This document shows, piece by piece, positions 1 through 39,194 of a stretch of 39,194 nucleotides of DNA. The position numbers were made by a program, and so were the translations under genes. Location: positions 1 to 39,194 of IMG/VR virus record IMGVR_UViG_3300005264_000118; one strand, given 5' to 3'. The notes beneath the pieces were generated by a model. That model was not told where the DNA came from and did not search any database. It saw only the letters and a program-made list of their open reading frames with translations. The stretch is from a virus. Every line of letters starts with the position of its first letter. Position 1 is the stretch's first letter.

Positions 1-1004
1 ACTAATGCTCTATTAGCCTGAAAATTAGTGCCGTTTCGGTTGACCGTAAGCAAATCAGTTGCTCCAATAGGGAGAGGTAGGACTGGCTGGTTTGCTGTGT
101 TTAGTGCGTTTGTAAGCTGACCAACATTGACTGCGTCCATAGGTTCTGTGCCTGCTGTTACATTGATTATTTTTGCTGTATTGACATTAATAGTAGTGAA
201 TCTTCCAAAATACGCTTGATTATTATTGGTTTGATATTCCCCTGCGTAGTTTCCAAGATACAAATTGTTAGTGCTGATTGAATACCGCCCAGCGTAACTC
301 CCTAAATAATTGTTGTCAAACCCAACTGCGTATCTCCCTGCATCACGTCCTATATAACTGTTGTAATCACCAACGGCGGAATAGCCTGCGTAAAAATTTA
401 TATAACTGTTGAAATTTCCGTTTGCGGAACGCCCTGCGCCATATCCCAAATAAGAGTTGTAATCACCAACGGCGGAACGCCCTGCGCCATATCCCAAATA
501 AGAGTTGTCAATGCCATCTGCAGAATAACCTGCGTAGCCCCCTAAAAAGACAGAATTGCTTGTATGCGAGCTATCGCCAGCATTATACCCTGCTTTGAAA
601 TTGCTGTATCCAAAATCGTTTATTGACTCTACTGTTGTCAAATTAGTAACTGTCAAGCTCCCTGCTACATCGCCGTCTCTGTCCAGTTTGTTCACACAAG
701 CGTCGTCTGCTATGTTTGTTACTATCACATAGTCAACCGATCCGGTTCCAGAACTTCCACCGCCGCCGATTGTCCCCTCAAACCCCACAACCGTACACGG
801 CACCGCTCCGGAAACAGTATTTAACGAGTATAAAGGTCCGTTGTTCCCGCTTTGCCAGCCGTTAGAAGTCAAATAAATCGGCATGGTACCGTTGTCCATA
901 TACAGGTCGTACATAGTTTGCGAATTTGCCACGGAAGCGAGGAGAACGGAAAGCAATACGAAGTTGAGAAGTTTTGAAGTTTTGAAGTTGAGTATTTTTT
1001 TCAT
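1..1004 (-). CDS. YadA-like repeat protein with signal peptide (tail fibre or adhesin), C-terminus cut by window edge
   Basis: The reading frame starts at 1004 and stays open to the window edge (334 codons seen). Residues 1-30 look like a Sec signal peptide: Lys-rich start, then the hydrophobic stretch FVLLSVLLASVA. A unique glycine-rich region follows, then residues about 141-255 hold roughly eight short repeats of the form YxGxxAGxxAxGxxN, like YadA head repeats. Near residue 289 the motif DAVNVGQL matches the YadA neck that leads into a trimeric stalk. It lies downstream of the tail genes, where a fibre is expected, but a signal peptide is unusual for a virion protein. It may be a surface adhesin carried by the prophage. 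Part of the signal peptide is written by an 8-bp-like dispersed repeat (gttttgaa). Confident in the frame and YadA-like architecture, unsure of the role. Confidence 0.75.
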   Translation of the reverse strand, partial: MKKILNFKTSKLLNFVLLSVLLASVANSQTMYDLYMDNGTMPIYLTSNGWQSGNNGPLYSLNTVSGAVPCTVVGFEGTIGGGGSSGTGSVDYVIVTNIADDACVNKLDRDGDVAGSLTVTNLTTVESINDFGYSNFKAGYNAGDSSHTSNSVFLGGYAGYSADGIDNSYLGYGAGRSAVGDYNSYLGYGAGRSANGNFNSYINFYAGYSAVGDYNSYIGRDAGRYAVGFDNNYLGSYAGRYSISTNNLYLGNYAGEYQTNNNQAYFGRFTTINVNTAKIINVTAGTEPMDAVNVGQLTNALNTANQPVLPLPIGATDLLTVNRNGTNFQANRAL

Positions 1005-1019
1005 GATATTTTTTTGTTT

Positions 1020-1050
1020 TGCCACAGAGGCACAGAGAACACAGAGAACC
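1020..1050. repeat. Dispersed intergenic repeat (cacagag type)
   Basis: A run of imperfect short repeats around 'cacagag' lies just upstream of the fibre gene. Similar strings occur at 11460-11488 ('cacggaaa'), and related 'cacgaa' strings at 8893, 9276, 18443 and 37665. They fill intergenic space and have no clear function. Confidence 0.6.
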
Positions 1051-1228
1051 AACCATTTTTTTATCATTTAATAGTATCAATTCGAAATTAAATTAAAAAA
1101 TGCGGCGAAAATTCCTTCCGAACACCCCCGCCGCACCGCCGAGAGAGCGAGCGTGAAACAATTGACAATGGACAGTTGATAATTGACAATGAATAATTAT
1201 CAACTATCAACTATCAACTATCAATTAA

Positions 1229-2008
1229 TTAGCTTCCCAACATAGAAATAACACCAACAACACCATCGGCCCTGATTGGGTCTTCTACTCTAAGGACACT
1301 TCCCGACAAATCAACTATATCGCTTTGTTTTGCAGAGATATTAAGATCAGCAGTAGGACGCACAAGATAAAACATCATTTCCAGAGATTCCGAAACCGAA
1401 CAGCCGGAGAATTTTTGTGTGTAATACCACGACCCAGCACACGGACGTCCCGAATCATTAAGAGCATTCATTTCCAATTCATCAGCATTACCACTTGAGT
1501 TATACGAATACACATAATCAAGAATAATTTCTACACCAATATCAGCAGTCGCAACAGTAATAGTCCCGCTTCCCGGGGTATCTTCAGCAAACTGTCCAGT
1601 AGTAGGCGTTCCAGTAACTTTTTCAAATTCGACCCCCGCTGCACTTCTTACAGTAATTTTTCCAGCAATATAGTTTTTGTTTGTAGCTTCTTTATTTACA
1701 GTTACTGTTGTAGTTCCAACAGTATGTGATTCGCCATATTCGTAACGTTCAATAGTAGCGCCAACTGCGTTATCGCCTTGACTGATTTTAACATCTTGAA
1801 TATTGAACAACGCACTTTTAGAGGTAATTTTAACGTCTTTTGAAGAAGTCCATGTTGCAAGCGGAAAGTTTCCCACACCGCCAAACTTTTCTGTAGTATT
1901 TGCGCTACCTTCCAAAGTTACTTCTTCCATGTTTCCGCTAAGCAGCGGAAGATCACCAGTTCTTGCAAAAAGAGCTTTTCCAACTCCGCCTATTTTTAGA
2001 TATTTCAT
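1229..2008 (-). CDS. Probable major tail (tube) protein
   Basis: A 259-residue protein with no signal peptide, rich in Thr, Val and Gly and predicted mainly beta-strand. It starts MKYLKIGGVGKALFART and has a GGAG ribosome site 11 bases upstream of the ATG. Its place after the capsid and connector genes, its length and the acidic beta-rich composition fit a siphophage tail tube subunit. The segment near residues 125-170 (TVRSAAGVEFEKVTG... then EIILDYVY) resembles the domain of tail-tube families that ends in a D-Y-x-Y strand. The family assignment rests on position and composition. Confidence 0.6.
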   Translation of the reverse strand: MKYLKIGGVGKALFARTGDLPLLSGNMEEVTLEGSANTTEKFGGVGNFPLATWTSSKDVKITSKSALFNIQDVKISQGDNAVGATIERYEYGESHTVGTTTVTVNKEATNKNYIAGKITVRSAAGVEFEKVTGTPTTGQFAEDTPGSGTITVATADIGVEIILDYVYSYNSSGNADELEMNALNDSGRPCAGSWYYTQKFSGCSVSESLEMMFYLVRPTADLNISAKQSDIVDLSGSVLRVEDPIRADGVVGVISMLGS

Positions 2009-2032
2009 AATATTTTTCTCCAGTTAATTATT

Positions 2033-2212
2033 ATTTTATGATTTTATGATTTTATTATTTTATGATTTTATGATTTTATGATTTTATGATTTTATGATTT
2101 TATGATTTTATGATTTTATGATTTTATGATTTTATGATTTTATTTATGATTTTATGATTTTATGATTTTATGATTTTATGATTTTATTATTTTATGATTT
2201 TATGATTTTATG
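2033..2212. repeat. 8-bp tandem repeat array (attttatg)n
   Basis: About 22 tandem copies of the octamer attttatg, with one-base variants (attttatt) and one 4-bp slip. It lies between the tail-protein start and the connector. Short stretches of the same octamer recur near 12763-12780, and a different octamer array closes the window at 39091. Confidence 0.95.
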
Positions 2213-2249
2213 ATTTATAAATCATCCAATCACCAAATCGTCAAATTCT

Positions 2250-2360
2250 TCAAACTCCATCCGATCTATAAATATAATCCGATTTTCCTGTACCGGAAAC
2301 AACAGCGAGAGTTACTTTGTCACCGATTGGATATCCAAGTTTTTTCAGAAAGACATTCAT
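2250..2360 (-). CDS. Small ORF overlapping the connector gene
   Basis: A 36-codon frame (MNVFLKKLGYPIGDKVTLAV...) starts at 2360 inside the end of the connector gene. AAGGAG lies about 13 bases upstream. The overlap and ribosome site suggest translational coupling. The protein is not recognised. It could also be the remnant of a longer connector or tail-completion protein. Confidence 0.35.
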   Translation of the reverse strand: MNVFLKKLGYPIGDKVTLAVVSGTGKSDYIYRSDGV

Positions 2361-2664
2361 AATCTGGGGATTTCTCCTTGATTATTTCAGGTGAAAATAC
2401 CTGGTCATAAGCAAGACAAGCCAACCGATAGATACATGCCCAATACAAACTCACAAAATCAGCGTTTTCTTCTGTTTGCGGGATAATCGTAGTCCAATCC
2501 CCGCCACGAGCTGTTATCAAATCAATAACATAATTTTCAGCAGTATCAACAAAAGGCCCGCTACTTGACAAGATAAGATCATCGTCCGGCAGTGCAAGAA
2601 TATTTGTATGAAAAACCCCGCGCACGTCATCTTGATAAACTCTTATTTTGTCGATTATTTGCAT
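2320..2664 (-). CDS. Probable head-tail connector protein
   Basis: A 114-residue protein, mostly helical, beginning MQIIDKIRVYQDDVRG. Size, helical content and place between the capsid and the tail tube match gp6/gp15-like connector (adaptor) proteins that dock under the portal. No catalytic motif is expected. The end overlaps the start of a 36-codon frame. The call is from synteny and general pattern. Confidence 0.45.
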   Translation of the reverse strand: MQIIDKIRVYQDDVRGVFHTNILALPDDDLILSSSGPFVDTAENYVIDLITARGGDWTTIIPQTEENADFVSLYWACIYRLACLAYDQVFSPEIIKEKSPDYECLSEKTWISNR

Positions 2665-2723
2665 CTCAAATTTTTTTATACACGAATTGCACTTATTAAC
2701 ACGAATCGTTTTTAATTAACCAA

Positions 2724-3119
2724 TCACTTTTTCTTTTTTGTGGTTTTAGCTTTACCAAAAGTCCCGCTTTTTTTATCCGACAATTCCGGTTGATTGCTAT
2801 CAACATTTTTTGTCGATTGAAAATCTTTAGCAGTTTCCAAATTTCCCAACTTCTCAACTTCCAAAATCTGTTGATTGCTATCATCATTTTTTGTCGATTG
2901 AAAATCTTTTGCAGCTTCAGAACTCTCAACCGAGAGGGTTGAGTTACATTCTGTCTTTTCAAGCCAGCCGTCCCTAACCGCATTTTTAATTACCAAAGTT
3001 TCTTCAGCCACATGATGCTTTTTTTCGCCCGGATGCCAAAACAGTTTTGACTGCCTGCAAAAAACATCTTTCTTGATCGCTAACGCCTTTTTAGTTAATT
3101 TGTAAACATTTTCTTTCAT
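2724..3119 (-). CDS. Hypothetical protein containing repeat-encoded peptides
   Basis: A 131-residue basic protein. Residues 1-50 (KALAIKKDVFCRQSKLF, then WHPGEKKHH) look like a small domain often found next to capsid genes. The second half is built largely from dispersed DNA repeats: the peptide AKDFQSTKN(D/V)DSNQ appears twice, 31 residues apart, and the segment between (ILEVEKLGNLET) is coded by another intergenic repeat type. It ends in a Lys-rich tail (KTTKKKK). It lies between capsid and connector. The N-terminal part is probably the functional domain. Confidence 0.6.
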   Translation of the reverse strand: MKENVYKLTKKALAIKKDVFCRQSKLFWHPGEKKHHVAEETLVIKNAVRDGWLEKTECNSTLSVESSEAAKDFQSTKNDDSNQQILEVEKLGNLETAKDFQSTKNVDSNQPELSDKKSGTFGKAKTTKKKK

Positions 3120-3198
3120 GACATTCTTAGTTTATTTTTTTTACAAAGCGGAGGTTTTAAAACCTCCGCTTTATTCAACTTATTTGAACACAAAGCAA

Positions 3199-4383
3199 CT
3201 AAATATTAGTCATTTTTCTTATGGCTGCATTGCTACGAATATAAAATGCGTCTGCAAGAGTTACGTACAACGCTTCTAACTGTCTGCTCATGATTTTTTC
3301 AGCTTCAGTCAGTTTAACTCCAGCAGTAGTAACCTGCACAGCAGCAAACTTCGGATCAATAGCTGCCAGAGTGGTTGCCGGACAATCAGGATGCACTATT
3401 AATTCAGTACCATTCCATTGCGAGTTTTGGACTTTAATATCTTCACCGATAATTGCTCTTTTTCTATCAGAAAAAAAGTTCATCAACTGAATAGGATCAA
3501 CTGAAGGTTTTTGCATTAGCAACACAGCAATAATCATATCTATATCGCCAAGGATTTTGGTAAATTTATAACCTTCATCCATTGCTGTAAACTTTAGGTG
3601 AGTTTTGTACTGAATAGTTCCGGTTCCGTTTGTATCACCAGTATTAAAACTGTTTTTTGTAGCGGAAGTTCCAGCGGCAAAAATAGTACCTACCAGTTCG
3701 CCAACTTGATCACGTCTGCTTTTTAACGCTATTTCTTTTATTGCAAGTTTGAATAAAGGAATAGGCATTTCGCGAATTGCTTCATAAGTAGCAACAAATT
3801 TTACGCCTCGTTTGCCTACTGTTTGAGCTGCTTCGTTAAAAACTAAAAGAGCTTCAGGGTATTCTCCACCAGGAGCAATTTGTTTCATTCCGGTTTTGAT
3901 TGCAGAAAGGTCAAGTCCCCATTCGCGGTAAGTACCGTTCGGGGTAATAACATTTTCTGCTATCAACCCACGAACATCCCAACTTTCGCGTGCTGCTTCG
4001 CGCATTGTTCTTGATACAAATTCAGGAACAAGAGCTGTGCCTGCGGTTGTATTAAAAAACAAATTCATTTTCCCGGCAAAAATTCCCAACTCACTATTGT
4101 TTTTCGTTGGAATGTTAAGCCGTTGACAAACTTGCTCAAAACCGTCAAGCCCATCTTCACTTTTTCCGAGAAGATTTGTTAATACCGCCGTTCCTGTCAT
4201 TGGGGTATCGCCATCACCTGTTTTAATATCCTGACAAGCAGAATAAAATTTCAAACCATCAGCATTAAGCATTTCAATTACATTTTCTACCGACAATCTG
4301 TCAACACCGCTGTCATTTACAAGCTCGTTTACAACCTTTGCAGGCCCGCCTTGCATTAAATCTTTAAATAATCCGTCTTTCAT
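3199..4383 (-). CDS. Major capsid protein (HK97 fold, probable)
   Basis: A 394-residue protein with GGTG before the ATG. Pattern and length fit an HK97-fold capsid protein: a helical N-terminal arm (residues 1-110), then a core starting near AGTALVPEFVSRTMREAA, the E-loop/P-domain region with REWGLDLSAIKTGMKQI, and a C-terminal A-domain (MSRQLEALYVTLADAFYIRS). It sits directly downstream of the decoration and protease/scaffold genes, the usual head cassette order. No separate delta domain cleavage site could be identified by eye. Confidence 0.75.
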   Translation of the reverse strand: MKDGLFKDLMQGGPAKVVNELVNDSGVDRLSVENVIEMLNADGLKFYSACQDIKTGDGDTPMTGTAVLTNLLGKSEDGLDGFEQVCQRLNIPTKNNSELGIFAGKMNLFFNTTAGTALVPEFVSRTMREAARESWDVRGLIAENVITPNGTYREWGLDLSAIKTGMKQIAPGGEYPEALLVFNEAAQTVGKRGVKFVATYEAIREMPIPLFKLAIKEIALKSRRDQVGELVGTIFAAGTSATKNSFNTGDTNGTGTIQYKTHLKFTAMDEGYKFTKILGDIDMIIAVLLMQKPSVDPIQLMNFFSDRKRAIIGEDIKVQNSQWNGTELIVHPDCPATTLAAIDPKFAAVQVTTAGVKLTEAEKIMSRQLEALYVTLADAFYIRSNAAIRKMTNI

Positions 4384-4448
4384 TTTTCACCTTCTTATTT
4401 TTTAAGGGTTAGTATTTTTTTTAATTCAGTTATTCCGAACATTTCGGA

Positions 4449-4820
4449 TTAATTAATTGCAACTTCCAACACATCGCCATCAGCTGCTGCACTCTCAAAA
4501 GCCTTTGCGCTTGAGCGAACAGTTCCCGATGATGCTGTCGCTTTAATCTTGCCGCTTCCTGCCGAAACAACAAACATTCCGGCTGTAATTGCCGCAGATG
4601 CTATCAACTCTTTTATGCCTTGACGCTCCACGCCTACAGTCAAATTATCTCTTGCAATTGATGTTAAAACATAATCAATTTCATCTCCATTGGTGCAAAG
4701 TTCACAGATGTTTCCTGCTGCAACTTTACATGGTTTTCCAACATCAGCTGTTGTCAATGGTGTTGATGGCTGTAAAAGTGTCAACGCGTTTAATTTTCCT
4801 ACATTATCTACTGGATACAT
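4449..4820 (-). CDS. Capsid decoration (cement) protein, DUF2190-like
   Basis: A 123-residue protein. The start at 4820 (MYPVDNVGKLN) is chosen over an upstream in-frame ATG because AAGGAG lies 7 bases before it. Alternating Val/Ala/Gly strands and the segment AAITAGMFVVSAGSGKIKAT are typical of small beta-barrel cement proteins (DUF2190 type) that trimerise on the capsid surface. It is upstream of the major capsid gene. Confidence 0.65.
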   Translation of the reverse strand: MYPVDNVGKLNALTLLQPSTPLTTADVGKPCKVAAGNICELCTNGDEIDYVLTSIARDNLTVGVERQGIKELIASAAITAGMFVVSAGSGKIKATASSGTVRSSAKAFESAAADGDVLEVAIN

Positions 4821-4843
4821 AACTTTTCTCCTTTTTGTTCCCA

Positions 4844-4877
4844 ATTCCCCCTTGTCAAAGGGGGTTAGGGGGTTGTT
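4844..4877. repeat. Dispersed CCCCCTT/AAGGGGG hairpin repeat
   Basis: The hairpin CCCCCTT...AAAGGGGG followed by ttagggggttgtt lies upstream of the decoration gene. Copies with minor changes occur near 15408, 15813, 21489, 24891 and 26413, always between genes. The hairpin may act as a weak terminator or processing signal but is best described as a dispersed repeat. Confidence 0.8.
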
Positions 4878-4918
4878 TAATTAATTAATTATTCAATTTT
4901 TATTTATATTATTTACAA

Positions 4919-6256
4919 CTAAAACTTAAAAGCGGAAGCCGGTTTATTTCTTCCTGATTTTTTTTTGGTTTGAGTTTGTGTCAAAGCTTCTGTGTTTGTT
5001 ACTTCGGCTATTTCAGCTTCCCTAATTTCTATTTCCTTAACAAGTTCCGCTGCGCCGAGCTTGAGAAAACTTTCTGCTTTCGCAGCTTCGTTGCCTTTCA
5101 GTTTTATATCAAGTGTTTCAATTTTCTTAGATAGCAACTCTCGCAACTCTGTTCCCAGCTTAGCAAGCACTCCGAGCTGTTCTATCTGTTCAGAAAAAGA
5201 CAACTCTTTCTCATCATCAGACTCCCCGGTTGCCGAGCTTGTCGAAGCACCAGCCAACGCTTCCGCTATTTCTGTCAAATTAGTTTCCGCAGCCGACTTT
5301 AATTGCCGTTCGGTATCGACATCTTTTGTCGATTGAGCAAGTTCCGCTTTCAGAGCATCTTTTTCTTCTTTCAACTTTTTGATTTTAGTTTCTTTTTTTG
5401 CAAGAGTTTTTGCATGATTTGCCGACTGTTTTTCAAGAAGAGTTGTTTCAGGATTTTCAGGATTTTCTTCCTTTGTGCCTTCGCAATCTTTGTGAAAAAC
5501 AGGAAACTCCAAAGTTTTCAAGTTCTTTGCATATCCATCAGCAGCTTTTTTCATCAGCTCTGGATGTTCAGGCAGTTTTTCTCCTTCGAAAAGTTGAGAA
5601 GTAGCATCTGCAAAAAGTTTCTGCGAAATTTTTGCTACATCAGCAAGTGTTCCCAAACGACCTTCGCTTCCTCCTTTGTAAACAGGCGAAACTTCTCGTA
5701 ATGCTGAATCGCCTTCGTCTATCATCATGTCAAGCACGCATTTTTCGCCTGCATAAACTTGCCCCGGCCAATGATAAACGCGCCCTTCATCCGACTGTAT
5801 TTTAGATTTTTTAGCAGCTTCCATACATTCATCAGAAAACCATTTATTCCCACAAACGCTGCATTTCAGCCAAGAATAATTAAGCCCGGCACTAACAGCC
5901 TGGACTTCTCCCGATAAATATTTTTCTCCAAATTCTGCCGACCTCGTAAACGCCAACGCGTTAAGAGTTTTTCCGTTTTCGTTTTCGCCAATATCAGCTG
6001 CAAACAATCTGCCCATAGGCAACTCACTTGTATCATGATTTTTCTGGAGGCTCACTCCTTCATCTCCATTAATATCTTTTGCAGCTTGATTTATCCATGT
6101 AACATCTGCTCGTGTGTGGTAAGAAGTTTCCGCCTGGCCTATTACCAGCATCGGAATAACTCCAACATCTTCTTTTTCAAGTTCGCCGGGAGCAAATCGA
6201 TTGATACTTTTCAACTGTTTTTCGTCCGGTGCCAAATCTTTAAATGTTTTTTTCAT
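4919..6256 (-). CDS. Prohead protease fused to scaffold domain
   Basis: A 445-residue protein from the start at 6256 (MKKTFKDLAPDEKQL). The N-terminal half looks like a capsid maturation protease: KNHDTSELPMGRLF contains the His-Asp pair and GEVQAVSAGLNYSW a serine in a G-x-V-x-x-V-S setting, as in peptidase S78/U35 families. A zinc-binding insert follows the Ser (CSVCGNKWFSDEC). The C-terminal half (about 270-420) is a long charged coiled coil, as in scaffold proteins, which are usually removed by the protease. At about residue 310 the peptide AQSTKDVDT is coded by a dispersed repeat. The gene directly precedes decoration and capsid genes. Confidence 0.7.
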   Translation of the reverse strand: MKKTFKDLAPDEKQLKSINRFAPGELEKEDVGVIPMLVIGQAETSYHTRADVTWINQAAKDINGDEGVSLQKNHDTSELPMGRLFAADIGENENGKTLNALAFTRSAEFGEKYLSGEVQAVSAGLNYSWLKCSVCGNKWFSDECMEAAKKSKIQSDEGRVYHWPGQVYAGEKCVLDMMIDEGDSALREVSPVYKGGSEGRLGTLADVAKISQKLFADATSQLFEGEKLPEHPELMKKAADGYAKNLKTLEFPVFHKDCEGTKEENPENPETTLLEKQSANHAKTLAKKETKIKKLKEEKDALKAELAQSTKDVDTERQLKSAAETNLTEIAEALAGASTSSATGESDDEKELSFSEQIEQLGVLAKLGTELRELLSKKIETLDIKLKGNEAAKAESFLKLGAAELVKEIEIREAEIAEVTNTEALTQTQTKKKSGRNKPASAFKF

Positions 6257-6333
6257 ATTCTTTTTAATGTAGCCCAAGTCTATGACTTGATAGTTAAGGG
6301 TTAAACCTTCATTCAAAATTCAAAATTCATAAT

Positions 6334-6456
6334 TCATAATTTTTTCGCCACCATTTCTGCTATATTTTTTTTTCGATGAATTATTGCATGAAGTTTCGCT
6401 TCCCGCTCCTTCTCTTTTAACAACTCATCAACAGTTTTATTATTTTTTTTTGACAT
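6334..6456 (-). CDS. Small charged protein between portal and protease
   Basis: A 40-codon frame starting MSKKNNKTVDELLKEKER and ending MVAKKL-TGA. It is strongly charged and helical, and fills the gap between the portal and the protease. AAAAA-rich sequence precedes it with no clear ribosome site. Not recognised. Confidence 0.45.
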   Translation of the reverse strand: MSKKNNKTVDELLKEKEREAKLHAIIHRKKNIAEMVAKKL

Positions 6457-6481
6457 TTTTTTACCGATTACCGATTACCGA

Positions 6482-7954
6482 CTACTCTTCCGTTCCATTC
6501 TTCTTCTCACTCGAACTAACGCTTGACCTTTCTACTTCTTTGGTTATGCCACTCGTTGCCCTGTCAATCAAAAACTTTTTAGCAATTTTTTCTTCCGCTG
6601 CCGTCAACACCGGCAAACTTCCCGGCTCGTTTCTCAAAGCCTTTCTCGCTTCTGCAAAGGTAATAGCCCCTGCAGCATACCTTTTGGCTGTGTTCTCAAT
6701 TTTGATCGCATCCCATTGCGCTATTTCCGATTCGCCTCGCAAATCTATGCTGTCAAACTTCGCTATCACTCTACCACGCCTGCCTGAAAACCACAAAGCC
6801 CTTGTCAAAACTATTCCCAAAACTTCTGCAGTTTCCGATTGCAAATATTTCAAAAACCCTACTACATAAGGTTGCTTTTCTTCCTTCCCTTCAGTTGCAC
6901 TTTTCCCTACTGTCCGTCCAAGCATAGAAGGCACGGTTTTTAATGCTGCAACTATTTGCTGATCTATAACCGCCATCAAAGGTCGAATGTCAAACCAGCT
7001 TCCCCCTGACTTACTCTCCACTACTCCAATTTCTACACCGGAACTTACAACGTAACTATCTTCAGCTTGCATTCGCTGATACTCACTCTTCCAATGTTGC
7101 AACTGGTTATCTATAAATTTCGCCGAAGCATCAGGGTCCCGTGCTACATCCGCTGGTGCTCCTAAAATTAATGCTGCTTCATCCAGCTTTACAATCGTTT
7201 TCGGAAACATCTTTTTGGCAAGTTGAGCAAGGTCTATTAATATTGTCAACTGCTGCCAAATTATTGTCAAAACCGGTAGAAAAGGCGATACCCCATAAGG
7301 ATTATTTATTCTTTCGTCAAATGCCCTAAACATTATCCGGGGATTATCTATCTTTTTATCGTCCGCCATTCCGCCACCTGTCCACCACGGCGTTAGCTTT
7401 TTCGTTTTAGCGTTTTCAGTAAACTTTATTTTGTTGGAATCCGCTACCAAAAAGTACAAAGGTTCCAAATATCGATCAACCATTGTTTCTATCAAGGTTG
7501 CTCCTTTAACCAAAAAACTCATTCCAACTTGCCGAGCTATTTTCCTTATTCCTTTGTTTCCTACAAAACTTTTTTCCGCAGAGCTATCATTTTCTAATTT
7601 CGACAAAAACGCTTTTAGCCACTTATCATTTTTTTTATCAAAAACTCCAATTTCATTTTCGGCAGAAAATGTTAAATTCGTGCCTGATAAGTTCAAAGCA
7701 TCATTCAACGCTTTTGAAACATCAGGATGCTCATCTATTAACCTGTCAAGAAGGTCTGCAGGGGAATAATATCCTGATGACAGCGATAGTAAATCAAGAT
7801 TCGTTGGCCTTGTAAAATTGCCAGCTTGCAAATAGCCACTGCCGAAACCGCTGTTGCCAACCGGCAACAACGTAGGTTTGACATACGCATTATTTTTTGC
7901 AAGAGTCTTTCTGCCCACAGAAAACGTTCCGCTTGTTTTAATTTTTGTTTCCAC
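6482..7954 (-). CDS. Phage portal protein (DUF935-like)
   Basis: A 490-residue protein beginning with a GTG codon at 7954 (V/M-ETKIKTSGTF). The size and the pattern fit a portal of the Mu gp29/DUF935 type: an N-terminal region with LLDRLIDEHPDVSKAL, a central strand-rich part (GATLIETMVDRYLEPLYF), the helix bundle with LAQLAKKMFPKTIVKL and PSMLGRTVGKSATEG, and a C-terminal helical tail. The portal forms the dodecameric ring for DNA packaging. Upstream sequence consists of tta-rich repeats with no clear ribosome site. An overlapping 72-codon frame starting at 7956 is a shadow. Confidence 0.7.
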   Translation of the reverse strand: METKIKTSGTFSVGRKTLAKNNAYVKPTLLPVGNSGFGSGYLQAGNFTRPTNLDLLSLSSGYYSPADLLDRLIDEHPDVSKALNDALNLSGTNLTFSAENEIGVFDKKNDKWLKAFLSKLENDSSAEKSFVGNKGIRKIARQVGMSFLVKGATLIETMVDRYLEPLYFLVADSNKIKFTENAKTKKLTPWWTGGGMADDKKIDNPRIMFRAFDERINNPYGVSPFLPVLTIIWQQLTILIDLAQLAKKMFPKTIVKLDEAALILGAPADVARDPDASAKFIDNQLQHWKSEYQRMQAEDSYVVSSGVEIGVVESKSGGSWFDIRPLMAVIDQQIVAALKTVPSMLGRTVGKSATEGKEEKQPYVVGFLKYLQSETAEVLGIVLTRALWFSGRRGRVIAKFDSIDLRGESEIAQWDAIKIENTAKRYAAGAITFAEARKALRNEPGSLPVLTAAEEKIAKKFLIDRATSGITKEVERSSVSSSEKKNGTEE

Positions 7955-8076
7955 ATTTAATTATTTAATGATTTAACGATTTAATGATTGATGATTTTCA
8001 AAACCAAACCGCCAAAACTTTATTTTCTTTCATTTTTTTTCATTAACAATTATTTCCATTGTCTTTTAAAAAGAAT

Positions 8077-8106
8077 GCGCCTATCTGCCTGCATGCAGAT
8101 AGGCGC
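8077..8106. other. Perfect 12-bp GC-rich hairpin
   Basis: The arms at 8077-8088 and 8095-8106 are perfect reverse complements (GCGCCTATCTGC / GCAGATAGGCGC) around a 6-base loop. It is GC-rich in very AT-rich surroundings and lies 15 bases before a small plus-strand frame. There is no T-run, so it is not a typical terminator. Confidence 0.75.
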
Positions 8107-8120
8107 CCTAAAGGATAACT

Positions 8121-8249
8121 ATGAAAAAAGAACTAAATGCCACGAGAGCTACCCGCAACATAATTTCACAGACAGTTTATCAAAAAAAAAAACATCTTGC
8201 TTTATCTTTTTCAAGATTTTGCAAGATGTTTCAAGATTTTTCGATGTAA
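8121..8249 (+). CDS. Possible small antisense-oriented ORF
   Basis: A 42-codon plus-strand frame, MKKELNATRATRNIISQ..., with AAAGGAT 5 bases upstream of its ATG. It runs against the late genes and contains an 11-bp inverted repeat (8189-8232 region, AAACATCTTGC / GCAAGATGTTT). It may be a real small protein or a structured RNA. Confidence 0.3.
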   Translation: MKKELNATRATRNIISQTVYQKKKHLALSFSRFCKMFQDFSM

Positions 8250-8270
8250 CTCAACCGTCTCGGTTGATAT

Positions 8271-8453
8271 TTAAAGATACACTTTCCTATTGTGTTCATG
8301 TTCTATTATTTCTTCAAGGTACCATTCAAGAGGTTTAGTTTCTGGATCTATAGGCGGCGGCAACCGCCCATCTTTTATCATATTAAAAACAGTCCTTTCG
8401 CTTTTCTCATATCTCGCACAAAGTTTTTTAACAGTAATTTTTTCTTTTATCAT
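8271..8453 (-). CDS. Small helix-turn-helix DNA-binding protein (AlpA/MerR-like)
   Basis: A 60-residue protein from the start at 8453 (MIKEKITVKKLCARYEKSE). The segment TVKKLCARYEKSERTVFNMI followed by KDGRLPPPI matches the winged helix of small excisionase/AlpA-like proteins, where the helix-turn-helix is followed by a Gly-x-Leu-Pro turn. A GTG upstream at 8480 falls in a dispersed repeat and is not used here. It sits between the portal and the terminase side, where TerS-like or regulatory proteins are also possible. Confidence 0.6.
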   Translation of the reverse strand: MIKEKITVKKLCARYEKSERTVFNMIKDGRLPPPIDPETKPLEWYLEEIIEHEHNRKVYL

Positions 8454-8583
8454 AATTTCTTTTTTATTAATTTTAACCACGAATTAATTAATTATTATCG
8501 TTTTGACTTACATCATTCCGTCCACATCTTTTGTCGATTTCAACCGACAAAAATTGTCGGTTGAAACGGCGGTTACTAATTAA

Positions 8584-8877
8584 TTATTCTTTTAGCAACC
8601 GCCTTTCAAGTCGGTTCAATTTTTGTTTTTTGTAACTATCTATTTTATGTTCAGATAAAGCATAAATTATTCGCATTTGCTCAAGCATAATTTCAACATC
8701 CGCAAGCTCTTCAAGAAAATTATGGAATTTTTTGACTTGCTCCTTTCTATTTCTATCATTCCTTTTTAACTTTTTAATCGCCAAAATTAACTCGGCACAT
8801 TCTTCAACAACCATTTCAAGCTGCGCATTTGTTCCATAAGTTTCACACGCCTTTTTATACAGTTTTTCTGTTTCCAT
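8584..8877 (-). CDS. MazG-like nucleotide pyrophosphohydrolase
   Basis: A 97-residue all-helical protein. The start at 8877 (METEKLYKKACETYG) follows AAGGAG. The pattern VEECAELILAIKK ... FLEELADVEIMLEQ gives the EExxE and ExxD metal-binding residues of the MazG/dUTPase-2 superfamily. Such enzymes hydrolyse nucleoside triphosphates to monophosphates, and phages use them to adjust nucleotide pools or reduce (p)ppGpp. An upstream in-frame ATG lies in a repeat and is rejected. Confidence 0.7.
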   Translation of the reverse strand: METEKLYKKACETYGTNAQLEMVVEECAELILAIKKLKRNDRNRKEQVKKFHNFLEELADVEIMLEQMRIIYALSEHKIDSYKKQKLNRLERRLLKE

Positions 8878-8885
8878 AATTCTCC

Positions 8886-9013
8886 TTTTTTTAACCACGA
8901 ATGAACACGAATTCACACGAAGTAATTAATTATTATCATTTTGACAACATCTTTTCGACTTGAAAATGTAGCCCAAGTTTCCAACTTGATTTTTTTGTCG
9001 TCCGCAATCAACA
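8886..9013. repeat. 128-bp direct repeat, copy 1
   Basis: This copy matches 9269-9396 with one mismatch. It joins three dispersed repeat types: the 'aaccacgaatgaacacgaa' type, the 'gtagcccaagt' type and the 'gtccgcaatcaac' type. It lies directly upstream of the MazG-like gene, so transcripts of both downstream genes carry the same leader. Confidence 0.9.
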
Positions 9014-9044
9014 AAAATTGGCGATTGACTTTCCCAAAAAATGG

Positions 9045-9260
9045 TTACTCTATAAAAACAACACCTTCGTCCACTTCATTATAAGGCATATTAAATTTAA
9101 AAGAGCACGATTTACAATAGTAGTCCACACCTACATAATAATCACCTTCTCCAGTTTCACCAAAAATTTCAGGCAACCCGCAATTCGGACACTTAAACTC
9201 CGTCTTTTCCAATTCAACATCATAAAAAGTTCCATCATTTTTTATATACCGCGCTTTCAT
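9045..9260 (-). CDS. Small zinc-ribbon protein
   Basis: A 71-residue protein from the start at 9260 (MKARYIKNDGTFYDVE), preceded by an AGAGAG-type ribosome site. Cys pairs CPNCG (residues about 23-26) and CKSC (about 47-50) form a four-Cys zinc ribbon. The role is unknown. It lies between two copies of the 128-bp repeat. Confidence 0.6.
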   Translation of the reverse strand: MKARYIKNDGTFYDVELEKTEFKCPNCGLPEIFGETGEGDYYVGVDYYCKSCSFKFNMPYNEVDEGVVFIE

Positions 9261-9268
9261 AACTCTCT

Positions 9269-9396
9269 TTTTTTTAACCACGAATGAACACGAATTCACA
9301 CGAAGTAATTAATTATTATCATTTTGACAACATCTTTTCAACTTGAAAATGTAGCCCAAGTTTCCAACTTGATTTTTTTGTCGTCCGCAATCAACA
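9269..9396. repeat. 128-bp direct repeat, copy 2
   Basis: Second copy of the compound repeat at 8886-9013, with one base difference. It lies between the terminase and the zinc-ribbon gene. Both copies make a spurious N-terminal extension (MNSCSFVVKK) if the upstream ATG is used. Confidence 0.9.
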
Positions 9397-9423
9397 CTTT
9401 TTGTCGATTGAAAATCCCAACCC

Positions 9424-11217
9424 CTACACTCCGCCCATTCTTATCGGAAAAACCCTTTTCGGAGCATTAAACCCTAAACCTACTACCGCTACTTTCAAAT
9501 AAAGCGAAACATTAAAAAAGTGATCCGGTTTGCCTTCCCAAATTTCACTTAATTTTCCTCTAACTAACTTCTCTTTTCGTTTCGGCGTAGTCATATTTTC
9601 TATAAACTTTTCCCCAAGATTTCCAGGCAACTCATCCAACGGCGGAAACTCCCACTCTTCATTCCTTATACCCCTGACCACTTTGTCCAGAACCATAGTC
9701 TTATTCACTTTCACCTGAAAATCGCATTTTATATCATCATATTTAGGTTCCTGAAAATTTATCGGTATCATTTGTTGATAATTATAATACACACGCCAAA
9801 GCATTCCACCTGCTCGCAAACATTCATACAACGAATTTTCTTCGTTCGGTTGTGCGTCAAGAATCCCAATCGTTGGACGATAAATTTCTCTAAGCTGAGT
9901 CAATCTTCCTTGTTGCGAAGTTCCAAACTCATCTTTATAATCAAACATCGGCTCTTTAGAAATTTCTAAATGTACAACTCGCAACTTCTGTTTTCCGTCC
10001 ACGGTTATCGGTTCCGCTATCATATAATAATTTTCGTTTTTACCTTGATCGGCCCCAAGCACTAACTCTTTTCCATAATACTGATCTCTCCATTTAATCC
10101 CTGGCACTTGACAATTTCTAATTTCTTTTTTATCAAGTCTTTTAACGTTTGATTCATATCCTTTTCCCAAAATCATGTTATAAGCTAACCTTTCACCAGC
10201 CTGCTCCCCGCTGTCTTCAAAGTCCAAAACATACCGATTAAAATCATCAATAATTCTTTGGGCTGGTTTCCATCCCCAGGCGTTTATTTGTGACCAATGA
10301 TACCCATGCCTGTTAAACTTTTTGCCGTCTATAACTCTCGGTCCGTCAAATTCTGCTACCCATTCTTGTTTTATATCTTCGCTCCAATCAATTCTTTTCC
10401 CACACTCTTTGCTTTGACAAGCGTAATAAGCATCATCCCCATTTTTTGGCACAATAATAAACGGATTATGATTTTTTTCCCATCGACCTTCAGGTTCCCA
10501 GTCCTGTGTTTGCCAATGACCACAATGCGGACATTTTATGTTCCATTTTCGCTTGTCAGTAAATTCATATAACCCGTCTATTCCATCTCCTATCAATGTT
10601 GGATTGCTAAACCGCCAAATGAAAGGATTTAGTTCAGCACCAAGACGGCTGACATACTGCGCAATAACTGCCGGATCTGATTTGTCAAGTTCGTCATGAA
10701 TGCAACCGCTTGCCGGTGTAGAAACTGCGTTCCTATCGGAAATAGCCGCCATAAATAATAGAAATGAATCGCCTATTGGAACAGCATAACTTGACTGCTT
10801 TACGCTGTCTTTTCGCTGATCATCAAGCATTTTCAAAACCGAACATCCGCCTGCTATTTTCTTAAATCTTGTTTTGTGAAACTGCTGTAAATCTGATAAT
10901 CTCGGGAGCGTATAAATGATTGAAGAAGTAGGTCCAAGTTCCTGGCGCATTAAAGAAACGCAAAACGCTTTCCAAACGTGAGCTACTGTAAACCCTCCTT
11001 GCGACCCTTTTGATATATCTATTTCAGGATGGAGATCATTGAGAACATCTATTAAAAACTCTCTTCCTAAAAAACTTGCAGAAAGTTTTGGTGCATCTGG
11101 ATGACTACAAAAAAATTTTACCCAGTCAACCACCGTCCCTTTTCCCTTAGAACTTTTCAAAACAGCGTCCCCGGTCCGCTGCAACTCCTTAAACATATTA
11201 TTAAAATTTTCTGTCAT
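9424..11217 (-). CDS. terL: Terminase large subunit (GpA-like)
   Basis: A 597-residue packaging motor from the start at 11217 (MTENFNNMFKELQR). The N-terminal ATPase has a GpA-type deviant Walker A (SKGSQGGFT, about residues 77-85) and Walker B with catalytic carboxylates (CIHDELDKSDP, about 170). A zinc ribbon follows near 220-265 (CPHCGHW ... CQSKECGKR). The C-terminal nuclease shows the acidic metal ligands LGADQGKNEN, IGILDAQPNEEN and a late Asp-His (PDHFFNVSLYLKVA). It cuts and translocates DNA into the prohead with the portal. An upstream ATG at 11268 is in a repeat and not preferred. Confidence 0.85.
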   Translation of the reverse strand: MTENFNNMFKELQRTGDAVLKSSKGKGTVVDWVKFFCSHPDAPKLSASFLGREFLIDVLNDLHPEIDISKGSQGGFTVAHVWKAFCVSLMRQELGPTSSIIYTLPRLSDLQQFHKTRFKKIAGGCSVLKMLDDQRKDSVKQSSYAVPIGDSFLLFMAAISDRNAVSTPASGCIHDELDKSDPAVIAQYVSRLGAELNPFIWRFSNPTLIGDGIDGLYEFTDKRKWNIKCPHCGHWQTQDWEPEGRWEKNHNPFIIVPKNGDDAYYACQSKECGKRIDWSEDIKQEWVAEFDGPRVIDGKKFNRHGYHWSQINAWGWKPAQRIIDDFNRYVLDFEDSGEQAGERLAYNMILGKGYESNVKRLDKKEIRNCQVPGIKWRDQYYGKELVLGADQGKNENYYMIAEPITVDGKQKLRVVHLEISKEPMFDYKDEFGTSQQGRLTQLREIYRPTIGILDAQPNEENSLYECLRAGGMLWRVYYNYQQMIPINFQEPKYDDIKCDFQVKVNKTMVLDKVVRGIRNEEWEFPPLDELPGNLGEKFIENMTTPKRKEKLVRGKLSEIWEGKPDHFFNVSLYLKVAVVGLGFNAPKRVFPIRMGGV

Positions 11218-11222
11218 ATTTT

Positions 11223-11247
11223 TATGTAGCCCAAGTCTTTGACTTGA
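11223..11247. repeat. Dispersed palindrome CAAGTC-N3-GACTTG
   Basis: The core CAAGTC-TTT-GACTTG, inside 'atgtagcccaagtctttgacttgat', is a 6-bp stem with a 3-base loop. Copies or close variants occur near 6268, 8967, 9347, 18847, 19949, 21253, 36876, 37632 and 37992. They usually lie 10-30 bases upstream of a start codon or just after a stop, in both orientations. Confidence 0.85.
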
Positions 11248-11275
11248 TTTTTTATTAACAATTAACAATTAACAA

Positions 11276-11449
11276 TTAACCATTTTTAAAAGTTTTCTTC
11301 AAAACTTTTAAATATTCCACCGTTGCCTTTTTCGTTTTAGGGTCTATCGCAACGATACCCATTTCAAGAGTGTTCTCTAACCTTTTTATCAGCTCTGCAA
11401 CTTCTTTTTTTGAGTATGAAGACTCAATATTTTCAAATTCATTTTTCAT
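11276..11449 (-). CDS. Small protein upstream of the large terminase (possible TerS or accessory)
   Basis: A 57-residue frame, MKNEFENIESSYSKKEVAEL..., ending VLKKTFKNG. The pattern is helix, then a MGIVAIDPKTKKATVEY strand, then helix. The position immediately before the large terminase is where a small terminase subunit is often found, but this protein is much shorter than usual TerS proteins. Function not recognised. Confidence 0.5.
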   Translation of the reverse strand: MKNEFENIESSYSKKEVAELIKRLENTLEMGIVAIDPKTKKATVEYLKVLKKTFKNG

Positions 11450-11515
11450 TTTTTTTGCCCACGGAAAACACGGAAAAACACGGAAATTTTATTTTTTTTC
11501 ACTTTTAGTTGTTTG

Positions 11516-12247
11516 TCAAACCAGCATTTCAAGTTGATTGCAATTAACACCATCGCCCCGGGCGTTCCGATTTGTTGATTGAAAAACAAAATCATCTTGC
11601 ACCGGCATCTCCAATCTGCTAACGCAAATATCACAATACTTTTTCTCTTTTTCTATCAAAACACATTTACGCCCTAACTCCATCGCCGCCCTTCCAATCG
11701 TACCACTCCCGGCAAACGGATCAAGTATTATATTTATTTCTCTATGTTTTTCAGCTTGTATTATGCACCATTTCATTAATTCCAACGGCTTCTGCGTAGG
11801 ATGCACTCGCTTTTCTTTTTGTCTTCCCATTTTTTCTTGCAACATCCCTTGCCAACGCCACTTGAATTTCCTTACAGCTTGTGAAAAATCAGTCCACGCA
11901 AGTTCACAATCAGCAAAATCTGTTTTACCATTATCTTTATCCCAAACCAAATAACAAGAAGTCGGAGGCAAATCATAATAATTTCCACCAAAAACAATCG
12001 AAAAATGCGCCTTTTTAATTGCAAAATTAACCTCAACTTGTCAAACCGCACCATCCCATTCAAATTCTTCAAACTTTGTAGTTTCAGCAATACAACTTCT
12101 CGAATGGTTCTTACTTCCCGATTCTCCAATTCCATACGGCGGATCAGTGAGCAGCAAATCAAATTTCATATCAAGCACCGGCATTATTTCCAAACAATTC
12201 CCATGATACAAAGTTACAAACTCATTTTCATAATAAGGTTTTATCAT
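11516..12247 (-). pseudogene. DNA methyltransferase (N4/N6 class) interrupted by an in-frame TGA
   Basis: One frame runs 12247-11516, broken only by TGA at 12041-12043. The N-terminal part (MIKPYYENEFVTLYHGNCLE) holds the catalytic motif IV LLLTDPPYG and ends FEWDGAV. After the TGA the same frame continues QVEVNFAIKKAHFSIVFGGN, then LVWDKDNGKTDFADCELAW, HPTQKPLELM and the SAM-binding motif I LDPFAGSGTIGRAA. This order is standard for beta-class methyltransferases of about 240 residues that modify adenine or cytosine amino groups. The stop lies in a conserved spacer, so it is likely a nonsense change (for example from CGA), or rarely read through. The C-terminus (FQSTNRNA...) is coded by a dispersed repeat. 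Confidence 0.75.
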
Positions 12248-12275
12248 ATTTTTTTCATTATCAACTATCAATTAT

Positions 12276-12539
12276 TCAAAGCACCATACCTTTTTTTCTT
12301 GCTTCACTTCTCAACCCAGCTCTTATTTTCTTAATTTTCTCAAGCCTGTTCTCAAGATTTTTCTGTATCTTCAGAACTCTTTCCCACCGCTGTTCCAAAG
12401 GCAAGCCTTCAAACTTCTCATCACCAGGACGACAAATATTATATTTTTCTGGACGAGCGACTGGAATATGCTTGGCTCTGTCTCGCATATCAATAATCCG
12501 CTTCTCTTCTAAAACTGTAGGAATTTCATTCATATTCAT
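12276..12539 (-). CDS. Hypothetical basic helical protein
   Basis: An 87-residue protein with central segment YNICRPGDEKFEGLPLEQRW and a Lys/Arg-rich helical C-terminus. It is not recognised. It lies between two methyltransferase genes and is probably in the same transcript. Confidence 0.55.
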   Translation of the reverse strand: MNMNEIPTVLEEKRIIDMRDRAKHIPVARPEKYNICRPGDEKFEGLPLEQRWERVLKIQKNLENRLEKIKKIRAGLRSEARKKGMVL

Positions 12540-12549
12540 TTTTTACCGA

Positions 12550-12747
12550 TTACCGATTACCGATTACCGATTTATAGTCTGTCTCATAAAACCCTGTTCC
12601 CTTAAAAACAATCCCGGCACCCGAACCTATTAATCGCTCAACTTTCCCCCGACACTTCGGACAAAACTTTATCGCCTTAGCCGTCATCATTTGAAACCGC
12701 TCAAATTTATGTTCACACTCTTTGCATTTATAATCGTATGTAGGCAT
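12550..12747 (-). CDS. FmdB-type zinc-ribbon protein
   Basis: A 65-residue protein. MPTYDYKCKECEHKFERFQ, then FCPKCRGKVERL gives two CxxC pairs, and GIVFKGTGFYETDYKS is the signature C-terminal strand of the FmdB family of zinc ribbons. The usual role is regulatory or unknown. The last residues (VIGNR) are coded by the 7-bp repeat accgatt. It is preceded by a weak ribosome site. Confidence 0.75.
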   Translation of the reverse strand: MPTYDYKCKECEHKFERFQMMTAKAIKFCPKCRGKVERLIGSGAGIVFKGTGFYETDYKSVIGNR

Positions 12748-12778
12748 TTTATTATTTGTTGATTTTATGATTTTATGA

Positions 12779-13780
12779 TTAAATCAAATACGGCTGCTGT
12801 ATTCTTTCTTTTTGCAAAGCACCATATTCTGGATTAAGTTCTATTCCTATACATTTTCGCCCATGTTTTTCAGCCACTTCTGCAGTCGTACCTGAACCAA
12901 AGAACGGATCAAGAACCACGCCACCTTTCGGCGCTCCTGCCAGAATGCACGGAGTTATTAAGTCAGGCGGGAAACACGCAAAATGCGCACCTTTATACGG
13001 CTTCGGATTAACCGTCCAAACAGTCCTTTTATTTCGCGCAGGAACTCCATCTTTTATATCACTCCCATGATTTTGCTGATTGTTACCAGGACGCAAACCA
13101 CCATCATCTTTAGTTTTCAAACCTCTTATCTTCCGCGGCCACCTCTCATGTGCACTGCAAGCCATATCTTTATCTCCTCCTTTATATTTTGTATCTTTTC
13201 TGCCGTCATATTTCGCCGGTTCCAATATCGCTTCATGATCATAATAGTATTTTGGTTTTTTGGACAAAAGAAAAATATACTCATGACAAACTGTACATCT
13301 ATCCGTTGCCGAAGAAGGCATACAACTCGGTTTATTCCAAATAATATCATTCCGCAAATACCATCCATCCGCTTGCAAAGCAAACGCAACTCTCCATGGA
13401 ATACCAACAAGATTTTTAGAAGGCAAACCAGAAACAACCGCTGGAGAATATTCACTCGCACCAATATTTCTTTTCCCAATGGTCGGATCGCCACCACCCG
13501 GCTTGCTATTATTTACATAACTATCCCCCAAATTCAGCCAAAGAGTTCCATCATCTTTCAGCACTCTTTTAACTTCTCGGAAAATTTTTACTAAATTAGC
13601 AACATATTCTTCATATGTTTCTTCTAATCCAAGCTGCTCATCATGTCCATAATCTCGCAATCCCCAATACGGCGGAGAAGTTACACACGTTTGCGCACTC
13701 CCCGCATCCAACCACGGCAACACTTTATTAGCGTTCCCATGATAAATAGTTGTTAATTCTGTTTTATAATTAGTTTCCAT
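12779..13780 (-). CDS. DNA methyltransferase (N4-cytosine or N6-adenine)
   Basis: A 333-residue protein from the start at 13780 (METNYKTELTTIYHG). Motif IV TSPPYWGLRDYG (residues 34-45) comes first and the SAM motif DPFFGSGTTAEVAEK comes near residue 292, so it is a beta-class enzyme. The SPPY form is most common in N4-cytosine enzymes. NDIIWNKPSCMPSS and TVWTVNPKPYKGAHFACFP are typical conserved blocks of this family in phages. The likely role is protection of phage DNA from host restriction. No restriction nuclease is nearby. Confidence 0.85.
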   Translation of the reverse strand: METNYKTELTTIYHGNANKVLPWLDAGSAQTCVTSPPYWGLRDYGHDEQLGLEETYEEYVANLVKIFREVKRVLKDDGTLWLNLGDSYVNNSKPGGGDPTIGKRNIGASEYSPAVVSGLPSKNLVGIPWRVAFALQADGWYLRNDIIWNKPSCMPSSATDRCTVCHEYIFLLSKKPKYYYDHEAILEPAKYDGRKDTKYKGGDKDMACSAHERWPRKIRGLKTKDDGGLRPGNNQQNHGSDIKDGVPARNKRTVWTVNPKPYKGAHFACFPPDLITPCILAGAPKGGVVLDPFFGSGTTAEVAEKHGRKCIGIELNPEYGALQKERIQQPYLI

Positions 13781-13802
13781 ATTTTTTACCAATAACCGTT
13801 TT

Positions 13803-13985
13803 CTACATAAACCGCAGTCGTTTTCTTACTTCTTTAGCTTCTTTTTGTATTATTGCAATATTCGCTTTCATCTTAAATTCCCTAAAATCTTCAAACTTTC
13901 CAATCGCCCCCTCCGCTACCCACAACTCCATATAAGCTAACCGCTGCAACTGGCTTAACGACAATTTATTTTTTTTCTTTTCCAT
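13803..13985 (-). CDS. Small helical hypothetical protein
   Basis: A 60-residue protein, MEKKKNKLSLSQLQRLAYME..., charged and fully helical. It sits between the cytosine and the N4/N6 methyltransferase genes. Not recognised. Confidence 0.45.
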   Translation of the reverse strand: MEKKKNKLSLSQLQRLAYMELWVAEGAIGKFEDFREFKMKANIAIIQKEAKEVRKRLRFM

Positions 13986-14056
13986 AATATTATTGAATTA
14001 TTTTATTTTTTTTTACAAAAGGGGTTAGTGGTTGTTATTTCATTAACAATTAACAA

Positions 14057-15370
14057 TTAACCATTTTCTTCAAGTCTTTCATACAGAGTCAAAAACGCTT
14101 TCGCAGCCGTTGCCGGCACTACACCGTTTCCAAGCAATCGCAACTCATCAACTCTATTATCACAGGACTCGCACAACTCGGCATAGTCCACCCCGCCGGC
14201 AACCCCATCAACGTTTCCACCCACCGTGGATTGAGCTTCGCATTGTTTTTCATCACCTCCATTTGTCCGTGCAACCCCAAATCTTTCCCCCTTTCCAATC
14301 TCGTTTCCGCACCTTCTTCGCCTCCCACTCGCGGCGTTGCCCATGTTTTTGTTTGATTGCTCAACCCCTGCTGTTTGCTGTTTGCTCTCCGCCGGTCGCT
14401 CACATCCGGCGTTGCCCAACTTTTTTTTGCTTCTTCCGCCAATATTTTTCCCCCCTTTTTGTTTGGTCTGCTGCCCGGATTTCCCGCCTTTGGCGTTGGC
14501 CACAACTCGTGGCGGTTCCCAGTCGTATTGTTTTTCTCCCGGTCGGGCTGGCCAAACATCACCATTGTTGTTTTCCTTTTCGTTTGAGATTTTCCAGCAT
14601 TGTTTTTTGAATCCCGAACATCCACAGTCGGCCAATCTTTCTGCACAGCAGTCGCCAAATCCATTGAGCGCATTGACCCTTCTTTCTGCTGGCTGCTTTT
14701 CATTCCGTCCTGACTGCTCATCGCCGTTGCGGTCGGCCAGTTCATCGCACTCACGGCATCCGATAGCTTCGCCCCATATCTTGTTTTTTCGTGCCAACTC
14801 ACAAACCCCTTTTTCGTCAGTTCCGTTTTTATCGGGCCTCTTTGTTGAAAAGTTTCTATCGTAGGCCAAGATAAAGACTCTTTTTCTTTGGTGCGGAGCT
14901 CCGCATTCTTTCGCCGAGAATATTCCCCACGTTGATGTGTAACCATCTTCAGCCAAATCGCTGATGACTGTATTGAGTCCAAGCGAGATATGTCCTTCGA
15001 CGTTTTCAAGGAAAACAAATCGGGGGTTAATATCTCGCACGGCTCGTCTGACGCAAGGCCACAAGTGACGCGGATCGTCCGTTCCAACTCGTTTTCCGGC
15101 GTTGCTGAACGGCTGGCACGGATAACCGGCAGAAACGATGTCCACTTTTCCGCAAAACGTTTTCCCGTCAAAGGTTTTAAGATTCGTCCAGATAGGCGCC
15201 GGAGCCAACTGTCCTTTTTCCATCTTTGCAACCAAGTTCGAGCAAGCGAAGGCTTCGATCTCCACATAAGCGACTGTTCGCAAGTTTTTGATAACTCTGT
15301 CAAGTCCCATTCCAATTCCGTCATATCCGGAACAAAAACTGACGTGTGTAAATTTTTCGGTAGTATCCAC
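14057..15370 (-). CDS. C5-cytosine DNA methyltransferase with a second overlapping open frame
   Basis: A 437-residue protein. Motif I SFCSGYDGIGMGL (11-23), motif IV SAGYPCQPFSNAGKR with catalytic Cys85, motif VI ENV (122-124) and motif VIII QRKRVF (161-166) define a C5-cytosine methyltransferase, and motif X is the late LLGNGVVPATAAKAF. Residues about 175-400 form the target recognition region in this frame and are low complexity (Gly, Asn, Lys, Arg). A different frame is open over the same DNA and reads as a convincing protein (see next entry). The gene starts ATG at 15370 near an AT-rich spacer. It probably protects phage DNA or changes its modification state. Confidence 0.85.
   Translation of the reverse strand: MDTTEKFTHVSFCSGYDGIGMGLDRVIKNLRTVAYVEIEAFACSNLVAKMEKGQLAPAPIWTNLKTFDGKTFCGKVDIVSAGYPCQPFSNAGKRVGTDDPRHLWPCVRRAVRDINPRFVFLENVEGHISLGLNTVISDLAEDGYTSTWGIFSAKECGAPHQRKRVFILAYDRNFSTKRPDKNGTDEKGVCELARKNKIWGEAIGCRECDELADRNGDEQSGRNEKQPAERRVNALNGFGDCCAERLADCGCSGFKKQCWKISNEKENNNGDVWPARPGEKQYDWEPPRVVANAKGGKSGQQTKQKGGKNIGGRSKKKLGNAGCERPAESKQQTAGVEQSNKNMGNAASGRRRRCGNEIGKGERFGVARTNGGDEKQCEAQSTVGGNVDGVAGGVDYAELCESCDNRVDELRLLGNGVVPATAAKAFLTLYERLEENG
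14119..14880 (-). other. Alternative frame of the cytosine methyltransferase with WPT repeats
   Basis: Shifted against the annotated methyltransferase frame, this frame is open over the whole gene (from 15372). From 14880 down it contains SWPTIETFQQ, NWPTATAMSS, DWPTVDVRD, LWPTPKAGNP, SWATPDVSD and TWATPRVGG, and then LNPRWVETLMGLPAGWTM. Repeated WPTP motifs and the LNPxWVExLMGxPxGWT block are familiar from the recognition region of many phage cytosine methyltransferases. The block is followed in the main frame by motif X. The DNA therefore seems to carry two readable versions of the central region. Confidence 0.6.
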
Positions 15371-15453
15371 ATTAATTATTTATTTTTTTTAATATTGAAT
15401 TTTTTATTCCCCCCTTAACAAAGGGGGTTAGGGGTTTGTTATTTCATTAACCA

Positions 15454-15789
15454 TTAATAATGTTTTTCTTCTGCCAGCCCCATTCCAACCAGCTTATAAT
15501 TAATATTGACATCGTCTTTCCAAATAACAGCAAGCCACCGTCCATACTTTCCTTTTTTATCTTTATAAGTTTCAATAATGACATCTTTTTTCAAGATTTC
15601 TTTTCTTAACCAATCCCTTGAAACTTTTCCTTTTTCTTTTTCCGGACCTCTCATTTCAGGAGCATTAATTCCATACAACCTAAGCCGCATAGTCATCATC
15701 AAATTACACCCAAAATCTACTTCTGCCGTTACAGTATCACCATCATAAACCGCAACAATTTTCGCCTTGTAAAAATATAAATTTTTCAT
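15454..15789 (-). CDS. Thermonuclease-like (SNase) protein
   Basis: A 111-residue protein without signal peptide. IVAVYDGDTVTAEVDFG, MRLRLYGINAPEMRGPE, GKYGRWLAVIWKDDV and NINYKLVGMGLAEEKHY follow the staphylococcal nuclease fold, with Asp of DGDT and the Arg of RLYGI as active-site residues. It would cleave DNA or RNA inside the cell. It may help degrade host DNA, or process DNA during replication. Confidence 0.85.
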   Translation of the reverse strand: MKNLYFYKAKIVAVYDGDTVTAEVDFGCNLMMTMRLRLYGINAPEMRGPEKEKGKVSRDWLRKEILKKDVIIETYKDKKGKYGRWLAVIWKDDVNINYKLVGMGLAEEKHY

Positions 15790-15971
15790 TTTTTTATTTT
15801 TTTATTTTTTTATTCCCCCTTTCCCAAAGGGGGTTAGGGGGATTTTAATTAATAATTAACTATTTTGAATCGCCGCCGGACTGATTAAAAAAATTTAGTT
15901 AAAATCATCTTGTGCTAACATTTTGACTTTTTTCTGCAATTATCTTAAGCTTTTTGCGCCCGGCGACTTTT

Positions 15972-16376
15972 TCAATTTAATTTTCCTTTAATTTTTTTTA
16001 AATATTTTTCTCGCTTGATTTTTGTAAACGAATGATAATATCCAGCCGCTTCCAGCCACGAACATTGAAATCTGTCCTTGCAATATTTCAAATACAACCT
16101 CGCCGCTTTCCGATTTTCCCAATCGTTAGTTAAGTCATATTTAACATATTTTGGTATATAGTTTTTATCTTTAAGTTCCGCAACCGCCACATAAGTCATC
16201 CCATACCTCCCATAACTCACACCATCTTTATGTATTGCTTTCCCATTATTTGGAAAAGGATTATTTCCTGATTCTTGCAACGCTATTGCATTCAAAACGC
16301 CATTGCGCCCAACTGTTTCTGCCGGCCATATTGTTGACGCCAACAAAATGGTAAATATCATTATTTTATTTTTCAT
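15972..16376 (-). CDS. Secreted lysozyme-like endolysin
   Basis: A 134-residue protein. Residues 1-22 are a hydrophobic export signal (MKNKIMIFTILLASTIWPAE). IALQESGNNPFPNN contains the likely catalytic Glu and VSYGRYGMT corresponds to the substrate-binding Gly-rich segment of transglycosylase/lysozyme folds. LKYCKDRFQCSWLEAAGYYH is the typical C-terminal helix with Tyr. The probable function is peptidoglycan cleavage for lysis. With its own signal it could work without a classic holin. The gene ends in TGA, which shows that TGA is a stop here. Confidence 0.7.
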   Translation of the reverse strand: MKNKIMIFTILLASTIWPAETVGRNGVLNAIALQESGNNPFPNNGKAIHKDGVSYGRYGMTYVAVAELKDKNYIPKYVKYDLTNDWENRKAARLYLKYCKDRFQCSWLEAAGYYHSFTKIKREKYLKKIKGKLN

Positions 16377-16495
16377 ATTTTCCTTATTTTATTTTTTTGA
16401 CGCTGAAAGACGCTGATTAATTAAGATTTTTATGTAAGAAAAGTTTTGGTTTTAAACATTTTTTTCATAAACAATCTGCGTCCTTTCACATCTGA

Positions 16496-17254
16496 TTATT
16501 TTGACTTCAACCCTTCCGGAAATTCGTGATAAACTTCCCCACCCACTTCCGCCCTACCATCCCCAAACTTCTTAAAAAGAAAAGGGACTTCCGCTTCCCT
16601 ACAATTCCTTTGCAAATCAAGCACCCATTCCTCTTCGCACTCCCGATTCTTTTTCCCCGCACCAGTTTCTCCTCCACAAATAACCCAATCAAGTTTTCCA
16701 TAACGCCCAAAAGGACTACCAAGCAACCATTCTTTAGGAAGATAAATAGGTTCTAACATCGGCTCTATGGACACAAACTTATTGCCGGGAATAGTCAACA
16801 AATGTTTTATCTTCCTATCAGCTTCTTCTTGAGTACAAACAGTTACTCCCCACCAAACATTAATCAACTTTTCTGCATATTTTCGTCCTATATCAGCTAT
16901 TAAACTGCTTCTTTTACTCAACAACATAAATTTATGTTCTGGACGAAACGCAATCATTGCCAATATTTTTTCTATCCACCTTTCAGGAATCCCCTCGCAA
17001 AACAAATCTGACATATCCTGCACAAAAACTATTTTACTTTTCTTTTTCGGCAATTTCTTAAAACAAGATAGGTCAAGGTCATACTCAAAGAACGGATTAT
17101 TTTCGTAAGGCACTTTATTACCAAACCGGTTATTAATTTTTTCTGCATAGCAGTTTTCGCAACCTGGCGAGCATTTAGTACAATGCCACCCGCCACCTTT
17201 TGCTTTAATCGGATTAATCGTCCAATCGCACCATTCTATTTTAGTTTTTCCCAT
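16496..17254 (-). CDS. Phage Gp37/Gp68 family protein (DUF5131)
   Basis: A 252-residue protein from the start at 17254 (MGKTKIEWCDWTINPIK), chosen for a GGAAAAC ribosome site. TKIEWCDWTINP, CTKCSPGCENCYAEK, KIVFVQDMSDLF, MLLSKRSS, NVWWGVTVCTQEEAD, FVSIEPML and DWVICGGETGAG are the diagnostic blocks of DUF5131. The Cys cluster CSPGCENCYAE suggests an iron-sulphur site as in radical SAM-like proteins. The biochemical function is not established. It lies between the clamp and lysis genes. Confidence 0.85.
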   Translation of the reverse strand: MGKTKIEWCDWTINPIKAKGGGWHCTKCSPGCENCYAEKINNRFGNKVPYENNPFFEYDLDLSCFKKLPKKKSKIVFVQDMSDLFCEGIPERWIEKILAMIAFRPEHKFMLLSKRSSLIADIGRKYAEKLINVWWGVTVCTQEEADRKIKHLLTIPGNKFVSIEPMLEPIYLPKEWLLGSPFGRYGKLDWVICGGETGAGKKNRECEEEWVLDLQRNCREAEVPFLFKKFGDGRAEVGGEVYHEFPEGLKSK

Positions 17255-17328
17255 AGTTTTCCTTTTTTTGACGACAACAATTAACAAATGAAATTAGATG
17301 TATTTTCATCTACATTAACAATTAATTT

Positions 17329-18429
17329 TCACGCCCTCAACGGCATAACAATCGCAGTATAATTCTCCCCTTCAAAAACCACCGGCATGGTTCCGCTATT
17401 AATTTTCAGCTTAATAATTTCATCATCAACAGCACCCATAGCTGCCATAAAATAGTAAGGATTAACAATCATCACAATTTTTTCGCCCGAGTACTCAACA
17501 TCAATATCAACATGAGTATTTCCAATTTCGGAAGTTTCCGCATCGACCACTATTTTTCCATCTTCCAAAATAAGCTTTACTGCCGATTTATCTTTCGGCA
17601 AAACAACCGTAGCAAAATCAAGAGCTTTCAAAAACTCTTTCCGGTTGATTTTCAATATATGCTCAAATTTTTTAGGAATCACTTGCAAAACATTAGGAAA
17701 AACAGCATCTATCAACAATGTAGTCAACCCAAAATCATCATTTCCAAAAGCTATTCTTCCATTTCCAACTTTTACCTTTATCGCCCCAATATCTTTTAAA
17801 CTTTTTTTCAAAGCCATTACAGATTTATAAGGAATAATTATCGGTTCATTTAACAGCCGCGCCGGGTATCTTGAAATAGCAAGCCGTTTGCCGTCCGTCC
17901 CACAAAACAAAGTTTCGTTTTCCAAAGGCACCACGCCAAGCCCCTGCATTTGCAACCGTGTATCATTAGGATCAATAGCATAAGCCGTCCGCTCAATCAC
18001 TTTAAGCAGCAAATTATTATCTATAGTTATGCTCTCACCCTCCCCATCTTCACCCTTTTCCAACTTCCCAACTTCTCCCACATCTGGGAAATCTACCGGG
18101 TCAAGCGTTACCAACTTAATTTTTTTTCGGGCTGCTGTTATTTCTATTTCATTATTTTTTTGTTCCATTTGAAAATCCGGTTGTTTTATTTTTTTAAGTG
18201 CAGACAACAAAAACATAATCGAAACAGTAGTTTTGCCAGCTGTTTCCGATATGTTGTTTCCAGCTATCATCATTGATAACTCCAAATCTGTAGCTTTAAA
18301 AATAAGTTTGTTAGCCGTCGCTTCAAGACAGACATTTCTCAAAATCGGGTTCGCTGTTTTTACAGGTATCACCGATGCCAACTCTTCAAGGAAACTTATA
18401 GCTTCCGATGTTTTGTATGTAGTTTTCAT
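17329..18429 (-). CDS. dnaN: DNA polymerase III beta subunit (sliding clamp)
   Basis: A 366-residue protein of normal DnaN length with three clamp domains. Clear marks are NPILRNVCLEATANKLIFKATDLEL in the first domain, FCGTDGKRLAISRYPA in the second (about 180-195), and IVMINPY-like VNPYYFMAAM with the C-terminal MPLRA in the third. It encircles DNA and tethers polymerases and other partners through a hydrophobic pocket. No replicative polymerase is seen in the window, so it probably redirects host proteins. Around residue 115-130 an acidic insert (EVGKLEKGEDGEGES) is coded by a dispersed repeat. The gene ends with TGA directly after the conserved C-terminus. Confidence 0.9.
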   Translation of the reverse strand: MKTTYKTSEAISFLEELASVIPVKTANPILRNVCLEATANKLIFKATDLELSMMIAGNNISETAGKTTVSIMFLLSALKKIKQPDFQMEQKNNEIEITAARKKIKLVTLDPVDFPDVGEVGKLEKGEDGEGESITIDNNLLLKVIERTAYAIDPNDTRLQMQGLGVVPLENETLFCGTDGKRLAISRYPARLLNEPIIIPYKSVMALKKSLKDIGAIKVKVGNGRIAFGNDDFGLTTLLIDAVFPNVLQVIPKKFEHILKINRKEFLKALDFATVVLPKDKSAVKLILEDGKIVVDAETSEIGNTHVDIDVEYSGEKIVMIVNPYYFMAAMGAVDDEIIKLKINSGTMPVVFEGENYTAIVMPLRA

Positions 18430-18548
18430 TTTTTCCTTTTTTTAACCACGGATGAACACGAATTCACACGAAGTAATTAATTTAAACTTTTTCTTTTTCT
18501 TTGAGTTTTAGAGTCTTAGTGGCCAATCTTTTTATTAACCATCAACAA

Positions 18549-18824
18549 TCATTTAGTTCTCGTCATCAACTTGCCAACCGGCAGCCCCAACTTCCCAAAA
18601 TACTTGCTTCCACAAATTTTGCAATAACACGGATGCAACGCATTATCAATATTCCATTTTTGTGTTTTATTATTAATATCAAAATCCGGCGGAACTTCTA
18701 TCGGAAGAAACTTTATATTCTTATTATCTTCACAACAAAGTTTGTTGCCACGCAGTGAAGACGGAAAACTCATCATCCCGGATTTTTCTATCGCATCTAA
18801 CTGTCTTTTGATTGTATCATTCAT
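18549..18824 (-). CDS. Hypothetical protein with Cys cluster
   Basis: A 91-residue protein. CYCKICGSKYFGKLG near the C-terminus is a possible zinc-binding half-site, and KLCCEDN lies near residue 30. The C-terminal LPVGKLMTRTK is basic. It lies between the clamp and the replication initiator-like gene. Not recognised. Confidence 0.55.
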   Translation of the reverse strand: MNDTIKRQLDAIEKSGMMSFPSSLRGNKLCCEDNKNIKFLPIEVPPDFDINNKTQKWNIDNALHPCYCKICGSKYFGKLGLPVGKLMTRTK

Positions 18825-18884
18825 ATTTTTTTTAGTATTTTTATTATGTAACCCAAGTCTTTTACTTGATTATTTTTTAACTTT

Positions 18885-19244
18885 TCAATTAATCACAAAC
18901 ACCTCTCCTTTCTTCTCAATATGTTTTTTTCCCCACTCTTCAAAATTTTCGGTTTTTGGAACAGAAACAATTTTATGATGTTTTTGGATGAAATCCGGTT
19001 TTTCTTTTTTATTAAGATTTTGTAAACAAGAACAAAAGTCCTCGCCATAATTTACCGAATACCTACCACAAACATTGCAAAAAAAGTATTCTAATTCAGT
19101 TTGCTTTGCTTCGTTGAAATTTTCAAATTTCCACTCATCAAAAGTTTCATCTGGTTTCAAAAAGATTATGTGATGATGGTTCTTTCTGAACGCCGGGATA
19201 TTAGGATGGTTATTTAAGTTACAAGAACAAAAATCCTCGCCACG
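18885..19244 (-). CDS. Cys/His repeat protein, possibly made by -1 frameshift from the upstream gene
   Basis: This frame is open from 19244 to 18885. It holds two related units: GEDFCSCNLNN ... NHHHIIFLKPDETFDEW and GEDFCSCLQNL ... KHHKIVSVPKTENFEEW, with CNVCGRYSVNY before the second. It could bind zinc. There is no ATG: a TTG at 19160 would start inside the first unit. The frame joins the upstream gene (19214-19930) exactly in the -1 frame at a slippery A AAA AAC (19250-19244). So it is either a frameshift extension of that protein or the 3' part of a gene that lost its start. Confidence 0.5.
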   Translation of the reverse strand, partial: RGEDFCSCNLNNHPNIPAFRKNHHHIIFLKPDETFDEWKFENFNEAKQTELEYFFCNVCGRYSVNYGEDFCSCLQNLNKKEKPDFIQKHHKIVSVPKTENFEEWGKKHIEKKGEVFVIN

Positions 19245-19930
19245 TTTTTTTCACGTTTTGGAAATCCGTTTGCTTGCCAAGATTCATGACAAGCTTCAGC
19301 AATAGCAATCAAATCAACTTTATCCATTTCACCTTGAAACCTGTTTTTAAGATGAATAATTACATCGTCAACAGTACAAGATTCCCTCATCTCATAAATT
19401 TTCAAAGCTCCTTTTTCTAATTCTGTTAATTCCGGTCCCGGTATTTCATCAGAATTATCTTCAGATAAAAATGTAGGCTCTTTATTTATTTCTTTATTTA
19501 TTTCTTTATCTCTTTCTTTCTTTATTGCTTGTACCGAAATAGTACCCCCCCTTGCCTTTCGCTTACTTTCTGCACTTGCCTTGCCTCCTTTGCTACCGCT
19601 ATTTGAACATAATTGTCTATATTCTTTATGCTCAAACATCCGATGACTAAAGACTCCATGTTCAGGATGTTCATCAAAAAGACCTACATCTAAGCAAGAA
19701 TCAATCACGTCTAATAATACTTCTTTAGGCGTTGCCAACCGAAGTTCAAGCGCCCCTATAATTTCGCTTGAAAGGTAACCCGAGCTACTCTTTGCCATAG
19801 CTTCTACCAAAGCCCAATAAAGCCCATACCCTTCCCACCCTTTTTTTATTCGCAATTGCAAAATTTTGTCATCTGTGCACGCATCATAATCATGATTAAA
19901 GTAACATGCTTTTAAGTTTTTTTTCGCCAT
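19214..19930 (-). CDS. Replication-initiator-like protein (DUF4373 / Lin1244-type N-terminus)
   Basis: A 238-residue protein. The N-terminal 110 residues (CYFNHDYDACTDDKILQLR, then GWEGYGLYWALVEAMAKS) match the DUF4373/Lin1244-Lin1753 winged-helix domain found in phage and plasmid replisome organisers. A basic linker (KKERDKEINKEINKEP), coded by a 12-bp DNA repeat, leads to a helical C-terminal part (HESWQANGFPK). It lies next to dnaB, where it would recruit the helicase to the origin. The last residues (NVARIFVLVT) come after a slippery heptamer and overlap the Cys/His frame. Confidence 0.7.
   Translation of the reverse strand: MAKKNLKACYFNHDYDACTDDKILQLRIKKGWEGYGLYWALVEAMAKSSSGYLSSEIIGALELRLATPKEVLLDVIDSCLDVGLFDEHPEHGVFSHRMFEHKEYRQLCSNSGSKGGKASAESKRKARGGTISVQAIKKERDKEINKEINKEPTFLSEDNSDEIPGPELTELEKGALKIYEMRESCTVDDVIIHLKNRFQGEMDKVDLIAIAEACHESWQANGFPKREKNVARIFVLVT
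19244..19250 (-). promoter_or_regulatory. Possible -1 ribosomal slippery heptamer A AAA AAC
   Basis: In the zero frame of the 19214-19930 gene the codons GAA AAA AAC (residues 227-229) contain A AAA AAC, a canonical X XXY YYZ site. A -1 slip leads directly into the 119-codon Cys/His frame, giving a product of about 348 residues. A stimulatory stem or pseudoknot was not established by eye. A homopolymer mutation is an alternative. Confidence 0.4.
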
Positions 19931-20007
19931 TTTTTCTCCAGTTTTTTATGTAACCCAAGTCTTTGACTTGATAATTAACAATTAACAATCATTCCCCTCA
20001 TTTATCT

Positions 20008-21243
20008 TCAAATCTCGAATATTTTGGGGTAAACCGATTCCCTCAACTGATCCAAAGAAGGTTTTCCAGGTATTCCACCTTTTGCAAGTCCTTTCATTCC
20101 ATCCCGATTTAATTGAGAAAGCACCACGACCGGGATGTTAAGTTCTAACGCTAATGCCTTCATCCGGCGACTTATATACGCAACCTCGTTTTCTCTGCTC
20201 GAATGTCGGTTTTTGCTTCCCATTAACTGAAGATAATCGATTACTATCAAGGAAAGATTAGGTTTCTCCATTTTTAATCGTCTGCATTGGGACCTGATTT
20301 GTGTCGGTGAAAGATCGATTGTCTCGTTGATGAAAATTTCTTTGTCTTTGAAGAATTGAACTGATTGATATAAACCCTGCATATCTTTGCTCGTAAGAGC
20401 TCCGCTCTTTATGTTTTGACCATCAACATAACCATGTGATGACAACATTCTTTTCAAAAGCTCTGTAACGGACATTTCCAAAGAAAAAACGGCGACAGCG
20501 TTTAATATCGGTTTTTCTGACTTTTTGTTTTTAGGAGTGTTCCAAATCTTTGAAGATACTGTTTCCACTATATTGAGAGCTAAAGCAGTTTTTCCGATAG
20601 CCGGACGTGCTGCTATAATAATAAGTTCGCCACCCATAAACCCGGATGTCAAATCGTTTAACTCTGCAAACCCGGTATCTATCCCCGCAAGCCCGCCGCC
20701 ATGTTTTGCAAGTGCATCAAGCTCTTCTACTGTTTTTTTCAAACCGTCAAAAATGGAAATAAACTCGCTTTTATTTCCTGATTGACTTATTTCTAACATT
20801 AATTTGTCGCAATCTTCAATATAACTTTCATTATCAAGATCAAACGCTTTATTATAGAAAATTTTACCCGCTTCCATATAAACTCTACGCTTATAATATT
20901 TGAGAATTATTTCCGAATAATACTCAAAATTGCTGGTTGTAGGTATCCCTTCTGTCAACCCTGCCAAATACTCTTCTCCGCCCACTTTCTCCAAAATCTT
21001 TTTTTCGTTCAGCTTTACGCAAACGGTTATCATATCAACAGTTTTTTCTTCCTGAAAAAGTTCTAAAATTACTGCGAAGATTTTTTGATGTGCGGGAAGA
21101 TAAAACACTTTTGATGACATCATATCTACGCCTTGAAGCACGCAAGTAGCATCTAACATCATCGCTCCCAAAACCATTTGCTCTGCACGCAGCGAATTAG
21201 GTGGAACTCTTTTATTTTCAGTTTTTTGTGTTTCGTTTTCCAT
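20008..21243 (-). CDS. dnaB: Replicative DNA helicase, truncated at the C-terminus
   Basis: A 411-residue protein. The N-terminal domain (PNSLRAEQMVLGAMMLD, then FYLPAHQKIF) and the RecA domain with Walker A ARPAIGKT (212-219), Walker B LIVIDYLQLM and VVVLSQLNRD are standard DnaB. It ends SLDQLRES-VYPKIFEI, exactly before the conserved ESGxIEQDAD block and the arginine-finger region that full-length DnaB (about 450 residues) has. Downstream frames do not continue the family. The loss should prevent normal hexamer ATP hydrolysis unless another subunit supplies it. It lies next to the initiator-like gene. Confidence 0.85.
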   Translation of the reverse strand: MENETQKTENKRVPPNSLRAEQMVLGAMMLDATCVLQGVDMMSSKVFYLPAHQKIFAVILELFQEEKTVDMITVCVKLNEKKILEKVGGEEYLAGLTEGIPTTSNFEYYSEIILKYYKRRVYMEAGKIFYNKAFDLDNESYIEDCDKLMLEISQSGNKSEFISIFDGLKKTVEELDALAKHGGGLAGIDTGFAELNDLTSGFMGGELIIIAARPAIGKTALALNIVETVSSKIWNTPKNKKSEKPILNAVAVFSLEMSVTELLKRMLSSHGYVDGQNIKSGALTSKDMQGLYQSVQFFKDKEIFINETIDLSPTQIRSQCRRLKMEKPNLSLIVIDYLQLMGSKNRHSSRENEVAYISRRMKALALELNIPVVVLSQLNRDGMKGLAKGGIPGKPSLDQLRESVYPKIFEI

Positions 21244-21303
21244 ATTTTTTAATGTAGCCCAAGTCTTTGACTTGATTTTTTTCGATAACCGATAACTTTT
21301 TAA

Positions 21304-21480
21304 TTACTGAATACTTTCTTTTATCACGATAACAGGCCACAGAAACAAATAAATCAGAAAGGTAAAGCACAGCGTTGCCCTTGCTTTTTTATTCATCCCA
21401 AACTTACGAATAAGCTGTGTGTCATAAACAAACATTGCTATACCAATCCCGAAATAAATAATAATTAAAAATATTTTCAT
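21304..21480 (-). CDS. Small two-helix membrane protein
   Basis: A 58-residue frame, MKIFLIIIYFGIGIAMFVYD..., with two hydrophobic helices (residues 2-19 and 36-53) joined by a basic loop (RKFGMNKKAR). This layout fits holin-like or inhibitor membrane peptides. It lies between dnaB and the repeat-protein pair and not near the endolysin, so its role is open. Confidence 0.55.
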   Translation of the reverse strand: MKIFLIIIYFGIGIAMFVYDTQLIRKFGMNKKARATLCFTFLIYLFLWPVIVIKESIQ

Positions 21481-21621
21481 AATTTTATTCCCCCTTTTCT
21501 AAAGGGGGTTAGGGGGATTTTCCCCATTAACAATTAAAAGAAGCGGGATTTCTTCGTTGGCGATTTCCGTGCGAGCTTGCGTTCGGTGTTTATTTATTCC
21601 AGAAACCCCGCTAATTTTCAA

Positions 21622-22473
21622 TCAACATTTTTTGTCGTTCACAACCGACAATTTATGTTGATTGAGAATATTTACAAACAATAACATCACTTTCTTCCGC
21701 TTGCGTTTTTTTCTTTCCGCAACTTTTCGCTGATTATATTTTTTTCTATATTCAGGATTTTCGAGTCTTTTTTGTTCGGCTTTTCTCTTATTTTCATTTA
21801 TTTTTCTACGTTCTTCCGGATTAGCCATTTTTCTTTTTAAACTTTCACTCGATTTTTTTTTGATATGCTCACGCCACTCCAAATCTTCCCAATACTTTTT
21901 TTTGCGGAGTTCACGGCTTCTTTCATTTCGTTTTGCCCGATACTCTGGGTTCTTTAGTCTTTCTTTTTCCCGCTCCCAACTTTTTTCATTTTCCCTCTCC
22001 CTATTTTTCTCTCTCCACTCGCGGTGGTTAGCACTTCTTTTTTTTGCAAATTCAGGTTCTTTCATTTTTTTTCGTAACCATTCTCGCTGCATGAAATTTT
22101 TACGATTGCGCTTTTCAGGGTCTCTACTTTCTGCTTTTCTTTTTTCCCGCCATTCCGGATCTGTTGCATACTTTTTTCGCCGATTGTAATTAAAGTTTTC
22201 TAACCAACCAGTTTTTTTTCTTATATTTCTCATCCATTCTTTGTGATATTTTCTATCACAATATTTACAAAAATAAGAAAACCCATCTTTATCGCGATTG
22301 TTTGGACGAAAATTCCCTTCAACATCCTCAAAAAACTCCCCGCATTTATTACATACTTTTCCTTTCTTAAATCCATACTTTTCAAAAACAGATTTATGTT
22401 TTCCGGAAAGAACATCAGGCAATATAAATTTATGATAGTCTGATCTATCTTGATTGAAATTAGTAGTTTTCAT
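21622..22473 (-). CDS. Zinc-site protein with charged helical repeats, paralog of the next gene
   Basis: A 283-residue protein. The first 45 residues are identical to those of the neighbouring gene at 22481-23443 (MKTTNFNQDRSDYHKF...). A CNKCG ... CKYC pair forms a zinc knuckle like those before many phage HNH nucleases, but no HNH motif follows. The middle (about 95-250) consists of degenerate charged units such as NPEYRxKR, DPEWREKR and NPEERRK, a long helix. The last 28 residues match the paralog except for one residue and are coded by a dispersed repeat (VMLLFVNILN...). It may bind DNA or RNA. Confidence 0.6.
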   Translation of the reverse strand: MKTTNFNQDRSDYHKFILPDVLSGKHKSVFEKYGFKKGKVCNKCGEFFEDVEGNFRPNNRDKDGFSYFCKYCDRKYHKEWMRNIRKKTGWLENFNYNRRKKYATDPEWREKRKAESRDPEKRNRKNFMQREWLRKKMKEPEFAKKRSANHREWREKNRERENEKSWEREKERLKNPEYRAKRNERSRELRKKKYWEDLEWREHIKKKSSESLKRKMANPEERRKINENKRKAEQKRLENPEYRKKYNQRKVAERKKRKRKKVMLLFVNILNQHKLSVVNDKKC

Positions 22474-22480
22474 TTTTTAA

Positions 22481-23443
22481 TCAACATTTTTTGTCATTCA
22501 CAACCGACAATTTATGTCGATTGAGAATATTTACAAACAATAACATCACTTTTTTACGCTTGCGTTTTTGATAATATTTGCGATTCCTTTCCGCAATCTT
22601 TTCCCGGTTGTTTTCCCGATATTTGCGATTCTTTTCCGCAATTTTTTCCCGGTTGTTTTGATAACATTTGCGCTTCTTTTCCGCAATCTTTTCCCGGTTG
22701 TTTTGATAATATTTGCGATCCTTTTCCGCAATTTTTTCCCGGTTGTTTTGATAATATTTGCGCTTCTTTTCCGCAATCTTTTCCCGGTTGTTTTGATAAT
22801 ATTTGCGCATATTTTCCGCAATCTTTTCCCGGTTGTTTTTTTGATATTTGCGATCCTTTTCCGCAATTTTTTCCCGGTTGTTTTCCCGATATTTGCGCTT
22901 CTTTTCCGCAATCTTTTCCCGGTTGTTTTGATAATATTTGCGCATATTTTCCGCAATCTTTTCCCGGTTGTTTTCCCGATATTTGCGCTTCTTTTCCGCC
23001 ATCTTTTCCCGGTTGTTTTCCCGATATTTGCGCTTCTTTTCCGCCATCTTTTCCCGGTTGTTTTGATAATATTTGCACATATTTTCCGCAATCTTTTCCC
23101 GGTTGTTTTGATAATATTTGTGCATATTTTCCGCCATCTTTTCCCGGTTGTTTTGATAATATTTGCGCATATTTTCCGCAATCTTTTCCCGGTTGTTTTC
23201 CCGATATTTGTGGAAATATTCCGAAAAACAGGATTTGCATATTAAAGCAAACCCATCATTTTTATTTATATTTCTCCAAAAATTCGCTTCAACATTCTCA
23301 AAAAACACCCCACATTTATTACATACTTTTCCTTTCTTAAATCCATACTTTTCAAAAACAGATTTATGTTTTCCTGAAAGAACATCAGGCAATATAAATT
23401 TATGATAGTCTGATCTATCTTGATTGAAATTAGTAGTTTTCAT
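22481..23443 (-). CDS. Zinc-site protein with fourteen 15-residue repeats
   Basis: A 320-residue protein. Residues 1-80 hold the zinc knuckle (CNKCG and CKSC) shared with the paralog. Residues 83-292 are 14 perfect-length repeats of NNREK(I/M)AEx(K/N)RKY(Y/R)(Q/E), which predict one continuous, highly charged helix. Units with Arg-Glu endings and units with Tyr-Gln endings alternate irregularly. Similar YYxxNREKI arrays occur in phage and viral proteins with HNH or nucleic-acid binding, but no nuclease motif is seen. The gene starts directly before the stop of the next upstream gene, so the two are likely coupled. Confidence 0.7.
   Translation of the reverse strand: MKTTNFNQDRSDYHKFILPDVLSGKHKSVFEKYGFKKGKVCNKCGVFFENVEANFWRNINKNDGFALICKSCFSEYFHKYRENNREKIAENMRKYYQNNREKMAENMHKYYQNNREKIAENMCKYYQNNREKMAEKKRKYRENNREKMAEKKRKYRENNREKIAENMRKYYQNNREKIAEKKRKYRENNREKIAEKDRKYQKNNREKIAENMRKYYQNNREKIAEKKRKYYQNNREKIAEKDRKYYQNNREKIAEKKRKCYQNNREKIAEKNRKYRENNREKIAERNRKYYQKRKRKKVMLLFVNILNRHKLSVVNDKKC
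22568..23197 (-). repeat. 14 x 45-bp in-frame tandem repeat
   Basis: Fourteen 45-bp units coding for 15 residues each, with high identity (core ttttcccggttgtttt on the plus strand). Variation is concentrated in two blocks: the KK/NM/KD pair and the YRE/YYQ end. All lengths keep the frame, which points to expansion and contraction by recombination under selection for protein coding. Confidence 0.95.
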
Positions 23444-24052
23444 TTAATCCCCCAATTGACCAAGTAAAGAATGAAACATTGATCGCGTAAAAATTAATCC
23501 TTTTATCTCTACAGTTTTTGAGTCTTTATGAACAATACAACATTCCATTGCAGTTTTTTGCGGAGAAGAAACATTAATCAATCTGCTTTCTTCCTGTTTT
23601 TTCTTAGCATCAAGAAAAGTTCGCTGCTGTGCCACCGTTCTTATATGGCCATTTTGAAAATCAAAAACTTGTAAACCTTGTGAATACGTCATTTCAGTAA
23701 AATGAATTTTCCGTATGTTATGTTTTCCCTTATTATTAATAACAACAACTTCCAAAGGTTTAAACGCTTCATCTTGCATCGCTCGCGGCGCCGAAATTAA
23801 TTTTTTCGCAATTTCTCCATCTATCTCATACAAATCTGGATTGACTTCCCCGCTGCCAATTCGCTTAATTAAACCCCAGTTTTTCAACGGAGCTTTTTCC
23901 CGAATATAAGTTTGTTCTTTGTCCGTTGCAAGAAAAAAATCTTCACATGCCTGTAAAAAAGATTTTTCTATATCAGAAAAAGCCTTCAAAATTTTCATCG
24001 CAACTTTTTCTATACTCGCTAAACTCTGGTTGTTTTTTTGTGATGTTTTCAT
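23444..24052 (-). CDS. Hypothetical early phage protein
   Basis: A 202-residue soluble protein, mixed helix and strand. Recognisable pieces are VNPDLYEIDGEIAKKLISAP and TVAQQRTFLDAKKKQEESRL, a charged helix. No family was recognised. It directly abuts the repeat protein gene, so they are probably co-translated. Confidence 0.55.
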   Translation of the reverse strand: MKTSQKNNQSLASIEKVAMKILKAFSDIEKSFLQACEDFFLATDKEQTYIREKAPLKNWGLIKRIGSGEVNPDLYEIDGEIAKKLISAPRAMQDEAFKPLEVVVINNKGKHNIRKIHFTEMTYSQGLQVFDFQNGHIRTVAQQRTFLDAKKKQEESRLINVSSPQKTAMECCIVHKDSKTVEIKGLIFTRSMFHSLLGQLGD

Positions 24053-24152
24053 AATTATATTTCCTTATATTAAAATTAAAAATTTGACAGATAGCTATTC
24101 TGTCGTTTTCAACCGACACCTTTTGTCGATTGACTTTTCGAAATATGGTTAC

Positions 24153-24882
24153 TCAATCAAAGAGTTTCTCTCCGAGTTCCGGTTTATTTGTTATTGCTAT
24201 CGCTTTCAACAATGTATCACTTGAAATATGATAATCGGAAGAAACTAATTTTAACAGTTCCGGCGTAACCTCCTCAGCTTTTCCCACCGACCTTTTCGTC
24301 AAAGGATTTTTTATAAGCGGAGCAACTATATAATTAGATTCCAGAGTTCCCAACCATAAAATCAAGTGATCAGGACCTTTAATAAATACATGATTGTCTG
24401 AAGTAACATAAAGACCAGGAGATAGGTTTGTATAATAACTTGATGGATAAAAATCACTAATATTATCTACATATTTAAGCGTATGTATTTCTATTTCAAA
24501 CTTTTCTGTTTTAGAGATATGATCGTTTGTAAAAACAAATTGCTCTTTCTATTTTTGGCGGCCGACAAATAGTGTTTCTTTTTCTAACATCAAAAAAGGC
24601 ATCTACAATTTTTTGTTTTTCGCTTTCTTTTACCGGCACTAACTTTTTTAACAACCATTGCTTATTTATATCCCCTTCTAAAAAATGCGCCACTCCATAT
24701 TGTTTATTATTTTTTTTGTAAGGCAGTGCATAAAGCCGAAAGACAATATTTTTTGGAAACCCAACAACATTTAGTTTCATTCCACGATAGGCAACTTCGC
24801 ACCAAGAAGCAATGAATTTTTGAACTCTACTTTTGTCGGCAACCTTAATCATTTCTGCCCATGTATGCTGTTTTTTTTTCAT
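24153..24882 (-). pseudogene. Hypothetical early protein split by a frameshift at a T5 run
   Basis: Two frames meet at a run of five identical bases (24531-24535). The first frame (24882-24511) begins MKKKQHTWAEMIKVADKSRV and ends NTICRPPKIERAICFYKRSYL. The second, without a start codon, continues FTNDHISKTEKFEIEIHTLK to KAIAITNKPELGEKLFD. Removing one base from the run joins them as one protein of about 242 residues. The total span is 3n+1, which agrees. It may be a true mutation, a sequencing error or a programmed shift. The family is not recognised. Confidence 0.55.
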
Positions 24883-24939
24883 ATTTTTATTCCCCCTTTC
24901 TTAAAAAGGGGGGAGGGGGATTTTTTCATTAATCATTAT

Positions 24940-25122
24940 TCAGCAAACACCACAAACAAACTTACCAGAGAACCGATTTTTATATCCTCGCGGTTTATTT
25001 TTTTTTGGCTTAAACTCATTTTCATACTTTTTATTTTTTAAAGCATACTTTTCAGAATTCTTTTTTATTTCCAAAATAGTATCTTCAATCAAAGCGCCTA
25101 TTTTTATAAATCCTTTTGACAT
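24940..25122 (-). CDS. Small basic hypothetical protein
   Basis: A 60-residue protein (MSKGFIKIGALIEDTILEIK...) with a CAGGAG ribosome site 7 bases before ATG and a C-terminal GKFVCGVC. Strongly basic middle. Not recognised. Confidence 0.5.
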   Translation of the reverse strand: MSKGFIKIGALIEDTILEIKKNSEKYALKNKKYENEFKPKKNKPRGYKNRFSGKFVCGVC

Positions 25123-25154
25123 GATTTTCTCCTGTTTTATTTTTTAAGTACCGG

Positions 25155-25871
25155 TCATTGAGCCTGTCGAAATGCCCATTCATTTTTTATAAACTCGAAC
25201 CGGTCCCGATCATAATTAAAGAAAGAACAGTTACAAAACCTTTTAAAAGATTCTGTCATTGTAGTTTGCAATTTAGAAAAATTTTCTTCTTTTTCAGATA
25301 GCATAAAAAACTCAATCCACGGAGCCATTCTCTGAAAATATTTGTCCGCCATATCCTCCATATAATTTTCAGCAAAATCCGTGATGTTACTTTTGAGCCA
25401 AGCATCATCACAATCTTTAGCAACAACAATAGCGTGCGCTCGGCGGAGTTTTATCAACAATTCAAAAGCAGCAGTTTCACCTGGATTTTCAGATTCCAAA
25501 GCAGACATAAGCGAAACACTATCGCTATTTTTTGTATATTTTACGCAATCGCATTCATCTTCAGTTCGCCAACAACAATCATTTATATAGATAGTTTCTG
25601 TAGGAGCTTTATAACTTCCTTTTGAATGCTCTTTTAGTTTTGAAATATGAAATTTTGTCCACGATTGCCATAGTTTGATAGCTTGAGCGCCTTCGACACC
25701 AGGTTTTTTGTTGTACCATTTGCCGTTACGTGACCAAGCAGTCATTCGGTCATAAAACTTTCGAGCTTCTTCTTTGCAATCAACGCTGGCAGGAATATGC
25801 TGCTCTTTGAACTGGATTTCAAACCAATTCAAAAGCTCTTCAAAGTTTTCCGGAATTGCATAAGGATTCAT
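25155..25871 (-). CDS. Hypothetical early protein, 238 residues
   Basis: Starts MNPYAIPENFEELLNWFEIQ. It contains a Trp-rich segment (FYDRMTAWSRNGKWYNKK) and Cys groups (NDCCWRTEDECDCVKY). It has no membrane segment. The final residues WAFRQAQ are coded by a dispersed repeat ('gagcctgtcgaa'), which also supplies the stop. Function not recognised. Confidence 0.55.
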   Translation of the reverse strand: MNPYAIPENFEELLNWFEIQFKEQHIPASVDCKEEARKFYDRMTAWSRNGKWYNKKPGVEGAQAIKLWQSWTKFHISKLKEHSKGSYKAPTETIYINDCCWRTEDECDCVKYTKNSDSVSLMSALESENPGETAAFELLIKLRRAHAIVVAKDCDDAWLKSNITDFAENYMEDMADKYFQRMAPWIEFFMLSEKEENFSKLQTTMTESFKRFCNCSFFNYDRDRFEFIKNEWAFRQAQ

Positions 25872-25931
25872 TTTAATTAATAGTTTTTTATTAAATCATT
25901 CAATCATAAAATCACTAAATCATCAAATAAT

Positions 25932-25959
25932 AAAAGAGGCAGGCAGAAACACCTCTTTT
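25932..25959. terminator. Bidirectional hairpin terminator
   Basis: AAAAGAGG (25932-25939) and CCTCTTTT (25952-25959) form an 8-bp stem with A- and T-runs at both ends, so it could stop transcription in both directions. It lies between the 25155-25871 and 26089-26403 genes and may separate two early transcripts. Confidence 0.6.
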
Positions 25960-26088
25960 GAATTCTCACACGCCCATCAACTAAATTTATCAATAGGGGA
26001 TTTTGATAATTTGTTTTCGCGCTCTGCTGGTTTTGAGCCCGCTCTCTCGGCTTTAGTAACTGGAGAACTATTGCCGCAAGCTCAAAAC

Positions 26089-26403
26089 TTATTTTTCTTT
26101 TTGATAAATTTTTTCTACCCTATATTGCCCGAATATAACCCCGGGATTTTCAAACTGTTTTTCTTTTTCAAAATAAATATATCCATCTTCGGTTATTGAA
26201 CCGGTCGCCAACTGTCCACAACATGGATACCCTCTAACATCTAATTTTAAATCAGACCCCCACGCTCTTGCTGCTTTCTCAAAATCCTTGTCTGTTGGAT
26301 TTTCAAGAGACCGGAGTTCTGCAATATTAGTCAATCTAAAAATATGTTTTCCTAAATTGATAAACCGTTTTTGTTCCGCTGTTTTTCTTTCTTCTAATGT
26401 CAT
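26089..26403 (-). CDS. Hypothetical early protein, 104 residues
   Basis: Begins MTLEERKTAEQKRFINLGKH. Helical N-terminus, then a strand-rich half (GQLATGSITEDGYIYFEK). Two Cys occur in YPCCGQ. Not recognised. Same strand and spacing as its neighbours in the early block. Confidence 0.5.
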   Translation of the reverse strand: MTLEERKTAEQKRFINLGKHIFRLTNIAELRSLENPTDKDFEKAARAWGSDLKLDVRGYPCCGQLATGSITEDGYIYFEKEKQFENPGVIFGQYRVEKIYQKEK

Positions 26404-26450
26404 AATTTTTTATTTCCCCTTAATAAAGGGGTCTGGGGGGGTTGTTTTTA

Positions 26451-26780
26451 TTAAAATTCTTCAGGTCGTTTCAACGCCGTTATTTCTTTTGATTCTTTTA
26501 TCATTCCACTTATCATTTTATAATATGGGCAATTTGTGCATGGGGTTTGCCATTCTCCTATAGGTATTGCGCTATAATTTATTTTTACCATTATTAAGCA
26601 ATATATTTTTGCAGCAATACCTCGACCGTTTGCACACTTGAACATTCTCCGGCAAGAGCCTTTTCGGGTATCGTTACGGACATCGTCTTTTCGGAGATTC
26701 TGAAAAAATTTCGGTTCGCCACCAAGAATTCTTGCTAAATCCTCGCAGCTTACCCGCCAATCTTCTTTATCTTTTTTCAT
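26451..26780 (-). CDS. Hypothetical Cys-containing early protein, 109 residues
   Basis: MKKDKEDWRVSCEDLARILG suggests an N-terminal helix-turn-helix-like segment. Four Cys (CRRMFKC, then CTNCPYY) may bind zinc. No family recognised. Confidence 0.5.
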   Translation of the reverse strand: MKKDKEDWRVSCEDLARILGGEPKFFQNLRKDDVRNDTRKGSCRRMFKCANGRGIAAKIYCLIMVKINYSAIPIGEWQTPCTNCPYYKMISGMIKESKEITALKRPEEF

Positions 26781-26817
26781 ATTATTTTTTGTATCCCAAA
26801 TTTAACTTGATATTTTT

Positions 26818-27312
26818 TTATTTATATAATTTTCCACCTGTCAAACCACATAGGAATTGAAATATAAGTTCAAGCTCGGGATTCCTGCTTGCATACGAAA
26901 GAAAATCTACTGGGTTTTCATATTTATAGTGGTTTTTTTTAATATGTTCTTTACAAGCTTTTGCCGTCAAAAAAGCGTTCTGATAGAAGTCTTTATAATC
27001 AATAAAAACTTCACTCCAACCCAGCTCTTTTAACTTCTCCTCTTTTTCATCACTTGACATTTTATCAATCTGAACATCAGATAAATTTGTCTCCTCATAA
27101 ATTGAGCCATCAATTTCTTTTTCGGTTGTGATAACAGTTCCATCCATATGCCAGGCTTGCTCACCGCAACCTTCAGCGACAGCTATTTGTTCTGTTGTTT
27201 GGATTTGAAAGAAATATGGCATGCAAGTCATTCGATGATCCTGACTATTAATTTCTGTCGACAATTCCAGCAACTTTTCATACATTTCATCTGATACGGT
27301 TATTGTTTTCAT
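26818..27312 (-). CDS. Conserved phage hypothetical protein
   Basis: A 164-residue protein. MKTITVSDEMYEKLLELSTE, TCMPYFFQIQTTEQIAVAEG and FLTAKACKEHIKKNHYKYEN followed by PVDFLSYASRNPELELI match a hypothetical family that is common in phages of Proteobacteria. The function of the family is not established. It lies in the early block. Confidence 0.65.
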   Translation of the reverse strand: MKTITVSDEMYEKLLELSTEINSQDHRMTCMPYFFQIQTTEQIAVAEGCGEQAWHMDGTVITTEKEIDGSIYEETNLSDVQIDKMSSDEKEEKLKELGWSEVFIDYKDFYQNAFLTAKACKEHIKKNHYKYENPVDFLSYASRNPELELIFQFLCGLTGGKLYK

Positions 27313-27347
27313 AGTTTGTTTTTCCTTTTTTTATTTTTAAAAAGAGG

Positions 27348-27644
27348 TTATTGGTTGTTATATATTTTTTCTTTCCTATCTGACAAATAATCCGTTACAG
27401 GAAACTCCCTTATCACTTCCTCTACCTGCATAAGAAACTCTATATCAGGTCGCTCGCGACCCAATCCTTGCTTGCTCAATTTAGTGCGAATATTCTCTAT
27501 CCTATCAATCCTGTCACTTTCACAGCTCCACACTCTCGACAAATTCTCCTCTTCCCACTCAACAATCTTCCGTGCCGTTTTTCGCTCATAACCATACTCG
27601 CGAATACACAATCTATAAATAGCCTCTTCAAATTCTTTTTTCAT
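27348..27644 (-). CDS. Hypothetical early protein, 98 residues
   Basis: Acidic-basic helical protein beginning MKKEFEEAIYRLCIREYGYE. No motif was recognised. It is the third gene from the early promoter. Confidence 0.5.
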   Translation of the reverse strand: MKKEFEEAIYRLCIREYGYERKTARKIVEWEEENLSRVWSCESDRIDRIENIRTKLSKQGLGRERPDIEFLMQVEEVIREFPVTDYLSDRKEKIYNNQ

Positions 27645-27740
27645 AATTTTTTTACGATGCTTACGCTGTAAAGCTAAAAGTGAAACAAGTTATTTGTTAA
27701 AACACTAAATAATCAAATATTAAACCGTGCTACTTCCGCA

Positions 27741-28136
27741 CTACTCTTGACTTTCACCTCCAATTTGTGATAGACTATTTGCGTGTTTCGGTTTTCGGCT
27801 CATTCGCCGATGTTTTTTAGAAGGGTGCTTGTTGAGTTTTTGATGAAGTTCATTATTCAGTTTCTTTACCCGGGAATTTTCGTTTTTAACCTTAAACAAA
27901 TTAATTTTTAAAAAATTTATTTCTTTCTTTTGATTGCCAATATACTTAAAATATTGTTTTTGAAGATAAGACGACTCTTTATATAAGGTTAAAAGATTAT
28001 TCCGTTCTTTGATAACTCCAAAAACTTCGTCTTTTAACAAAACAATTATTTTTGACTTAGTAACATTGGAAATATAAAGTAAAACAAAAGAAATAGAAAA
28101 GACAACAATCAATAATGTAAAAATAATGGTTTCCAT
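27741..28136 (-). CDS. Membrane-anchored coiled-coil protein
   Basis: A 131-residue protein from the start at 28136 (METIIFTLLIVVFSISFVLL). An upstream in-frame ATG (28217) overlaps the regulator gene and is not preferred. Residues 4-24 form one transmembrane helix. About residues 38-100 form a charged coiled coil, and the end is basic (KKHRRMSRKPK). This resembles i-spanin or toxin/inhibitor proteins that sit in the inner membrane. As it is in the early block, a superinfection or membrane role is possible. Confidence 0.5.
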   Translation of the reverse strand: METIIFTLLIVVFSISFVLLYISNVTKSKIIVLLKDEVFGVIKERNNLLTLYKESSYLQKQYFKYIGNQKKEINFLKINLFKVKNENSRVKKLNNELHQKLNKHPSKKHRRMSRKPKHANSLSQIGGESQE

Positions 28137-28182
28137 AGTTTGATTTTTTTTAGTTAAGATTAATATAATATAATGCCTTATG

Positions 28183-28347
28183 TCATTTTTGGGATAAATA
28201 AAAATCAATTGCTTCATTTATAATGTAATAATAAGGAACATCACGTTCAAACGCCATGATTTTAAGACGACTTTTGTTTTCAGGCTTGATTCTCACAAAT
28301 GTCGGTTTGACTTTGCTCTTTATATGTTTGCTATCGTTTTCGCTCAT
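28183..28347 (-). CDS. Ribbon-helix-helix regulator (Arc/CopG-like)
   Basis: A 54-residue protein, ATG at 28347 after a GGAG site. The strand TFVRIKPENK followed by two helices (SRLKIMAFERD, then IINEAIDFYL) is the ribbon-helix-helix fold that binds DNA as a dimer. It is the first gene after the leftward promoter, a position like that of Cro, so it may control the lytic/lysogenic switch. Confidence 0.7.
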   Translation of the reverse strand: MSENDSKHIKSKVKPTFVRIKPENKSRLKIMAFERDVPYYYIINEAIDFYLSQK

Positions 28348-28377
28348 TTTTTTCTCCGGTTTTTTAAGTTCGGCAAT

Positions 28378-28406
28378 ATAATATCATACTTTATTCTATT
28401 TGTCAA
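28378..28406 (-). promoter_or_regulatory. Leftward early promoter (sigma-70 type)
   Basis: On the minus strand TTGACA (28406-28401), a 17-base spacer and TATTAT (28383-28378) fit a strong sigma-70 promoter. The start would lie about 23 bases before the regulator ATG. The -35 box is 20 bases from the -35 box of the opposite promoter, so a single bound repressor could block both. Confidence 0.8.
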
Positions 28407-28426
28407 GTATTTTACAAAAAAAGTCC

Positions 28427-28455
28427 TTGACTATAATTAAATTCTTTGTTAAAAT
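28427..28455 (+). promoter_or_regulatory. Rightward repressor promoter, probably leaderless
   Basis: TTGACT (28427-28432), a 17-base spacer and TAAAAT (28450-28455). The expected start point is near 28462, the A of the repressor ATG, so the mRNA would have no leader, as in lambda cI made from PRM. Confidence 0.7.
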
Positions 28456-28461
28456 ATACTT

Positions 28462-28878
28462 ATGCAAACAATATCCGATAAAATTAAATTGAAATTACCC
28501 AAAAGAGGGGTAAAAGATATTGCAAAACAATATGGTATTGCTTATGAATTTTTACGAAATCTTCGTGAAAATATCCTTACAATCGCACCTGATAGCAAAT
28601 ACCTTCCTGCTCTTGCACAATTACTTACTATTCCTGAAGATCAATTACGAAAACAAGCCGAAAGAGAAAAACTTAACGAACATTCTATTAAAAAATTTGG
28701 AAAACCGGCATCAGAAATTTACGTTTGCGATGATTTATTCAACTCAACTATTCATAAAATTTGCAAGACGGGAGTGGTTTGTGATAATATCAAAAAACAT
28801 ATTAAACTCAAGGATCTTCCGGTTGCTAAATATATTGATAATTTTACTACCGATAAAAACTTACAATTTTTCTCCTAA
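28462..28878 (+). CDS. Phage repressor-like helix-turn-helix protein
   Basis: A 138-residue protein. GVKDIAKQYGIAYEFLRNLREN (residues 15-36) is a helix-turn-helix, followed by a second helical segment (YLPALAQLLTIPEDQLRKQA) like XRE-family proteins. It lacks a peptidase-like autocleavage domain, so RecA-dependent induction of the lambda type is not suggested. It is the first gene of a three-gene plus-strand transcript with the secreted protein and the integrase. Its position opposite the early operon supports a repressor role. Confidence 0.65.
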   Translation: MQTISDKIKLKLPKRGVKDIAKQYGIAYEFLRNLRENILTIAPDSKYLPALAQLLTIPEDQLRKQAEREKLNEHSIKKFGKPASEIYVCDDLFNSTIHKICKTGVVCDNIKKHIKLKDLPVAKYIDNFTTDKNLQFFS

Positions 28879-29381
28879 TACTTTCATATTTTACTTTTGC
28901 CGAAGATTATATTCTCAATCAATATAACGGTTTCCGGAATATTGAATGGGCTACTCATATTAAAAAAATAAAAAAATTAAATTTAGAGTATAAATCGGAA
29001 GGAAAAAAATTTCTTAATAGTAAAATTTATATTGCTGAAAATCTAAAACCTACTTTTGGACGTGCTAAAATAATAAGTAATAATTATATTTTTATAAATA
29101 ATAAACTCGCTTCTGTTAATCTTTTTTTTGATTCTGCCGATGCAAATGTTGTAAAAAAACTTCTTACTGATAAATTTGGTAAACCGGCAATTAACGAAAA
29201 TTCATCTTCTGAATTCTCTGTCAAAAATTTTAATATGCTTTGGTGCGGAGAAAAAACTATTGTTCTATTTTTTTCTAATTATGGTTTTTGTCAATGTTCT
29301 TTCATTTCATCAATTGCTGGTGAATATGATATAAAACAAAAAAACACAATGGATGTTAAAGCAACTAAAACAGATTTTTAA
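28857..29381 (+). CDS. Secreted protein without a standard start codon; candidate exclusion factor
   Basis: The frame is open from 28857 to the stop at 29379-29381 and contains no ATG, GTG or TTG near its start. It begins KLTIFLLILSYFTFA-EDYIL, an almost complete signal peptide with a cleavage site. The mature part (about 155 residues) has strand-rich patterns, FRNIEWATHI, LASVNLFFDSAD and KLLTDKFGKPA, like a broad family of small periplasmic proteins. The start codon appears lost ('gataaaaactt' may come from atgaaaaaactt), or AUU is used. The upstream repressor ends inside it, which allows coupling. Genes at this place between repressor and integrase often encode superinfection exclusion. 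Confidence 0.5.
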   Translation, partial: KLTIFLLILSYFTFAEDYILNQYNGFRNIEWATHIKKIKKLNLEYKSEGKKFLNSKIYIAENLKPTFGRAKIISNNYIFINNKLASVNLFFDSADANVVKKLLTDKFGKPAINENSSSEFSVKNFNMLWCGEKTIVLFFSNYGFCQCSFISSIAGEYDIKQKNTMDVKATKTDF

Positions 29382-29383
29382 TC

Positions 29384-30589
29384 ATGCCTACCTATGATAA
29401 AAAAAATAATAATTATCGCGCAAGATTCTTTGTCTTACAAAAAAATAATAAAAAAAAAAGATTAACAAAATCTTTTCCTGATAAAAGACTCGCGGAACTT
29501 TTTGAATATAAAAAAGATATTGAATTCTTCTTCGCAAAAACTAATACCGATTATAAAAGATTGTCTGATTATGAAATTGATATTTGGATTGATTCCTTTT
29601 TGAAAAGAAGAATTGTACCGGCTCATATATCTCGCGCTAACTTAAAAACCGTACTCGCACAACACCTGAAATCAAATAATAAAATTTCCGTAAATATCCT
29701 CGATGCTCTTAAAAATCATGTCGAACGCCTGAAACTTAAAAATACTTCCCCTTCTACTATAAAAAATTATAGCAGCTATATTAAAAAAATTGCTGAAGCT
29801 TTAGAATTTCTTAATATCACTTACCATAACGAAATTGATGTTGATCTTAATATAAAGGTTAAAGAAATTTTTCCGGACGTGTCAAACAGAACTATTGATA
29901 TTTATATTAATTGTATTAAAGCGGCCCTAAAATCCGCAAGAACTCCAGAAGGCGATTGGAAATTTATAGAAAAGCTTGATACTATGCCTAAAACCAGACA
30001 ACTTATGTCCGTTGATGAAATTGATAACTTCCTCGCCGCTGCTAAAAATTACCGCCCGAACGTAAAACTAATCAATAACCAACCATATTGGCACTCGCTT
30101 TTTTATCTCCTGTTCATAACCTCACGCCGATTAAAAGAAATAACTCACAGAAAATGGAAAGATGTACGCACCGACCTTAATATCCTCATCATTGAAAAAC
30201 AAAAAGGAAATGCAGGCCCAGTATATTGCCCGATCAATGATGAAATTATGGCGGGAATCCTCAAAATTAAAAATAATATTGATCAGGAACAATATATTTT
30301 CCCAAACTCAAACCAAAACCCGATTACAAACCAAATCGTTGGAAAAACTTTCAAAAAAATTGCCCAAGCCGCAAACCTGCCCGCAAAATATTCTCCCCAC
30401 TACCTGCGACACGCCTCAATAACATATCTCGCATTAATCAACCCAGACGTAGGCAACAAAGAAAAAATGGCTATAAGCGGGCATAAATCAACTTCAGGCT
30501 ATAATATTTACAATCACCTTATCACTACAATTCAATCAAACATTAAACTCCCAACAATAAACTCCATAAAAAAAGCATTAAAAAAATAA
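29384..30589 (+). CDS. int: Tyrosine integrase
   Basis: A 401-residue protein. The N-terminal arm-binding and core-binding domains (SPSTIKNYSSYIKKIAEALE) are followed by the catalytic domain: Arg in TSRRLKEI (248-249), Lys around 274, H339-Y-L-R342, H367 in GHKS and nucleophile Tyr376 in YNIYNHL. The start lies two bases after the stop of the secreted-protein gene. The tRNA-Gly fragment 220 bp downstream is its likely attachment site. It catalyses integration and, with a directionality factor, excision. Confidence 0.9.
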   Translation: MPTYDKKNNNYRARFFVLQKNNKKKRLTKSFPDKRLAELFEYKKDIEFFFAKTNTDYKRLSDYEIDIWIDSFLKRRIVPAHISRANLKTVLAQHLKSNNKISVNILDALKNHVERLKLKNTSPSTIKNYSSYIKKIAEALEFLNITYHNEIDVDLNIKVKEIFPDVSNRTIDIYINCIKAALKSARTPEGDWKFIEKLDTMPKTRQLMSVDEIDNFLAAAKNYRPNVKLINNQPYWHSLFYLLFITSRRLKEITHRKWKDVRTDLNILIIEKQKGNAGPVYCPINDEIMAGILKIKNNIDQEQYIFPNSNQNPITNQIVGKTFKKIAQAANLPAKYSPHYLRHASITYLALINPDVGNKEKMAISGHKSTSGYNIYNHLITTIQSNIKLPTINSIKKALKK

Positions 30590-30594
30590 CATTA

Positions 30595-30613
30595 CATTTA
30601 TGTACCATTTTTG
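30595..30613. repeat. 19-bp direct repeat, copy 1
   Basis: catttatgtaccatttttg just after the integrase stop is repeated exactly at 30920-30938, at the end of the next gene. The pair flanks the terminator and the tRNA fragment. It may be an arm-binding or recombination remnant. Confidence 0.7.
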
Positions 30614-30772
30614 CGAAGCGCAACCTTAAAAACCCTTAAAAACCAACATCTAAAAACAATTTCAATAACTTCAAAATCTGTGGCGCCTAAAAACAAAAAA
30701 TCCTCTTTTTTTATTTTCAAAACGCCCGGCCTCCTATAAACACTATTAAAATTCAATCATAATAGGCAAAAG

Positions 30773-30804
30773 AAAACCCTGTGGAAATTTTTCCACAGGG
30801 TTTT
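30773..30804. terminator. Strong hairpin terminator downstream of the integrase and tRNA
   Basis: AAAACCCTGTGG (30773-30784) pairs with CCACAGGGTTTT (30793-30804) around an 8-base loop, with T-runs on both strands. It can stop the integrase transcript on one strand and the tRNA transcript on the other. Confidence 0.8.
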
Positions 30805-30808
30805 ATTT

Positions 30809-30855
30809 TGGAGCGGGCGATCGGATTCGAACCGACAACCATCTGCTTGGAAGGC
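30809..30855 (-). tRNA. 3' part of tRNA-Gly(TCC), likely att core
   Basis: On the minus strand, positions 30855-30809 give the anticodon loop CTTCCAA (anticodon TCC), the 3' anticodon stem GCAGA, variable loop, a perfect T-arm (GTCGG TTCGAAT CCGAT), the acceptor strand CGCCCGC, discriminator T and encoded CCA. The 5' anticodon stem is lost after two bases and no D-arm or 5' acceptor follows. This is the classic core carried in phage attP or left at a prophage end. It is not a functional tRNA. Confidence 0.85.
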
Positions 30856-30919
30856 TTTTTCTAACAATCATAACACCTTGAAAATAGTATAGTTATAATA
30901 TTATTTAATAAATACTATT

Positions 30920-30938
30920 CATTTATGTACCATTTTTG
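30920..30938. repeat. 19-bp direct repeat, copy 2
   Basis: Exact copy of 30595-30613. It spans the stop codon of the minus-strand gene at 30923-31243. Confidence 0.7.
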
Positions 30939-31243
30939 TATAAAACTTTTCTGTCTTTCGCAGTAAGAACAACAATACGGCGAACAAATTTTGATAAATA
31001 TTCATCTTTTAATATTTTTCTCAAGCCATAATAATTCTCGCGACTAACAATATAAGCAGCATTACGCCCAACTTTAATAGAAGGAATAAGATCAAGGTAA
31101 CCTATCCTATTATATATCACATCAGGTCTACCTGTCCGTTGTGCTTTATGATTATGTAATTTCCTGCTCAAAACATTTTTTTTATATTTTGGCAAATCTG
31201 CCTTTACTTCCCATTCAATTAATATACCTGTTGTATGTTTCAT
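30923..31243 (-). CDS. Hypothetical basic protein, 106 residues
   Basis: MKHTTGILIEWEVKADLPKY... A basic protein, with RKLHNHKAQRTGRPDVIYNR and a C-terminal helix-rich part (KFVRRIVVLTAKDRKVLY). Well-formed promoter at 31281-31309. Not recognised. Its position beside the attachment core would suit an accessory factor such as an excisionase, but no family evidence supports this. Confidence 0.55.
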   Translation of the reverse strand: MKHTTGILIEWEVKADLPKYKKNVLSRKLHNHKAQRTGRPDVIYNRIGYLDLIPSIKVGRNAAYIVSRENYYGLRKILKDEYLSKFVRRIVVLTAKDRKVLYKNGT

Positions 31244-31280
31244 AATATCCTTTTTTTTAGTTATATATTATCAATAACAT

Positions 31281-31309
31281 ATATTATCATATTTTTATTT
31301 ATTTGTCAA
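31281..31309 (-). promoter_or_regulatory. Promoter for the 30923-31243 gene
   Basis: On the minus strand TTGACA (31309-31304), 17-base spacer, TAATAT (31286-31281). A GGAT ribosome site precedes the ATG at 31243. Confidence 0.7.
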
Positions 31310-31480
31310 GAGTTTTTAAAAAGAATATAAGTAAAATTTGAAATGTAAATATTTAAAATTAAAAAAACACATAGCTATTCTGAGTGAGACCTGGTGGGGG
31401 ATTTTGGTTTTTGGGGCGGGGGCTGTTTTGACAGGGGGGGCTATGTTGTGGAATCCCTTTATTTATTGGCGTTATAAGAG

Positions 31481-31512
31481 AAATTTCATATAATAATAAT
31501 TATATGAAATTT
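31481..31512. other. Perfect 13-bp AT hairpin
   Basis: AAATTTCATATAA and its exact reverse complement flank a 6-base loop. A T-rich tract follows (gttttttatt), so it could also terminate transcription from the left. Confidence 0.75.
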
Positions 31513-31810
31513 GTTTTTTATTAAAAATTGTAAAAAAAAAAATCTAATTATATAATTGTAGCTTGTTATAAATCTATATAGAAAGGCCGTTTTGTGTTGA
31601 TGGGATTGAATAGTTTTTTTATTTATTTTGACTTTTTTCTTGACTTTCTTTATATTGGAAAAAATGATATTTTTTTCGTAAGTCGTTGATTATTAGATAG
31701 TTACGATATTATAAAGAATAATATTAAAAAATAATTTGAGTTTTGAGGATTTTGCAACCGCTGTAGCCCTTTATCCATGGGGTTTCTGGAAAACTTTGGA
31801 AATTTTTTTT

Positions 31811-31935
31811 CGTTTTAAGTGCCGTGTTTTCAATGGTTTACGTACTTGTTTTTTAAAATAAAACTTCTTTTTTAAAAAAAAAAATTGTTGCGAGGATTTA
31901 CGTTTTATAAGTGTCGTGTTTTCAATAACTTACAA
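31811..31935. repeat. Pair of imperfect direct repeats (iteron-like)
   Basis: Copies at about 31811-31842 and 31901-31935 share cgtttta-agtg-cgtgttttcaat and a following -ttac-. Two copies only, separated by a homopolymeric tract. Could be protein-binding sites. Confidence 0.5.
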
Positions 31936-31992
31936 ATCGTGATTTTAATTTGTTCTCTTTTTTTCTTTATATGTTCTTAATTACATAAATAC

Positions 31993-32022
31993 TTGACTTT
32001 TTACCCCGATTTATGGTATAAT
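31993..32022 (+). promoter_or_regulatory. Promoter upstream of the AAA+ remnant
   Basis: TTGACT (31993-31998), 18-base spacer and TATAAT (32017-32022). A ribosome site AAAGGA precedes the ATG at 32083. Confidence 0.7.
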
Positions 32023-32082
32023 ATAAGTATGGAAGGGATAAAAGTTATTAATAAATAATCAATATAAAAGGACACTTAAAAA

Positions 32083-32516
32083 ATGAAAATTGACAAAAAA
32101 ACAAAATTGACAGGTCCGGCGGCTATTGCAGAAAAGCAAGCATTGAACACAATTAAAAATAATAAACGATTTGAAAGATCAAGCTTATTGTTTTTATCGA
32201 TGAAATTGACGGCATGACACAGGCCGCGGAAGAAATTTTTTTAGATGCAACACAGTTTGAAAATTTAATCCTGGTTGCAACTTCAAATAAATTAAAGAGT
32301 GATTTTAATGATCGTTTTCAATCGCGTTTCGAGATACATGACGTTGTCGCGCCAGAATGTAAAGATATAGAAAATTATTTGATTGATCAATTTTCTATTA
32401 GTCAAGTGGTTGCATCGCGTGTTGCTGATAGTTGCGGCGGAGATGTAAGGGCCGCTATTACTGACGCATTAAGAGTGCAGCAGTTGCTTGACAATCCGGA
32501 ACTTATGGCGGCGTAG
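32083..32516 (+). pseudogene. Frameshifted, internally deleted AAA+ ATPase
   Basis: A 44-codon frame from ATG 32083 (MKIDKKTKLTGPAAIAEKQA...) stops at 32215. A second frame open from 32175 reads KIKLIVFIDEIDGMTQAAEE (Walker B with DE), LILVATSNKLKSDFNDRF (sensor 1 and arginine finger) and SCGGDVRAAITDALR (sensor 2). The Walker A loop is missing, so the N-terminal half is largely deleted and the parts are out of frame. It resembles clamp-loader or similar AAA+ proteins of about 300 residues. The promoter and ribosome site are intact, so the short first frame is probably still made. Confidence 0.7.
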
Positions 32517-32589
32517 TTTTTTTACCGGAGCGATCCCGGAATAGATCGCGAGCGGCCCGGCGCTTTACTGGGATAAATAAAGGTATATA

Positions 32590-32895
32590 ATGAAAAAAGA
32601 AAATAAAAAAATGGCAATTATAAAAAATGATGGTGATTACTTCACAGTTTTAGGATCACGCTTGTATTCTTATTTATGCAATTTTGTAAAAAGCGGCGCG
32701 GCGGTTGAAATTAATCATCAAGTTTTTAAGGTTGCAAAAGATCAAATTAATCAAGTTATCGATTGTCTTGAAAATTTTGGAGTTGACGTTATTAAACCGG
32801 TAAAATATGAAAAAATTTCTGTCGGGAATTTGAAATTTGCACCGGGAATCAATCCCAGAGTCAGCGCGGCAATAGAACGGATTTTTAAAAAATAA
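32590..32895 (+). CDS. Hypothetical protein, 101 residues
   Basis: MKKENKKMAIIKNDGDYFTV... contains AVEINHQVFKVAKDQINQVI and a C-terminal INPRVSAAIERIFKK. AAAGG lies before the ATG. Not recognised. The preceding intergenic stretch (32517-32580) is GC-rich with inverted repeats. Confidence 0.55.
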   Translation: MKKENKKMAIIKNDGDYFTVLGSRLYSYLCNFVKSGAAVEINHQVFKVAKDQINQVIDCLENFGVDVIKPVKYEKISVGNLKFAPGINPRVSAAIERIFKK

Positions 32896-32917
32896 TCTTA
32901 AAAAAGGAATAAAAATT

Positions 32918-33085
32918 ATGAAATATATCAATATAAAAAATAATAATGGAGTTGAAACGGTTGATCAGTTTGAAACAAAAAAAGAAGCGGCGGAAATGTT
33001 GTTAGAATATAGAAAATCTGATAGTTATAATCATTATTATATATCGCAAAAATCAACTAATAATTGGAAATATAAAAAAAAATAA
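32918..33085 (+). CDS. Small protein of a mobile-element family (YYISQ type)
   Basis: A 55-residue protein (MKYINIKNNNGVETVDQFET ...). KKEAAEMLLEYRKSDSYNHY followed by YISQKSTNNWK has the pattern of small hypothetical proteins repeatedly seen in plasmids and integrative elements. AAAGGAATAAAA precedes the ATG. Function unknown. Confidence 0.6.
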   Translation: MKYINIKNNNGVETVDQFETKKEAAEMLLEYRKSDSYNHYYISQKSTNNWKYKKK

Positions 33086-33196
33086 ACCCTGGACAGGAAG
33101 GGCGGCGGTGCGGAGTTGGTCCGGCCGCCGCAGTTAAAAAAATAATTTAAATTGTTGCGCTATCGCTGCGCAGCGTAAAAAAAGGAGATTAATATT

Positions 33197-33685
33197 ATGA
33201 AAACACAAATCAGAAAAAAAGTAATTAGATTTGCAAAAAAAAGAGTTGAAATTGAAGGGCTTGGACACCCTGAACTTGCCGCCTTGAAAACTGGAAAAGT
33301 TGATTTTTGCGATACCACATACACACATTTTGACGTTTTTTTGGAAAAAGAAGCAGAAAAAGGTTATGACGAAAACGATATGATAGTTAAGCCATACATA
33401 TCAACTCATAGCGTATGGTATAGTTGGTTGAATGTAACAATTACCAACATACACACCGGCGCAAGCATTGATGGATGGGAAAGACTAATTTTCCCAAAAA
33501 GAAAAACGTATCAAAAAGACTTTTTTTTGCCGGAATTGGAAAAAGAAAAAGCTGAAATTGAAAAAAGACGTGCGGAAAAGTTAGAAAAAAGCTTGACCTA
33601 CTACAAAGAAGAAAATATAGAATTAAAAGTTCTAATTGAAGATCTTAAACTGAAACTGGAAATTGAAGAAAATATAGAAAAATAA
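33197..33685 (+). CDS. Hypothetical protein with C-terminal coiled coil
   Basis: A 162-residue protein (MKTQIRKKVIRFAKKRVEIE...) with AAAGGAG before the ATG. N-terminal 100 residues are mixed strand and helix (KVDFCDTTYTHFDVFLEKEA; NVTITNIHTGASIDGWERL). Residues 113-162 form a charged coiled coil. Not recognised. A GC-rich double hairpin leader lies at 33089-33180. Confidence 0.55.
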   Translation: MKTQIRKKVIRFAKKRVEIEGLGHPELAALKTGKVDFCDTTYTHFDVFLEKEAEKGYDENDMIVKPYISTHSVWYSWLNVTITNIHTGASIDGWERLIFPKRKTYQKDFFLPELEKEKAEIEKRRAEKLEKSLTYYKEENIELKVLIEDLKLKLEIEENIEK

Positions 33686-33693
33686 TTTTTCTA

Positions 33694-33799
33694 TTCCAAT
33701 CCTTGTCGGGCGGGGCCGAGACCCCGCCGCGCTTTAATGGATGCCCTCTGTGGGACTTGAACCCCCCACGCTTAGAAACATTATAACATATTAATACTA
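33694..33799. repeat. 106-bp perfect direct repeat, copy A
   Basis: Identical over 106 bases to 35844-35949. The left part is a GC-rich hairpin (GCGGGG-CCGAGA-CCCCGC). The right part on the minus strand reads GTGGGGGGTTCAAGTCCCAC followed by AGAGGGCA, similar to the T-arm and acceptor end of a tRNA with an anticodon-loop-like TTTCTAA. The helicase fragment begins exactly at its right end. Confidence 0.95.
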
Positions 33800-34441
33800 G
33801 TAGAAACGCCAACGATTGTATGGTTTGCTCATGAATTTAACACGTACATAATGCCACAGGCAAACCGCAGAAGCTACCGCCTGCATCAAACAAAAGATGT
33901 CGAGATTTATTACCTTGCATACAACAAAACTGCGCAAGCCGATGCAATGGTAAGAATCGCCAAAAAATTAAAAGCGCAACAGCAACTTCAAGGAGATGTC
34001 GCATCAGGACTTGCAAAACTTCAAAATGAAGATGATTTTGTAGATGATATCCAAGCAATAGTTTCTGATCACCAACACCACGAAACAGAAATTGAGTTAT
34101 CAGACCTCCCAGAACTTCCGGCACAGCTAAACCCGGAAATAATCAAAACCGCAGAAATCAGTTTTTTGTTGAAACTCCAAACAGCAAAACAAGAAACAAA
34201 AGCAAAAGCAGCAGCAGCTAAAAAACGCATTAAATTTGAAAAACAGAAAACAGAAAACGGAGGAAACAGAAATATAAATGCAATGTTATTCGATCTGTTA
34301 GAAAGCAAACAAGAAGCCGCAGAAATAGAAACCGCCGCCGCAGAACTCATAAACAACGCAAAAGAAATCGCGGCGCAAACAATAACAGTTGATACCTTTG
34401 GCGGAAATCTTTTTGCGCTTGAAGATATGATTACAGCGTGA
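33800..34441 (+). pseudogene. C-terminal fragment of a SNF2-type helicase
   Basis: The frame is open from the right end of the 106-bp repeat; ATG at 33851 could start a shorter product. VETPTIVWFAHEFNTYIMPQ, then ANRRSYRLHQTKDVEIYYLA and YNKTAQADAMVRIAKKLKAQ is the last helicase domain with motif VI (QANRRSYRLHQ), typical of the large SNF2-like helicases of integrative conjugative elements, which exceed 1000 residues. All N-terminal motifs are absent. A charged linker ends in VDTFGGNLFALEDMITA, a tail shared with the next protein. Probably a dead fragment created by recombination at the repeat, though a short product could still be made. Confidence 0.7.
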
Positions 34442-34595
34442 AAAATGGTTAATTGTTAATGGTTAATTGTTAATTGTTAATGGTTAATTGTTAATGGTTA
34501 ATTAAACAAACGCCGGAAGACCCGGCAACCGGAGCGAGGCCGAAAAACCCCGCAAGCGAACCGGCGCAACCGGAACAAAAAAGGAGTTTTATATT

Positions 34596-35156
34596 ATGAA
34601 AAGAATCAAACTAAATAAAAAAAGCACAGTAATTTTCAAAAAATTAATCGAAGATTTAACGTGGGAAAACAGCAGCAGAAAAATTGACACTACAGAAAAT
34701 ACTTTTCTACCAGTACACGTTGAACTAATAGGAGCCGCCGGAAGCTGGAACCTTTACAGCATAGCACACTATGGACAACAAAACGGCGATGCTATGCGTG
34801 ACCCAGACGTAACATTTTATCATTATAAAAAAGAAAATATTGAAGCAGTAATACCATCAACTTTCAGAAATGATTATATTGGAAAATTTGACGAAGTCGC
34901 AATCATTGACGAAAACGACAAAATAAAAACCGCACCCAAAGCATTAAACAACTTAATTTCTTTTTGTAATATATGGCTAACCAATATCAAAAACCAACAG
35001 CCAGATTATTTTAAGCCACCAAGAGCAAAAGCACAGAAAGAAAAGAAAGCCACACAAGCGACACAGCAAGAAACCGCCGAAAACACAGAAACAAACGTAA
35101 ATACTTTCGACGGCAACCTGTTTGATATGTCAGAAATTTTTAACCTGGCAGCGTAG
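34596..35156 (+). CDS. DUF6908-like mobile-element protein
   Basis: A 186-residue protein with AAAGGAG before the ATG. LYSIAHYGQQNGDAMRDPDV, FRNDYIGKFDEVAIIDENDK and NLISFCNIWLTNIKNQQPDY match the DUF6908 pattern seen on plasmids and integrative elements. A low-complexity Ala/Thr/Gln linker (residues 145-170) leads to the tail NVNTFDGNLFDMSEIFNLAA, similar to that of the helicase fragment. Function of the family is unknown. Confidence 0.65.
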   Translation: MKRIKLNKKSTVIFKKLIEDLTWENSSRKIDTTENTFLPVHVELIGAAGSWNLYSIAHYGQQNGDAMRDPDVTFYHYKKENIEAVIPSTFRNDYIGKFDEVAIIDENDKIKTAPKALNNLISFCNIWLTNIKNQQPDYFKPPRAKAQKEKKATQATQQETAENTETNVNTFDGNLFDMSEIFNLAA

Positions 35157-35268
35157 AAATATAATTGTTAATGGTTAATTGTTAATTGTTAATGGTTAAT
35201 TTAATAAACGCCGTTTCAATTGACAAAAAATGTTGATTGAAATCGACAAAAAAAAGGAGATTAAAATT

Positions 35269-35811
35269 ATGAAAACATTATTTATATATCAAACAAATGA
35301 TCAAAAAAAAATATTTTTTTTCGCAACAAATCATCAAAATATAGACCGAGCAGTCCCATCTTCTGTTGAATATTATATCTGCAAAAATCAAAACGAATAT
35401 AATAAAATTATGTCAAAAAAAATAAATGTAGATGAAATCGACTGGCAAAATCTATCAACTTCATATTACTTTGAAGGCGATCATTTGTTAGAAAGCGATT
35501 TGCGAAATTTGCAAAAAAAAGAAAATGCAAAATTGATTATCGGAAGAAACGACGGTGAACTTTGGAATATAATTGACGGAGATTATTGGAATTTCGAAAC
35601 CGCAATATCATATTATGATGGCAATAACGAAAGAATTCGTTATTTAAATTATGAAGATACTGTAGAAATTATTGAAGAAATCGACCGCGACCCCGAACCG
35701 GCGTTTTATTTTTCAAAAGATTTAAAAATCAAATACGAATCGGGCGCAATAGAAAATATAGCAATATCCACATCAAACACTTCAGGGTACTTAACCCCAT
35801 GGTGGGAATAA
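35269..35811 (+). CDS. Hypothetical protein inside the repeat-flanked segment
   Basis: A 180-residue acidic protein from the start at 35269 (MKTLFIYQTNDQKKIFFFAT), chosen because AAAAGGAG precedes it. An upstream ATG lies in a dispersed repeat. Strand-rich pieces are KLIIGRNDGELWNIIDGDYW and AISTSNTSGYLTPWWE. No family recognised. Confidence 0.55.
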   Translation: MKTLFIYQTNDQKKIFFFATNHQNIDRAVPSSVEYYICKNQNEYNKIMSKKINVDEIDWQNLSTSYYFEGDHLLESDLRNLQKKENAKLIIGRNDGELWNIIDGDYWNFETAISYYDGNNERIRYLNYEDTVEIIEEIDRDPEPAFYFSKDLKIKYESGAIENIAISTSNTSGYLTPWWE

Positions 35812-35843
35812 TAAAAAGCGCAGGGAGCGAAAAAATAAATTTT

Positions 35844-35949
35844 TTCCAATCCTTGTCGGGCGGGGCCGAGACCCCGCCGCGCTTTAATGGATGCCCTCTG
35901 TGGGACTTGAACCCCCCACGCTTAGAAACATTATAACATATTAATACTA
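35844..35949. repeat. 106-bp perfect direct repeat, copy B
   Basis: Second copy of 33694-33799. It ends 27 bases before the start of the tyrosine recombinase at 35977, so it is the natural candidate for that enzyme's site. Confidence 0.95.
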
Positions 35950-35976
35950 ACATATTAATACAAAAAAAGCAATATT

Positions 35977-36873
35977 ATGAAAAAAACCGATAAATATATA
36001 GACTTCCTGATTTTATCCGGAAAAGGCGAAAGCTATCAAAACGCAGCAAAAGGAGCTATAAACATTTTTAAAAAATACACCGGCCAAAGCGCCGCCCGAA
36101 TGAACCCATCAAATATAAAAAAATTCGTAATTAGGGCGACCGAACTTGCAACCGATGAAAGAAAAAAACACACTATCGCCCAGCGATACCAAATGTTAAA
36201 ACAAATCGCGCTTTATTTTGAAAATGTCAAAGCCCTAAAAATGCTAAATACAATCGACATAAAAGGTCGATTGAAAACCGAAAAACCAGGGCCATTAACA
36301 GACAACTGGAAGAGCAAAGCTCTGTCTCGGACAGATATTCAAAACGTGCTGGCAGCAATCCCAACCCGCCAAACCTGGATCAAACCAATTGTAATGTTAT
36401 ACATCACCACCGGCGCAAGATTGAACGAATTGACCCACCTTAAATTTGGAGACATAGCGGAAGACTTTTCTAATATTATAGTCCTGGGAAAGGGAAACAA
36501 GCGGCGCAGGATTGAACTCACAAACCCAACTGCTCGGGAAGCGTTGAAGAAATACGCACAATGTAGGTCATGCGTCTCGCTTGACAGTTTTGTGTTCCAA
36601 TCACAAAAAATAGGTTGTCCGCATGTTTCTAACAGGGCAGTGCAATACCAAATAAAGCGGATTTTTAAGGCACTAAACATAGATGTCCCTGGAAGGAATG
36701 TTCATTGTTTCAGGCATACTTTTATCACAGAGAAAATCAACAGCGGAGTGCCACCCCACATAGTAGCCGAAGCCGCAGGACACGCAAGCGTGGACACTAC
36801 TTTGAAACATTATCTACACCTTGACCGGAAGAAAGTCCGGGAGGAGCTGATGACCGCACCGGAACTTTTTTAA
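35977..36873 (+). CDS. XerC/XerD-like tyrosine recombinase
   Basis: A 298-residue protein of standard Xer length. The N-terminal core-binding domain (1-105) precedes the catalytic domain with Arg148 (TTGARLNELTHL), Lys172 (GKGNKRRR), His243-x-x-Arg246 (HCFRHTF), His269 (AGHAS) and Tyr279 (TLKHYLHL). All catalytic residues are present. It differs from the integrase at 29384 and lies directly right of repeat copy B. It could resolve dimers, integrate the element, or move the segment between the repeats. Confidence 0.85.
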   Translation: MKKTDKYIDFLILSGKGESYQNAAKGAINIFKKYTGQSAARMNPSNIKKFVIRATELATDERKKHTIAQRYQMLKQIALYFENVKALKMLNTIDIKGRLKTEKPGPLTDNWKSKALSRTDIQNVLAAIPTRQTWIKPIVMLYITTGARLNELTHLKFGDIAEDFSNIIVLGKGNKRRRIELTNPTAREALKKYAQCRSCVSLDSFVFQSQKIGCPHVSNRAVQYQIKRIFKALNIDVPGRNVHCFRHTFITEKINSGVPPHIVAEAAGHASVDTTLKHYLHLDRKKVREELMTAPELF

Positions 36874-37007
36874 TAATGCAACCCAAGTTTATGACTTGAA
36901 AACTATTTGAAAATTTTTAAGAGAAAGAGTATAATAAAAAACCGGAAGCGGCCATTAAACCGCAAGCGAGCTGAACGCTATTCAGCAAATTTAAGGAGAC
37001 AAATCTA

Positions 37008-37628
37008 ATGAAAAAATTGCAACATTTCACAGGCGTAAGACCTACCGATCCGAAAGGCTGGGCAAGCGAACTTCAATCTTTTGACGGTTATATTTATGGT
37101 ACAAATTACAAAACAGTTATCAGAAAAAAAGGAGTTTTGGAAAAGCAACCCGAAATTGTAATTAACGACAATGCGAAGAAATCAATCAGAAGTTTTTTCA
37201 ATTCGAAAAAAATATCTGATGAAAGAATTTTTAGTCCCGCCTATTTAAAATCTATTCTAAATAGTAAAGTCAAAACCAAACAAACGGAAACAGATTGCAC
37301 CTATTGCGATGGCGATGGCGATGCAACCGCAAAAATTTATCACAATTCGAGAATTTATACTTTGCGAGGTGATTGTCCTGTTTGCGAGGGGAGTGGCACC
37401 ATAACAGCCGAAGAAAAATTTATTCAAGCAAAAGAACTAATTTTTGCGCCAACAAATTCTATTGAAAAAAATAACAAGACAATAGAATTCAAAAAGCAAT
37501 TAAACTTATTAAATTGTTTTGAAACCGATTTTTCTTTTTGGCAAGCTGAAGGTAATTTATTGATAATCAAAACCGGAGAATATGATATTGCAATGGCTAT
37601 GTGTAATTCTGAAACCGAGGAGGAATAA
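37008..37628 (+). CDS. DnaJ-type zinc-finger (CxxCxGxG) protein
   Basis: A 206-residue protein with AAGGAG before the ATG. CTYCDGDG (about residue 98) and CPVCEGSG (about residue 126) are two CxxCxGxG motifs that form one DnaJ-like zinc finger. The N-terminal VRPTDPKGWASELQSFDGYI is not recognised, and no J-domain is present. Similar proteins occur in mobile elements. The leader at 36940-37000 contains two hairpins. Confidence 0.65.
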   Translation: MKKLQHFTGVRPTDPKGWASELQSFDGYIYGTNYKTVIRKKGVLEKQPEIVINDNAKKSIRSFFNSKKISDERIFSPAYLKSILNSKVKTKQTETDCTYCDGDGDATAKIYHNSRIYTLRGDCPVCEGSGTITAEEKFIQAKELIFAPTNSIEKNNKTIEFKKQLNLLNCFETDFSFWQAEGNLLIIKTGEYDIAMAMCNSETEEE

Positions 37629-37717
37629 TAATTAATCAAGTCATAGACTTGGGTTACATTTAATTACTTCGTGTTCATTCGTGTCCATTCGTGGTTAAAA
37701 AAAGGAGATAAAAAAGT

Positions 37718-37963
37718 ATGAAAAAAAATATCAGATATTTCAACCTCAATAATTGGAAAATAGAGCCGGACGAACCAAAGCCGGACCCCAAAGCACTTTC
37801 GGCAAAAACCGCTTTAATTTCTTTTTTAATCATGGTTGTTGTATGGCCGACTGCAAATTTCATTGATTGCTCTTTTGGATATTTTATGGTCTTTATAATT
37901 TTTTTTATTTTGGCAATAATTAATATTAGTGATATTTATATGCAACTTTCAGAAAATAATTAA
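37718..37963 (+). CDS. Small membrane protein with two helices
   Basis: An 81-residue protein (MKKNIRYFNLNNWKIEPDEP ...). Hydrophobic segments are TALISFLIMVVVWPTANFI and YFMVFIIFFILAIINISDI. AAAGGAG precedes the ATG. The N-terminal 25 residues are soluble and Pro-rich. Function unknown. Confidence 0.55.
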   Translation: MKKNIRYFNLNNWKIEPDEPKPDPKALSAKTALISFLIMVVVWPTANFIDCSFGYFMVFIIFFILAIINISDIYMQLSENN

Positions 37964-38032
37964 TTCCATTCGTGGTTAAAAAAAATATAAAAATCAAGTC
38001 ATAGACTTGGGTTACATTTAAAAATAAAAATT

Positions 38033-38368
38033 ATGAAAAATACTACTTTAATTTTCGGTGCCGCGCTGCGGTTTGTTGAAAAAAAATATCCTGAAAATGA
38101 AATCGTTGACGACCTTAATAAACAAAGATATTTGCAAATCAGAGTTTATTGCGAAGGTGGCGAAGATTTCTTTTTTATTCATGGGCAAAATTCTGCAAAA
38201 TGGTATTATCAGGAAAAAAATCTTTCTAATTATCATGTGGCTGATGATTCCTATATCGCAAAAATATTAGACCCTAAAGAAAAAAGAAGCGTGCAGCTAT
38301 GCACAAGGAGGCTTACCTTCGGAACGTGGAACTCGTGGAGCGAGTTTCTAAAAGCAATTAATTGTTAA
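38033..38368 (+). CDS. Hypothetical protein, 111 residues
   Basis: MKNTTLIFGAALRFVEKKYP... Strand-rich middle (YLQIRVYCEGGEDFFFIHGQ) and an Arg/Trp C-terminus. No recognised family. The CAAGTC-type repeat precedes it and no clear ribosome site is seen. Confidence 0.5.
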   Translation: MKNTTLIFGAALRFVEKKYPENEIVDDLNKQRYLQIRVYCEGGEDFFFIHGQNSAKWYYQEKNLSNYHVADDSYIAKILDPKEKRSVQLCTRRLTFGTWNSWSEFLKAINC

Positions 38369-38387
38369 TGAAAAACAAAAAAATATT

Positions 38388-38726
38388 ATGAATAAATTTG
38401 ATGATCCTACTTTCTTAAAAATTCTGGCCGCTAAACGGTTTCAGGAAGTTTTTCGAGACAAAAATTTTAGCGAGCATAAAACTGTTCTCTTATCGGCTTA
38501 TGCAACCGAAGAAGATTTTGATGATGTAGTTGTTGATGAACCGATGACCTTTTTTCAAAACAGAATTTATTCCGCAATGTTTGCGGAGCTGATGACCGCT
38601 TCCGGTATAATCCCTGTTTTTGTGGAGATAGAACCGGAAGATTATTTTTTCTGGCTCGCGGAAAACAAGTTGCAAAACAACACAGAAAATCGGGCAGCTT
38701 ATTGCGGCGTTATGAACGGAGAATAA
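38388..38726 (+). CDS. Hypothetical acidic protein, 112 residues
   Basis: MNKFDDPTFLKILAAKRFQE... Acidic middle (ATEEDFDDVVVDEPMTFFQN) and helical C-terminus. It starts 20 bases after the previous stop and is likely in the same transcript. Not recognised. Confidence 0.5.
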   Translation: MNKFDDPTFLKILAAKRFQEVFRDKNFSEHKTVLLSAYATEEDFDDVVVDEPMTFFQNRIYSAMFAELMTASGIIPVFVEIEPEDYFFWLAENKLQNNTENRAAYCGVMNGE

Positions 38727-38778
38727 AAAATTCTGCCACTAAGACTCTAAGTCTCAAAGAAAAAAATAAAGATTTGGA

Positions 38779-39087
38779 TTAATCTTCTTCGTGGTTTGGT
38801 GCCTTTGTGGCGGAAAGTTTTGTTTTTAACGATTCTGCGGAAGGAAGGTTTAGCGGAGCTATGACCTCTGACAAAAGCTCTTGATAAAGTTTTGGAAACT
38901 TTATTTCTGCTGCTGGATTTGTTAGTTTCTCTATTTCATAGTTAGAAATTATTAGAGAAATATCGTCCGCTATTTTCTGCTGCGTTTCAATCAACATTTT
39001 TTGATGATTGGAACCGCCTTTTGGTGCCGATGCTAAAGCTCCGCAAACACAAAATATTAATTCTGATTCTTTTTTATTTAGTTTCAT
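38779..39087 (-). CDS. Hypothetical helical protein, 102 residues
   Basis: MKLNKKESELIFCVCGALAS... An all-helical protein on the opposite strand to its neighbours, facing them tail to tail. Segment GSNHQKMLIETQQKIADDIS is partly coded by the dispersed 'aatcaacatttttt' repeat. Not recognised. Confidence 0.45.
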   Translation of the reverse strand: MKLNKKESELIFCVCGALASAPKGGSNHQKMLIETQQKIADDISLIISNYEIEKLTNPAAEIKFPKLYQELLSEVIAPLNLPSAESLKTKLSATKAPNHEED

Positions 39088-39090
39088 TAG

Positions 39091-39194
39091 TATTGAATTA
39101 TTGAATTATTGAATTATTGAATTATTGAATTATTGAATTATTGAATTATTGAATTATTGAATTATTGAATTATTGAATTATTGAATTATTGAAT
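39091..39194. repeat. 8-bp tandem repeat array (tattgaat)n at the window edge
   Basis: Thirteen exact copies of the octamer tattgaat fill the last 104 bases. The sequence ends inside the array, which probably marks an assembly break. Confidence 0.95.

Follow-up and report, generated by a model that had tools for sequence, protein, structure and literature searches.

How did two identical copies of a 106-bp sequence come to bracket a 2.15-kb gene segment, one copy directly upstream of a tyrosine recombinase gene (int2) and the other fused to the remains of a helicase gene? The DNA analyzed (hereafter the window) is an IMG/VR virus record of 39,194 bases, an environmental/metagenome contig. An earlier note on this DNA had proposed that the recombinase joins foreign segments at a core within the repeat, so that repeats and cargo accumulate beside it. 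We tentatively favor a different reading, at a probability of roughly 45%: the locus holds a duplicated tRNA-derived attachment (att) site and a decayed, integrase-less 2.15-kb unit that accreted beside Int2 in a phage.

The two copies, A (33694–33799) and B (35844–35949), both annotated on the minus strand, are direct repeats with a spacing of 2,150 bp. As the earlier note described, identity is exact over 106 bp, and the copies diverge at once on both sides. No exact repeat in the window is longer; the next two (86 and 79 bp) both fall in simple or tandem arrays, and the others of ≥50 bp belong to simple arrays, to a tandem-repeat protein, or to two duplications of a gene or leader. Flanks differ on all four sides. 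On the left of copy A is a 162-aa ORF (33197–33685, plus strand) that stops 8 bp before the copy and has no relation to the sequence left of copy B. Each copy is ordered as a GC hairpin, a tRNA 3′ end on the minus strand in the middle, and a 28-bp AT-rich arm ending in ACATATTAATACTA. The hairpin, GGCGGGG/CCCCGCC, had been claimed for each copy and is present, close behind an ORF stop codon in both cases (8 bp for copy A and 32 bp for copy B); folding of the whole copies is unexceptional (z of −0.98 and −1.54).

The tRNA-like 3′ end described in the earlier note is borne out and can be stated more precisely. On the minus strand, the middle of the repeat reads GTGGGGGGTTCAAGTCCCACAGAGGGCATCCA, a tRNA 3′ end. 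The 22-nt sequence GGGTTCAAGTCCCACAGAGGGC (minus strand) has one match in 2.9 million IMG/VR contigs, and this sole match is the exact 3′ end of a tRNA-Met gene, comprising the T-loop side, the T-stem, and the acceptor end. A 47-nt query against annotated phages matched mostly tRNA genes, on the right strand; the matches, each weak singly, include three tRNA-Ala records and a tRNA-Leu whose 3′ end is where the match stops. Judged from its sequence, the repeat holds a tRNA tail and not a tRNA, because three extra Gs interrupt the T-arm (GTGGG-TTCAAGT-CCCAC in tRNA-Met; the repeat has GTGGGGGGTTC where tRNA-Met has GTGGGTTC), a 5′ tRNA half was not found beside the 3′ end, and the repeat yielded zero calls in ARAGORN and no tRNA match in Rfam. 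No complete tRNA gene is present in the window, whose contig stops at 39194. tRNA tails are customary material of integrase sites, and the combination of such a tail with an adjacent recombinase gene bears out the earlier view of the repeats as integrase-site-like. The extra Gs are also a point against the accretion that we propose, as a working tRNA would not be rebuilt if the crossover occurred upstream of them.

Copy B, the probable native att site of Int2, ends 27 bp upstream of the int2 ATG (35977). Int2 (35977–36873, plus strand) is a 298-aa tyrosine recombinase (Pfam PF00589, E = 3e-23) and is intact, as previously noted, with a complete set of catalytic residues: R148, K172, H243, R246, H269, and Y279. 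It consists of a core-binding and a catalytic domain only, with no extra N-terminal domain, and its predicted structure likewise has two domains (mean pLDDT of 82.5 and pTM of 0.61). The best Foldseek matches of the model are XerA, Tn1549 Int, IntI4, and XerH, all above Brujita, and the fold is also Cre-like. In the usage of PMC8138268, Int2 is an Xer-type recombinase of the simple (armless) class; this class is a minority in phages, reported for 27 phages versus 410 with arm-binding-domain recombinases (PMC8138268). The best NCBIfam family is XerA, but Int2 scores well below the curated cut-offs of XerA (111.9 vs. 220 bits), XerC (92 vs. 335), and XerD (72 vs. 330), and we rejected its identification as any of these three chromosomal recombinases. 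Best matches to Int2 in plasmids and phages are <30% identical. Beyond the gene, in 36875–38018, the 25-bp sequence that directly follows int2 recurs inverted at 37636 and 37994, where the two occurrences make up a direct pair of 30 bp flanking a DnaJ-type zinc-finger gene.

The edge of the repeat facing int2 has a structure of its own. A tandem 12-bp repeat, ACATATTAATAC (35936–35961, with units at 35936 and 35950), straddles the right edge of copy B, and copy A keeps the first unit only (33786); ACATATTAATAC occurs at these three positions alone in the window. At copy B, the doubling yields TATTAATA-CTAACA-TATTAATA, that is, TATTAATA-N6-TATTAATA. Because a 12-bp repeat arose in only 17 of 5000 Markov shuffles of the 80-bp stretch, the tandem is probably a real feature, and it is a possible crossover core. 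To either side of the tRNA part, the copies have 43 and 28 bp in common. With sharing on both sides, A and B must descend from one parental site. Plain attL and attR sites need only a short core in common, and the 43 and 28 bp beside the tRNA part count against our reading.

Between the copies are three genes, all on the plus strand, and none encodes an integrase or transfer function. The first is a plasmid-type SNF2/DEAD helicase gene reduced to its C-terminal ∼210 codons (33800–34441), the second encodes a 186-aa DUF6908 protein (34596–35156; Pfam PF21849, E = 5e-26), and the third encodes a 193-aa protein (35230–35811) that has no family match in Pfam, PHROG, or NCBIfam and whose likely start may be an inner ATG at 35270, after AAAAGGAG. 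The first two were recognized in the earlier note, and the searches agree. The helicase fragment matches PHROG 62 (E = 1.3e-9) and aligns in tblastn with four SNF2/DEAD helicases from plasmids of Thermus, Rhizobium, Shewanella, and Lactiplantibacillus (E of about 1e-13 to 1e-14). The missing 520–660 N-terminal residues are absent from the whole window, as searched by tblastn with the four plasmid helicases.

Homology to helicases starts at 33791, 0–9 nt inside the right edge of copy A, and the DNA joint is therefore at this edge, within the helicase gene. A cut exactly at the right end of copy A had been claimed, which is nearly correct: the true joint is probably up to 9 nt inside the copy, in TTAATACTA. 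All four homologues have G-L-(D/N)-L-x-x-x-P-(T/S)-I-(V/I)-F and the frame of the window has I-L-I-L-V-E-T-P-T-I-V-W, with its first residues encoded within the repeat and an in-frame L-x-L common to 4 of 4 homologues. The chance of both leucines matching is about 1%, which argues for a joint inside the copy. The joint itself shows only short homology. The claim that a recombination joint formed at copy A thus holds for the DNA, which was joined inside a helicase gene, but the joint does not identify Int2 as its maker.

In plasmids, the DUF6908 protein has one match, a weak one (E = 5e-3), on a conjugative plasmid, where the gene adjoins an ArdC-family gene and is close to a primase gene; this agrees with a plasmid-type origin of the segment genes. 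The intergenic leaders of the segment are identical word for word to leaders in the phage body, and among the words that the phage body has in common with the segment or the right end are the 25-nt AATGGTTAATTGTTAATTGTTAATG and the 23-nt CATTCGTGGTTAAAAAAAGGAGA. These shared leaders suggest that the segment came from the same gene pool and is not plainly foreign, contrary to what had been supposed. A 22-nt core of CATTCGTGGTTAAAAAAAGGAGA has no match in viral contigs. Leader words preceding ribosome-binding sites (TTAATTGTTAAT... and CATTCGTGGTTAAAAAAAGGAGA) are found at 8881–9396, 34441–35204, and 37686–38000, in both halves of the phage.

Whether the repeats are in phage or host DNA can be addressed with a second recombination system. 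The phage's own integrase, Int1, is a 401-aa protein distinct from Int2 (29384–30589, plus strand; Pfam PF00589 and SAM_5), and its gene is followed by a probable intact attP at 30595–30938. Within this region are a terminator and the 3′ half of a tRNA-Gly(TCC) (about 30812–30860, minus strand), both bracketed by 19-bp direct repeats of CATTTATGTACCATTTTTG (30595 and 30920; 0 of 200 shuffles). The two repeats give the region the appearance of an intact attP with arm sites. If it is intact, the DNA on both sides is that of an unintegrated phage, and the 106-bp repeats are within the phage genome rather than in a bacterial flank. We considered the DNA from 31 kb onward as host DNA beside a prophage and do not favor it, since neither side of the Int1 attP looks disrupted. 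In the bacterial genome collection, no exact match was found to a 33-nt piece of the tRNA-Gly part, suggesting that the host lineage is unrepresented there.

Other parts of the window are also truncated, duplicated, or repetitive. At 32086–32516 is a clamp-loader-like (AAA) pseudogene in which an N-terminal stretch and the Walker B motif (LIVFIDEIDG) are in different frames, with the Walker A part gone from between them; its ORF at 32175–32516 is without the Walker A stretch, and the name comes from a reading of motifs, with no match in Pfam. The phage DnaB helicase (20008–21243) ends at position 198 of 255 of the C-terminal-domain profile, right after DQLRES, and the remainder of the domain may have been lost or displaced. 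Two adjacent paralogues at 21622–23443 have identical starts (exact repeats of 70 and 62 bp, 970 bp apart) and also bear Lys/Arg/Asn-rich repeats of about 45 bp. Octamers are arrayed in tandem at 2033–2216 and 39090–39194 (ATTTTATG and TGAATTAT); the contig ends inside the second array, which probably stopped the assembly.

We suggest that a tRNA 3′ end gave rise to the 106-bp repeat, which would serve as a recombinase attachment site and was duplicated beside Int2. Copy B would be the native site and natural parent of copy A, and copy A, a probable hybrid or duplicated att site, would be a joint in which the left part of the parental site was fused into the helicase gene near TTA-N3-CTA. In a first step, the site would have recombined with a similar sequence in a helicase gene, releasing a small circle with the helicase tail, the DUF6908 gene, the gene for the 193-aa protein, and one 106-bp copy. 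In a second step, the circle would have entered the site beside Int2, a tandem accretion of a decayed element resembling a CIME. Four lines of evidence lead us to this reading: the exact repeat has four differing flanks and a tRNA 3′ end in each copy; a recombinase gene with a full catalytic set and fold is 27 bp away; the helicase is truncated 0–9 nt from the repeat edge and its remainder is absent from the window; and the edge coincides with a half-site-like 12-bp tandem that is whole at B and halved at A. On this reading, Int2 and not RecA would have made the joint. The 2.15-kb unit would formerly have been a circle and may still be able to leave.

Searches for relatives count against this reading. 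Exact searches with 38-, 24-, and 24-nt pieces of the repeat found none in viral and genome contigs, blastn of the 106-bp repeat gave chance-level matches or none in plasmids and E. coli, and no further copies were found in the window or any collection searched. No close relatives of Int2, the helicase fragment, or the terminase were found in viral contigs, and among 44 viral loci with distant Int2-like recombinases, none has a comparable repeat beside the gene.

Several other processes could generate a locus of this appearance. The repeat could have been duplicated and the helicase gene cut by RecA or by illegitimate (microhomology) recombination as the accessory region decayed, with Int2 a bystander. 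We consider this doubtful but deserving of weight, given that the region shows decay elsewhere, as in the clamp-loader-like ORF, that the window has long exact repeats free of any recombinase (the 70- and 62-bp repeats above and others of 71 and 56 bp, 383 bp apart), and that homology at the joint is only short. A random duplication would, however, rarely include a tRNA 3′ end abutting a recombinase gene, nor does it account for a repeat edge that coincides with the 12-bp tandem before int2. Misassembly, in which a 106-bp sequence present in two molecules or places was wrongly joined and gave the appearance of a cut helicase, is unlikely. The contig is from a metagenome in IMG/VR, and the joint coincides exactly with a perfect repeat whose length is close to that of the longest k-mers in common use for assembly. 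Nevertheless, the phage body has leader words in common with the segment or the right end, indicating that the parts are from one gene pool, and any rearrangement of this sequence still leaves a helicase without its N-terminus.

A capture platform, as the earlier note envisioned, is improbable. Under such a model, a phage-borne, integron-like Int2 would repeatedly join circles bearing the 106-bp tRNA-tail site at its own site, so that multi-gene plasmid segments are picked up, new sites form inside target genes, and the segments are stacked beside int2; we find this fuller scenario equally improbable. The anatomy is suggestive, with a recombinase, an adjacent site, and one segment ending in the same site, and the ORFs preceding the copies stop 8 and 32 bp short of them, much as genes do before attC sites. 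But there is a single segment of three genes, one of them a fragment, and Int2 is far below the cut-off for integron integrases (52 vs. 265 bits), with no attC/attI core motif on either strand. The term platform requires several cargoes and is unsupported by one segment in one genome: the search for the 106-bp repeat with other cargo in related genomes, which had been suggested as a check, found none, and neither a second cargo nor a recombinant was found in the collections searched. Least probable of all, the copies could be ordinary terminators or dispersed intergenic repeats unrelated to recombination. Their GC hairpins come right after two stop codons, and the right-hand region has other small intergenic repeats, yet an exact identity of 106 bp that includes a tRNA 3′ end and an AT-rich arm exceeds the needs of a terminator, and no other copy was found in the window or in any collection searched. 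Tandem accretion of an integrase-less remnant accounts for everything observed, making a new platform unneeded. The observation is real and fits a kind of event already known, elements stacking side by side.

As it stands, the locus is a single instance of elements accreting and decaying. Were Int2 the maker of the joint, the locus would illustrate how small gene units without an integrase originate and come to rest next to recombinases of phages, with an armless recombinase recombining its own tRNA-derived site with a secondary site in a gene. It would also be a case of one phage with two unrelated tRNA-targeting recombinase systems.

Comparisons with known systems help to place the locus. 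As in integrons, a recombinase gene is beside a site and a gene segment ends in a second, hairpin-bearing site. Unlike in integrons, there is one multi-gene segment only, and the tests of integrase family and attC/attI core fail: along with the NCBIfam score, neither strand of 35844–35980 has a GTTRRRY or RYYYAAC core site, and we dropped integron identity. Int2 resembles the integrase of Brujita in being a two-domain, Xer-like phage recombinase without an arm-binding domain (PMC8138268), but Brujita Int is the main integrase of its phage, whereas the phage here also has a longer integrase, Int1, with a probable attP of its own. In Dehalococcoides, 15 tandem islands at ssrA are without an integrase module (PMC3146451). 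As in the window, these islands have direct repeats of an RNA gene 3′ end; they differ in having serine recombinases, 20-bp repeats, a complete ssrA, and many known islands (PMC3146451). Our reading also draws on CIMEs and tandem accretion at tRNA 3′ ends, as described for ICESt1-related elements of Streptococcus thermophilus (reviewed in PMC5704250). The locus differs from CIMEs in that it is in a phage genome, is only 2.15 kb, has 106 bp shared rather than a short core, and has no complete target tRNA gene in view. Like a CIME, it consists of integrase-less DNA between two putative att sites and adjoins an integrase-bearing element, and, as in some CIMEs, the att site is derived from the end of a tRNA gene. 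Decayed elements that are without an integrase but have att sites, in tandem with active elements, are common (PMC5704250).
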